From assembly GCA_020152595.1 (NCBI GenBank), contig JAIGNY010004456.1:186001-250000 (forward strand): a stretch of DNA of 64,000 nt. The letters are read 5' to 3'. Below are positions 1-64,000 of this stretch, piece by piece. Position 1 is the first letter of the stretch; each line of letters starts with the position of its first letter. A program made the position numbers and the translations under genes. This stretch comes from Chiridota heheva (taxonomy: Eukaryota; Echinodermata; Holothuroidea; Apodida; Chiridotidae). The notes below the pieces were generated by a model. The model was not told the DNA's origin and did not search any database. It saw nothing but the letters and a program-made list of their open reading frames with translations.

Positions 1-177
1 ATCATATTTTAAACAAATTAAGCCCATGTTGCCTCTAGATGTCCATATTTCTTTAGAATAATCTTGTTTTTTCTTGTAAAAACAGTCCGGGTACAACCCA
101 GAAAATAGGGTACTTAATATACCATAAAAAACAAGGAAAATTTACAGCCATTTTGACTCAAACATGCACTTAGATTG

Positions 178-722
178 CTTGTTTGTTTGTTTGATGAGGT
201 CTTAACGGCACCACGACAACGAGGGTCAAATTGTGCCTGAGAGGTCAGATCATTATAGAGGTAGGAAGGAAAGAAACCAGGGGGAGAATGAGAGAAATTC
301 AAGAACAAAAGTCAGAAAGCTGTGATTTAGAGAGAAGGTCATGAGTGAAACAAAAACAAGGTAGGGAGGGGGTGGAAGAAGAGAATTAAATATGGTTGTA
401 GAGGGATGCATGATGAAGGAAGGAGATAATTTGATCTGGAGGATTTTTCTGGAAGAACTCAGCAATTGAGTTGTGGGGAGCGAGGGAAGCTCTGGGAAGG
501 TTGTACAGCGGGAAAGCAAGGAGAACGTGATGGATAGTGAGGATGCAGTGGCAATTGTTACAGAGGGGTTGGGAGGAACCAATAAGCAGGTGGGAGTGAG
601 CGAGGTGGGTGTGACTAATTCTAAGACGGGTAATATGAACGTTGTCGATACGAGAGAGGTTGTTGATGGTGCATTTGATCGGGATTGTGGGCTGGAAGAC
701 ATGGCACTTTGATAATGGGATG
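178..722 (-). mobile_element. 3' end of an RNase-H-bearing non-LTR retrotransposon, 5'-truncated
   Basis: Read on the minus strand, this stretch matches the 3' part of the element at 53741-54444: the same order of a CCHC-like knuckle (PLCNNCHC), a following LT..H stretch, a proline-rich low-complexity tail and a 3' end in a short CAAA-type repeat (178-195). The translation is broken by frame changes, so it is dead. The family is non-LTR (Jockey/I-like) because the other copy has an RNase H motif just upstream. Only the terminal ~540 bp are left here, as expected from 5' truncation during target-primed reverse transcription. No clear target duplication is visible. Confidence 0.7.
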
Positions 723-1293
723 TTTACATTTTCTGCTCTGGATTGCTACAATTTCTATCCGCTACTGTTAAATTTGGAAAAATATGAATATTCAAAAGTT
801 TTCATCGCTCCCTTTTAAAATTCACCATCACCTTTTTTTTTACTCTGTTTATCGGGATGCTCACAGACTGAAAAATGCAAATAACGATTTAACTCTATAG
901 AAAATAAAGATATGAATTCGAAAATGCATGATTTCCCATTAGATCCAGTCTTTAAATTATGAGAATGTTTCATAACATAATCTAAGAAGTGACATATCTT
1001 CAGCATTCTAAACAGTGTAGATGCTAAACTAAAGACTAGTTTAGGGGGAGTGGAGGGAATTGTACAACCCTTTTAATAGCTCCTCCGTACTTCACCTTAC
1101 AATGAGCAAGAAAAATAATTCTCAAATAATAACAGAATTGATTATCATTGTTACAAAACTCCTTATGCAACTACTTGTACATGATTGCAAGCATAGTACA
1201 TTCCTCACATGGAAAAGAAATAAGGAAATAAGAAGGTAAATTATTCACGCCCTCTATCATAATTGCTTTAAAAGGAAAACCAATTTACCAAAT
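723..1293. other. Gene-free AT-rich stretch
   Basis: No coding exon, RNA gene or repeat that recurs elsewhere in the window was recognised here. It separates the retrotransposon end on the left from the inverted-repeat element that begins at 1294. Confidence 0.5.
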
Positions 1294-2511
1294 TATGGTG
1301 CGGCATCACGGAATATATTCGGTAAAAAAAATATGTCTACTGTAATAATATATGAGCCCTAATACAAATATCCCTTAAAAACAAATATGTACCTGTTGCT
1401 CTAAAAATATATACATGTTAAAATATATGTCTACTTATTGTAAATATATTTCTTAAATAATCATATATGCTGCCCTAAAAATATATGTATGTTTAAATAT
1501 GTCTCCTTATTGTACAAATGTTTCTCAAATGAATATATATGTTGCTCTTTCCTTATTGTAAAATGTTTCCTTATTGTAAATATATTTCTTAGAGAATATA
1601 TGTTGCTCTAAAAATATATACATGTTAAAATATATGTCTACTTATGGTAAATATATTTCCCAAATAAATATATATGTTGCTCTAAAAATATATATGTTTA
1701 TAAAAATATATTTTGTCTCTAAAACTCATTAATGTGCTTGCTTGAATATATTGTACATATACAAAAAAAAAAAAAAAAACTTTTCCTATGAAAATATATT
1801 GCTTGAAGCAATATGTATTTGCTACCTAGCTAAATATATATGTTCTTTAGCACAAGTTTATTTTCTACATGAATGTTTGTGTATAAATTGAAAAAGTGTT
1901 CCTAACCAAAATATGTTTCCTAAATCGAAAAAAAAAACAAAATACATGTAAACCAAATATATGTTCCCATTTGGAAAGTTTTATATATTCTCCCTTTTAG
2001 AAAAATGGCTACTTAAAAATACCTAATAAATCTTTTCCTGAAACCAGGGAGTTGCTAAAGTCTAAAACTAAATGGACTGCCCTTCCAAAAAACACATTCG
2101 CCACGAAAATATATTGCTACAGAAAAATATATGGCTATGTGAAAAAACTACATGTTGGTTAACTGAGCATGGATAATGTGCATACTTTGGTAGAGGACCT
2201 ATCAACCAAAAACATACTTGTAGTACAATAGAAGACAAATTTCATACAATTGGACCACCATGAGCTGAAATATTTACCACAAAACAAGCTGCATGGAGTG
2301 AGATATCTGATACTCTTGAGACTGAACAGACACATGGTCAACATGAATAGGGAATAACCCTTTTTATAAATTGTTGTTAAAAGGTGCCTGGTGTATAAAA
2401 TAAAATCATCAAATGAAATAAAGAATTTAGAGCATGGAGTATATATCTCATGAATAAAGTAACAACAAATGTAAACCGAACAGGATTAAACATTTGTGAT
2501 ATTCTAAAACT

Positions 2512-2741
2512 CAGGGGCCTAGCCAAGGGGGAATGGGAGAGGATTGTTACCCAACACCAGAGCCCCAACTTTTTTGAGGAAATTTTCAAAAATTGGAAAA
2601 TCTTTGTTTTATTTATCTTTCTTGTTTCTTTAACTCAAAATTGCCATCAGAGCGGGCTAGATTAGGACAATTCGTTTTGGGAGTGGGGTTTTAGGACCTT
2701 CTCGAACCCCTCACTATTTTAATGCTGACTACCCCTTCCTG
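2512..2741. repeat. Decayed MITE-like repeat related to the one at 11207
   Basis: This lies in the spacer of the inverted-repeat element. It shares with 11207-11424 an opening GGCCTAGCC/GGTATAGCC, a central stretch around AATCTTTGTTT, the phrase GCGGGCTA/GTGGGCTA and a closing TTTTAATG..GGCTAC-like end. The terminal repeats are eroded and no target duplication is visible. Identity rests on comparison with the better-preserved copy. Confidence 0.5.
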
Positions 2742-3636
2742 TTTTCCATGTGGTAAATAAAGAAACTTGGGAAAATATGGGGAAATTATATAAAACAGAA
2801 GAAAGATTATACCACAAGTTAATTTGATTTTCCCTTTGCAAGAAGGAAACACCAATCCGTATGCCCCACTTCCGTCAATTAACTTCAAACAAATGGAATG
2901 ATTTCTGTTGCATGGACATGAAGCGGATTTATTGATTCGCACTGTATATGATTATGATACAGGAAATATTTATATACACTATTAGTCCAAGCAAATTTAT
3001 TCCCTGTCCGACATGTAAAGTTTTCCTCAGGGTTTCCCTCCAGTACTGGATAGCCTATTTGTTATCTCATCACCCACATATACATACACGTGGGGATGAG
3101 ATATTGTAGCCGCTTTGCTGTATAGGCAAATAACTACTGCCTGTACCTCCTACACTACATGGCCACTTCCTTGATATTAGGGAGGGCTAGTGTGGCCCAC
3201 CAGGGGATCTCATATGATGACCTTATGTCAAGGGTTAGGGGTCATAAGTTTTTTTAGAACGGAACAAATTTTGGTGATTTTTGCATCTGTCCGTGTGTGT
3301 GTGTATGCGTTTGCAACTGTGCATCAATTAATTTTGTGTCACTTAGTACAACTCAAAAACTGTAATACACACATGAACCAAAACTGGTGGACAGGTACCC
3401 CTGGCCCGGAACTTTTGTCTCTAAGGTTTTGGGGTACAAAGGTCAAAGGGGACAAGTTTTTGGTGATGGCTGTATCTTTTGAACAAATTACTTGGTATCT
3501 TTACAAATTGCATAGGTGGGTAGGATTTAGCATTCTTACAAAACTTTAAAATAATTGGAGGTCAAAAGGTCAAAGGCCATGGGTTAAAAAAGAGTTTCTT
3601 ATATAATTGAATATTTTGCGGATTCTTAAACTAAAT

Positions 3637-4040
3637 AAGTACAAGACCTGTACCTACCCTATGTTGTACCATGACACCTTGGTACATGGATTTGTGTCCC
3701 GTATAGACTCTGGGGTCAACGGTCAAAGGGTACAGAGCTATTTATCTTTTTTTCACCATTTCCTCTATTGTTATGGAATGGTACGTGTGATGTGAGCATG
3801 AATAGTGTCATACAGTAGGGTGTGATAAATGTAAAAAAATCAGAAGTTATGACAGTGATTAAGGTCATAAGTCAGAGGTCAAATATGTGATTTTAGGGGG
3901 TAATTATGTACTAATTTGTACATTTTTGCACCATTTTTAACTCAAAAAGTACAAGACCTATACCAACCCTATGTTGTACCATGATACCTTCTATATGAAT
4001 TTGTCCCTGTAGACTCTTGGGTCCATAGGTCAACGGTCTG
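3637..4040 (+). repeat. Tandem repeat, two units of ~310 bp
   Basis: The phrase AAGTACAAGACCT starts at 3637 and again at 3947, each followed by CCCTATGTTGTACCATGA, then GTAGACTCT, GGGTC and a GGTCAA phrase. Recurrent GGTCAAAGG phrases also occur upstream (3420-3580), so the array may have begun as more than two units. No protein is recognised. Confidence 0.6.
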
Positions 4041-4441
4041 TTTGTACTCCCATGGGTAGTACAATCCACCAATATGCCTAAAGAAAGATAGCCAAGCCTG
4101 TCTCAACATCTGTTTGTACTCGAGCTCACATGTGCAGTGCAATCCATCAAAAGTCACAGAGCTATAGTGACCCTGATAGCTATTTCCCCCACCATGCTGT
4201 ACGCTAAAGGAGATGAGATCAGCAACTTCATGGATTGCTTTTTTTTTTTTTGATCCAGCGGGTAGTAAAGGCTACCGAATTGGCTACTAGGGGCAGTGAT
4301 AATGTTATAGAGTATCCCTGCTAGGGGGATGTAATTTTAAATGCATCTGCATGCTGGCGTAAAGATAAATGCAAATGTGTTACCCTTAACTTTGTTATAC
4401 CCAATTTATTTCAACCTGGTAACCGGAACCATAGCTTTCAC

Positions 4442-4597
4442 CAATGACGTAGCCAGATGGGAAGGGGGAGGGAGGGGGGTGATCATTCCCATTACTTTAA
4501 TCCACCGGTTGAGATCTGCACATGTCAGCACAGCAAATTTTTTCAGTTTCTCCTGCAACATGGAAATCCATTCATGGAAATCCTAGCTACACCACTG
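4442..4597. mobile_element. hAT-like MITE, 156 bp
   Basis: The ends are inverted: CAATGACGTAGCC at 4442 and, read inward from 4597, CAGTGGTGTAGC. The flanks GCTTTCAC (4434-4441) and GCTTGCAG (4598-4605) agree at 6 of 8 positions, as expected for an old 8-bp target duplication of the hAT superfamily. It is too short to encode a protein and is non-autonomous. Confidence 0.6.
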
Positions 4598-4889
4598 GCT
4601 TGCAGGCTAAGAATGCATAATTTCAAACCCACATGACCGTGAATAATTTGGGAAACATAGGGCAATGTTACCACTCAATGCCATAAATTCTCTAAAAGTT
4701 TAGTAGCCTTTGGAAAATTTGTGAATAATTGGATAAGAAGCCGTCTTTTCCTACTTTCTGGATGAGAATTACAGTCCTGACTACAATGACATGACAGTTC
4801 AAGGCCCCCTCCTCCCCAGCTGAACGTCAAAGCAATCTCCAAGCTACATTGCAAACAATATCCACGGACCACGGAGCAAATTTTTCATT

Positions 4890-5440
4890 CACTTTTGTGC
4901 AATTATTTTTCTATTTTTGGGAAATATATGGTTCTTTTTTTTCCGATTGGGGAATTTTGTCATTTTCGGGAATTCTCCTTAAAATTTCCATAAATGTTTT
5001 GACAATTTGGGACAATTTGGGAAATTTTGTTCATTTTGGGACTATTTTCTTTAATTTTGAGGACATTTTTGTCAATTTGAGGAAAATTTTATTCATTTTT
5101 GGGCAGTTTCCTTAAAATTTTAGTGAATTGTTTGACAATTTTAAGAAAATTTCAGGCAATTTTCTTTGATTTTGAAGAAATTTTTGAGAGCCTTTTTTTT
5201 TTTATCTATTTTTGGAAAATTCGTTGACAAATTTCAAATAATGCTAACAAATATATGTACATTTCTAAAAATAATTCTTGATTTTTGGAAATTTTGTTCA
5301 TTTGGGTAACTTTTTTAAATTTTGGTAACTGTCAATATTAAGTTTTTATTTTTTATTTTCAATGTTCAAAAATTTCCATCATTTTTATGTAGTTTTCTTT
5401 AATTTTTAGGAAATTTTTGTCAATTTTCATGTAAAGTTTG
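4890..5440. repeat. T-rich degenerate tandem repeat
   Basis: Successive units vary around phrases such as TTTTGGGAAATTTTGTTCAT and TTTAATTTTGAGGA, with a loose period near 55-60 bp. The A-rich complement of the same pattern fills 16890-17745, so the same satellite-like sequence sits twice in opposite orientation. A shorter T-rich stretch of the same type is at 46021-46140. Open frames over it come from lack of stops in low-complexity sequence and are not genes. Confidence 0.6.
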
Positions 5441-5962
5441 TTGTAGTATTTATTGACCAATTTGTTCCAGTAGATTTAGGCAGACATATTTTTTGCTAGA
5501 AAAGGTATTTTAGAAGCAGTGAAAATAAGAAGTATACTAAACATTTTAAGATTCTGCCGGCAAAGGTTACTGTCTGCAAAGATTATTGTCAGAGAAGGAT
5601 ATCAATGTCTGTGAAGGTTGATGTTTGTGATGGTTTCTGTTGGAGAAGGTATAATTGTACGGAACATAATTTGACAGCGAAGGTATTGTATTAGCTATTT
5701 AGTGAATATTTATTTCAACAGAACATGTTGTAGGAAAACATGTATAGCAACGTATATATTTGTTTACGTAATATATTGACAATAAGGAGACATATTTTTG
5801 TGAAAGATATATATTTTTCGAGCAATATAGATATTCTATTTGGGAAATACATTGACAATTAGAAGACATATATTTTGTGACAGATATATATTTCTTGAGC
5901 AATATATATTTATATGAGAAATATTGGGGAAAATATTTACAATAAGGAGACATATATTGTGA

Positions 5963-5964
<2 letters not shown>

Positions 5965-6051
<87 letters not shown>
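5965..6051. repeat. (TA)n microsatellite
   Basis: About 43 uninterrupted TA dinucleotides inside the right arm of the inverted-repeat element. Confidence 0.95.
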
Positions 6052-6052
<1 letters not shown>

Positions 6053-6557
6053 TTTTGAGAAATATATTTACAAGGAGACATATTTTGTGACAGATATATA
6101 TATATTTTAAAGAAATATTTTTGTATTTATCTGGGAAATATATTCACAATAAGGAGACATATTTTGTGACATACATTTATAGAGCAACACTTATTTCTTA
6201 AGGGGATTATATTTACAATAAGGAAACAAATTTTGCCACATATATATTTTAGGGCAATATATATATATATTCATTTGAGAAATATATTTACAAATAGGAG
6301 ACATATATTTAAACATACATATATTTTTAGAGCAGCATATATATTTATTTGAGAAATATATTATAATAAGGAGACAAATACATTTCAATTTGTATGTTTT
6401 TAGAGCAACATATATTAGGATATATAGACATATATTTTCATTTGAGGCACATATAGTTTTTTTTAAGGGATATAAATTTGAATCTTAATAGGGTTCATAT
6501 ATCATTACAGTAGACATGTATTTTTTTACCAAATACATTCCGTGATATCGCGCCATA

Positions 6558-8054
6558 CAAAAGGATGATTATTAATATTGTTAATGATCGAGCTATAATC
6601 CCGAGCAATGATTGATGTTGTCCAAATTGTCTTTCCTGATCATATTTATTCACAATGTATTATACAGTTTCAGACTTGCGGTTTCAATTGGACTGTTTTT
6701 CAGTTTTACTTTGTGGCAATTGCTATACATCACTGGTATATATCAATTCAAGCAAGAAATATTTCGACAAGCGAAACACAAGAATAGGTGAACACTTTAT
6801 GTGCTCCAATTCTTAAATATAGTAGTATACTAATATCAATTAAAAGATGAATGTGGATAGTTTATAGATGACAGCAAAATGAAAATTTGTATTTCAAAAA
6901 TGCATGCACAAATATACAGTAGGTATATGTATAGTTACATTAATTTACACAGTTTGAACCACAAAAAAAATCCTGTCAATGCAGATTTACGATTTTGCAA
7001 TATTTTTGCCTTAATATACAATTTCTTTCTTGTGTGGGGAGTCCCACATTGACTTTTGATGTCAACCTCTAAAATGTAGGGTGTCAAAAAACAAAAAAAA
7101 GGGGTGGGGGGGGATCCAACCATCATTTTTTGATACACCTTTAAGTTGCATCTTGGTTATAAGTGATGCACCATTAGGGTATGTATTAGGGGGAAGCATT
7201 TGTTCCAAGTTAAAGGCCATGTTCAAATAATAGAAATTTAAGTTGTGTTTTATTTCATTGTCCTAAGTCAGGGAAATTCCCTTTTCCCCCAAATCCCACC
7301 TACAGTCACCATTGTTATAAACTTGATTTTAACATCTCTTTTCCAAATGCAGAATGTTATAGTTGTGGTTGATGCTTATTATCACTTTGCCCACAAAATT
7401 GTGCTCTGATAATTTCCTACAGAAGCTGGAAGAGTTTAAAAGCTAACAGAAAAGTTCATGTGTGGTTCACTTGCAATAGCTTGATAGCAAACGTTTTTAT
7501 GTAGTACATACTATGTACAGAACACAGGTCTACCTTGTGCTAATGATATTTCCACTAAAAAATATTACCCCATATCTTTCCCTTAACAGACACATATTCC
7601 CCAAAAGGTGTTTTTTGCATTAAATTTAGAATATGACCTCATCGAAAGGCATTGCTTGGCTTAATACCAAACAGTGGGCTTGTTATGACATGTTGTTACA
7701 CAACCATAAAACATGTGAAAGAGAGGTTATTTGCTTGAGGTGGCAAGACACATTGATCACACCTACAAGTATTCTTTGACGTGATATTAATTGTGTAGGC
7801 AGGGAGCTGCTACAAAGTAACAGCTCCCTGGTGTGGGCATTTACAACTGGAGTGTAGAAAAATCAAATTCCCAAGTTTTGGAATAGTACAACATTTGAAT
7901 TTGAACTTCAATTTTCCATGTAATTTACAAAAAGTGAAGACGTAACATTGATTGCTTTTTTTAAAGACCTGTAAACCTTTGTGAAAAATGGGTTCTTTGT
8001 TGCTTTTTTATTCTTCTTCGAATATGATTTGAAATTTATTTTTCAGTATAATAC
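6558..8054. other. Intergenic or intronic stretch without recognised gene
   Basis: Nothing coding was recognised. The only structured item is the 31-bp palindrome at 7800-7830, listed separately. If the minus-strand Src-family gene continues leftwards, this and all sequence left of 23735 lies in its second intron or beyond. Confidence 0.5.
7800..7830. mobile_element. 31-bp palindromic insertion with 7-bp flanking duplication (candidate)
   Basis: The arms CAGGGAGCTG (7800-7809) and CAGCTCCCTG (7821-7830) are perfect reverse complements. After one mismatch, three more inner pairs (TAC/GTA) surround an AAA loop. The flanks GTGTAGG (7793-7799) and GTGTGGG (7831-7837) match at 6 of 7 positions. 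The length of 31 bp and the CAGGGAG outer arm are shared with the insertion at 45241-45271, whose insertion status is clear because it breaks a retrotransposon frame. Confidence 0.5.
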
Positions 8055-8234
8055 TGACCTCCATGGTGTAGTGTTTAATGCTTTGTCCTCTCACCCGCAC
8101 GTCCCGGGTTCGAATCCCAGTGGATCTGCAACCAGTGACTTCACAACTAGTTATCAAAGGCCGTGGCCATCTTGATATAATGTCCAGCAGTGGATGCTTT
8201 CGGGACGTTAAACCTTGCTATGCTATGCTATGCT
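8055..8234 (+). mobile_element. tRNA-derived SINE (family A)
   Basis: The left end is tRNA-like. It has an A-box-like TGGTGTAGTG (8064-8073) and a perfect B-box GGTTCGAATCC (8107-8117) at normal spacing, together the internal RNA polymerase III promoter. The tract CTCTCACC before the B-box resembles the anticodon arm of tRNA-Glu(CTC), which is inference. A non-tRNA body follows: ATCAAAGGCCGTGG (shared with 24483-24774), then TTCGGGACGTTAAACC, and a 3' tail of TGCTA repeats. No clear target duplication is seen. Confidence 0.8.
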
Positions 8235-8710
8235 TTAAAGCAAATCTATCCTTATGATGCTGTTTAAACTTCTGTGCACAGTAAATTTACACCAATCTGA
8301 ACATAATAATATACCTTTTCCCTTACATGTTTACAGCAATTCATCTTCACATGAATCATTCTGGTATTTGAACAAGATATACTACCAGATCTATATCATA
8401 CTGTATATTCTGGACCCTGCTTGAGTATGTTGCCCCCTGAGACCATGGGGGCTTTCTCACGGTATTGGTAGTAGAAATTCACATATACTGTAAAATACAC
8501 TTATAGTAATCCTTTCAATTGTCATATGTACAGTATTTATATGTTAGAGGACTAGAAAGAATTTGATGACAACCAGAACCAAATGGTTTTGTGGTTCCAA
8601 GTTCTTTTTTCTTTTTTTTTACATAAGCTGCTTAATTTGCAAAATTTGTATTACTTTAATTGTCATGTTAGTGCTTATCATGAAATATTTGTTCCATGAT
8701 ATTCATTCAT

Positions 8711-9185
8711 AAGTCACACCCACCATGATTTTTTTTGACAACATTAGCATTTGCACAATAATTAACAACATTATCATAGCAATTATGATGCAAAAACGGC
8801 AGCTCATTTATTATATTTCAAGAATTTGTCAGTAAGCCCTGCCCACTCATTAATTTTCATATCACTACCCCAATATTAGAACATGTATGTACAGACCATG
8901 ACCCACAGTGTACCTGATATAGCATAAATCTGATATACTGTTCATGAAATACAGTATGGTGTTTACATCATTTTAACACTTTCACATTAAGCCACGCCCA
9001 CCACGCATACTAATGACATCTGCTGATAACCTAAGCATGTGCACAATACCTAAGAAAGTTATCATGCCCAAAGTTATTATGCAAATATACAGTTGCTCAA
9101 ATATACTTTGTCAAAATTTTCACTGCAAGCCCCGCCCACTTATTAATAAGCATGATATCACTACCAAAAAAAAAAATTAAGTGCA
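8711..9185 (+). repeat. Tandem duplication, unit ~283 bp
   Basis: TAAGTCACACCCACCA at 8711 and TAAGCCACGCCCACCA at 8994 open two parallel copies. Each continues with a TGCACAATA phrase, TTATCAT, an ATTATGCAAA-like phrase, then AAGCCC(T/C)GCCCACT and TGATATCACTACC or a similar ending. Divergence is considerable. No coding content. Confidence 0.65.
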
Positions 9186-11206
9186 ATGTGGTTTTCCAAC
9201 CTTGATAAATAGTTAAAATATCTTGGAAGTACAGCTACAGTGTGACATCACACTGATGTGAATTAGGTACCAGTCACTTTTCTACACACTGGGAATCTGA
9301 ATTGTGATTCTTAAACAGAATAAGATACCAACATGGGTTTTTTTTAGCTTACAATGATCTACTGTACAGTAAACTCGTTAGAGCCTCAAATAAACTCATT
9401 TGATATAGATATTTTACATAAATTGTGAATTTACTTCATGGTTGGAAATCTTATTTTCCTGCAATATCTATTTTGAATTAAAACTTTTCTATAAATTTAA
9501 GGTTCTTCTTTCTTCATCCTTCTATTTTGTTTGTTGATCAAGACAGTAAACTTTCTCTTCTGCTGAAAACTGTAGTATTTCCCTTATTTGTAGACAAAGC
9601 AATGATACTCAGAACTTAAATTTTATGATGAGTAATCTATTTGAATTCATTGTTTCTTATTGTAAGTTTCATTTGTGATCTGCTGAATGTGTAGTTTTAT
9701 CTAAATGTGTCCTGTATGTTATGTTTATACACAAAAAAGCTTGTTGACTAATTGTTAAAATAAAAATGAATTTGACTTAACCACAGCCTATTTAAATCTA
9801 TAAATCTGAAATTTAAAAAAAAACATGCTTGAACCCCCACAGTATGTTTGAGAAGTTTTTATTGAATAAATAATCAAAACTTAGATAGATTAAAGCATAA
9901 TATTTTCCTCTGATAATCTTTATCTCATATACCCATAAAGTGACAACATTGACAACACTTGTATCACATTATATTCTAAAAATAGTACTATAGAAATGTA
10001 TGTAGAGGAACCACTGCACTACTTTAGGTGAAACAAAATGCAACCAACTGTTGAATTCCCACTTGATATATATGTATTTAACACAGCTTGTTCAATAAAA
10101 TTATTTAACACTAACTGCTACTTAATATCAAGGAAACTAATACAAAACGTGCAGTTTGAGAGATCAATCCAGACAGTTCTACCTCTGAAACTTCCTCATT
10201 TGAACAAGCGTGAAAAGATTAGTAAGCCATTGCAATGACTTGTTGTGAAGAGGCTTGTGGGGTTACAGCACTTCCTTGCTGTTCTTTCATGCAACTGATT
10301 AAATTAACCTGTCTGAGTTAGATTATTGACAGCTTTTTCAACGAATCACCACATGAATTTGCCTAGCAACAAAATCTGCGTAACTAAGCGGGGCAAACAT
10401 CCTACACGGTATTGGTACAGTACAGCTAGCTAGCAGTGCGTGCCTTATATAGTCAATGCAATTTACAGTACAAAATAAATTCTGCACAGGAGAGTGATGG
10501 CAAAATAGTGAACAAAAATTGCACTTACAGGCTGCAGGCTTTGTAAATCTGATTGCTGTTACCCAGAATGCTAAGCAAACAGAATTTTGTTTATCCCTTT
10601 TGCTAAAATCTATAAAGATCCGAGATGTGCCATAAATGGATCAAAGCTTGCGACAGGCCTCACGAATTATCTAAATGTCAATGCATTGGTACTGCATGAT
10701 TGCAGATTTGAGGTTTGTTTGCCTCCACCTAGTTACTGCATTGCTATGATGGGTGTGGCTTATTTCATAACTCAAGAGACGTTAATTGCCTGTATGATAC
10801 AGTGTCTGACAGCTTACTGACTGTGAACAAAAAGATGACAGAACAAAAGAATGCTGACAGCAGCATCATGGGTATTTCATTCCTTTGTTGACTTGGGTCC
10901 TGTAATAGCAACCTATTGTCTCCATGATGATGATAGAGTTTTTTCATATATAAAGTATGTAAACTATCTTGTAGTATGGCTACTGTACATACATGTAGCG
11001 TGATGTACCTTTAACATACAATAAGAATTTAAAAGTTTCATTTAACTTATTTATGGCTGTTTGAAAGCTTTAGAAATATAAACCCATTAATTATACAATC
11101 ATTTGAAAAAAGGTTCAGGTTCATGCTGTTTAGTAGCATATTGGCATTTTACATGAAGTGCCAGAGAGATTTCAACTAAAATATAACAAAAGTAATGAGA
11201 CAGATG
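9186..11206. other. No gene recognised
   Basis: AT-rich sequence with only short chance open frames. I found no splice-bounded exon of a recognisable family, no RNA gene and no clear repeat shared with the rest of the window. Confidence 0.45.
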
Positions 11207-11424
11207 CAGTGGTATAGCCACAGGGGGGATAGGGGTCCAGACCCACACACCCCCACCCCCCACACTTTTTCAAGAAGATTATCTTTGTTTTTTATATCTC
11301 TTTTGCTTTAAAAAAAAAAAAAAATTGACCTCAGAAGTGGGCTAAATTTGAAGACTTTGTCTTGGGAAGGGAGTCTAGGACTTTCTTGGACCCCCACACT
11401 GTTTTAATGTTGGCTACGCCACTG
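11207..11424. mobile_element. hAT-like MITE, 218 bp
   Basis: It opens CAGTGGTATAGCC at 11207 and closes with the inverted end GGCTACGCCACTG at 11424. The flanks GACAGATG (11199-11206) and GGCAGATA (11425-11432) match at 6 of 8 positions, consistent with an 8-bp hAT target duplication. The body is non-coding, with a C-rich tract (11245-11266) and an A-run. The repeat at 2512-2741 is a more decayed relative. Confidence 0.65.
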
Positions 11425-11464
11425 GGCAGATATTATGGGTAAGAGAGAGTATGTATCAAAAAGA

Positions 11465-11540
11465 GGTAGGTAGGTAGGTAGGTATATTGGGTATTTCACA
11501 TAAGGTTACACTAAGATGTCCATGCCTGTTTTGTTCAAAC
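11465..11540. repeat. (GTAG)n-associated dispersed repeat
   Basis: About four GTAG units are followed by a GGGTATTTCACAT phrase, AAGGTTACA and AGATGTCCA. The same order (GTAG array, GTGTATTTAACAT, AAGGTTACA, AGATGTCCA) occurs at 30697-30780, so the microsatellite is part of a dispersed repeat. Confidence 0.55.
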
Positions 11541-12055
11541 TAAACTACTGTTAAGTTACCTAAAATAATGAAATGTGGCAGAAATAATTTTACAAATATG
11601 GTTTGTACATGAAGAAGGTATAGGAAATAAACCCATTGCTTAAGAACTTGACATCAATTTAGGTTTTCTATTTTCCATTTTAAAGTTTGTAGAAGTATCT
11701 GTATTAAATAATATTTAAAAAATTAGTAGGAAATCAAGAATATGTTGGCGTAGGAGTTGCGGGTAGTTGTAGGAATTGAAAAGGATTGGAATTTAAAATG
11801 AAATGAAGTTGACAACAATAGTCCTTTCTTGCCTCCATGAGTTTATCAAGTTTATTCTTTGCCTTAATGACCTTGAATTTTCTTAGGATATATCTTACAA
11901 TTTTCACATTTTTTTTTTTTGATTGAGAAATGGCAATCAAAATTCAACTAAACTTCCTTCAAGTTACTACCTGAGATCTATGTTGTTTTTTTGAGAATAA
12001 ATTACCTTTGAAGTATCATTTTCATCTGGTCTCAATATAAGACAAAATACAGTAT

Positions 12056-12300
12056 TAAAGGGTTACTTCAGTGGTAAAGCATGTTCATCTTATATGAAGG
12101 AGAACTTTGAAAGAAACAAAATGGTGAAGAAAGGATTCAAAAATCTTATTTCTTTAAGGAGATATTTAAGTTTAAAGTTTGGTATCATTTGTGTAGAAAT
12201 GACTGAAATCAGACTAGATGTGATGTCATAACCTCGGATTTCTTAAAGTCTTTATGTATTCTATCATATTTTGTCCTGCAATTTTGTGGCCTAAAGATCA
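12056..12300 (+). repeat. Dispersed repeat copy (family R1)
   Basis: It starts near AAGGGTTACTTCAGTGGTAA and continues CATCTTATATGAA, GAAAGAAACAAAATGGTGAA, a TTTAAAGTTTGGTATCATTT phrase and GATGTGATGTCATAA. Related copies are at 23889-24010 (plus), 24265-24440 (minus) and 24450-24900 (plus, split by a SINE). Non-coding. Confidence 0.6.
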
Positions 12301-13470
12301 TGGAATACGTCAAAAAAAGTAGTAAAACTGAATATAGGACAGGTATTCATAATATACCACTTGAAGAAAGCTTGAAGGAAAAATAATTTAAATAGTGACA
12401 AAATTAAATAAACTTTCTTTAAAATACAAAACTATGCAAACAGCCTTCTTATGAAAAGTGAGGTGTGCTGGGTGTCATTTCCATACTAACAGAAACCTTT
12501 TATGCACAGATCACACAATATTTAACAAACTAGACAACAATAAATTCAAGTTGAAAATTCAAGTGTTTGCTATGTAAGTACATTAATAGTGAACTTTTGT
12601 GGACACTTAAATTTGCAATTCCCTAATTAGGCAACTTTCTGAACTTCAAAAATAAAGGAAAGGACACAATATACTTGAGAAGAAAATAGGAAATGGCTGT
12701 TGCAGATGTACAACCAAGTTAAACCAACTCACAAAAGATTTGCGAGTCGCTTTCTCAAAGATCAGGGACCCCAGGAATTTCATTTTAATGCCTTTCATTT
12801 CCTATAGGCCTGGTATAGGATCACTCAGAGCTTGAAATAATTGTTTATAACCATTTGCAGCTCATTTGCTTGATTGATCAATTTTTGAAGGAAATATTTA
12901 AAGCCCTTTAGCTGACAGAGCTGTTATTCCCCTGATCAATAAGAACACCCTTCTTATTTTTTAACCCAGGGGGTTCAAAACATGACTGAATTTTTTTTTA
13001 ATTTAAAAAAAAAAAAATTTGCATAACTTTCCTTTCGTTTTGTATCACTACAAGTTTGGTTTATATAAATGCTAAGACAATAAACTTTTCATTACAAAAG
13101 TCAAACTAAGGAAAATATTGACATAAATATGCAAATTTAAGCAAAATTAGGCCAATTTGTTTTGAGCTTGCATTTTGAAGAATTTTCTTACAAATTTAGA
13201 TTGTTTGTGAAATTTCTTTTCTAATAATACCAGTCTAAATTTTTTTCTCAAAGCAAAACTTGCAAAAACAATGAAGAAAAAAAAGAAAAAAAAAATAAAT
13301 TTACTCGCAAAAAACAATACCGCGCATCCGATGCGGTACTCGAACTCGCGCATCCACGTGAACTCCCCGAACACTATCCCTGTACTAGACTGGTATGTTC
13401 TAGTGTGTTGGTTCATTTTCATACTTAAATATCAGCATGAATAAAGAAAGGGTAGTTGCTCTTTTTGATT
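12301..13470. other. No gene recognised
   Basis: AT-rich DNA with homopolymer runs (around 12990-13015 and 13270-13300). An open frame on the minus strand here covers only low-complexity sequence next to the minisatellite. Confidence 0.45.
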
Positions 13471-13473
13471 TCA

Positions 13474-14552
13474 ATCGGAAGCTTGTGAATTGGCCTTTCT
13501 GACAGTATAATCGGAAGCTTGTGAATTGGCCTTTCTGACAGTATAATCGGAAGCTTGTGAATTAGCCTTTCTGACAGTATAATCGGAAGCTTGTGGATTG
13601 GCCTTTCTGACAGTATAATCGGAAGCTTGTGGATTGGCCTTTCTGACAGTATAATCGGAAGCTTGTGGATTGGCCTTTCTGACAGCATAATCAAAAGCTT
13701 GTAAATTGGCCTTTCTGACAGTATAATCAGAAGCTTGTGAATTGGCCTTTCTGACAGTATAATCGGAAGCTTGTGAATTGGCCTTTCTGACAGTATAATC
13801 GGAAGCTTGTGAATTGGCCTTTCTGACAGTATAATCGGAAGCTTGTGAATTAGCCTTTCTGACAGTATAATCGGAAGCTTGTGGCTTGGCCTTTCTGACA
13901 GTATAATCGGAAGCTTGTGGATTCGCCTTTCTGACAGTATAATCGAAAACTTCTGGGTTGGCCTTTCTGACAGTAAAATCAGAAGCTTGTGGATTGGCCT
14001 TTCTGACAGTATAATCGGAAGCTTGTAGATTGGCCTTTCTGACAGTATAATCGGAAGCTTGTGGATTGGCCTTTCTGACAGTATAATCGGAAGCTTGTGA
14101 ATTAGCCTTTCTGACAGTATAATCGAAGCTTGTGGCTTGGCCTTCTGACAGTATAATCGAAGCTTGTGGATTCGCCTTTCTGACAGTATAATCGAAAACT
14201 TGTGGGTTGGCCTTTCTGACAGTAAAATCAGAAGCTTGTGGATTGGCCTTTCTGACAGTATAATCGGAAGCTTGTAGATTGGCCTTTCTGACAGTATAAT
14301 CGGAAGCTTGTGGATTGGCCTTTCTGACAGTATAATCGGAAGCTTGTGAATTGGCCTTTCTGACAGTATAATCGAAAGCTTGTGAATTGGCCTTTCTGAC
14401 AGTATAATCGGAAGCTTGTGAATAAGCCTTTCTGACAGTATAATCAGAAGCTTGTGTATTGGCCTTTCTGACAGTATAATCGAACTTGTGGATTGGCCTT
14501 TCTGACAGTATAATCGGAAGCTTGTGGGGTGGCCTTTCTGACAGTATAATTT
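13474..14552. repeat. 36-bp minisatellite, ~30 units, with 7-unit higher-order repeat
   Basis: The unit reads TATAATCGGAAGCTTGTGAA, then TTGGCCTTTCTGACAG on the plus strand. Since 36 is a multiple of three, two minus-strand frames are open, giving an apparent 12-residue repeat protein; I regard this as a by-product. Variants are ordered: a run of seven units (GAATTAG, GGCTTGG, GGATTCG, the AAAACTT variant, the AGTAAAATCA variant, GTAGATT, GGATTGG) occurs at about 13840-14090 and again at about 14095-14335. Units at 14122-14170 have lost single bases. No splice sites or flanking domain support translation. Confidence 0.9.
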
Positions 14553-16111
14553 GTGTAGGGGAGTTGTTTTGCAATCAGAAGCTCAAATTTTTGCCAAATT
14601 TTGGTCTGAAAAGGCTAAAAATCGTGATATTTTTCACAACTTTCACCAAAAAAGATATTGATGATAGGGGCAGTCAAAATTTAACCGAAATTGGATGCAT
14701 TGATGTCTTTGTAAGTTCCTCACACGTTTTCAGGTGAAAGCAAGTCTGAAAGTATGGCAAGTAAGCCTTTGAAAAAAAATCGTTTTTGTTCAATTTTGTG
14801 TATTTTATGAATTTTCTCTATTTCAAGCTATCTTTTTTCAGAATCTTCCTTATATAACCCCATCAAAAATTACATTTTCTGAAAGAACTATTCAAGCCCT
14901 TTAAATGATACCAGAATCACAGCTGTGGGTCTATTTGACAAAGTGAAATAATATTTTGAAAAGTGCATGTCTAATCGGTCATGTCACAACCTCCTGTGTA
15001 TTTAAGGGTTAGGGTCAGACAGCGAAAATAGACAAACTTTGATAGTCTATAAACGTTGGTGACATCATAATCATTCATGTTTCTGCAATTAAAAAATTTT
15101 TGTACAGCAAATTCTTTACCTGTGTTCAAAAGCATGGAAATCCTATTAATACTGTTTTCTCCAGCCATTTACATTTTTCCAACTCCTGGTTCACTTATGT
15201 GTTCTTCATGTATTTCCATATATTGTGCTGTGGTCTTCATGGAAAGCAGTGGTATAATATCTATTGTACGTAGTCTTTAACTGAATAAGTCACCCCCATC
15301 CCACCTCATTTCTTCCAATCCAAGGGGAGGTCTAAATTATTCATCTACAAAGTTCAATTTATTTTTCTTGTTTTTAAATATTTCAGGAATTCATCACAGT
15401 TGCTTACAGTACTTTAGATGTACACACCACTTGCGCATACAGTATTATCCAATCCATACAAACTTGTATGTATGAGGTAAATAATGATAGTTGATGATCG
15501 GGAACAAAAACTAATAAATGACATCACTGTCTGCTTACTAGGTTGTCAAACATAGACTGTATAGTAAAATCTCTACAGTACCAAAGAGAATCTGCTGAAA
15601 CTGAAAATACAAAATCCATAGACATATGCATAGACAGATGTTAGGAAAATAATGAATTATTTTATGAGTGCATACATACACAAAGGGAAACAATTTGCAG
15701 CATTTGTAACTTCAGAAATCTCCAAGCAAAAAGATGGATTCCAAAACAAGTTTTGAGACTTTATTTTGCATCGAATATGCTTATAAAGATCTACGGATAT
15801 GTGGAGGCAAGAAAACCCACATTAAATCACATTAAAATGCAGTCAAAACCATCAAAATAATTACAAAATATCCTGTTACAACCAGTTAAAAATTTATCAT
15901 TTAAAAGTTTTTTTTGCATCTTGAGGTATAAATATGCAAATTTTATGATGTACAAATGGGTATTGCTTTTGATCATGAACTACAATTGCTTGAAACAGGG
16001 GCGGAACCAGAATAAAAAGTCAGGGGGCCAAGACAAACCAAACCAGGGATGATGTGATAACGTGTTTTACATGATTTATGAGCAGCTTTGGTATAGTTAA
16101 TGGAACATTCA
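14553..16111. other. No gene recognised
   Basis: AT-rich sequence. No family-level coding match, RNA gene or repeat shared with other parts of the window was seen. Confidence 0.45.
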
Positions 16112-16815
16112 CTAATAAACGCCCCTCCCTCTAATAACGCCCCTCCCTCTGATAAACACCCCCATCATTTTCTTTTTTTGCAGTGACAATTGTAAAGTCA
16201 CACATAAATTGATTGGTAATATCGTAATATTAAATACACAGTGTGATTTAACACTTGGCTTCAGCCAAAACTCGTTTAAAACCTGTAAAACTGCCCGAAA
16301 AATACAGTCAAAAGTGTTGAACTTGCTATGCACACAAGAACTGACTAAAAAATTATTTGATGAACAAAATTAATCATGCCAAAAAAGGAGAACAAATCAG
16401 AAAATAAAGTAAATAAAATGTTTCAACAGATCTAGAGGTGAAGTTCAGCAAAGTTACAGACCGATTGCAGCCATTTCAAAGAGGCAGGTGATGGTATACT
16501 TTCAAAATTTCTTACAGTCAGAATGAAGTTCTGGCTTACAGCAAAATACGCTGGGAGAGGTTGGTTTAATTGTAATGAAAGTGTACCATTCCTTTATTAC
16601 TTCTAGACAATAATTTTTTGCATTTTTTCATGAAAATGATCAAACATAATGCAGAAATAATTTTTCATGGTTTAGAAAATCAAATTTAAGCAGTTCAGCC
16701 AAGTTCCGTGAATTTTTTTAATTTTACCTGCAGTTCCATAAGTACATTTGCAATTTAACCTCAAATAAACACCCCGCTTTTTAAAAATGTAATGCCCCCC
16801 CAAGGCGTTTATTAG
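16112..16815 (+). mobile_element. 0.7-kb non-autonomous TIR element, copy A
   Basis: The left end CTAATAAACGCCCC and the right end GGCGTTTATTAG are inverted repeats. The right terminus extends outwards into AGAATATACAGTA, also found (GGAATATACCGTA) beside the second copy. Copy B at 31186-31828 is the same sequence in reverse: matching landmarks are AGTTCTTGTGTGCATAGCAA, the GGCAGTT and TTTTCATGAAAA(A/T)TG phrases, and CATGACAAATTATTTC. No protein is encoded. Confidence 0.7.
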
Positions 16816-16889
16816 AGAATATACAGTAGGCCTATTGGGACAAGAGTGCATGGTTTTATAAAGGGAGCAGAGAGAAACATCTTCTCTGG

Positions 16890-17745
16890 AAGGTTTTTGA
16901 TTGGGAAAATTAGGAAATGTTTAACAAAAAATTGAAGGAAATTTTAGTAAAATCATTGGAAATTTTGGTAAAATTTGGCAACATTCCCCAATAAATGATG
17001 AAATTTTACAAAAAATCAAAGAAACATTTTCCCCAAAATGAAGGAAATTTCTGAAAATTAAAGAAAATGGGACGAGAATGAAAGAATTTCTCTAAATTGA
17101 GAGAGATATCCCAAACATTGAAGAAAACTTACCAATAATCAAAGAAAAATTGTCCAAAATGAAAGAAATTTGCCAAATATTGAAAAACATATACCGAAAA
17201 TCAAAGAATTGTCCTTAAATGAATGGAATTTCTGAAAATGGAATGAGAATGAAAGAAATGTCACAAATATTGAAAAAAATATTCCTAAAAATTAAAGAAA
17301 ATTTACAAAATTCAAAGACAAAATGTCCTAAAATGAAAAACTTTTCCAAAAATTACATGAAAATGAAGAATTGAAAGTGAATTCCAAACATTAATGAAAG
17401 TTCCTGAAAATTGATGAAAATTTATTGAAAATCAAAGAAAAATTGCCACCAAATAAAATAAATTTTCCATAAATTGAAGAAAATGTACTAAATATTGAAA
17501 AAAATTGACCGATAATCGAAGAAATATTGCAGCCAAATAAAGGAAATTTGACGAAATTAAAGAAAACTGCATAAGAATTAAGGAAATTGCCTAAAACTAA
17601 AAGACATTTCCCAAAACATTGAAGAAAATTTAATGAAAATTGCACAAGAATGAAGGAAATTTTTAAAGATAGAAAGAGGTTTCCCAAACATTCAATCAAA
17701 TTTCCCCAGAATTGAAGAAAATTTATGTAAACCGTGATTAACAAT
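16890..17745. repeat. A-rich degenerate tandem repeat
   Basis: Many short units vary around ATTGAAGAAAATTT, AATCAAAGAAAAATTG and AATGAAGGAAATTT. It is the complement of the pattern at 4890-5440. A 132-residue open frame on the minus strand (17789..17391) shows a repeated F.NF..I..FSSI motif caused by the DNA repeat; I do not treat it as a gene. Confidence 0.65.
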
Positions 17746-17994
17746 TGCCTCATGGTAAAAAGAAATATCATCGGAAAAATCTCAATCATCAGACTGTATT
17801 CTTCTGCTAAATATTGATTGGAGTATGATGAAGATTCAAAACCTCATCGTCATATTCAATCTCTCACATTCAAATCAAATTGGTGAAAAATTAAAAAACT
17901 AAAAAGTTTTTTTTCTTAAATTAACAAAAGGAAATTCATTGGTTTTCCTGTGTCAATGTCACACCATTTCAATAAGATTTCCATAATTTAATAA

Positions 17995-17995
17995 A

Positions 17996-18079
<84 letters not shown>

Positions 18080-18094
18080 CTGTATATATATATA

Positions 18095-18174
<80 letters not shown>

Positions 18175-18193
18175 ATATATATATACTATATAT

Positions 18194-18244
<51 letters not shown>

Positions 18245-18352
18245 TACTGTCTATATATACTGTGTATATATATATATATATATATCTATATCTCTATATA
18301 TATATATATATACATATATATAAATAGAGAGAGATATATATAAATATATATT
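17995..18352. repeat. Long interrupted (TA)n microsatellite
   Basis: About 360 bp of TA dinucleotides with islands such as TACTGTATATA and a TCTATATCTC stretch. Self-complementary throughout, so slippage or assembly error here is likely. Confidence 0.95.
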
Positions 18353-18478
18353 CAACTTCTTCAAGTGTTGTTAAGAATCTTCAAACTTTGATCAGCTGAA
18401 CCTCAAAATTAAATATCCTATTTCAAGATTGTGTTACTAAGAATTGTAAGATAGAGGACTATATTAAAAAAGTATTTG

Positions 18479-18905
18479 GTGTAAAAATGATGTTGATATC
18501 TTTTTCTATTTAGGAGTTATTGTATTTCAAAGGTTGCATGATGAGTGTGTTGAAAAGTTCATGGTGTACAGTGTGATGTCATAAAGGCAAATCCAAGACA
18601 ATTTTTGTTTATTTCTTTGAAAACCAATTGCCTTTTTTCTAAATAACTGTAAGCATTTTTTGTTTATTTATTCAGATGGGTACAACATACACTTAATAAG
18701 AACGTGATTTGCCAATTTGCTCTAAACCTTACACTCTTAGTACAGTAAATCAAAAACATGTTTTGGTTTATAGAAATACATCTTGGATCTGTCTTGATGA
18801 CATCACATTTTACACTGCGAGGTCACTTTTCAATCCACTCGCGCAATCTTTGAAATGAAATAACTCCTAAAAAGAAAGAGTTATCAACATGTTTTTTTTA
18901 CACTT
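18479..18905. repeat. Inverted repeat, arms ~122 bp
   Basis: The left arm 18479-18600 holds GGTGTAAAAATGATGTTGAT, TTTAGGAGTTATTGTATTTC, GTGTGATGTCAT and AATCCAAGA. The right arm 18782-18905 reads the same in reverse complement (TAGGAGTTATTTCATTTCAA, GTGATGTCATCAAG, GATCCAAGA). The spacer is about 180 bp. Probably a foldback-type or MITE remnant; no target duplication found. Confidence 0.6.
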
Positions 18906-19249
18906 AATTGTTTTGTAAAAACTTTGTTGATATAACTTACTAACTTTCTGTATGAAAATTATGCAGAAATCAATTCTCTTTACATTGACATAACTTTTGA
19001 GTACCTTTATTCTTTTATGTGTTGATGTTTTTATCCCATTATTATACATTTCATGATACACATTAGTGTTCAATTACACAAATATACAGTACATGGTACT
19101 GTACACGTGCATGTACAGCACAATATGTGTATATCTTTACATAGTGAAAACACTACCCGTTCCTGAGAAGTACACATTTCCCTTTTGGCATTCCAAAATT
19201 TCTAAAAATAATCCAATGGAACTCCCCTTGCAATTTGGTATCAATGTTC

Positions 19250-20341
19250 TACGGCTGTGTATTTTCGTTTAATAGCCTAAATGTTTAAACCGCCAAATTT
19301 CCATTCATTTAAAAGTTTAACCGAGCCCCCAAAAAAAAAAATAAAAAAATAATACAAAATAAAAATAATAACTACAATAACAATAATAATAATAATCAGA
19401 CCTCAGAAGTGTTGGGGAAAAAAAAAAAAATTTTTTCGCAGAACTGGTTTTATCTCTATGATAACCATGGCATAACCATCGCTATGGCCCTCCCAAAAAT
19501 AAGCAAGGAATGTCACAAAACTTAAGTAGCAGCTTAATAATCAGTCTTCAAATTACCTGTAAGGCTTAAAAATTAATGATCCATGCTTGGAACACTTGGA
19601 ACCCACAGATGCAGAAATAACATACCAACAAGTAAATTAGCCTTGACTTGCAAGCATTTTAAAATGTTTTCAGAACTTATAATTGTTCTGTAAAAGATTC
19701 CAAAGTGCACCACCCTGAGCCAGCTATACCTTAGGAAAATATTCTAAACCATCCTTAATCCTAACTGTACTGTATTTGATACAATCCTCTTGGAAATGGC
19801 GGAGATCTTTCTTTGCAAACCTACGCTAAAAACTTTGACATATAATATTTCGTTTATTTTGCTATCTTTTTTACCTTTTTGGGCAATACTTTAGACTCAT
19901 CAGGTAAACTTTGCATTTATTTGTGGTGAAAATAACATTTAAAGCTTTTTGGTCTGTAAATTTCTGGGTCAGTTTTACAGCTTGTAAAATAGGTCTTAAC
20001 TTAATGCAGATTTATGTCTAACAATGTTGTTAATCAGGCCAAAGCCTCTACATAAAGCTCTTAAAATTTGGTGAATTAAAGCCAAATATAGCCCCATTCA
20101 TAGCTATTTAGTACGAAATCCAACTCCTGTCTTAAAAGGGAATAGATCCTTTGTGGATCATATATGTAAAGATTGAATTGTAAAAGTCATTGAACGAAAG
20201 TTTTGTTTGTGTTTTAATGTTATTCATTTTTATTGGCAAAGCAAGAATCACGAACGTTTAAAGTTTTGGGAGGAATAGACTAAACGTTTAATCAAAGGTT
20301 CCTTCGTTTAAGAGTTTACATGTGTAATCATCACAGCCCTA
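19250..20341. mobile_element. Non-autonomous hAT-type transposon, 1,092 bp
   Basis: The 8-bp duplication CAATGTTC is perfect: 19242-19249 on the left and 20342-20349 on the right. The ends are inverted (TACGGCTGTG at 19250; TAGGGCTGTG reading inward from 20341), followed on both sides by CGTTTAA-type sequence. An 8-bp duplication with this terminal motif is the hAT hallmark. The interior is AT-rich with poly-A and AAT runs and has no transposase frame. Part of the interior (around 19430-19520) resembles 30330-30430. Confidence 0.85.
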
Positions 20342-20349
20342 CAATGTTC

Positions 20350-22890
20350 ACAAAATCAGTTTATTAAATAATTTGCCTTGTTTACAGAAAGTGCGGGGTA
20401 GTGTAGTAATAGCTTAAAGTCAACAAGTCAAATCGGCGGATATATCCGTCCGCAATCTGTAGTGCGCGATTGTGCTAGGCGGATTTATCGCCTGCAGTCA
20501 TAAAAGGGTTAGTAGTCCTTTATCATATATATGAAAATGAACATTCATGGGAATATTCCTTTAAAGAGAGAAAATATCCTTGACATTAATAGTTTCAAGA
20601 TGCATACATGTACCGATGAAGGGTTGTTATAACTCTTCTTTTACCTCGATTCTCAACAGTTTAGAAAAGTAATTGATATGTGGCATTATGTGCTAGGTTT
20701 AAAAGAGAGAGAACACGTGAAAATTTTTATTAAAATTTTGTACATTTGTTGTACACTCACATCTTTTACACTGTTGCATGATTGTGTTGCGCGCACATGA
20801 AATATAGTTTTCATCATGAATATATTGTTTTGTTCATGAATGCCTTTTGGTTTAGTACTTGTATTTAATATATACTGCACTCAAGATAAAGTGAGAAACA
20901 TTTGATTTATTTTTATTTCCAGTGCAAGATAAAATAAGTTGGAATTAATTCATTTGAAGAAATCAGAGTTTCTCATTGTTTGGTAAAAACATGACTGTCA
21001 CAATCATATCAAGCTGAACTGGAACTAGTTGGTATACAATTCTGGTTCGTTTTTAAACTATTAAATTATTAGCAAAATAAATTCTGTGCTAATAAATAAA
21101 CATACAATCTGTGACACTTGTAGTGAAGAAGTAAAGGTACATTTCACATTAAATTCATTTTTTTTTTAAACCTGTTCATAAAACTTTCACTTTTTGGTAA
21201 CTAATCTGATTCAGAATAAATATTGAAGTTTCAATTAAAACATAAAATTAATCAATATTTCTGGAAAAAGGAGCTGACTTAAAATACTTTTTATCAGCAT
21301 TACAATCAAATCCATCAAAGAAATTACACAAAAAGTTAATATTCAAGCATATGTTTTAATATCAATACATGCCCAGTATAAAAGGTCTTGTTGAGCAAAT
21401 CCATTTGGGTCAAAAATGATTGCATACAACCTTGTATATGCAAAACAGGGGTCAATATTTAAATTCTTTGCCACTGTTCCACGGAACACTTCTTTCTCAA
21501 ACAATAATGTTCGTGATCATATTTCACTGTTCGAACTTTCTACAAATAACAGGATAAATTCTTTTATTCAAAATGGGCTTAATTTACAACTTCTTAATTG
21601 GTTATGTGCAAATATGTTTGTAGGTTATTAGTATATATATATATATTGTTGTATCCAGTTGCATACATTCATACACGTGCAAGCAACCTTGCATACAGTA
21701 TTCATGATTAATTGTGCTGACAATTGCAGGTAAGGTACAAAAAGCTTTTTATGATAATTGTTTTTAACAACAAGCACTGTTTTAGTAGAAATCAAGTTAT
21801 TGATCATTGATGCCATATGCTCATTTGAAAATTCTCTGTTCCTGCATACAAAAAAAATAATACTGTTCTCTGAACAGCGTAACAGTGGAATACTCCATCC
21901 CTGAACATTAATTTAGAATTTGAAGCATAGACACAATAAAAAAGTACATGCTGGAAGCTACCAATACAGTAAACATCCAAGAATTGGGTTTTAATTACTT
22001 CACACTTATGCATAAAGTTTTCCATACAGGACTACAAAATAATTGTCAATGTAAATAGCAGACTTTTGCAATGTCATAGACAGCAATAATGTACAATGAA
22101 CCTTTATGCAAACAGTTTGCACAATACATCCATGACTGAGCTGAGCTCACATATTTACACTGGCTCATTTATTGATTACAGCCAATTTGCACATAATGTA
22201 CTAATGTAAATAACTCATTTATAAGTTAAATACTTTGAAATCACTCAAAATTCAATAAGCTAAGAAATAGTACAATACTTGTATTAATGATATTTCTTTT
22301 GAACTTTCCTTTTATGTTCAATTATTAGATAAAACTGTGGACCGTGGTTACATTTGTTAACATCAACTGGCAATATAAGCTTAATCCATAAAAACCTAAC
22401 ACAATAGAAATAGTTTTTTGAATATTCAGGTCTTCAACTACACAGTTTTGTGTTGTACTTTTAATCTTAAAAATTGTTAAAGACCAGCTGAGTCTTTAAA
22501 TTACAAATGTTTGGCAAAAATTTTCAAAATTCAAAAATGGTTTTACTCAGAATCCAATGCTAAGGGAAATTAAACAAACAAGCTACCCAAAGACCAAAAC
22601 CCGGAAAGATGCATGCTGTGGTCAATAATACTATGATTGAAAACAAAAAAGGACCAGGATAACACAAAGGGGGGAACCCTTCGTCCAATGAGGAACTATT
22701 TTAAATTTCAGTTCAAATTTGTCAAGAAAACAAAGACCCACTTTCAGCAATTGTTCTTGCATTTCAATAAAGACTAAATAGTGTGATTTATTAAAGGATT
22801 AGCTTAGTATTTTGTCAGTTTGAAAATGCCTGATATAAAAAAGACCACAACTTTATTCAAGAGAGTTAATGTATTTTCATGCACTATAAG
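20350..22890. other. No gene recognised
   Basis: AT-rich sequence, with a short CGGATATATCCG-containing block at 20430-20510 (nearby GGCGGATTTATCGCC and AACCCTTTTAT on the minus strand) that could be a piggyBac-like terminal fragment; this is weak. Otherwise nothing supported. Confidence 0.4.
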
Positions 22891-22894
22891 AATG

Positions 22895-23008
22895 CAGTAC
22901 ATGCTATACTATTATCAGAGTTCACTGCGGGTTTTTCCTCATACTGTACTTACTCCACTGGCCAGAGGGCAAGTTCCAGAAGTGTACTTTTGTTCCTCAG
23001 TAGTCAAT
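22895..23008 (+). repeat. Dispersed repeat pair, copy 1
   Basis: GCTATACTATTATCAGAG, GGGTTTTTCCTCATAC, CAAGTTCCAGAAGT and TTTTGTTCCTCAG recur in order at 25408-25527. Function unknown. Confidence 0.6.
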
Positions 23009-23734
23009 TATGTTTAGGTTGTACATAGAGGATGTGACATCAGGACCATGCAGTGGTGGCTCTAGAAACTTTCCAACAAGGGGTTTAAGTAATCAAACAG
23101 GAAGGTCCACGCTAAATATTAAAGATCCACTAGCACATAGTACAAACTAGTCAAAAGCGACAAGCTACTGGGCTGAGAGGCCACCAAGGGCCCCCAGTCA
23201 GGGTACAGGGATGAAACTCCAGTGGGAGTAAAGTTCCTGGCCAGAGAGATATTTGGGAGTTTCAAGATTTTTAGACCAAGATTATATGTCACTGCAATCA
23301 CCTTAAAATACCAGAGAATAGCATTGTCAATTGAATTCCCCTACATCAACCTACACCCAACATCAAATTTAGCTTAGTGCACAGTTGCAATGCCAATGCG
23401 TGTCAGCTTTCCCTACAGTCGGAGTTAATGATAACTTACTTCCACCTACGTATTAGGTCGTCTCTAAAGACGTAAAATTTATGTGTCGGGTCATTTGTTT
23501 GCGATGCGAGTCACCAGTGAGAGGGCCCTTGATCGGATTGACGAATTAAGGTTTATAGTCCGACAGCCCCAAGGTGCGTCCAATGGCAGGGGGTTCATGC
23601 CTGTTCAACGGGGGGCATCTCTTTCTTAAAGATTGTAAATGTATTTTCAGTTGTGTACCAGTCAATCAACCATTTTAATAAATTACATTATAAACTGCTG
23701 AGCTTTAAGAAAGGCTTAAAAATCCTGTACTTAC

Positions 23735-23828
23735 GTATGGTTTAATATTTCAAGTTTTTCTCCTTTCCTGAATCCTAGATCTTCCTCTGTTCTGGCTTCA
23801 TAATCGTAAAGAGCAACAAAGATTTTCA
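23735..23828 (-). CDS. Src-family tyrosine kinase, coding exon 2 (first half of SH3 domain)
   Basis: The 94-bp exon translates to a stretch with [15 protein letters not shown] and then [13 protein letters not shown]. This is the opening of a Src-family SH3 domain with the ALYDY signature that binds proline-rich ligands and helps hold the kinase inactive. The acceptor is TTTTCTTGTAG and the donor is GTAAGT, both canonical. It starts with two bases that complete the split codon left by the upstream exon (29484..29301), so phases agree. Its end just before the expected GDWW stretch is where vertebrate Src-family genes also have an intron, which is recalled knowledge. The rest of SH3, SH2 and the kinase domain are not in the window. 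Which paralogue (Src, Yes, Fyn type) cannot be told from SH3 alone. Confidence 0.92.
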
Positions 23829-23888
23829 CTACAAGAAAATAAAAAGAAGAAATGCACTTAGGTTGTTTCATGTGACTCTTCTAATGTT

Positions 23889-24010
23889 AAAGGATTACTT
23901 CAGTGACCAAGCAAGTATATCTTATATAAAAGAGGACTTAAAAGAAACAAAATGCTTTAAGAAATCATTTTAAAATCTTATTCAGTTAAGGTGATATTTA
24001 AAACTCTTTT
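23889..24010 (+). repeat. Dispersed repeat copy (family R1)
   Basis: It opens AAAGGATTACTTCAGTGACC, then TATATCTTATAT, AAAAGAAACAAAATG and an AAGGTGATATTTAAA phrase that parallel the copy at 12056. Confidence 0.6.
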
Positions 24011-24264
24011 ATATCTGTAGTAAGTTTTAGTAAGGGTTACACCCTTACCCTCACATTCTTCACAATTATTAATGTATTTTACAGATAATTTGTATAACTT
24101 TTTTACTATATATTTTTCCTTGAATTTTCTTCAGGTGGAATATTTCAATTACCCTTACAAGATTTTCTTTCACTATTTATCTGCTCCAATGGTTTTTCAG
24201 CCACAAAATAAGAGGACAAAACATGAAAGGATACATCAAGTTTTTTAGGAATCTAAGGCTGTGA

Positions 24265-24440
24265 CAACCATTCACAACTACAGTAGTCTGAATTTCTAAA
24301 TAAATGATACCAAACTTTAAACTTAAATGTCTCACAAGCGGAATAAGATTTGTGAATGCTTTCTTCACCATTTTCCATTGTCTTTTTAAGTCCTCTTTTA
24401 TGTGTAAGATGGGCTTGCTTGACCACTGCACTAATCCTTT
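24265..24440 (-). repeat. Dispersed repeat copy (family R1), inverted
   Basis: On the minus strand it reads GGATTAGTGCAGTGGTCAAG, CATCTTACACATAAAAGAGG, AAATGGTGAAGAAAG and TTTAAAGTTTGGTATCATTT. It lies in opposite orientation to its neighbours at 23889 and 24450. Confidence 0.6.
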
Positions 24441-24449
24441 AAGTAACAG

Positions 24450-24900
24450 TTATAAAGGGATAAGTTCAGTTGTCAGGATGCTTCGTCGTCGTCCATCTCC
24501 TTTATCTACCTACTGTGGTGTGGCGGTTATCATACCCTCTACAGACCACAAGGCCCTGGGTTAAAGCCTGGGTTGGGTAGATACGCCAGTGCACCACAAC
24601 TGGTTATCAAAGGCCGTGGACATTGACTTGGTTGTCGATGTTATGTCTGTCCGTACGTCGTACCTGTGTTCTCGTCCGGGTCGTATTAAGCGTTTCGTGA
24701 TAGCATTGTTACTATCATAACCAAATACGCAAACCAACCCCGTCATTGTAATTGTGTGTTCACTCGTCGTCGTCGTCAGGATGCTCATCTTACATGAAAG
24801 GGGGCAATAACAGGGGATAAATTGTAAAATCTTAAAACCATTCAAGTTTAAATTCCTATTATATTCGTGTAGAAAATCCAGTTTTTTGAAAGACCAGCAG
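24450..24900 (+). repeat. Dispersed repeat copy (family R1) split by a SINE
   Basis: The left part (24450-24482, AAAGGGATAAGTTCAGTTGT) and the right part (24775-24900, CATCTTACATGAAAG onwards, to AAAATCCAGTTTTTTGAAAG) join into one R1 copy once the SINE and one copy of its 11-bp duplication are left out. Confidence 0.65.
24483..24774 (+). mobile_element. tRNA-derived SINE with 11-bp target duplication
   Basis: It is flanked by GTCAGGATGCT at 24472-24482 and 24775-24785, an exact 11-bp duplication as made by LINE-type endonuclease. The tRNA-like head (TGGTGTGGCGGTTATCA, later GGGTTAAAGCC as a decayed B-box) is followed by ACAACTGGTTATCAAAGGCC, almost the same as the family A SINE at 8055. CGTCGTCGTC occurs at both ends. 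It is nested in an older R1 repeat. Confidence 0.8.
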
Positions 24901-25407
24901 TTTTGTGTATTTATTCAAAAATATTTCTGCAATTTTGTAATGTAAAACCAATCTGCTTAGAACCATTTGATATGTCAGGGAAAAACCACAGCAAAGACTA
25001 GTGATTGTGATTTACTACCTTAAAAATTTGCTCTAAAATTGAGGATGGGTGTGGCTTGTTATCCTACAGCAGAATTTCCTTAGAACTGAATAAGAGGAAA
25101 TAACAACATTTTAACAATAACTTTTTGTTTCCTTCACACATTGGAATCCTTGATATTTTCAATATCCATTTGAATTATGTTCAATATAAAATATGTTAAT
25201 GATTAAACAAATGACAAACATTTCAGGGTCGTTGTAAGTGCAGGATGAACTTAAGGGTCATACAAGTAGCCCCAACCACACTGTTTACATTTTACATGAC
25301 CAAGTTTCTGGAAAAGACATACTGCACTACTATCATTTCCTTCCAAAAATGTATTGTATGCTGTACAATAAATGCTGTACAATGAATGCATGCACTAACT
25401 ATCAGAT

Positions 25408-25527
25408 TGCATGCTATACTATTTTCAGAGATCATTAGGGGTTTTCCCTCATACGGTAGATCTCTAATAGCTAGGAGACTACTTCAGACAAGTTCCAGAT
25501 GTCTATTTTTGTTCCTCAGGAGTGCAG
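25408..25527 (+). repeat. Dispersed repeat pair, copy 2
   Basis: Counterpart of 22895-23008: GCTATACTATTTTCAGAG, GGGTTTTCCCTCATAC, CAAGTTCCAGATGT and TTTTGTTCCTCAG in the same order. Confidence 0.6.
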
Positions 25528-25956
25528 TAATCTTAAATGCCACTTGGCTACATCACATTAATTTCTTTTCCTTAATATTTCCAAAAAATTTCATTACATT
25601 CATTTTCCAAATTTCCTTTCATGTTTCCTTTTGTTTTCCTTTTCAAATTTGTAGTTGTCAAGAATGTTTCTAACGTTCATTGAAATTAATTTTAACATGT
25701 ATATGAAAGGAAAGCAATATCTTGTGAGAGCAATATCTTGCAAGGTGCAAGGTGGACATGTGCAGTATTTTTATGTCCAGTGACAACTAAGAGTTACTGT
25801 ATACATCAGTGTTGTTGGAAGTAGGGGTGGGTGGAGTGGGGGTTGTGGGGTTTCAGCACCCACTTATTTGCAGACCTGCAATGAAAAGTAACGTTGTATT
25901 TTCGCATTTTGTTATCACAAAAAGCCAACATGTACATTATATTGTATTGCATATAG

Positions 25957-27712
25957 GGATTGAATGAACTCTAAATCTAGTCTGGGCTTGGTGGAATTGC
26001 AACGGGGCAGAAGTATGCGCTCTACAGAGTGCTAATATTCTAGTATTAGTAATAGACCTGGAGTTCAGTCAGTGAAACTTTGGGCAAAATGACGTATGCA
26101 GAAATGTTTTGGTTATGCTATCAATGGGTTGCATTGCTGTTGAAAATGATTTAACGTACTTGCATTGATAGGCTAAAAGGGAGATACAGTAGTGTTTCAA
26201 AAAATGAACATCTCATGTAGAAGGAACAGTAGTAAGATTCTGATCAGGGGCAAGGATTTGGGCGATAATTAACGAAATGATTTCCTACAGGCAAAGTAGC
26301 ATCCCTGAGAGGCAGTGGAACCCAGGAATTTGCCCCTACCAAAGAGTGCCCTTTAAAACAATGAAAGAGTACCTCTAGCCTAGCAGCCTCTAGCATTTTA
26401 ACTGAAATTGTTGAAGAAAATAACACAAGCATCTCCTAGAACTTGGAAAAAGATAAAGGAATAGTGAAAATTTCATGTGCTTTGCGCAAATACACTACAT
26501 TTATTTTCTACTGTTTTACATTTAAAAAATGTTTGTGCTATAAAATGGGTGTCTTGCTTATAATAAAGTTTCACTTGCTTATTACCCATTTCTCCCTACA
26601 GTGTTTATAATTAGTAATCATACAGTATATGCTTTCTGATACGGCCTTTTACCAGATTGTGTACTCCTTTCAAGAGTGAGTAATCTTTGATTTAGAGCTC
26701 GGCTCCTGGCTGCATGGCCATGGGGCAATACAATGGGCATACATACAATAAAGGCTCTGTTATCTAATATTTACCAAATTTCATTGAATGTGGCTAGAAA
26801 AGGATAAAAATTCCCATTTACGAATGCACGTATCTTAGCTGAGGGTGGGGCTTCTAAGGGTGGCAGAAAGCGGGTTTTCAGAGCTTTCCTACCCTACCAC
26901 ACCTCACTTGCATATGACTGTATATAAAGATATAGGAGTAAAGATATTTAATTAAATAAATTTCCATAATTATGGTCTGAAATTTCCTAATATTTATTGA
27001 TCTTGATCCAAAATTTGTAAATTTGTCAGAATTGTTGTCCTAAATGTTCCAATTGTAACTCGATGTTTGTCTAAAATATTCAAATTCTCAATAAAAATGG
27101 GTCCTAAATGTCCTGATTTGACTGCATATTGTCCTAAAATTTTCCAATTGTTTCAAATTTGGGAAAAGGGCCACCAGCAATTCTCCCACCAATCAAATTT
27201 TCTAAATGTCAGTTGGTTGCTTACAAAATAGCTTGAGGGGTTCCTAAAAAATTCTGTATCCCCAGTAAAAAATATTCCACTGCCCCTGGTATCATCTCAT
27301 TACAAGACTTTTTAAACTGGTGGGTCTAGCTGCTTATTTGACTGTTTGATATGAGGGCTTGACAAACAAAATGAAAAGTGAATAGCCATGATTTGGAGGG
27401 AAAATCTTTTGAGGGGGTGCTATTATGCAATGCTTGCGTTAGATTTTCTTAACTTGGAAAACACATCTCTGCCAGAACACCCTCCCACCCCACTTCTCAT
27501 TCCGGTGGTGCTGTTGCTAATTCATTGATATATCGTGCCATTTTCGCGATCAATTTGCACATCAAAACACCTTAAAGTACAATATTAGCACCCTCTAGAG
27601 TGCATACCTCTGCCCCGTTGCAATTCCAACATGCCTAGAATAATTTTAGAGTTCATTTTCCAAGATGCCTAGAATAATCTAAGAGTTCATTTGATCTCCA
27701 TAGCAAATATAA
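25957..27712. mobile_element. Candidate 1.75-kb element with ~80-bp terminal inverted repeats
   Basis: 25965-26045 carries AATGAACTCTAAAT, TGGAATTGCAACGGGGCAGA, GTATGCGCTCTA and GTGCTAATATT. The reverse complement of 27578-27660 carries AATGAACTCTAAAA, TGGAATTGCAACGGGGCAGA, GTATGCACTCTA and GTGCTAATATT. The right terminus has an additional partial copy of its outermost ~33 bp (to about 27712). The interior has no transposase match, and no target duplication was identified. Confidence 0.55.
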
Positions 27713-27989
27713 TCTACCTCTGAAATCATAGGCCCACCAAGATTTAACCCCAAATTTAAATCTGTAATGAACATTTGCAATCTGAACACTTAAAGATTAT
27801 CTTTTAAGTTCTGACTGGATTTCTTCCAAGGCCATACCATTGCTTTCAGTTTTATTCAAGTGAAGCATCATTGCTTGAGCTCTATTCAGCCAGGATTCAC
27901 ATTCCATCATTTTCCATTCATGGCAAAAATCATTTGCATCATTTTCATTGATTCCATGCAAAAAACACTTGATAAAAATCTCTTTAGAA

Positions 27990-28410
27990 ATCAGAAAATT
28001 GATTGTTTGGATCTACATTCAGAACAAAAAGTCATTATTAAGCACATTCCATTGGAAAGTTTCAACTTAGTCTTGACAGATCTCCTAAAACATCTCCACC
28101 CCTCGATTTCTGCCCTTCCCCTGTTCCAATTAGTTCAAAATTTAATCATTTCTTCATGAAACAGTAACAAAACCACACACCAAATTTAATCAAAATCCAA
28201 TTATCAGTTCTGGAGATATCTTGATGACAGTCAAACAAACATAGGCAAAAACATGCCTCCTCCCCCCCATTTGTATTCTTCACCTGTTCCAATATGTCTC
28301 AAATTGTTATCACTTCTTCCTTAAACAGTAAAAAAACCACACACCAAATTTGATCCAAATCTAGTCATCAGTTCTTGAGATATCTTGATTACAAAAAGAC
28401 AAACAAACGA
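27990..28410 (-). repeat. Tandem repeat, two units of ~185 bp
   Basis: CCCTGTTCCAATTAGTTCAA, CACACACCAAATTTAATCAA, CAGTTCTGGAGATATCTTGA and a following ACAAACA phrase at about 28118-28240 recur as ACCTGTTCCAATATGTCTCA, CACACACCAAATTTGATCCA and CAGTTCTTGAGATATCTTGA at about 28282-28410. Non-coding. Confidence 0.6.
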
Positions 28411-29300
28411 ACAAATTTACAGAGGTGAAAACATAACCTTCCATCCAACTTAATAAGCTCTGTCTCACTACTCCTCCAAATGGGCTGCAATTACAGTAGA
28501 TCATTTTCATTTTGGACCCAAAAAGGGTTCAAATGCACCAGCTTCTGGGGGGAATCTTCCCTTAAACCTCTACCTACCAGGGGCCTTTAAGCAGGCCCCT
28601 AGACCTTACGCTGGATATCTGGTGCTTTGCACTTGAAAAGCACTACAACTGAAGTAAATTTTAGTTTAGCCCCCCCCAATATTAAATTCCTTCTGATGGC
28701 ACTGTACATACTGTAGCATAGATCTGGGTTTCAAATCGTTCATTCTTTCAGCCTTCTTCATTGTGTAACAAGGTCAAAATATTTTGAGTTTACAGTATGT
28801 CTGTTTAAAAATTAAGAATTTTCTCACATTTGCACTTTAGATCAAAGTTTAAATGATTCCTTACAGTACCGATGCCAGCAGTTTGACACTTAAAAGTTTT
28901 TTCAGAGCTTCCAGTGCTTTGTAGGCAGCTTATAGATGCTTTGTACATGTAGGCGACTTGCTGGCACTTCATTAGCATTAAATTTACTAGTGCAATTGTC
29001 AAACTGCTCGCATCAGTTCTTTACCAATATCAGACTTTGAATCAGAGTTAACTTTGAAGTATACAGCCTGGTTCTTAAGTGAAAGTTACATTTATTAAAA
29101 CTTTATCCACTTTGTTAAAGGATATAAGATATTTTGTGATATCACAATTTTCAATGAATATTCATTGGAATTCACTCTCTTAAAACAAGGTAAGTTCTTG
29201 ATTAATTAATGGGGGTTTATTTATTTTCCTTGTCTTAGGCTTTTAAAAGAAAAAATTATTCATAATTGGTCTAAAATTTGTATTTGAAAATATGTTTTAC

Positions 29301-29484
29301 CTTGTCTGGATGGGTTAGGTGCAACCGGGCTTGGTATAAAAGCATTGTTCATTGGTTGACTGAAATTCTGCGCTGTAGGAAGCATGCCCCTATTTGGATC
29401 AGACATGCCAGGGGGACTATTTGGGGGAGCACTATTTGGATTATATTTGCCCCCAGCATCCTCCTTACTCTTCATACACCCCAT
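29301..29484 (-). CDS. Src-family tyrosine kinase, first coding exon (SH4 and unique region)
   Basis: Translation starts MGCMKSKEDAGGKYNP. Gly2 is the expected N-myristoylation site, Cys3 the palmitoylation site, and the KSK residues add positive charge for membrane binding, as in Yes, Lyn and Hck. About 45 residues of Pro/Asn/Ser-rich unique region follow, ending NPSRQ. The ATG is the first after an in-frame TAA at 29505..29503, and Met-Gly at the N-terminus is needed for myristoylation, so the start is secure. The exon ends after the first base of a codon with donor GGTAAAA, compatible with the exon at 23828..23735. CACCAG directly before GATGGGG could be a splice acceptor following a 5'-UTR intron; this is unproven. 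The product would be a membrane-bound tyrosine kinase acting in adhesion and growth signalling. Confidence 0.9.
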
Positions 29485-30200
29485 CCTGGTGATAGCTTCC
29501 AATTAAGCACTTCACTTATAGAGAAATGTCAGCTTGAGAAAAATCCAACGAAAAGACCCTGTACATGAAAGAGAAGAAAGAATTTACTGAGTATTGTTGA
29601 AAAGACCTTCCTTTTTTTAAATTGACCAGTGACACTAGAGACCATATACAGCAATCTAGATTATAAATACAGCAGCTCAAACTTCTTCAAAGTGCTATAG
29701 TAATTAATCTAAAATTTAAAATATTTTTTGAAATTCAAGACCCAATTATTCAAGGTAATTTAGAAAATCATTTAAAAAAATTATTTAATATCTGAATTTT
29801 TTTCAAAATTTTGTCTGTAGGTTAATTTATATTTACTTCACTAGATTGTGATGTACTAATTTTCTAAAATATCCATTCCTTCTTACACCATAAAATTTGT
29901 GTATTTATAGGCAAGACCAGAGCATACGTGAGTACCCACAATAATACCATAAGCAAACTCATGAACAGCTGTGGTGCGAGTCCGGCAACCCTCCAAGCTT
30001 CCACTATTGCCCTATGTTTCTTTGCTGTGAAATACTGCACAATTGTGCTGCATGGGAAAAGTTTGACTCATTACTGAATGCCATCTGCAAGAGTATAACT
30101 GCCTGTTCTGTGTCTACAACTATTAACAGTGTGTATCTACTGTACTACTGTAACTGTCATTGCACCACCAGACATCTGGAGAGCTGTAGCCAGTAAAGAA
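29485..30200. other. Upstream of the Src-family start; no promoter identified
   Basis: The 5' UTR and promoter of the minus-strand kinase should lie here or farther right. No CpG-rich segment, TATA-box with context or conserved 5'-UTR exon could be assigned. Confidence 0.4.
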
Positions 30201-30204
30201 AATT

Positions 30205-30293
30205 AAGGCTGAGACAGATATCTGGGTACCGGCCTGAATGGTTGTGTGCCCGATACAAAAATAGCAGGTATGAGTGCCAAAAAAATTAGATCT

Positions 30294-30327
<34 letters not shown>

Positions 30328-30545
30328 TTCATAGCTCTACATTTTTTTCGGAACTGGTATATTATTAGGCTTATACTGTAATTACGGTAATTTTACTAAT
30401 TCCGACCAAAAATAAGCTCAAGAATGTCACTCAATTTTTTTTTGTATGAGTTAGTGTAGCTACTGTAAATTTAGTATTTGCCAAATAACATACCATTTAC
30501 CCCCCAAAAAAATTGCTTTTAGATCTATTTTTTTTTCCGGTTACC
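30205..30545. repeat. Fragment related to the hAT element at 19250, with (TA)n
   Basis: Around a TA array (30296-30326) the sequence TTTTTTCGGAACTGG, then CCAAAAATAAGCTCAAGAAT and GTCACTCAA parallel 19430-19520 (TTTTTTCGCAGAACTGG, CCAAAAATAAGCAAGGAAT, GTCACAAAA). The ends are not defined. Confidence 0.45.
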
Positions 30546-30696
30546 TAAATCAGAACCCTGTAACAATAACTGATACCTACTTCTGATTTTCTGCAACCCA
30601 AATCAGGCCTAAAATACAGTTGAATAATTGAAACAGATGACCAATCAAAGACACCGATTGTACAATCAAGACCCACCATCAACACAGCTGAAGTTG

Positions 30697-30780
30697 GGGT
30701 AGGTAGGTAGGTAGATTGTGTATTTAACATCTCTTTCACAACTGCTAAGGTTACAGTAGCTGTAGAGATGTCCACAGCCA
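30697..30780. repeat. (GTAG)n-associated dispersed repeat, copy 2
   Basis: A GTAG array followed by GTGTATTTAACATCTC, AAGGTTACA and AGATGTCCA, parallel to 11465-11540. Confidence 0.55.
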
Positions 30781-31185
30781 TCTGTGAAGCACTGGTGAAT
30801 GAACATCCACCAGGAAAGAGGCCTTTAGCTTGCCCAAGCTGATGTTATGGATGAAATCAACAAAAGTTTCATAGGCACTAGGCCAACTACTACATACGCC
30901 TCATACAAAACTTAAATGAGTCCAAAGCAGAAAAAGAAACCATTTCTTCCAACTTTTTATTGCACTCTTAATACAACAATCTGTCACAAATCTTACCCTC
31001 CCCCGCCCCTCAAACAAGTTTCACCCTATAAGCAACAGTACAGTTTATATGATCTGAGAAGGGGGGGGGGTGAGGGGCACCCACCTAATTTAACATTACA
31101 GTTAATGGAAAATCCCATCATACACTGCAATTACTTATCAATAATTCAAGATCTCAAAATTTATGAAGCACATCCTTTTTTTCCC

Positions 31186-31828
31186 CTAATAAACGCCCAG
31201 GGGTGCATTACATTTTAAAAAAAAGAGGCATTTATTTGAGGTTAAATTTTAAATGTACTTATGGAGAAAAAAATCACCGAACAAGAATACAGAATGAAAT
31301 GTATTTACCCCCTTGGCTGAAATGCTTCAAATTGGCTTTCTAAACCATGACAAATTATTTCTGCAGTACGATTGATCATTTTCATGAAAAAATGCAAAGA
31401 ATCATTGTCTAGAAGTAATAAAAGAATGGTACACTTTCAGGATTAAACCAACCTCTCCCGGCATATGCCTAGCCTCTTTGAAATAGTCACAATTGGTTGG
31501 GGCCTATGCTGAACTTCACCTCTGTTGAAACATTTTATTTACTTTGTTTTCTGATTTGTTCCCCTTTTTTTGCATAATTAGTTTTACTCATCAAGTAATT
31601 TTTCAGTCAGTTCTTGTGTGCATAGCAAGTCTGATAGTTCAACTCTTTTGACTGTGTATTTTTCGGGCAGTTCTACAGTTTTTAAACAAGTTTTGGCTTG
31701 AGCCTATTGGTGAATCACACTGTGTATTTAATATTACAATATTACCTATCAATTTATGTGTGGCGTTTTGATTGCCACCGCAAAAAAATAATAGGGAGGG
31801 GGCGTTTATTAAAGGGGGAATTTATTAG
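31186..31828 (-). mobile_element. 0.7-kb non-autonomous TIR element, copy B
   Basis: Inverted copy of 16112-16815. The left end CTAATAAACGCCC at 31186 and the right end TTTATTAG at 31828 are inverted repeats, followed outward by GGAATATACCGTA. Internal landmarks match copy A in reverse order. No coding frame. Confidence 0.7.
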
Positions 31829-32267
31829 GGAATATACCGTACCTTTAGCTTTAAACATTTTGTTCTCTGTTAAGAATCATCAAATACTTTACTTGTGAAT
31901 AAATATTCTCTGATACATATGAATTGACTCAATTGAGCATAAAAGCGGATGACTACAGGAGTTGTCAGCCATCTTTCCCTAAAAAATTAGGGACAATATA
32001 TATATGAATATTCATAAGGTTACCGGTCAAATTGGTTCCTAAGTCATTATGATTCATTTCCAAGCTAAATATGGTAGAACACAATCTGAACTTCACACGA
32101 AACGATCAAAATTATTCAATGATCCCGGAAGTTCTTCTTATAAATATTTATTACCAACATGGATTCATTGTGAGCATATTAGAACGTAAAATCTCATCTC
32201 CTTTCATCAAATTTCAGAAATGTTCTTTGCTTTTTTGTGTTAGAATTCATAGTAAATATTGATAATC

Positions 32268-32325
<58 letters not shown>

Positions 32326-32806
32326 TAATTTTTATAACTCTAATACTCAGTAGTTTTAGTTGGAGGGAGGTTTATAAGTGGATAGCAAAAAAAATTATAT
32401 TCCCCTTGGCCCCCCCTGCCACCACGCCACTGGTCAGTGATACTGATACCGTACTGCATGTACATGTAGGCTATGAATCTGAGTGCAGTGTTAACGTTAG
32501 TGCATACATAAATAAGTTAGGAGATAACATTAACATACATTATTTTGAGTGTACTTACTGTAGCCTACGTTAGATTTTGACAGGAAGCGCAGTACTAAAC
32601 TTAAACTGGAAGAATACAACAAATTAAAAGTGAATTAAATACCTTTCTGTAAAATTTCCTTTTGGTTAACTTGAACTTTTCTTATCGAAAATCTGCCATT
32701 TTTCTAGCAACACTCATGACACTTTTGCTCGGAGTGCAGGTGCTTTTCGTGGCTAGCTGTCAATTGCAAGCATTGCTCACCGGCGTTGAACCCGGAACAA
32801 GGAAGT

Positions 32807-32837
<31 letters not shown>

Positions 32838-34981
32838 ATCGTTGAATATGTTCTTTGACCTACTAGTCTGCGTCCAGGCGGTCTTATTATCATTTTATAA
32901 TAATAAAACTCCGTGGAGTTTCCAAAACTGCCGCATGATTTTACTTTGTTCCAAAAATTACATAACTGCATAAACTGTTTATGTCTAGGAGTCTATTTAC
33001 CGTGTGGTAGGCCTATCAAAAGTTGATATAATACAATAACATATGAAATGAAGGCTACGTCTCGGTGCCCCTCCAATAATCTAAGGTCTCTGGTCCTCAA
33101 GTTACCGTGCCCACTCTGAGGCTGACGGTGTTTACACGGCGTTGGTCAGAACAGGGCTTTTTAATACACTAAGTGAGCAGAAGGCATGGTCGTCCGACTT
33201 GGAGGTAGGGGGTTAGCATGGCCAGGGCGTAGCTGCAGGTTGAAATGCCACAGGAGTAATGGGGCAAGCCAACCCAAACCAAAGATGTTTGATAACATTT
33301 GTATATGTTTATAAGCAGTTTTATCATCAGTAATCATTGGAACATAAGTGGGCGGGGCGTGGTGCATATAATTCGAGGGGGAGGGGGGGGGGGGTAGGGA
33401 AAACTGCATTCAGCTATGTTGGAACTAGAGGGGGGAACATGTAAACAAATAAACAGTCCATCAGGCGGCAGGTATTTTTGACAAAAATAAAATACAATTT
33501 TTTATTTAGCTTATTTCCAACCGTTTTCATTTTAAAGTTATTACTGTATTAGTCCAGGAGAAACTTGAATTTGATGAATTAATATGCATTCTTAGATTCC
33601 AGACGAAAGAATTTAAGAATTTCTGCTATTCTTTGTTTTAATCTTACTTCGCAATGCTAATTTAAACTCTGCATCTAAAATAATTAACGTTCATTTGATA
33701 TCCAGTAATTAATTAAAGGATTGATTTGATGAAGGTCAAAGTGTGACAGTCCTGACAAAAAGAGTTTTCACTTCACTGCTTAATGAATCTAACCGTTTAA
33801 TTCCTATTCTATCTAAATTTTAAACTTTGCTTGCTTTGCATCATGTCGAAACATATTTAGCTTTTTATTTACATGGGTAATGTTGCTTTTTGGAGGCTTA
33901 CAATGCACTAACATTCCATGTTAGATCTAAGTGAATCTTTTATTTCGGGTTTCTACCTGACTAATTTGAGAGCACTTTGGTTTTAAATATTCAAATATGA
34001 TTGTCAAATCATCTAAAACTGAAAAACACTAGAAATATAAATAGCGCAGCTTATTTTGCAAAAATCAAATTGTGGCATTCAAACGAATCTATGATTTTAT
34101 CCACGTCTAATCAAAGAGCTATGTAGAAGCTCTTTGGTCCAATTATCTTCCTCTTTCTACCATAAGCATCGCCAACCCTGTCAATGGTCATGGTGCTCCT
34201 GCAATATCATTTCAGTCGTTTTAAGCAGGATTACGACCTCGTACATGCACGATGCCGAAGAAGTTGGTGTAAACTCTTGATAACTTTCAAAAGGAAGGCA
34301 CAACCGCTTTCACATATTGCGCTTTGCAAAATTGAAAGTGCTCCCCAATAAGAGGGGAGGAGGATGTCAAGTGTTCATTATTTGGGAACCATTTTGCTAT
34401 GGTTGCCTTAAATCAATAGTCATGTCGGTGCTCCAAGCTCTTGTATACTTGACTCTCAAGTTCTGTCTTATCGATTTGGTAAATCTGCGCTATTTCGTTA
34501 AAGTCTCGACCACTTCTGTGTTCCTAAGAATGGTAAGATCATTCTCACGAAATCTGGATTTAATTTCTCCAACCACATGTCTGAAGGTTCGATAATCCGA
34601 ATGTTAGGGTTAGTGTTATCCTTAAGACTATTGAAACTTTGGACCATTCAGCCTTCGGACTATCGAACTTTTGCACTATTGGGCCCTCGAACCAGAAGAC
34701 TGGCACCACCCAACCTGTCTATTCATCCAGAACAGAAATAACGTATTGGCTGTATAGAAAGAAGCTTTCAAAATTCATAAATCTTGATACAAAGTTTACC
34801 GATGTTGAATGACAATCCGACGGCGCGCACATGTCCAGTTATCGGCCACAAGAACTAAGTCAATTTCATCACATAGGTCATCTGATGTTGTACTTTGTAA
34901 CGTTTTGCCCGAGTTTCATTTTCCTAAATGATCTTTCACTTTTATATGCAATTCAACATAACCATTGTGGTCGAACGTCGG
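31829..34981. other. Gene-free stretch with microsatellites
   Basis: It holds (AAT)n at 32269-32325, (CT)n at 32810-32837, a G-run near 33380-33400 and a block of TTCGGACTAT-type phrases at 34585-34690 that recurs at 41155-41240. The poly-Asn open frame over 32269-32325 is a translation artefact. No exon was recognised. Confidence 0.5.
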
Positions 34982-35180
34982 AGCAGGGCCGTGCACAACG
35001 AGGAGGGCAGGGGCAGTTTCCCTCCTGAAATTACCACAGTAATCTTTATGAAAATATGTAACACATTCAATCTCTAAAGTTTAGTGATGGGGTATTAAAA
35101 ATGACGTTTTTATAATAAGTGCAGCTGCCCCCCCCCCCATCCCCACCCTCCCCACCGAAAAATTCCTGTGGACGGCCATG
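34982..35180. mobile_element. hAT-like MITE, ~199 bp
   Basis: The ends CAGGGCCGTGCACA (from 34984) and, inward from 35180, CATGGCCGTCCACA are inverted. The flanks AACGTCGG (34974-34981) and AACGTAGG (35181-35188) match at 7 of 8 positions, fitting a hAT 8-bp duplication. The interior has a C-run (35127-35138) and no frame. Confidence 0.65.
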
Positions 35181-35880
35181 AACGTAGGTTACGTGAGCAA
35201 AACTGCTGTGGAACAGTGGCTAAGCAGAAGAATAATATAGTAATATATCAATACAGGGACGCCGTTCCGTCTTTCCTTTTTTCTATTCTTTTATAGATAA
35301 TATCACGACAGAACACTGCTTTTTTTCTCCCTGGTAAATCGGATGAACAAGAATCAATGGCCTGGATGGAACATTTCCCCGATGAGTCTTTATACCATGA
35401 TCTTCCCGAAAACAGACATTGCAAAAAAAACAATCCTTCGGAAAATCTTTTACGGATGAAAAAAAACACAAAAAACATAGCGATGTGGGAAAAGTGAAAT
35501 AGTTTGATAGGAAATGTTGAGCAAAAAGTAAGATATTTCAGAAATTTGTTGATAACACTTTTTATTAATATGTATATTTGAGGAAAAGCAAGTTATTCTC
35601 ATGTATTTTGTCATCTGCTCATGGTTGATACGAACTTATGCATAAGACCGATTGTTCTCATCAGGATTACCAAAAACACCTCGCGAAATGTGTGTTATCT
35701 TAATAGCATGTAGGCTGGTAGGACACAGTACGGTTTTACTCTCAGGAGTGGTCACTTATCAGATGGAAGATCAAGCTTTTTTTTTTCTCACTTTTTGCAA
35801 ATAGTTTTTTAGGAGTCGAAGAAAAACGTCTGAAACTCAAATATGTTGAACATGATGATAGAACACAAAATTCTTCCATC
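35181..35880. other. No gene recognised
   Basis: The minus-strand open frames here (to 35478) include a CFFCNVC stretch but no recognisable domain and no splice-bounded continuation. I do not call a gene. Confidence 0.4.
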
Positions 35881-35884
35881 TTCT

Positions 35885-38330
35885 CTACAAAATTTCACCC
35901 TCCCCACCCCATCCTCCTCCTCATCAGACAGTATAGACAATTTAGACGGCGCTATCAAATCAAACCTTCCCACAAACTCGCGCTGAGTGCAATCAACTCA
36001 GAGCCCTTACCCGAAAATAATCCGTGAACACCGGAAATCTGAGTGGAAAAACTCTTGCACCGATTGCAATACTAATCCCGACATCCGCAAATGTTGGAAA
36101 TCCTTCCATCGCCTCCCAGGATCCAAGTAATTATCCCACCCTCTCCCTCACTGACCCAACTACCAACCAAACTCTTCACCACCCCAAGATAAAGTCAGCC
36201 TCCTCAGCTCCACCCTCTCTTCAATTCAATCCTTCCCAACCCATCCTGACTTCTCTCCACATAAACTCACCCTGGTCACCAACCATACCCGCACCAACCA
36301 ACTCCTCTTCTCCCTGTCCAGAACCAGGATCTCACCACCACCCACACCCTGGAGACACCCATAACCCTCCATGAATTCCTTGACGCCCTCAGCAAAACAA
36401 AAACCTTGTCCGATCCAGACCGCATCCACTATACTGCTATATCCTCCGTGTGAGAACCTCCCACACTATCATCCTCCATATCTTAAGTGTCTACAACTCA
36501 GCTCTCAACTTGGGGCTACTTCCAACCTCCTGGTAAACAAGTAAAGTCATCTTCTTTCCCCAAACCAAATAAAACCACATTATCCCCCTTAATTAACGCC
36601 CCAACTCTTCTCCCAACCCTGGGAAAAATCCTTGAAAAAATCATAGCACGCCTCTCTATAGAACCATATGGAAGACAATAACCTTTTCAACCCCACCAAG
36701 CGGACTTCCGCCCGGCAAGTTCACAGCTGACCATCTACTTAGAATCACTAAGAGCCTTTACCTCAATCCTAAGAAATGCATTTGCTCCCTGGCACTTGTA
36801 CTTGAAAGTCGACGCCGTATGGCATGACGGCCTGAGATACAAACTCCTCAGCCCTTACTTCCAACTCCCCCTAAAATCACCCGTATCCTTTGAAACTTCC
36901 TCCCCTAGTGGAAAGCCTTCTTCGAAATGCAAGGCTACCGCTCTCTTTCCTACCAACCCCAAGCTGGCGTCCCCCAGGGCTCCTACCTCAGCCTCTCCTC
37001 CTCACCCTCTATGTCAATAACATACGTCCCCCAACCCACCAGTCCACCTCTCACAGTTTGTTGATGACTTTGCTATCTGGTACCCCTAGCCAGAAACTTA
37101 AACCACGCCAACTCAATCCAGATATACTTCAGCCTAATTTATACCATGATGCACCGACTGGCGCATCAAACGTAACCCTACCAACACCATCTCCCTTCCC
37201 ATCTTTAGCCGAAGCAAAAAAAAAAAACGTCCAAATTCCTAGGCCTTACCCTCCATTTAAACTGTTTCGCTTCCCCTTCCTCCCTGACAAGTCCATTTTA
37301 ACAATGTGACCACAGCCATCCGCTGCAAAATGGCCCACATTTCCTGCACCAGGTTCAGCCTCAACACAGCCAAAACCACGCTCCTCCGCCCTTCTTTGAA
37401 CACGGGCTCCCAGCCACTTACAACGCCCAGTTTTTACCACCACGCAACTGATACAAAACAAAAGCCATTCGCATGGCTTTCTGCCTCAGCCGCTCCACCC
37501 CAGTTCCAATCCTACATCAGAAGGCCAACATCCCCACAGTAGGACCTATCAAATGTTTCACAACTTCTGCAGCCCCAGATTCCTCAACAAACCTTGCCTT
37601 TTTGATTGCCATGATCTTCGGCACACTCAATCCTCATCCCTCAACATGTACATGCGCTCTAACGCCTCCTTGATCACTCTCCCCCAACCCTCTTTCTCCC
37701 CAACCTGACAACCCACTTCCCCACACTACCCCACACTACCACCAACCCTGCCTCAGATCAAAATTGATTTATCTTCTTCCTGATCCCTACTGAATTGACC
37801 GCTATTCTACAAGCTCCGGGTCGTTTGGTTTTGAAATTGGTGTACTTACTTGTGGCATACTTGTGTAAGAGTTTTTTCCCCCTCACGATCCATCTTTATC
37901 TTTTCTCTTTATGTCTCTTTAACTATACAGTTATTTATCAGCTTATATCCTAGCAGCATTATTATTTAGTAATTACTCCTCCTAGTGATATATTTATTCA
38001 TTCATGCAAATTATCTCCTCATTCGCCTATTTTATTCCTTATATGGATCATAATGATACTCTCACAATATACTCACTCACTATTCGAAGAAACATACTTG
38101 TGGTTGACCTATCCGTCACTGACCAGCCAATTCCTCATTTTCTCCTTTTGTTAATGTTTTTACTTGGTTTTAAAATACAGTAATGTTCACTTGGTTTTAT
38201 AATTCTGTTAAGTGAAGTTGCATCTGTTTGTGATTTGCAGATTTTGAGTTAAAAACATGATTTAAAAGTTTTGAACTTAATTTGTGTTTGCTGTTTTTGT
38301 TATTAAAGTGTAATATTCCATGTAGCTCCC
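35885..38330 (+). pseudogene. Degenerate non-LTR retrotransposon (Jockey/I-like reverse transcriptase)
   Basis: The C-rich plus strand retains reverse-transcriptase landmarks in several frames: a KPNK.. stretch followed by L.PTLGKILEKIIAR near 36550-36650, a GFRPGKFTADHL-like stretch near 36700-36740, AGVPQGSYLSLLL near 36965-37000 and FVDDFAIWYP near 37058-37087. C-terminal phrases (YGLPATYNAQF, KAIRMAFCLS) lie near 37405-37490. Stops and frameshifts are frequent, so it is inactive. The clade is inferred from the GVPQGS plus F.DD.A.W pattern. Sequence after about 37750 is AT-rich and probably 3' UTR or flank. Confidence 0.7.
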
Positions 38331-39136
38331 CACCCTAGCCTCCATCCTGACAATGTGGAGTTAGAGGGGCTACACTTGAGCCAGTTCCCCCACTCCTTAC
38401 GACAGCAGGCTACATTCCTATACACATACTTATAACTCTACAGAACCCTGACATAAGCACTCACACCTGCGCACACTCGTCAAACATCGACAGCCTCCCC
38501 ACCCAACCCCATACACCATCCTTACCACACCCACACACACCATCCTCACCACCACTTACATTGCATTCATACATGCCTTTAGTATCACTACTTGGCTACT
38601 GCCCACCATACCACCGGCTCCCAGTAGCAATCAGTGCATTATATACATAATCACATCCACTCTGCATGACAGAACCCTGTCAACTCAAGCACACACACAC
38701 AAGCACCTACCAAAAACGAGCCTCCTACCAATATCACAATGCCTCACACCATCACACATACTCTTCTCTCCCCCTACATGCTACTGAAGCCCCCTTTTGG
38801 AAAGTTCTTGTGTCGAGCGATCAGGTGAACTTATTACCTTTTTGTCTTTTTGCTATTCGTCGTCATATCCAAAACCCGTGTTGTTTGTTCGTCACTATAA
38901 GCAGGGGCTTCGTGGCACCGCAGATGATTGGTGTGTCCTGTTGATGTTATTCAATTCGTTTGTTCGAAAAAGCCGAAATTTCCTTGTGTGTGTAGTATAG
39001 TATGCGCCTACAATTCAAATTGCTTTAAGTTTTAAATAAGTAATCAAAAACGGTTCAGATCAATTGGCACCCTACCTTGCAGTCTATCCCCAAACTCGAA
39101 TTAATGACGTATTTGGCGTCATTCTCTTTGGGTGTT
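38331..39136. other. No gene recognised
   Basis: CA-rich and C-rich sequence continuing the compositional style of the preceding retrotransposon. No domain was recognised. Confidence 0.4.
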
Positions 39137-39645
39137 ACGAAAACAGAGATCTCGGAAACAGAAACCCAATACTTGAGACCCACTCGAAAACAGAGACTCA
39201 AAGTACAAAAACAGAGACCCTGGTATACGAATACAGAGACCCAAAGTACGAAAACAGAGACCCTGGTGCCTGGTATACCGAAAACAGAGACCTTGGTAGA
39301 CGAAAACAAAGACCCAAAGTACGAAAACAGAGACCCTGGTATGCGAAAACAGAGACCCAGTATGCGAAAACAGAGATCCTGGTATACAAAAACAGAGACC
39401 CTGGTATACGAAAGCAGAGACCCTGGTATACGAAAACAGAGACCCTGGTATACTAAAACAGAGACCCTGCCAGGTATGCGAAAACAGAGACCCTGCCGGG
39501 TATGCGAAAACAGAGACCCTGCCGGGTATACGAAAACAGAGACGCAGGTATACGAAAGCAGAGACCCTGGTATACAAAAACAGAGACCCAGCAATACGAA
39601 AACGGAGACCAACTGACTAAGGCATACGAAAACAGCTACCCAGGC
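39137..39645. repeat. 22-bp minisatellite
   Basis: About 20 variants of AAAACAGAGACCCTGGTATA-CG, with subtypes carrying CCAAAGTACG and CCTGCCGGGTATGCG inserts. Long frames open on both strands because stops are absent from the unit. They are artefacts; no flanking domain supports coding. Confidence 0.9.
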
Positions 39646-39889
39646 AGTGGCGTAGGAAGATGTTTCGTATACAGTGGCGCAAGGCGAGTTCCTGGACCCC
39701 ACACCGTTGTGGCGCACGCTTCGCGTCCGCACTACCACCATGTAGGCGGTACACACCTATACATACATTTTATTTAAGCCCACAATAAATCTGTTCATAT
39801 AGGGGGGAAATGATTTTTTCCACAAGCACTTATATATGCTGATTGTGCTCTGGGGCGATCTATATGATATTTATCAATGTAACGGTATG

Positions 39890-40310
39890 GCTGCATGGTA
39901 AGGTCCGGGGCGAAGCCCCAAGAAACTCTGAATATTTCTTGGTTTTGATGCCTTAATCTAAAATCAAACACAAAGTTCAAAAAATCAATGTATGAAAGTA
40001 ACCTTTGTAATTGATAACCGCACCAGATAATGTTAAAAATCTGCTCAATTAAGCATAAGGTGGAGAAGAATTTTACCTCTGGTGGAGCCCTAATGAGGCG
40101 AAGCCCCGGAATGTATGAAATTCGGTATTTACAATGCTTATTTCTGATGAAATTTATGCTGCAAATGAAATACCTTGATGCATGTATCAACAGCGAATTT
40201 CACGTGGGGGCCCAGGGAGTGAAGTTCCCAGAATTAGCTGTCAGAAATGCAGTATTTATACCAACTTGAAGGCTATTTCTGATCAATTGTATGCTGCAAT
40301 TTGCAAATGA
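39890..40310. repeat. Degenerate tandem repeat with GGGGCGAAGCCCC motif
   Basis: GGGGCGAAGCCCC (39907) recurs as GGCGAAGCCCCGGAA (40097) and in decayed form at 40210. The latter two are followed by a GTATTTA..TATTTCTGAT..ATGCTGCAA series about 134 bp apart. Related G/C-rich phrases (GGCTTCGCCCCCTGG) occur at 47085-47190. Confidence 0.5.
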
Positions 40311-42506
40311 CTAGTTTATGTTGCACATGGCACATGTTTCAACACCAAAATTTCATGCTTCAAAATTTCAAGTTTTCACCAGTTGGGGGACTGCGAACCA
40401 TGACTAAACGTATGCAGTTCCAGGTGACAGGGTGGCATTTAACTGTTTAAGTTGCCCAACCCTCACTTTTAGTTTGAAAATTTAAGTACGTATAGCTTTT
40501 TCAAGTTTTGTAAACTTGCTACGTTTTAATAATATTGTGTCCTAAAATGCTGAAAAATGGTTGTCCAGTTTACGGAGGCGACCTTTGCATCTTTGCTCAT
40601 TCCCTCAAGCCCACTTCGTTGGTGAGAATCTCGGTCCAGTTTAACTATATTCGTCAAATGCTAACGCTTATTTATTGAATAATTTAATGGAATTCAAGAT
40701 GTTGACTTTAATGCATGCATATGTGAAAATAATTACATTTGTACCTACCGTTTCTGGGAGTGTTAATTTTCCCCGTTTCAGTTTAAATAATATCCAGGGG
40801 CAAGTGACGCTACACATGTAAACTCATAATAGCAGATAACTAGTTTTGTTTTTACAAATAGATAGGCTTTTAATAAACAAAGGAAAAAGAAACAAAAAAG
40901 GCAAATGTGGGGAAAACATCGATTTTTTTCCGAGAAAAAAGAAGAAAAAAACATTTTTTTCTGGGGGTGTTGCAATATTCTTAATAACTTGAAACAATTC
41001 GAAAGACAAAAAAAAGATGTATATCATTTCCCCACTACACCCCCCCTCCCCTCCCCCTCCTCCTCCCGCCAATTTCCTCTTCGGATTTGGGCAATTAAAA
41101 AATGTCATGGCTCGCCCCCCCCCCTCCTCTCTCCTTCCCCTACCCCCTCATTAAACCTTCTGCTTTGGAGTATTGAACCTTCGAAATACCTGGCGTTCGG
41201 ACTAGTGGGCCTTTGTTTCGGATTATTGAATAAGCTACATGATTTGAGGTAAAAGAGGAAAATTGGCGTTTTTTTTGTTTGAGTGGAAATTCGGAGGTTA
41301 CATGACGAAGGTGATTTCCATGTGAAAGGTAATTTGCAAGGGTAGTTGAACCTGCTCTATATACAATGCAGAATACACCATAGGCGGAGGCAGCCATGGT
41401 AGCTCTTTTCTCCTCTTTCCACCCTTGTTACGGAGACCAGAGCAGTCTTAGCAACATGTATGTCCTGGGCAAAGCAATGCAGTACTGGGGCCCATACCCA
41501 CCCAACCATTGGCGTCACCAGTGGCGTGGTGGCAGGGGCAAACTGCCCTGGTGAAGATTTATGAGAGGGCGCCGATTGCTCAAAGGAGCGCCTAAATCGT
41601 CCTGAGAACATTTTTTGTTAGGGAAAAATTGCTATTATCATTAACTTCTCTTTAGAAATATATTTGCTAATTTCATATTAATATAAATCAATAATATTTC
41701 GTAATGTTCAATTTTTGTTGTCCAAAAGCACATGAATCTTCCACAGAAAAGACAAAAATGTCTGAGAACTTCGCCCAAAGGCCCCTGACACCGACCATGT
41801 CTGCAGGCCCATAAAATTGCACTTTAGTTGTATTAGCTGAAAAAGCACATACTTGCAGGGACAAAGCCAGAAATTTGGAAGAGGCAGGTGGGAGTCTGAG
41901 GAAGAAAAGGGGTGGGGATGGGGAGGTTGACCTTTGTGCACAAATTTAAAGTTACCCAAGACCTTATCAGATTATTTATATTAATTGCTTTTAGCGTTTA
42001 TTTGACATGATTTAAAGTTATTTCCAGGGGTTTCGCCTCCTGGCCCCTACCTGAGAGGGACAGATCCAGGATTAAAAAAAAGGAGGAGAGGAGGGGGTGG
42101 GTCCAAGCCAGGAATCGAAGGTCAAGTCATGAAAATGAATGGCTTTAGTGTTAGAAGTGTATTGGTGAAATTCCTAAAGGAGAGATCTGGACCCCTGCAC
42201 CCCCTCCCCCCTATGAATGCGCCCTTGGGCCTGAGGCTTCGACCTGGACCTTGGCTCGGCCGCATAGTGTACCCAGTTCGGGATATGGTACCGCAAATTA
42301 GTTATATCAATAAACATATGCCCAATAAATGTTCTGTCGGCTTCGTCAACTAACTTAACTCAATAAATGCATCTGCCATCTAAACAATGCATGTCAGGTT
42401 GTACTAGGAAGGGCCACCTCTCGGGCAATCGGGAGGAGAGGGAGGGGGACAGATCCCAAAATTTCCCGGTTGCAAGCGGAAAAATTGCACTGGTATATAG
42501 ATTTAA
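40311..42506. other. Gene-free stretch with repeat fragments
   Basis: It contains pyrimidine-rich tracts (41037-41065, 41115-41150), the TTCGGACTAGTG-type block at 41155-41240 shared with 34585-34690, and a MITE-like end CAGTGGCGTGGTGGCAGGGG at 41519 whose reverse complement is at 32411-32430. No exon was recognised. Confidence 0.45.
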
Positions 42507-45500
42507 ACCCCACACCTCACCTCACCTAGTCGCTTCAGGCCTCCTGGCCCATAAGGTTGCAGAGCACTCTCTCCACTGGACTCTGTTATTTGCCACTTGT
42601 CTGGCTTCTGCCCACGAGCTCCATCCCATCAAACTCCTCTTCTTCTCGACTGTCCTTCTCCAGGTCGTTCTAGGACGACCAACTTTCCTTTTCCCCTCTG
42701 CTTTCCACGTCATAGCTGTCATACAGTGCTTAATAGTGCTCTCATGCGCAACACATGACCAATCCACCTCAACCTTCTTTTTACTTCAGTGCTGATTTTG
42801 TCATGTTTAGTGACTCTCAGTATTCCATCGTTAGATATTACATATGACCATCTGATCTTCAAAATTCTCCTGAAACATTTGTACATAAATGTATCCAGCT
42901 TTTTATCATCTGCTACATTAACTCTCCATGTCTCGCAACCATACAAGAGTGCCGCACTGGCAGACTTAACAAGAGAGTTAAGCAGTCGTATTTTTGTATA
43001 CATTGAGAATATGCTTGACTTCCATATCTTATCTAATTTCATAAATGCTACTCTTGCTTTAGAGATTCTGTTTTGGATATCTTGCTCGCCACCACCTTAT
43101 AAGCTTACTGTTGCACCAAGGTATCTGAACTTGTTTACTTCATTTAGTTGTTGGTTATCGATAAAAACTTAGTTTGCACATTTGCTGTTAACTTTCATGA
43201 GCTTTGTCTTATCCTTATTAATTCTTAGCCAGTCTGTGCAGCTTACTGATTGAGCTTGCTCACTTTGGTTTGCATGTATGATATGCAGATGAAAGTAGAG
43301 CGATATCATCAGCAAAATCTAAATCCTCAAGAGTTGACATAAACTTACATCTAATTCCATTTCTGTTATTATCAGTCGTTTTTCTCATCACCCAGTCTAC
43401 CACCATCAGCAAAAGAAACCCTGACATTACATCACCTTGCTGTACACCACTTTTGATTTGAAACCATTAAGATTCCACACCATCATCTAAAACTACACAT
43501 TCACTGTCTTCATATAACGCTTTAATCAAACATATTATCTGTTGGGAATACCATAGGCTGCCATTATTTTACGGAGGCTTTCTCTGTGTACTTAGTCAAA
43601 CGCCTTCTTGAAGTCAACAAAGGCGATACATATGGTTGACTGCCATTTAGCCACCTGTTCTATAATGTTGCGCAGGATGAAAATTAGCTAGTTGGTTCTC
43701 CGAAGTTCCTCTTCTAAATCCAGCCGTCCATCTCTCATCTTACTGTCAACACCGTTGCTAATTCTGTCGATTAAAACTCTTCCAAATATTAATTTGTTTG
43801 GCATGGATGCTAAGGTTATTCCGCGCCAGTTATCGCATACAGTAGTTTACTTTTCTTATGTATTTTTGTTATCAGTCCTTGCTTCCATGATTTTGGTATA
43901 ATGTCCTCCCCCCTCTCCCCCCCCCCCCCTTATACAATTCTGAACAGCTCTTCAAGCCATACTACTGATGTGCATATATCAGCTTTTAACAACTCGGCAG
44001 TTATCAGGTTATATTAACCTTGCCTGCAGCTTTGTTATTCTTTAGCTTCATCAATGTCCCTTTGATTTCACTTCTTGTAATATAACATTTCGTCTATTTC
44101 AGGGTCACATGTTAAGTTAGAAACTGAAAAACAGGATATGGTCTATTCAGTATCTTCTCGAAATGCTCTTTCCACCTCTTTCTTTTTTTCTTTTTTATCC
44201 GTTAATAAATCCCCGTCCCTGTCTCTTATAGTACTCCCAACCTTGGTCCTTTCATTGCAAATTGTTTTGGTTATCTTGTAGAGCTCTCTCATTCTGCCAT
44301 TACTAGCTACTTCCTCTACAGATGTAGCAAGGTCGTCAACCCACTTTCTTTGATCTCTCCTTAAGCTTTTCTTCACATCTTTGTCTTTTGCAGTGTACTT
44401 AGCTCTCATAATATCTTTAATTCTAATTGACTTGGCATTCTCAATCTTAACGTTCAGCTGTTTTCTCTTTTCAGCACATTTCCAACTTTCTCTGCTGATC
44501 CATAGCTTTTGGTCCTTCTTATTTGTACCAAAGGACCTTTTTAGCAACCCCATTGTTTACCACTTCAAATGTCTACCACTTACTCTCAACTTCTTCAATG
44601 TTATCAGGTACTTCAGTCTCACCACATCAGTCTTGTAAAACTTCATATCTATTTCGTAGTTCAACCGAAAACTCTACTCTGATTGCTGGTTGTCAGGTTG
44701 TTGTAACTTGATGGTATCATACTTGGGTCGACATGTCTTTGTTATCGGTTTTCCTTTCAGTTTCAATCGGATCCTGGTCCGTATCAAGTGGTGATCACTT
44801 GAAATGTCAGCCCCTCTCATCACTCTTGTGTCTAATATGGAGGTTCTGTGTTGCTTTGTTACAAACACATGATCAATTTGGTTCTTTGTCCTCCCTCCTG
44901 GGGAAGTGCAGGTCTGTTTATGAATGAGTTTATGTGGAAAAATTGTGCCAGTCACCAAAAAATTGTTGATACCACAGAAGTCCAAAAGCCTTTCACAATT
45001 AGCATTCCTCTCACCAATGCCACGCCTTCCAATAACATTATCATAATCATCATTATTACATCCTACTTTGGCATTCAAGTCGCCCATTATGATTAATAGG
45101 TCATGCTTGGAAACTCCATCTACTAGGGCTTGTAACTGATCATAAACAGCTTCCTTGTCTTCATCAGTTGCATCAATTGTTGGAGCATAAACTTGAATGA
45201 TTGACAATTTAATATACTTTGAGAAAAACCTTGCGTAAATCTAAGAGTTGGCATTAAATGCCAACTCCCTGCGTAAATCAACCCCTCATTTATAGGTTTC
45301 ATTCTAATAGTGTCTTTTCAGCTTTCTTTGATAACATGAATTCAACTCCCTGATGATGCATTTCATCATCTCTGCCCGAAAATAAAATACTTTCGGCAGT
45401 AGTCAGCTTGACTTTACTAAAGCCCGTCCACCTACATTCACTTATACCAAGAATGCCAATATTATACTGCTCCATCTCTTTGGCGAGTTGAGGTACTTTT

Positions 45501-45970
45501 CCAATTGAAAAGAGCGATCTTACATTCCAGCACCCTATAAGAGTACTCAGGTACTGCTGTTGGGTTTGGTAATTGACGTTATCAACCCATGAGCTTCCTT
45601 GTGGCTTTCACCCATTGGCGTCATGTTATCCACAAACCTCAGATTGTCATCTTCAGGATTTTGGATCGTCATACTTCCAAACTCAATAATATTACCAGCA
45701 TTAGCTAGTGCACTTGCAGTTTCCGTAACAATTGAATGAGCTGAATGGGTTGTTAGTCCATTGCAACAGGTTTTGTTTCAGGGTTTTCCTTCCCTTAGCC
45801 AGAGCCTTGTAAGCCTAGCACCGTTTAGAACTAGTTACCAGGGGGAACCATAATGACGAAGTAAGGTTGACTTGGGTGAACTACGGGTCATCGACAGGCT
45901 ACTAATTTTTACGTTTCACCCACCAAGGTGAGCTATTCGAACCCAACACCACTGGCTGTGGTGCCGGGCG
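42507..45970 (-). pseudogene. RTE-type non-LTR retrotransposon, near full length but broken
   Basis: Reading on the minus strand, the endonuclease begins with IGCWNVRSLF near 45535, continues through GISECRWTG and GDLNAKVG (near 45080) to SSDHHLI (near 44790). The reverse transcriptase keeps a KKAFD stretch (near 43610), SGVQQGDVMSGF (near 43440) and DLDFADDIALL (FADD at 43304-43315). The C-terminus has LLYGCETW, RRLRWIGHVLRM and GKRKVGRPRTTW, followed by a GGTGA-type repeat as 3' tail at about 42507-42525. The RRLRWIGH and GKR..GRP.TTW motifs are typical of RTE-like elements. Stops, frameshifts and the 31-bp palindromic insertion at 45241 make it inactive. The region upstream of the endonuclease (to about 45970) is stop-rich but contiguous. 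Confidence 0.85.
45241..45271. mobile_element. 31-bp palindromic insertion inside the RTE endonuclease
   Basis: The core GAGTTGGCATT/AATGCCAACTC is an 11-bp perfect inverted repeat around one base; the outer arm reads CAGGGAG on the minus strand. CGTAAAT lies directly on both sides (45234-45240 and 45272-45278), and the direct repeat can be read as 10 bp (TGCGTAAATC) because the end bases coincide. Insert plus one duplication is 38 bp and shifts the frame; ignoring those 38 bp the endonuclease frame runs through. It is therefore an insertion, not original sequence. Confidence 0.75.
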
Positions 45971-47802
45971 CATGAATACCCCAATCCCATCAAACCCAGT
46001 TGCTGATAATCGGGAAATCTCCTTAAATATGCCGCAAAAAGTCCTGAAATTTTAAACAATTTTATTCATTTTCTGGAAGTTTTCTTTACTTTTGTGGGGA
46101 ATTTCCCTTCATTTTTGGGATATTTTTTGGCGACCCTCGGATGACCTAAAATTGGTCCCAAACGCCCATTGGTCCCAATCACAGAACAGGGCCCTAAGAG
46201 TTAGCTTTATTCGGCAATGTTTATAGTGGGATGGGGGACATATGACTTAAAAGTTCCCCCTAAGAGGTCGTGCAACCCCCACCCCCACTTTTAAAAAGCA
46301 TCCTATACGCCTAGTTGGAGTCAATTGGGAACTTGGTTGGTTTACTTCGGAAATAAATGGTTACGATAAGTGATATATGACACTTACGTATTTTCACTCA
46401 TAATCAGAAGGGCGTAGATCGAGGGAGGGGGGGTGGTTACCCCTACTTTTTGTAAAGGGGGATGGTATGTACAATTATTCCCCCCCCCCCACTTTTGTCG
46501 ATGATACCGCCCCAAATTTTCAAATACTAAAATAAATGTTTTTTGCCACTTCCGCCGTGTTTGATTGAGGAATTGGGAACGATTACTGTATATCACAAAA
46601 CGAACCATAAATCAAGAAAATATATACTTTCATCTCAAATACCACAATATAATAGTTTTTCTGACTAAACTTCACGTGATACGGTTTTGTAAATTCCGAT
46701 TTCCGAAGTTTCTTGATGTGTCCTTAAACTAACGATACTTAACAACTCGAGGGCTCTTGTGTTTCGTGAAAAGATACAACTCACCGCATCGACCGGTATT
46801 TTTTACCCAGGCCCACCAAAGAAAGGTGTGTGTGTGTGTGTGTGTGCGTGGTGTGTGTGTGTGGGGGGTATTTATCTTGCATTCGAAAGCTAAAATTGAA
46901 TAAACCTGTTTGTTATTAAGAATGACTTTGAATTATTTTGGACTCGAATTTCACCCCAAGGGTACAGCCTACTACTCTTTCTACGGTTTTTAGAGGTAAA
47001 TGTGTTTGGACCCTAAGCATGTTTTGATGTTATTTTTGGGCCAATTTTAGCCCTAAAACGTTGAATAATCCAGGAGCTTCAGCGGGCTTCGCCCCCTGGC
47101 TCCCACAGGGGCGAATCCCCTGGACCCCACCAGGGACCCTTAAGCAGGCCCCTGGACCCCACGCCTATCGGCGAGAGCTTCGCGCACGCATTGACACTAA
47201 CGTGGCAAACTAGTCCTCCCAAAAATCCTCCCCCCCCCCACACACACACACTTAACAAAATGGATCTACGCCCTTGTCATACCCAACTACCTCGCACGGC
47301 CTCCTCTAACAGGTTAGAGACTGAAATATTGAAATGGGAGCAAAAACTACCGCAAAAAGCTATGCTGCCTTTAAGAATACAAAATTGTTAATTTTGTCAT
47401 GAACACTTTGGGATTTGTGTTTAGGCCCTAGTTAAAATAACTTATCCCAAAAAAAGGTTACCTAGGTTTCAGCTCAAAACAATGACGTCATCGATAAACT
47501 ATAAGCTGGAGAAGTGGTGGTCTATCTGCGTTCTTTCTTTTCCTGCAATAAAATATTCAGGCTGATCAAAAAAATATATATATGAGGATAATATTGTGGA
47601 GGAAAATTTAAATTTAGATGACAAATTGCAATATTTTTCTCATGGCTTCTTAAAAGAAGTTTTAAAGGCTTTAATTAAAATTTAAGTTGCAAAGTAAATC
47701 GGTAACATTCCGTAATCTTTTTTTTCAAAGGGCTGACGGAACCAAGTTGAACGTCTCATTTTGCCCTTGAAGTTGAAAGAAAGAAACATTCCAGCAGCTA
47801 AT
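45971..47802. other. Region upstream of MAPK15; no promoter assigned
   Basis: It holds a T-rich repeat (46021-46140), a C-run (46480-46491), (GT)n at 46826-46862 and the GGCTTCGCCCCCTGG-type block (47085-47190). The final ~100 bp before the MAPK15 start should be 5' UTR: an in-frame TGA lies at 47734-47736. No TATA-box or CpG-dense promoter is evident. Confidence 0.45.
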
Positions 47803-47868
47803 ATGAGTGCAGATATCGAAGATCATGTCCTTCGAAAGTATGAAATCAAGAAAAGGCTTGGAAAAGGG
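47803..47868 (+). CDS. MAPK15: MAPK15 (ERK7/8), coding exon 1
   Basis: The exon encodes 22 residues, MSADIEDHVLRKYEIKKRLGKG. It ends exactly at the third glycine-loop residue with donor GTAATT in phase 0; the next exon at 61093 supplies AYGIVWKA. The ATG has A at -3 and is the first after an in-frame TGA at 47734. ERK7/8-type MAP kinases start with a short N-terminus leading into a YEI..RLGKGAYG-like loop, which fits. The protein is an atypical, autophosphorylating MAP kinase linked in animals to ciliogenesis and autophagy (family knowledge). This exon alone would be too short to identify; the pairing with exon 2 gives the confidence. Confidence 0.9.
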
Positions 47869-48143
47869 GTAATTGTCTTAGCCTTTTATTTCAGGATCTA
47901 GCAGTAACGTAGATGTTTGGTTGTCTGTCTGTTTACAGTTCTGTTTACACTGCAGTTTAGGCTAACGTTAGGCCCTAATTCAATTAACATATAATAGGCC
48001 TTCTTATAGTCTTTAACAATAAATTGTTTAGGCTGACTAATAATCCCAATGACTGGTCTTCTTATCAAGTCTTTGAGGCTAAACCACTTACCAACAGCAA
48101 AATAAACCAACTTATAATTACCCCAGAAGGTGTCAAAAGCAAC

Positions 48144-49735
48144 TGCATAACCTAGACCCCAACAAAGCCTCAGGTCCTGACCAAATACCACCATGGTTTC
48201 TAAAAGCACATACTGATGACCTCTATGAAATTCTAACTGATCTCTTTCAAACCTCTGTCGATAATGGTACTATCCTAACAAGTGGAAAAAGCAAACATAT
48301 GTAGTGTTTTTAAAAAGGTGATAAACAAAACCCAGCTAATTATAGACCTATTTCCCTCACCTGCGTTTGTAGTAAAATCCTTGAGCATATAATCCACTCA
48401 CATGTGATGAAATTCCTTGATGAGCATAATATCTTAACTGATTTACAACATGGCTTCCGTGCAAAAAGATCGACTGAAACACAACTCCTCTTAACAATAA
48501 ATGATATCTCTAAACAAATTGACCAAAACAGTAACGTCTCTATGGCTATTCTTGACTTCTCAAAAGCCTTTGATAAAGTCCCCACCAGCGCCTGTTATCC
48601 AAACTTTCCGCCTATGGCATTGATGGAAATCTTCTGGCCTGGTTTGCATCATTCCTCAACAACCGCATCCAGCGTGTTGTTTTGCGGTGAAATCTCTGAT
48701 TCTAAACAGGTTTTATCTGGTGTACCACAAGGTACTGTCTTGGGTCCATTACTTTTCCTCTTATATGTAAATGACATCCCTGATAATATAAACAGCACAG
48801 TCAGACTGTTTGCTGATGACTGCCTTGTGTACAGAACAATTGATAACCCCTCTGACCAACAAATCCTCCAAGATGATCTTAACAAACTTGAACAATGGCA
48901 AAACAAATGGCAAATGAATTTCAACCCCTCCAAATGCTACATCTTGTCAATTTCCTCTAAGAAATGCTTCAAATCACCTGTTTATACCTTATGCAACCAG
49001 CCACTAAAACATGTCAACTCCCACCCATACCTAGGTGTTGAAATTGATAATAAACTTAGATGGGATAAACATATACATAACATAACCAAGAAAGCTAACT
49101 CTATACTTGGCCTTTTAAGCGTAACCTCTCAAACTGTCCCACCGACGTTAAATCCACTGCTTATAAAGCTCTAGTCAGGCCAGTACTTGAGTGCGCATCT
49201 GCAGTCTGGGACCCCATCACCAGTGCGATGTGGATAAACTTGAATCTATTCAAAGGAGCAGCCAGGTTCTGTATGGCAGACTACTCTTATAAATCTAGTG
49301 TAAAAAACATGCTTTATAAATTAGATTGGCCCCTGCTTAAAACAAGACGATACAACACCCGGCTACATATGCTATATAAAATCAATAACAATCTTGTCGC
49401 CATCAATAAAGATGAACTTATCCCCACCGTTAGAACTAATACAAGAAATAATCATGACCTTAATTTCCAGGTTCCCTATGCTAAAAAGAATGTATATAAA
49501 CGCTCCTTCTTCCCTCACACACTAAAGAATTGGAATGCTTTACCGTCAGACATTGTTCATGCACTAAGTCTCAACTGTTTCAAAGCTAAACTTACTAACA
49601 CCTGTATTGCTAACTAGTTTTTTTTTTTATGTTATTTTTTACAAATACTTTTTACGCTCGGTTGGCGTTCATGTCCTCTTGAAGGATTTTTGCCGACTTA
49701 ACCGATTCAGATTCAGATTCAGAAACATACATACA
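48144..49735 (+). pseudogene. Non-LTR retrotransposon fragment (L2/Jockey-type reverse transcriptase)
   Basis: It is 5'-truncated, beginning within the reverse transcriptase at DPNKASGPDQIP (about 48152). Then come NYRPISLTCVCSKILEHII, HGFRAKRSTETQLL, LDFSKAFDKVP, SGVPQGTVLGPLLFLLYVND (about 48718) and LFADDCLVYR (FADD near 48809). The C-terminus ends near 49617, followed by a T-run, a 3' UTR and a short GATTCA repeat (49702-49722). A frameshift pair at about 48585-48690 and stops near 48300 and 49172 inactivate it. Endonuclease is absent. Frame is well kept elsewhere, so the insertion is not ancient. Confidence 0.85.
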
Positions 49736-49959
49736 TACATCCTCTTTGGTCTTCAAGAAGTGTAGTCCTGTTGACCGGTCGTATCGTAGTATCATCTCAA
49801 TCCAAAATCTTGTAACTTCACAATCAAATGTGATTGATAGTACCTATGATGAATTCTGGATGGAAGGCTTGCTGCCTGAAGGTCCAAATCGTAGTAAATC
49901 TGAGCTTAAAAGCTCATTTGTGTCACTATTATAATGAAAGCGAAAGGCTAGCTTGCACC

Positions 49960-51190
49960 AATGCCTATCCAGTTTGTTTTTGAAAATTATTACTAAGGTT
50001 ATTAGCATCCATCAGGACAACTGTAAAGTGGTAGGGGCCTAGAGAGTTCCAAAGTTTACAAACATGGTTAGAAAAGGAATTGTGACGAACACTTGTGCGA
50101 CAATATGGTTGTAGAATCTTTTTGGATTTTGAGCCTCTAGTTATAGTGTTATGCCTGAAAACAAAGAACTTGGTCACAGCTGGATCATACTAGATGTTGG
50201 AGATGACCTTATAAACCTCAATCATATTACCCCTGGCTCTCCTATAAGTCAATATTGGTAGGTTTAGCTTAGCAAGTTGCTCTGGATATTGTAGATATGA
50301 TAATGATGGAATTAATTTAGTGGCTCTCCTCTGAACGCTCTCAATCATGTCGATATGCTTTTTCATGTGTGGAGACCAAACACAGTTTGAAAATTCAATG
50401 TGTGGCCTGACAAAGGCCTTATATAGTTTTATGAGCAATATATCATCAAGAAAGGTAAACGTTCTCCTGATACATGTAACATTTTGCTTGCTTTGTTGAC
50501 TTTCTCATTACTATGTGCATCAAAGGATAGGCTAGAGTCAAAAGTAACACCAAGATCATTCACAGTGGAGACAAAATCTAAAGTATGGTTTAGTATTAGA
50601 ATAGGAAAACATTGGATAATTGTGCCTTAAAATGTTAAGGACTTTACATTTGTCTTGGTGGAACTTCAATAGCCAGTCAGAAGACCATCTACTCAAACTA
50701 TCAAGATTCTCTTGAAGAATATCATGGTCATGCGTTAAATTAACACATTTATAAAGCTTGGTGTCATCCACAAAAAGATATACATTTGAGTTGATTATGT
50801 CAGGCAGATCATTAATATAAATAACAAAGAGTAAAGGACCCAGGACGCTGCCTTAGGGTATGCCACTGGTAACTGATTCTGATTTGTAACCATTAACCAT
50901 GATGTGTTAAGATCTATTAGTTAGAAAGGATCTTATCCAGCCATGTAGAGGATTTTTGATACCATATTTACTGAGTTTATACAACAAATGCTCATGAGGT
51001 ACAGTGTCAGAAGCTTTCATAAAGTCTAGATAAATAACATAACTGGCTCATTACTTTCTTAGGCTTCTGTAAAATCATTCAGAATATTCAGTAGTTGTAG
51101 TGCAGTAGATCTTCTTCCCATAAAACCAGACTGCTTTGAGCTTATCAGATCATTGTCTAATAGGTAGGCTATGTTGAGTTCGCATAAGAA
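49960..51190 (-). pseudogene. CR1-type non-LTR retrotransposon fragment
   Basis: Minus-strand reading from about 51180: SSKQSGFMGRRSTALQLLN, then a GIP-QGSVLGP motif near 50860 in which the Gln codon is a TAA stop, YINDLPD, and FVDDTKLYK (Val in place of the usual Ala before DD). The C-terminal part has LYKAFVRPHIEF, IESVQRRATKLI and TYRRARGNMIEVYK, ending near 49965. The QRRATKLI and RRARGDMIEVYK-type motifs are typical of CR1-like elements. It is 5'-truncated, carries frameshifts, and lies head-to-head with the plus-strand CR1-type element that begins near 51310. Confidence 0.85.
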
Positions 51191-51309
51191 AAACATTTTC
51201 AAGCAATAATGTTCTCACAATCATAAAAAAAAGTTCATAATGCATGGGAAATGGATCGATGGATTTGTAGTGAAATTTAGTGATTCAGAGATACATATTC
51301 CAGGTTACT

Positions 51310-52584
51310 AAGTTTTCAGATAAGACAGATTAGATACTCTCAATGGTAGAGGAGGTGGTGTTCTATTGTTTGTAAATGACAATTTTAATTGCATAGATAT
51401 GACTGCTCAAGTTTCTTTTGGTTTCTCGAATTGCCTACTGTGGGAGCTTATTGTTGATGGTGATGTTGGTAGTTCAGTGGTTGTTGGTGTTGTATATAGA
51501 TCACCAAATTCTTGTCCTGAAAATAATCAGAAATTGCTTGACTGCTTTAGGAAAGTTGCTTCTAGGAGGGTTATTGTTTTTGGGGACTTTAATTTTCCAG
51601 ACATTGATTGGAATCTTTGCATTAGTGGTCCACATGGTAAAGATTTTCTGGAAGTTGTATCCGACTGCTTTTTCACCCAGCATGTGTTGTTTCCCATGCG
51701 TGGTAATAATTGTCTTGATTTGCTTTTCAGTAGTGAAGAAAGTATGGTTAGAAATGTGCTAAGTAGAGGTAAGGTAGGGTGTAGTGATCATGACCTCATT
51801 AGTTTTGATCTGTATTGTTTCACAAAGGTTTCTCCAGCTAATAAACTAGTCTTAGATTTTAAGAATGCTGGCTTTGCCACACTTTAGGATAATTTGTTAT
51901 TAGATTGGACTTCTTTGTTATGTGGCTTAGATCCTGCTAAAGCATGGGATGTTTTCCGAACTAAAGTTTTGGATGGTGTAAATAGGTTTGTCCCTTTAAA
52001 GAAAGTATGTAGGCATAATTGGCCAGTGTGGATGTCTCGGGAGGTTTTGCAGACTGTTTGGGAAAAGAAGAAGAAGTGGCGTTGTTATAAAAAGCAGTGG
52101 GTGTCCTGCGGAGCTTGCTACTTATAAAGATTATGAAAAGTTCACTATGGGTTTGATAAGAGATACTAAAGTGTCTTAAAAAAAACGTTTGTCCAAAGAG
52201 GTTAAGATTAATCCTAAGTCGTTTCACTCTTATGTTCACTCAAAGCAAAAAACCAAGGAGGTTGTTGGTCCCCTTTAGGGTAATGATGGTGTTACTATCA
52301 ATAGTGGTAAGGATATGGCTGAGTTTTTGAATGACTACTTTGTATCTGTTTTTACTAAGGAGTCCCTTGCTGATGATGTTGTGGAGTATCTTAGTGTGCA
52401 CTCTCCAGTATCATTAAGGATGTTGATTTTTCAGTTGATGTTGTTTCTAAGAAGTTAAAGGGGTTTGATTTTAAATAAAGCACCCGGTCCAGATTGTATA
52501 CATCCTGCTGTTTTACGTGAGTGTTCTGATGTTCTTTCTGTTCCCCTGAGTATTATCTTTTCACAATGCTTTGATGTTGGTGTT
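51310..52584 (+). pseudogene. CR1-type non-LTR element, 5' part (outer layer of nest)
   Basis: It opens in the endonuclease (NGRGGGVLLFVND near 51340). GVVYRSPNS, FGDFNFPDIDW (near 51580) and SDHDLISFDL (near 51786) are the conserved endonuclease blocks. A linker follows, and the start of the reverse transcriptase with KAPGPD..HPAVLRE near 52478-52520. Stops and small frameshifts are present (for example 51885, 52275). The reading breaks at 52584 and resumes at 54456, because another element with an 11-bp duplication (52574-52584 and 54445-54455) lies between. Confidence 0.85.
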
Positions 52585-52690
52585 AAATGTTAAATGGGAT
52601 AACTCCACAACTCACCTCATCCTCCGTAAACTCCTTTGCCTCCCCCCCCTTCCTCCATAGGAAACATATTCTTTCCTTCTGGATACCCAG
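52585..52690 (+). mobile_element. RNase-H-type non-LTR fragment, left piece (middle layer of nest)
   Basis: It starts directly after the first ATGTTGGTGTT (52574-52584) and ends in the codons for SFWIP just before the hAT-type element. It is the 5'-truncated beginning of the inserted fragment whose remainder is 53741-54444. Confidence 0.8.
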
Positions 52691-53732
52691 TAGAGCTGTG
52701 AACGTTTAGGGATTTTTAGTAAGCGTGTACACGCCAAAAAAGCGGCGTGTATCGTGTACCACGAGTTTAGTACCGTAATTTTCGGAAATACACCAAAATT
52801 GCTCCAAAACTACAGGTAAGTAAAAGATCGCGCAACTAGTATGGCAAAAAGTACTGACTGCATTGCCCAAATAGGCGCTGAGTTTTGCTTTCCAAATCGT
52901 AAAAGTTTACTTCTACAGTACAAATCATCATTTTATGGAAAATATGCATGGAAATTCAGTTTAGAAAAAACAGATAACTTCCTTTCAATGTCATTTAAAC
53001 TCAACATCGCGTAACTTGTTTGTTCTATTCACTACGGCTTTCAAAGCTCTGTAAAAATCTTGCATACTGAGGCCTATGATATACCTCGCCGTAAAACATT
53101 TCAAAACTACGCCACCACCACCAGGAAGTTCTGAAATATTAGTTCTCTCGAAAAAATGGCCGCCTTCTTTGCGAAGCATGCAGAATTTCAGCTTTGTTAT
53201 AACCTTTTTCTGTTTATATATTATGCAATATTTTTTCTTTCTTGCAAAATTTATTTGACTTATCAGGTAATATTTACATGTAAATGTACTGATTGTCACG
53301 ATTCAAGTGTTTTTTGGTCGATGAAACAGGCCTTGATTGCATGGGATTTAAAGCCTTATAGCCTAACGTTAGGCCTATTGTTAGTTTCACTGTTTACTGC
53401 TGCACATTCGCGGTGCACTTTACAAGTTAGATTACTCAGTTTTCGGCGAAATCAAAGTGCATAATATCCCCATTCATAGGTGATTACTGCGCATTTGTGA
53501 TTCGCACATTTAAAAAAAAATATGCTAATCGGTTTAACAGTTTGTAAAAAATCATTGAATGGAATTTTGTCAGCCGAATGTGTGTGTGATTTGAATCATG
53601 AATATTGATTTTCAACGGCAAGACACTAGGCCTATAATGTATGAAAAACGATTACTCGCAATGAAGTATTTAGTAAACGTTTACAAGATTTGCGAGCGTG
53701 TAGCGAGTACACGCTAAACGGTCACAGCTCTA
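52691..53732. mobile_element. Non-autonomous hAT-type transposon, 1,042 bp (inner layer of nest)
   Basis: Terminal inverted repeats are TAGAGCTGTGAACGTTTAG at 52691 and, reading inward from 53732, TAGAGCTGTGACCGTTTAG. The 8-bp target duplication ATACCCAG is exact (52683-52690 and 53733-53740). It cuts the RNase H motif of the surrounding retrotransposon, and the frame is continuous across the site without it. No transposase is visible; a 102-residue open frame (53156-53464) has no recognised domain. A second copy starts at 63753, and a fragment lies at 61445-61680. Confidence 0.9.
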
Positions 53733-53740
53733 ATACCCAG

Positions 53741-54444
53741 TCATGTTGGCATCCCTGGCAATGACAGGGCTGATGCAGCTGCTAAGCTTGCCCTCACCCT
53801 TCCCCCTACCCTTTTTCTTAAAACCCTTTCTGACATCAAACTGCTTATGACTTCCCTTGTCCGTGGCCGCTGGCAAACCTCATGGGACTCCCAAATTGAT
53901 AAAAAAAAACTCCATGTCATCCAGCCCACCATTCCGATCAAACCCACTACTCACAACCTATACCGTGTCGACAACATCCACATTACCTGCCTTAGAATAG
54001 GTCACACCCACCTCACTCACTCCCACCTCACTCACTCCCACTTCCTTAATGGCTCCCCTCACCCCTCTGCAACAATTGCCATTGCACCCTGACAGTCCAT
54101 CACATTTTCCTTGCTTGCCCCCTGTACAACCTTTCCAGAGCTTCCCTCACTGCCCACAACTCAGTAGTTAAGCTCTTCCAAAAAAACCTCCAGATAAAAT
54201 TATCTCCTTCTTTTATCATTCTTCCCTCTACATTCATATTTAGTCCTCCTTCCCCAACCCCTCTCTCTCTCCACATTATTCTTCCACCCATACACCTCTC
54301 TTGATCCCAGCTTTCTGGCTTTTAGTTCTCGTGTTTCTCTCAATATCCCCATGTTTACTCTCCTTCCTGCCTCTAGAATGATCTTACCTCTCAGGCACAA
54401 TTTGACCCTTGCTGTTGTGGTGCTGTTAAACTCTTCATCAAACA
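53741..54444 (+). pseudogene. RNase-H-type non-LTR fragment, right piece (middle layer of nest)
   Basis: It opens with HVGIPGNDRADAAAKLAL, the last RNase H block; its first residues (WIPS) are left of the hAT-type element. The C-terminal region after it has RIGHTHLTHSH and a decayed zinc-knuckle stretch, then a pyrimidine-rich tail shared with 178-722. The end is set by the second ATGTTGGTGTT at 54445-54455. Stops are common. The I and Jockey groups include elements with a C-terminal RNase H, so the clade stays open. Confidence 0.8.
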
Positions 54445-55845
54445 ATGTTGGTGTTGTTCTTAGTGATTGGAGAATTGCAAATGTCACTCCTATTTTTAAA
54501 AAGGGTGACCACAGTTTGCCCTGTAAGTATAGGCTAGTAAGTCTTACTAGTTCTGTGTGCAAGGTCATTGAGTCCATTGTTAAGGATATTGTACTAGATC
54601 ATTTACTGGTCAATAATTTGTTGAACTTATAAATTTATTGGAATTTCTTGATGATGTTACAAAACTAGTTGATTCTAGTCATAATGTGGTTGTTATTTAT
54701 TTAAGACTTCCAATAAGCATTTGATAAGGTTCCGTCAGGCAGGTTCATGTTGAAAACAAGAGCTCTTGGTGTGAAGGGAAAGTGCCAGTTGGATAGGTCA
54801 CAAAGAGTTGTTGTTAATAGTGAAGTATCTCTGGAAGAAGGTTACAAGTGGTGTTCCTCGGGGTTCTGTATTGGTTCCGCTTCTTTTCTAAATTTTCATT
54901 AAAGATATTGATGTTTCCCTTGGCTCCAGGATTTGTAAAGTTGCTGATGACACTAAGCTGTACAGGATGATGATGCTAGGGATTCCTTACTGTTGCAAAC
55001 TGATCTGGATAAGTTAGTTTCTTGGTCCCAAATGTGGCAGATGCCATTCAATGTTGATAAATGCAAGTTTATTTATTTTGGTCACAGCAATTTGGCTTTT
55101 GATTACTGCATGAATGGTTCAGATCTTGGTTGTGTTGATCAAGAAAAGGATTTAGGTGTTGTCATTACTAGTAATCTGAAGCCTTCTAAACAGTGTGCTT
55201 TAACAGTTGCAAGGGCAAATAGGATGCTTGATTTGATTAGCAGAAATTTTTGTTTTCTTGGTAGAGAGGTTGTCCTTAATTTGTATAAGCAGTTTGTCAG
55301 GCCTCACCTTGAGTATGCTATTCAGAATTAGAGTCCCTTTTATAAAAAGGATAAGTTCAGATTGGAGCAGGTTTAGCGAAGAGCCACTAGACTAATTCCT
55401 AAGGTAAGGAATCTCTCTTATGAATCTAGGTTGCAATTTCTTGGTTTGACCAAGCTTGAGTTGGGAAGAGTACGTGGCGATATGATTCAGGTTTTTAAAT
55501 TCCTGTCTGGTAGTTCTGCTTTGACTTCCTGTAATTTATTGCATGTTTCAGCTAATCCTCATGTGACACTTGGTAATAGTTTGAAGTTGACCAAAGAGTT
55601 CTCATGGATAGATATTCAGTGTTTTAGTTTTAGCAAAGAGTCGTTAATGAGTGGAATGGTTTGCCTGAGTTGGTAGTTAGCTCCAATTCTGTTCACAATT
55701 TAAAAGTCAACATTAATAAGTTTTTTACTAACTCTGGGCGTCTTTGATTTTTTTTTGTTTTGGTGGTGGTGGTGGTAGTTTGGGCTTTTTACTGGGTGAT
55801 GTACCTTTCTTAGCCCGTCATCTTGTTATGTTATGTTTTGTTATA
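54445..55845 (+). pseudogene. CR1-type non-LTR element, 3' part (outer layer of nest)
   Basis: It continues the reverse transcriptase interrupted at 52584: LSDWRIANVTPIFKKGD (54459-54510), YRLVSLTSSVCKVIES, a damaged palm region (stops near 54630-54890) with a VADDTKLY-type block near 54940-54965, then W.MPFNVDKCKFIYFG, DLGVVITSNLKPSKQC and LYKQFVRPHLEYA. C-terminal GRVRGDMIQVFKFL lies near 55458. A GT-rich 3' UTR (GGTGGTGGTGGT near 55765) ends in TGTTATGTTATGTTT-like repeats near 55845. Confidence 0.85.
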
Positions 55846-55849
55846 TAAG

Positions 55850-55943
55850 GCTTCCAGTGAGTATCCAATCTATTAAAAGTGTTAAGAGTTGGTGCTGATA
55901 CAACTTTTTTAGGGAGACCATTCCATACATTAACCACCCTGTA
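55850..55943 (-). pseudogene. Short CR1-type C-terminal fragment
   Basis: On the minus strand it reads RVVNVWNGLPKKVV, then LNTFNRLDTHW. This is the closing motif of CR1-like ORF2 proteins. Only ~94 bp remain, abutting the 3' end of the plus-strand CR1-type element. Confidence 0.65.
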
Positions 55944-55959
55944 TTTCACAGGCCCCTAG

Positions 55960-56278
55960 TTTTGCTTTTTCATAGTGGTGCACTCCTCAATGGCTCCACC
56001 CTGTCTCTTTTTATATTTCCCTAAGCACTTAAGGCTATTAACTAACTAGGCCTAAGCACTTTAGGCTACATTTTGGGAGCAAATGATTCCAGTTCGAGAA
56101 TCTAGCCAACAACAGGCTACACTGTCACTTGTGACTGCTTTTTCATAGTGTTGCGCCCCTCAATGGCTTTACCCTGCCTCTTTAATTTCACTAAGCACTT
56201 TAGGCTACATCTTGGGAGCAAATTAATCAAGTTCCAGAATCTAGCCTGCAACAGGGCTACACTTATGACTTGGTCAAT
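55960..56278 (+). repeat. Tandem duplication, unit ~170 bp
   Basis: GCTTTTTCATAGTGGTGC, CTCAATGGCTCCACCCTG, TAAGCACTTTAGGCTACAT and a GGGAGCAAAT..AGAATCTAGCC..CAACAGG phrase recur in order from 56138. Non-coding. Confidence 0.7.
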
Positions 56279-56489
56279 GCTAGTTGGGCTGCAATCCAAT
56301 GCACTTTGAAAATGGTTAGCTTCTCAAAATGATAACGAATTTATTAATGAAAAGACAATACCATGACCCTACCTAACATCAAGTTTAAATAAGTTTGTTG
56401 TTTGTACATGATCTTCCCTTATGGGAATTCCTATAAAAGACTCCTATATGGAGCATAGACGCCAAGCTATAGCTTGCATAGCAAATCCA

Positions 56490-56785
56490 GTCTCGTGCGA
56501 CCGAAACAGAAGTGGATGAACACCGGGTTTTCACCCTGCTCTTTTCGAGAAGTGTTCAGAGAACCAGGTAGAGTGTGACTGTTCTACCATCGGGATTGAC
56601 GGCTAAAAGTCCCCTCTGAAGGACGGCAATTGCCACTTCTCTCAACAGCTGAATGAGGAACAGGAGCTTTGATGATTGGCATATCTGTCTGCGTAGCTGT
56701 GAAAAAACTGTTAAGACCTGTCTGAGGCTTGAACTGGGTACCTCCAGTATCTCTGTCGTGCGCTCTACTAACTAAGCTACCTGAC
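56490..56785 (-). mobile_element. tRNA-derived SINE (family B), minus orientation
   Basis: The tRNA-like head is at the right: on the minus strand TAGCTTAGTTAGTAGAGCG (A-box region, 56779..56761), then CCCAGTTCAAGCC (B-box region, 56735..56726 and flank). The body contains CCGTCCTTCAGAGGGGAC, TCTGAACACTTCTCGAAAAG and GTGTTCATCCACTT, each also in the plus-strand copy at 59886-60210. Ends and target duplication are not fixed. Confidence 0.8.
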
Positions 56786-56899
56786 TCCTGAGTTAAAAGT
56801 CCTAAAATCCATAAATTAAAATTGAAATAGGCGTAACGTTAGCTTAGGCCTATCATTTCACTGCATTAGTGCATGTTCACTGTGCACAACATGACAAAC

Positions 56900-58740
56900 C
56901 ACCATATTCACATAAATTTCTGTTCTTGTTTTATGTGAGTTGACACAATTAAAATGGGAAGATACAGAAACTTGTCAGTTGTCACGGGTGTTCTACTTCT
57001 AGCTTAGTCAGGGAGTATACTCTATGCAACCAATGACAATTTAAAATGGCCTAGGCTAAGCTGAATTGAACAGAACACTCCAATTTAAATGTCTCAAAAT
57101 GATAAAGAATTCATTCATGAAAAGCTTAACAAATTTACTTACTGTTCAAATCATTGTTAGGCAATACTATGACCATACCTAAATTAACTTAAATGTCCTA
57201 AAACCGTAGCGAAATAGCATTTTTATTGAAGAGTTGTTTGCAAATTATTCTCCATCCACCAGTACTGCTTGTCAACCGCTTATAAAATGACTAACTGCGT
57301 ATTCGTGCAAATTTGTGTACTTGTAACGCATGGGTGAACACAACTAGATAGGAGAAAACAAAGAGTTTTCACAGGTGCTCACGCGATGGTCAATTCATCA
57401 TGGGTGAAAATATTCAAAATTGAGTCGCGTGCAAGATTGATTTACAAATGGAATATTTTATCAATGATATTTTTTGTTACTTCAAAACTTGTTGCCGCTT
57501 TCTCCATGCTGGTTTTGAAGAGGGTCAAATACACCTTACAAAAAACACTATACAGTACTGGTTCATTCAAGTTACGTTAAGTTCTACTTAGATTTGCTGT
57601 ACGTGTATGACAGGCTTGGAGATCAGAACGCACGGTAAAAGATATGTACCCGCAAACACGTTTCACGAAAAATTGGGCTTTGTTGTTTTGGTTAAACGCA
57701 GATCTTTTTTTTTTAACAAACTTTTTTTTAAGGAGCGAAAACTTTGTCTTCTGAATGGCCTATCATAAATTTTCTTCAATGGATTACTAAAGATGGAATT
57801 AAAGTATGTACATGTATGGTTGAAGTTTCAGACAAAAGTAAGAAAGTTTTCATATCGCAATTTGAGTTGCACTAAATTTTTAGTGCAACGTTTTGGGATG
57901 CATGTTGTAGCCCATTCACTTTTGCTTCAGTGTGTGGTTTTAATTTTTCAATATACCATCGTTCATGCCCTTATCCGGAGGATTAGGTCACTACGTGAAT
58001 TGGGCATGAAGATTTCAGCTACTTCTAGCTAGGCAGCATACAATCCATGAAATTAAAAATGGGTGGCGTCAACAGACCTCCGTGAATAGGTTCCAAATTT
58101 ACTTGCTGTACAAAATATTATTAGACAATACTATGAACTTACCTAATCTAACATAAAAGTCCATAAAGCTGTCACCAAATATCATTTCTTTTGAAAAGTT
58201 GTCCGTAAAATTTTCCCTATCAAGCACTACTGGCTTATCCACCGGGTACGACATGACAAACTGCGTATTCGTGTAAATTCATACGCTCGTTTCCCAGTGG
58301 TATTTCAGTTTGTGCTCGCGATCATATTAGGAAACAGGCATACATCATTTTGGTAGTATTTACGCAGATATTTTTTTTTTGGATACGTGTTGTAGCCCAT
58401 TCACTTTTGCTTCAGTGTGTTGTTCATCTTTTTTAATTGACTTGCATTGGTCACTGGGGTATTTGGGCATGAATATTCATGCTACTGGTGTTCATGCAGA
58501 CTAGCATTTCAGTTGTGCTCGCGATCATAGAAGGAAATGGGCGTACATCATTTTAAAGAGTGAAAACTTTGTCTTTTGAATGGCCTATTTTCCTAAATTT
58601 CCTTTAATGGATTACATTAGAAGGAATCAAATTATGTATGTATGGTTTTTAGACAAAAATAAGAAGGTTTTTATATCCCAAAGTAAGTTGTGCTTGGAAC
58701 ACTTCTTGTAGCCCGTTAGCTTTTGCTTCATTGCATGATG
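56900..58740. repeat. Imperfect multi-copy repeat block
   Basis: Phrases recur two or three times in the same orientation: AACTGCGTATTCGTG (57292, 58258), GTTGTAGCCCATTCACTTTT (57904, 58388; decayed at 58706), AAAACTTTGTCTT.TGAATGG (57738, 58566), GGATTACTAAAG/GGATTACATTAG (57781, 58610). The order suggests a diverged duplication of roughly 0.8-1 kb. No protein is recognised. Confidence 0.65.
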
Positions 58741-59387
58741 CATCTTTTTGAAGGTGTCAGGTCAACTCGGCACAGAACCAACTTGGCACAATTCTGCTTG
58801 ACATGGTGCTGAATTAGTCGTGACCATCTCTGCATTACCGAGCTGGTTTCTACCAACTCAGCATCATACATGGTGTATTAAATGTTTGTACCAAGTTGGT
58901 AACTACCAACTCGGCACCATATGTAGGCCTATCGTGTGTTTTGGTGACCAACTCGGTCCAGGAATTAGGGACTTGTCTTTGTGTTTTACAAGTGCAGGTT
59001 TAAAAACTTAAAAGACTAGTTTGCTAGATATGGGGTTGAAGTGAAGGTTGGATTACATCAGATATAGGTAAAAAAATATTGAATTTGTCTACAGTTTTAG
59101 AATCGGTTGTACTGTGTTTATGTTTCAATAGGTTGAAAGTCTATAAATGACACATTAGTTACAACATGAAGTTTTGATTTATTAGACCTATCTTTGTTGT
59201 TGTGGTTAGTTGCAATGGGAGGAACTTTTTGTTTCTTTCCCTGTATGTGCATGTGTTTATTATTTTACGTTGGTAGGTGCTTTAGTAACACATGGTACTT
59301 CTTAATTTAGTTTGCAAGTACATCGTTTCAGAGAGGGAAAAGATTGTTTCGACCAAATAAGATTTTTCTTACAAGATTTTAAAACAA

Positions 59388-59560
59388 TTTTTGGGCGGTA
59401 TAAACTAATTTTCCCTGTTAACAATTTTGGGGTGGTATAAACTGAATTTCCAGTTTACTATTTTGGGGTGGTATAAACTACTTTTTCTGTTAACTTTTCT
59501 CAGGTCATTATGAACTAATTTTCCTATAAGTATTTTTGGGCAGTCTTAGCTAATTTCAAT
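59388..59560 (+). repeat. ~37-bp tandem repeat, 4-5 units
   Basis: GGTATAAACT recurs at intervals of 36-37 bp, each followed by a (A)ATTTTCC-type phrase and TTTTGGGG. The last units are decayed. Confidence 0.75.
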
Positions 59561-59885
59561 TTCAATAAGCTTGCTTCAGATTTCAGTGGGAAAATTAAAC
59601 CTGTGAACCTAGGAATTCTGGGAATTGCATACACTCATTCCGAGGAAATGGGGGAGGGGAGGGGGGGCTTTGAACAAAGTGTTTCCTTCCCAAATAGACT
59701 TTAATTATCTGTGTTGTGTCTTTTTAATAGTTTCTGGTCATACAATTACTCATTATCAAGGACAAAATATAAATGTCATTTCCTACAGTAATCTGTGCCG
59801 AGATGGTCACTACCAACTCAGCACAGGAAAATTGTTTAATCTTGTAATGTGTCGAGATGGTCATGACTTACATGACCAAGAAAGG

Positions 59886-60210
59886 CAGGTACAGTAGCTC
59901 ACTCGGCTAAACATACAACTGAGATGCTGGAGGTCCCAGGTTCTAGTCTCACCGCAATTTAAGCAGTGATTTTTCCACAGATATACAGAACGATGTACAA
60001 TGATATCAAAGAGGTTTGTCTTCTGCATCTCACCTTCTCCACCTGACCTTTGTGAAAAATTGCCAATGGTTGAGTGGCGCACACCGTCCTTCGGAGGGGA
60101 CGTAAAGCCATTGGTCCTGATGGTAGGAGTTTCACCACCTGCATGATTCTCAGAACACTTCACGAAAAGAGTAGGGTATTAACCCGGTATTCATCCACTT
60201 GCCATCTGGC
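59886..60210 (+). mobile_element. tRNA-derived SINE (family B), plus orientation
   Basis: The head has an A-box-like TAGCTCACTCGG (59895-59906) and a B-box-like GGTTCTAGTCT (59939-59949). The body matches the copy at 56490-56785: CCGTCCTTCGGAGGGGACGT, TCTCAGAACACTTCACGAA, AAAGAGTAGGGT and ATTCATCCACTT. CGGAGGGGACGTAAAGCC resembles TCGGGACGTTAAACC of the family A SINE at 8055. Confidence 0.8.
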
Positions 60211-60310
60211 ACATTCCTATGGTCCATGCTAAAAACAATTCATTGTGACTTACGTATGCTTTTCCTGGCATATGCCTACAGTAAAAGTGAAAAACAAAAC
60301 GAACTTAGCA

Positions 60311-60658
60311 CTGTGCCAAAGCGGTTCTGTTCCAAGTTGGTTCTGTGCCGAGTTGGTTCTGTGCCGAGTTGGTTCTGTGCCGAGTTGGTTCTGTGCCGAG
60401 TTGGTTCTGTGCCGAGTTGGTTCTGTGCCGAGTTGGTTCTGTGCCGAGTTGGCTCTGTGCCGAGTTGGCTCTGTGCCGAGTTGGCTCTGTGCCGAGTTGG
60501 CTCTGTGCCGAGTTGGCTCTGTGCCGAGTTGGCTCTGTGCCGAGTTGGCTCTGTGCCGAGTTGGCTCTGTGCCGAGTTGGCTCTGTGCCGAGTTGGCTCT
60601 GTGCCGAGTTGGCTCTGTGCCGAGTTGGCTCTGTGCCGAGTTGGCTCTGTGCCGAGTT
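60311..60658. repeat. 16-bp minisatellite in two homogeneous blocks
   Basis: The unit is CTGTGCCGAGTTGG(T/C)T. Two decayed units (60311-60342) and six T-type units (60343-60438) are followed by about 14 C-type units to 60658. Sixteen is not a multiple of three, so all frames cycle and stay open on both strands; the repetitive proteins are artefacts. Single decayed units occur in inverted form at 58758-58790 and near 58905. Confidence 0.95.
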
Positions 60659-61092
60659 GACCTTTTTCAATAGGCATGCGTTCATGCCATAGATTTGGGC
60701 ATGAATATTTGTGCTTGGTCAATGTATATGACGTCAAAGTCAAAAGCTTCTGCTACATGAAGGACCTCGAGAAACGAAGGCGAGTATCACAATTTTGGAC
60801 CTTAAGAGCACTACTAGATGGGTACCTGAAATTAATACATTAAGTAAATAAACAAATGCATTTAAAATGTTTCAAAACTTCCAAAAACAATCAAGGAACT
60901 AGCTTGATAATTCTGCTGCACACAGCCTGCAAGTCATGACACCAACAAATTTTAAAGCTAGAATTTCTTGAACTGCAGTTATTAGCATCATAAAATTACC
61001 AGCTGAGTTATATATTAATATAAGCCCTTTAATTTTTCACAGACTAATTGACTAATTTTGTGAGGTAATTTTCAATTGTTGTTCTGTTCCAG

Positions 61093-61191
61093 GCATATGG
61101 AATTGTATGGAAGGCCATTGACAGAAAAACAGGAGAGGTTGTGGCCTTGAAAAAGATCTTTGATGCTTTTAGAAATCAGACTGATGCCCAG
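61093..61191 (+). CDS. MAPK15: MAPK15 (ERK7/8), coding exon 2
   Basis: 99 bp, phase 0 at both ends, acceptor TTCTGTTCCAG and donor GTGAGC. The 33 residues begin [20 protein letters not shown] and continue [18 protein letters not shown] completes the glycine-rich ATP loop begun in exon 1 (GKG). The first Lys of VVALKK is the ATP-anchoring lysine. KKIFDAF.N.TDAQ is diagnostic of the ERK7/8 subfamily as against ERK1/2, p38 or JNK. The next exon, expected to start near RTFREI, is not found before 64000. The gene is cut by the window edge, not visibly broken. Confidence 0.95.
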
Positions 61192-61444
61192 GTGAGCTTT
61201 AAGGTTTTGTTTCATTTTCTCCCTTTCTCAATACAAGTAGTTGGGCCCTTTCATGTGCAGCACAGCTATAATTCATCACACTTTAGTAATTTTACCCATT
61301 GCCTATTTATTGTGAAAAGTAAACTAGTATTTATAGTAGCTTCACACCAATTGCAAGTTTTCAGAACAAGAGGATAGAAGTAGAGCATGAATATTTACTG
61401 ATTTTATCAAACATGTAGATGCAAAAAATGTGAACATTTTGTTA

Positions 61445-61680
61445 TTACTCGGGTTTAGTACCGTAACTTTCGGAAGTACACTTAAGTAACTCAAAAATGA
61501 TGCCAAGTCCCTTAAATTATTCACTCTCCATGTTCAATTAACCGGAATCAATGGAATTCTGCTTTATTATTTTTAAAATATGAATCACCATTTTAATCGA
61601 AAATGTGTATGAAAATTTTGTTTAGGAGTAAGAGAACAGTTCCTTCAATTTCATTTCCTTATAGAGGTTGCATTATAATT
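61445..61680 (+). mobile_element. Fragment of the 1-kb hAT-type family
   Basis: CGGGTTTAGTACCGTAACTT followed by TCGGAAGTACAC aligns with 52767-52795 of the nested element. The later TTCTGCTTTATT, ATGAATCACCATTTTAAT and ATGGAAATT-like phrases align with 52890-52960. Both termini are missing. Confidence 0.6.
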
Positions 61681-63671
61681 TTTTGTCTGGCATATTTGTT
61701 TAAGAAGCCCTAGATTTTTGGCGTATTTTGTAAATTTGCCATCGTATATACAGGGCACTGTGTAATGTACAGAGCACTGCGAGCTAGCGAAGCTTGCAAG
61801 TATTGTTAAGACACACACTTGTGTAGGCCTGACTTGCTAAAGTGAATGAAAATTGTGCTTAAAATACCAAAAACATTAAAAAATCAGACTATTATTATCA
61901 TAGAATAATATTAAGAAAAAGTTATCTCCCAATGAAATTTTGGTTAACAATCCAAAATGAAATGAAAAAAACTTTTGTTTTTCGTATCCAAACTTTCATG
62001 AAATTTTAGTGAACTTTGACCAATTGTCAATGATAATATACTATTGAGATCTCGAACATGCCTACTTCTTTACAGTATAGTAACTTGACTTGCAGATTGT
62101 GATCACTTCACAGATTCACGATCAACACAATACAGGAGGAAAGTAGAATCCTAGCTAATAATATCGTTGACAATTGACAGCCTGCATTCAAAACAACATC
62201 AAAACTTTCACGTACACTGTACAGTGTATGTATAGGGCCTATGTACTAGCCTATATATGTGTTTATGTACAGTACTTGCACGGACATGTTGAATCATTCG
62301 GCCACTGGTCTCATAGATGTGTCATTTTTCTTTTTATTTAAGAGTAATTCAAAATCATTTTTGTGTGAAATAAAACTTTCAATAGCATTAGAGAGGTAAG
62401 ATTTTCATGATTTTCATTTAACTTAATGAAAAACTCTGGTGTAAAATTTCACATGCTATTTCTATATTTTAACGACGCAGGTACAACATGTGTTGTAAAA
62501 GATTTCAGCCATGGCGTAATATACGACAAATTTGTGGTTAACGCGAACCCTGTTTCTTTACCCTTGCACCATCTTATACTATATTATAACCTCATAGCAA
62601 TGCCACAAGACTAACACATCTCTGTACACAGACCAAACAATTAACCATTCATAAATAACCTCTTTTGGCATATCTGACTAATTGTTGAAAGTGCTGTTGA
62701 ACACAAACAAAGAATCCCAAACTCATGCGACTACATGTACTTTAATGTAGTTACTAGGCAGGGGTTGAATTTTAATTTTCACACCAACTATTCCATGGAA
62801 CAGTGCTTTTGTAAAAAACACTCTTCCAGATCAAATTTCACTGTACCAACATTTTCATCAATAAAAAAGCACATTCCTTTCTTTAAATTGAACTTAATAT
62901 ATCCCTTTTTTGTCATAATATACCTGTAAGAGAAACAAGAAATAAATAATAGTTCTAAGTCTGCTGTGCACATGTCAAAATAATAAACCAAGTAAGGGTG
63001 TAAACATATCATATGTCTGGGGGAAAACATAATGGAACTATTGACAGTTGCATTAGTTCACACATGCAAATACAGTATCAGGGATGTAAGTGAGACATAC
63101 AAAATTCTTTTGGAAGATTGTAAATATGTAGCACAAATTATTACATCTTGCAAACGGCGTGGGGAGGTGGGTAAAATTTGATCATACCACGTGCTGGAAA
63201 ATATATTTTCCCAGCAAAAAATAAATAAAAAGGCATTAGGGAGAAAAATGATTTCATGGGGATCTTTAATCGTAAAAATATGCTTCTAACAAAATTTATG
63301 AGCTGATTTGTATATATTATAATGTGTGGGTCAATGGGTAATTCTAACAGCTTCTGGCCGATTATGGAAGTTATACAAGTTACACAGTCAATTTTACCAC
63401 ACCACGTGGTGGGAACCCAAATTTTGTCAAAAAAACATGGGGTCACACGCAAAGTTTATTTTAATGAGGTCTTGCATCTCACTTTAATTTCTCAGAATTA
63501 TCACGCACACATATCATTTTTTCCTAGTTCTTTATTCTACATATGGAGCACTTTTCAAGCAAGCATTAGTATCCCCTACATATATATGCCCTGTTAGTAA
63601 ATAAATCCCCAATTAGGCTTAGCCCAGGGTCCTGGAAGCTGTTATTTTTACAGCTCTGTGGTAAGCCTGAG

Positions 63672-63701
63672 AACTTAACTACCCAGGGAAACTGTTCCCC
63701 A
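63672..63701. repeat. 30-bp imperfect palindrome
   Basis: ACTACCCAGGGAA / TTCCCCAGGTAGT arms with two mismatches around ACTG. It shares a CAGGGA start inside the arm with the palindromes at 7800 and 45241 but has no clear flanking duplication. Confidence 0.4.
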
Positions 63702-63752
63702 GGTAGTACATACTGAAATGCTTTCCACGTGGAACATATACTGACATACTTT

Positions 63753-64000
63753 TAGAGCTGTGAACATGTAGGAATTTTAGTAAACATGTACACGCCAAAA
63801 AGTGAGCATGTATCGTATACACGCATTTAGTACTGTGATTTTCAGAAGTACAACAAAATTGCCTCGATTTACGATGCTAAGTAAAAATATCGTGCAACCA
63901 GTATGGCAAAAGTATTGACCTCATTGCCGAAATAAATGCTGGAATTTTGCTTTTCAAATCGTGAAAAGTGCATTTCTACAGTATAAATTATCATTTTTAT
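63753..64000 (+). mobile_element. Second copy of the 1-kb hAT-type family, cut by window end
   Basis: It starts with the terminal repeat TAGAGCTGTGAACATGTAGG and follows the 52691 copy collinearly: ACATGTACACGCCAAAAAG, ATTTAGTACTGTGATTTTC, AGTATGGCAAAAGTATTGAC, TTTCTACAGTATAAATTATC. The right end lies outside the window. Confidence 0.85.

What the first reader, a model, noticed from the sequence alone, without database searches (positions are those of the whole stretch)
45234..45278. 31-bp palindrome inserted in a retrotransposon frame with 7-10 bp duplication
An insertion of about 31 bp that is nearly all inverted repeat is far shorter than known MITEs. Its insertion status is unusually clear: it carries flanking direct repeats and shifts an otherwise continuous endonuclease frame by 38 bp. 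The origin could be extreme internal deletion of a TIR transposon, a hairpin excision-reinsertion product, or an undescribed micro-element mobilised in trans.
Basis: partly seen in the sequence, partly recalled or inferred. Interest (0 to 1): 0.75.

Follow-up and report, generated by a model that had tools for sequence, protein, structure and literature searches.

The report
Scar of a departed P transposon
The 31-base palindrome is most likely not a tiny jumping element but the scar left when a large P-type DNA transposon jumped out and the cell glued the broken ends together, and the same genome carries over a thousand palindromes built the same way.

Summary
The insertion is real: 31 bp at 45241-45271 between exact CGTAAAT repeats (8-10 bp if edge matches count), splitting an RTE endonuclease frame that readable relatives keep whole. 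The 1.1-Gb source genome has 1118 sites of CAGGGAGYTG-N(0-30)-CARCTCCCTG but 52 with N(31-60); reversed controls 0. Of 45 sites checked, 38 have a 7-bp flanking repeat matching at 6 or 7 positions. The copies look like two stubs of one transposon end joined at varying points within about 20 nt; three keep 18-21 nt of one end and 4-5 nt of the other. A 29-kb element with the end type of this insertion, an exact GTTGAAC duplication and P-superfamily transposase domains exists in the genome. P transposase leaves 17-bp overhangs (passage). Best explanation: end-joined excision scars of P-superfamily transposons. Such footprints are known; their build-up into a genome-wide short-palindrome family, with stubs nearer 20 nt, seems new. 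Cleavage was not tested, and 13 of 20 one-armed loci showed no nearby second duplication.

The parts
45234..45240 (.). left copy of 7-bp target-site duplication CGTAAAT (8 bp if the next C is counted)
45241..45271 (.). scar A: 31 bp; on the minus strand 15 nt of a transposon end (CAGGGAGTTGGCATT) joined to 16 nt of the opposite end, the latter with 3 differences at positions 2-4
   Evidence: end type of the 29-kb element
45272..45278 (.). right copy of the duplication CGTAAAT
44674..45240 (-). RTE-type endonuclease frame downstream of the insertion (Exo_endo_phos_2, E 5.4e-07)
45272..45560 (-). upstream part of the same endonuclease frame, with one in-frame stop
7793..7837 (.). scar B: 31 bp CAGGGAGCTGCTACAAAGTAACAGCTCCCTG at 7800-7830 between GTGTAGG and GTGTGGG (6 of 7)
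34105..34143 (.). scar D: 25 bp CAAAGAGCTATGTAGAAGCTCTTTG at 34112-34136 between GTCTAAT and GTCCAAT (6 of 7)
63625..63660 (.). possible degraded scar C, part of its interior alignable to B (0 of 500 shuffles scored as high); flanks CTTAGCC and GTAAGCC agree at 5 of 7 by eye
4287..4327 (.). possible scar: CAGTGATAATGTTATAGAGTATCCCTG at 4294-4320 between exact CTAGGGG repeats; arms match at 7 of 9

Best explanation
The palindrome is an excision scar (footprint) of a P-superfamily DNA transposon. A long element with ends CAGGGAGTTGGCATTAGA... inserted into the retrotransposon copy and duplicated 7 bp (shown for a 29-kb relative elsewhere; inferred here). Its transposase later cut it out, cutting one strand at the element's tip and the other about 20 nt inside, so each broken chromosome end kept a single-stranded tail of transposon-end sequence (inferred from known P-element chemistry, which gives 17 nt). 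End joining, often at 1-4 nt of microhomology, fused the two tails after variable trimming (supported by some of the junctions). Because the two tails are inverted repeats of each other, the product is a palindrome of at most about 40 bp between target-site duplications. It needs no function and no mobility of its own.
For: (1) 1118 palindromes at total length 20-50 bp, 52 at 51-80 bp, reversed control 0 in both; of the 50 distinct places listed, 49 are 40 bp or shorter and one is 41. (2) The 7-bp flanking repeat is 7/7 in 27 of 45, 6/7 in 11, 5/7 in 1, 3/7 or fewer in 6; among CA..TG palindromes, seeds left out, repeat length 7 gives 17 hits (4 from one tandem array), length 6 gives 5, length 8 gives 2, length 9 gives 10. 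(3) Asymmetric copies: 18-21 nt of one end with 4-5 nt of the other and the duplication still present (L112 6/7, L115 and L116 7/7). (4) In the TTACTTTG class the long arm follows consensus to about nt 20, then diverges, though the inverted repeat of the 29-kb element agrees at 31 of its first 33 positions. (5) Both arms are of one element type: position 8 is T-A in 35, C-G in 13 and discordant in 2 of 50; positions 11-14 agree within a copy at 87 of 132 against 46 per cent between copies. (6) Of 57 rows with a class-diagnostic arm, 19 overlap by 1-4 nt at the join, 5 join cleanly and 33 have extra bases; four forms found at more than one locus (21, 27, 32 and 34 bp) all carry an overlap. (7) Ungapped empty sites exist for L043 and L072. 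(8) The 29,056-bp element at C187:61520-90575 has this end type, an exact 7-bp duplication and P-transposase domains PF21787 (5.2e-17 and 7.7e-07), PF21788 (2.2e-07) and PF12017 (1.5e-4, just under its cut-off). (9) P transposase leaves 17-bp overhangs (PMC11368186, passage); end-joined footprints consist of overhang sequence between target duplications (PMC3878927, passage).
Against: The known P-element stagger is 17 nt, here about 20. Of 20 loci with one long arm, 13 show no 7-bp repeat of 6/7 or better within 60 bp; flank loss, decay or unrecognised longer elements could each explain them. Of 21 matches checked in the 51-80 bp class 5 have a duplication: L081 and L082 keep 39-42 nt of one end, longer than a 20-nt tail, and L084, L089 and L091 carry extra sequence. 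The arm cap is bounded by the 21-nt reference strings used, so the cap rests. Element A's outer right end differs at 3 positions. A source was found for one of the four end classes used. The second long copy (C418, 20.7 kb) lacks matching flanks. The target motif nTnnnAn resembles the hAT motif about as much as Galileo's GTATTAC. Identical forms at different loci would also fit mobility.
Confidence: 0.82

Rival explanations
1. A family of 21-41 bp elements that are themselves mobilised in trans by a P- or hAT-like transposase (micro-MITEs).
For: Exact 7-bp duplications at 27 of 45; identical forms at different loci with different duplications, e.g. a 32-mer at L039 and L058, a 27-mer at L047 and L066, a 21-mer in either orientation at L044, L061 and L069.
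Against: Variable junctions, copies lacking most of one end (L112, L115, L116), recurrent forms sit at overlaps, and one studied transposon needs far more DNA at its ends: Hermes, a hAT element, is severely impaired with 144 bp of its right end (PMC10368747, passage). A 31-bp duplex could hardly bend to bring both tips together (inference).
Confidence: 0.1
2. Long elements that inserted and were then reduced in place by internal deletion or aborted gap repair, without completed end-joined excision.
For: L081 and L082 keep 39-42 nt of one end; aborted gap repair is a known source of internal deletions in P elements (recalled).
Against: Deletions of this kind should leave a wide spread of sizes; instead 1118 are at most 50 bp and 52 are 51-80 bp, and conserved end sequence stops near 20 nt in the class looked at.
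Confidence: 0.06
3. A local template-switch or end-joining error at this one site that happened to build a palindrome.
For: The RTE itself carries CAGGGAGTTG at 45343-45352, about 70 bp away.
Against: The same end sequence, size and 7-bp duplication recur across the genome; the nearby match lies in codons of a conserved stretch of the RTE protein.
Confidence: 0.01

Closest known systems
Drosophila P-element excision footprints repaired by end joining
   Same: Transposon-end stubs between target-site duplications after a cut placed inside the end (recalled, with passages); P-superfamily transposase
   Different: About 20 nt rather than 17 nt retained, 7-bp rather than 8-bp duplication (8 bp: passage), over a thousand palindromes in one genome, and a 29-kb source element rather than 2.9 kb (passage)
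Galileo (P superfamily, Drosophila)
   Same: 7-bp duplication, some 8-bp, and a P-superfamily transposase (PMC4168063, passages)
   Different: Galileo copies have long inverted repeats; target consensus GTATTAC versus nTnnnAn here
hAT MITEs (CAGGG-type ends recalled; NTNNNNAN 8-bp target)
   Same: Start of the ends and T..A target preference
   Different: Duplication is 7 bp; hAT excision makes hairpins on the flanks (PMC3878927, passage), so long end stubs are not expected

Membership tests
P-superfamily transposon (source element C187:61520-90575) | P transposase domains: HTH, RNase H-like fold, GTP-binding insertion | tested here: met
   PF21787 E 5.2e-17 and 7.7e-07, PF21788 E 2.2e-07, PF12017 22.6 bits against a cut-off of 23; solved P transposase only at E 0.074. 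The PF12017 genome search listed two other, broken places and not this one
P-superfamily transposon (source element C187:61520-90575) | 7-8 bp target-site duplication and terminal inverted repeats | tested here: met
   GTTGAAC on both sides; 31 of the first 33 end positions identical
P-superfamily transposon (source element C187:61520-90575) | THAP DNA-binding domain at the transposase N-terminus | tested here: inconclusive
   Not among the matches of the 18 frames scanned; weak zf-AD and RAG1_imp_bd matches instead; no exon model was made
P-type excision footprint | Both target duplications kept around stubs of both ends | tested here: met
   38 of 45 with 6 or 7 of 7 matching, 7 of 45 not; arms follow end consensus
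P-type excision footprint | Stub length set by the stagger of the cut | tested here: inconclusive
   Conservation stops near 20 nt, sizes end near 40 bp; two loci keep 39-42 nt
P-type excision footprint | Transposase cleaves about 20 nt inside on one strand | not testable with these tools
   Needs biochemistry
hAT superfamily MITE | 8-bp target duplication | tested here: not met
   7 bp fits 27 of 45 exactly; shifting the edge by one base extends the match in only 16 (left) and 11 (right) of 45, about what chance gives
MITE (any superfamily) | Both inverted repeats kept in every mobile copy, with homogeneous length | tested here: not met
   Lengths 21-41 bp in 50 listed; L112, L115, L116 keep 4-5 nt of one end

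The most novel reading that the evidence does not exclude
Tens of thousands of short palindromes in this animal-like genome are a fossil record of germline double-strand breaks: each marks a place where a P-superfamily transposon, some of them about 29 kb long, inserted, left, and was sealed by microhomology-mediated joining of 20-nt tails. Scars far outnumber surviving elements, so short palindrome families in other genomes, now unannotated or filed as MITEs, may be repair products rather than transposons.
Probability: 0.6. Interest if true: 0.85.

Novelty: new variant of a known kind. Interest (0 to 1): 0.72.

Why it matters
Natural excision scars with defined ends and a target duplication, repeated over a thousand times, would let one read germline end-joining outcomes (trimming, microhomology, filler) directly from a genome, date bursts of transposon loss, and count insertion plus excision rather than surviving copies only. 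It also warns that very short palindromic 'MITE families' can be products of repair. The ten text searches run here listed no paper whose title or abstract start describes such a genome-wide scar family; apart from passages of four papers only search listings were seen, and most subscription journals are not held.

Tried and rejected
hAT micro-MITE: my first reading (CAGGG ends, apparent 8-bp repeat); dropped when the duplication proved to be 7 bp and one-sided stubs appeared. Local template switch from the nearby CAGGGAGTTG in the RTE: dropped. Bacterial and viral collections: 36 GTDB stretches match CAGGGAGYTG-N(9-13)-CARCTCCCTG, 13 of 36 with a T-rich or A-rich flank as in terminators and 2 of 36 with a 7-bp repeat by a loose rule; viral contigs 0 (the pattern was one base too long). 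A first repeat scan without gaps gave 0 at repeat length 8 and 1 each at 7 and 9, and so missed A at 8. A motif-free scan of the window at repeat length 7 gave B and D, 2 against a mean of 0.28, with 2 of 60 simulations as high: weak by itself. A looser motif-free scan of 274 kb was noisy, with lengths 5 and 9 as rich as 7 because of tandem repeats. PF12017 hits at L121 and L122 contain stops; one CAGAGAGGTG and no matching partner was found nearby. Rfam and tRNA scans of the window: 0. Long pairs of the same ends with duplications were not found within 1.5 kb in the window nor, a tandem array and two weak pairs apart, within 4 kb in the loci then held. Never answered: exact count of the 32-mer, count of CAGGGAGTTGGCATTAGA, PF21787 genome-wide, and the CATGGAG sister family. 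On re-checking, the loci without a nearby duplication are 13 of 20, not about half as I first had it; I lowered the main confidence from 0.85 to 0.82 and raised two rivals by 0.01-0.02 for that.

Full report
What is there. The window holds a 31-bp palindrome at 45241-45271 between exact CGTAAAT repeats, inside the endonuclease frame of an RTE-type retrotransposon. Relatives of the frame that could be read there lack it: 21 of 120 listed proteins, found by a simple motif; 98 did not fit the motif and one fitted elsewhere. In one hundred simulated windows the longest repeat flanking such a palindrome was 7 bp, against 10 here. A 31-bp palindrome at 7800-7830 and a 25-bp one at 34112-34136 share the end motif and have 7-bp flanking repeats with one mismatch. 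With the end motif and a 7-bp rule, the window gives these three and nothing longer up to 1.5 kb; 0 of 400 permuted motifs gave any within 60 bp, and simulated windows gave 0.01 on average. The motif was loosened after seeing the third copy, so that test is partly after the fact; a motif-free scan gave 2 against 0.28, as high in 2 of 60 simulations.

Genome-wide. The source genome has 1,100,099,931 bases in 3744 contigs. The pattern CAGGGAGYTG-N(0-30)-CARCTCCCTG, which is its own reverse complement, occurs 1118 times and its reversed control 0 times; with N(31-60) it occurs 52 times, several of them nested or tandem by eye. One search listed 50 distinct places; flanks of 44 of these 50 and of one window copy were checked: 7/7 in 27, 6/7 in 11, 5/7 in 1, 3/7 or fewer in 6. 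The target is nTnnnAn, T and A at 85 per cent each in 31 exact duplications read on both strands. Without assuming the CAGGGAG motif, CA..TG palindromes with flanking repeats in 274,137 bp number 17 at repeat length 7 (4 from one tandem array), 5 at length 6, 2 at length 8 and 10 at length 9, seed copies left out; sister ends such as CATGGAG, CAAAGAG and CATAGAG appear. Less the tandem array and a background of a few, that is roughly one per 25-30 kb, hence some tens of thousands in the genome; the sample is mostly neighbourhoods of known copies, so this is only an order of magnitude.

Why a scar and not an element. The copies look like two stubs of one transposon end, facing each other, joined at variable places. 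In 20 loci chosen because one arm held an exact 18-mer and the other did not, the long arm stays on consensus to about nucleotide 20 and then diverges. L112, L115 and L116 keep 18-21 nt of one end and 4-5 nt of the other and still carry the duplication, 6/7, 7/7 and 7/7. In 7 of the 20 a repeat of 6/7 or better lies within 60 bp; in 13 it does not, as expected if trimming ran into the flank, but also as expected of decay, rearrangement or longer elements. One search collected 67 rows with a duplication; they include rows of one tandem array (L040), several of one cluster (L100) and a few misread ends. Of 57 with a class-diagnostic arm, 19 have 1-4 nt of overlap at the join, 5 join cleanly and 33 carry extra bases, through filler, mutation or wrong class. 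The reference strings were 21 nt long and made from the same data, so longer arms could not be seen there. The two arms of a copy match at position 8 in 48 of 50, and at positions 11-14 in 87 of 132 comparisons against 46 per cent between copies, so both stubs came from one element type.

The source. Of 21 matches checked in the 51-80 bp class (20 stretches, chosen by eye from the 52), 5 have a duplication of 6/7 or better. Two of these, L081 and L082 (57 and 56 bp), share an interior and have different exact duplications. A 32-nt search with that interior found 10 places, among them two inverted pairs. The pair at C187:61520-90575 bounds 29,056 bp with GTTGAAC on both sides; the pair at C418 bounds 20,730 bp, its ends 195 and 199 of 200 identical to those of C187, but its flanks do not match. 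Inside C187, about 2.8 to 6.1 kb from one end, lie P-transposase domains: TNP-like RNase H (5.2e-17 and 7.7e-07), the GTP-binding insertion (2.2e-07) and the P HTH (1.5e-4, just below its cut-off). The frames are split and no gene model was made. L081 is 39 nt of one end plus 19 of the other; window scar A is 15 nt plus 16 nt of this end type with three differences at the outer right end.

Mechanism. P transposase makes breaks with 17-bp overhangs (PMC11368186, one passage), and end-joined footprints are overhang sequence between target duplications (PMC3878927, one passage). That the tail stays on the flank because the second strand is cut inside the inverted repeat is recalled. hAT excision puts hairpins on the flanks (same paper, passage) and would not be expected to leave such stubs. 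Shown here: the insertion, the 7-bp duplication, the stub anatomy, and a P-superfamily element with these ends. Inferred: that scar A's own parent was of this family, the near-20-nt stagger, and the joining route.

Limits. One of four end classes was traced to a source. Several genome questions did not complete by the server. Copies were taken from the start of the contig list, not at random.

Noticed in passing
L132:3750-5225 (-) (C187 transposon): The N-terminal part of the P-type transposase frame matches RAG1 importin-binding (PF12560, 2.4e-05) and zf-AD (9.1e-05, under its cut-off) rather than a THAP domain; a RAG1 chain also appears at E 0.094 in the structure list.
   Followed up: no
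L040:877-1530: A palindrome end with its GATAAAG duplication has been amplified into a tandem array, mostly with a 57-bp period.
   Followed up: no
L053:7804-7836, L050:7875-7902, L059:6748-6783: Sister palindromes with CATGGAG or CATAGAG ends and exact 7-bp duplications, suggesting further P-type families.
   Followed up: partly
G000 C418:94013-114742: A second 20.7-kb copy of the source transposon whose flanks do not form a duplication.
   Followed up: no
window 13473-14550 and 60326-60659: Tandem arrays of 36-bp (30 copies) and 16-bp (21 copies) units that are open in more than one frame.
   Followed up: no
window 8040-8230: A tRNA-like promoter motif (recalled) near a repeat (8120-8230) also seen in L046 and L072, perhaps a SINE; L072 carries a scar at the matching place and the window copy reads across it without a gap.
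   Followed up: partly
window 48314-49617 and 51324-51887: Further non-LTR retrotransposon pieces: reverse transcriptase (RVT_1, 5.2e-29) and endonuclease.
   Followed up: no
window 2045-2074: CAGGGAGTTGCTAAAG... with no recognisable partner end or duplication; perhaps a one-sided remnant.
   Followed up: no
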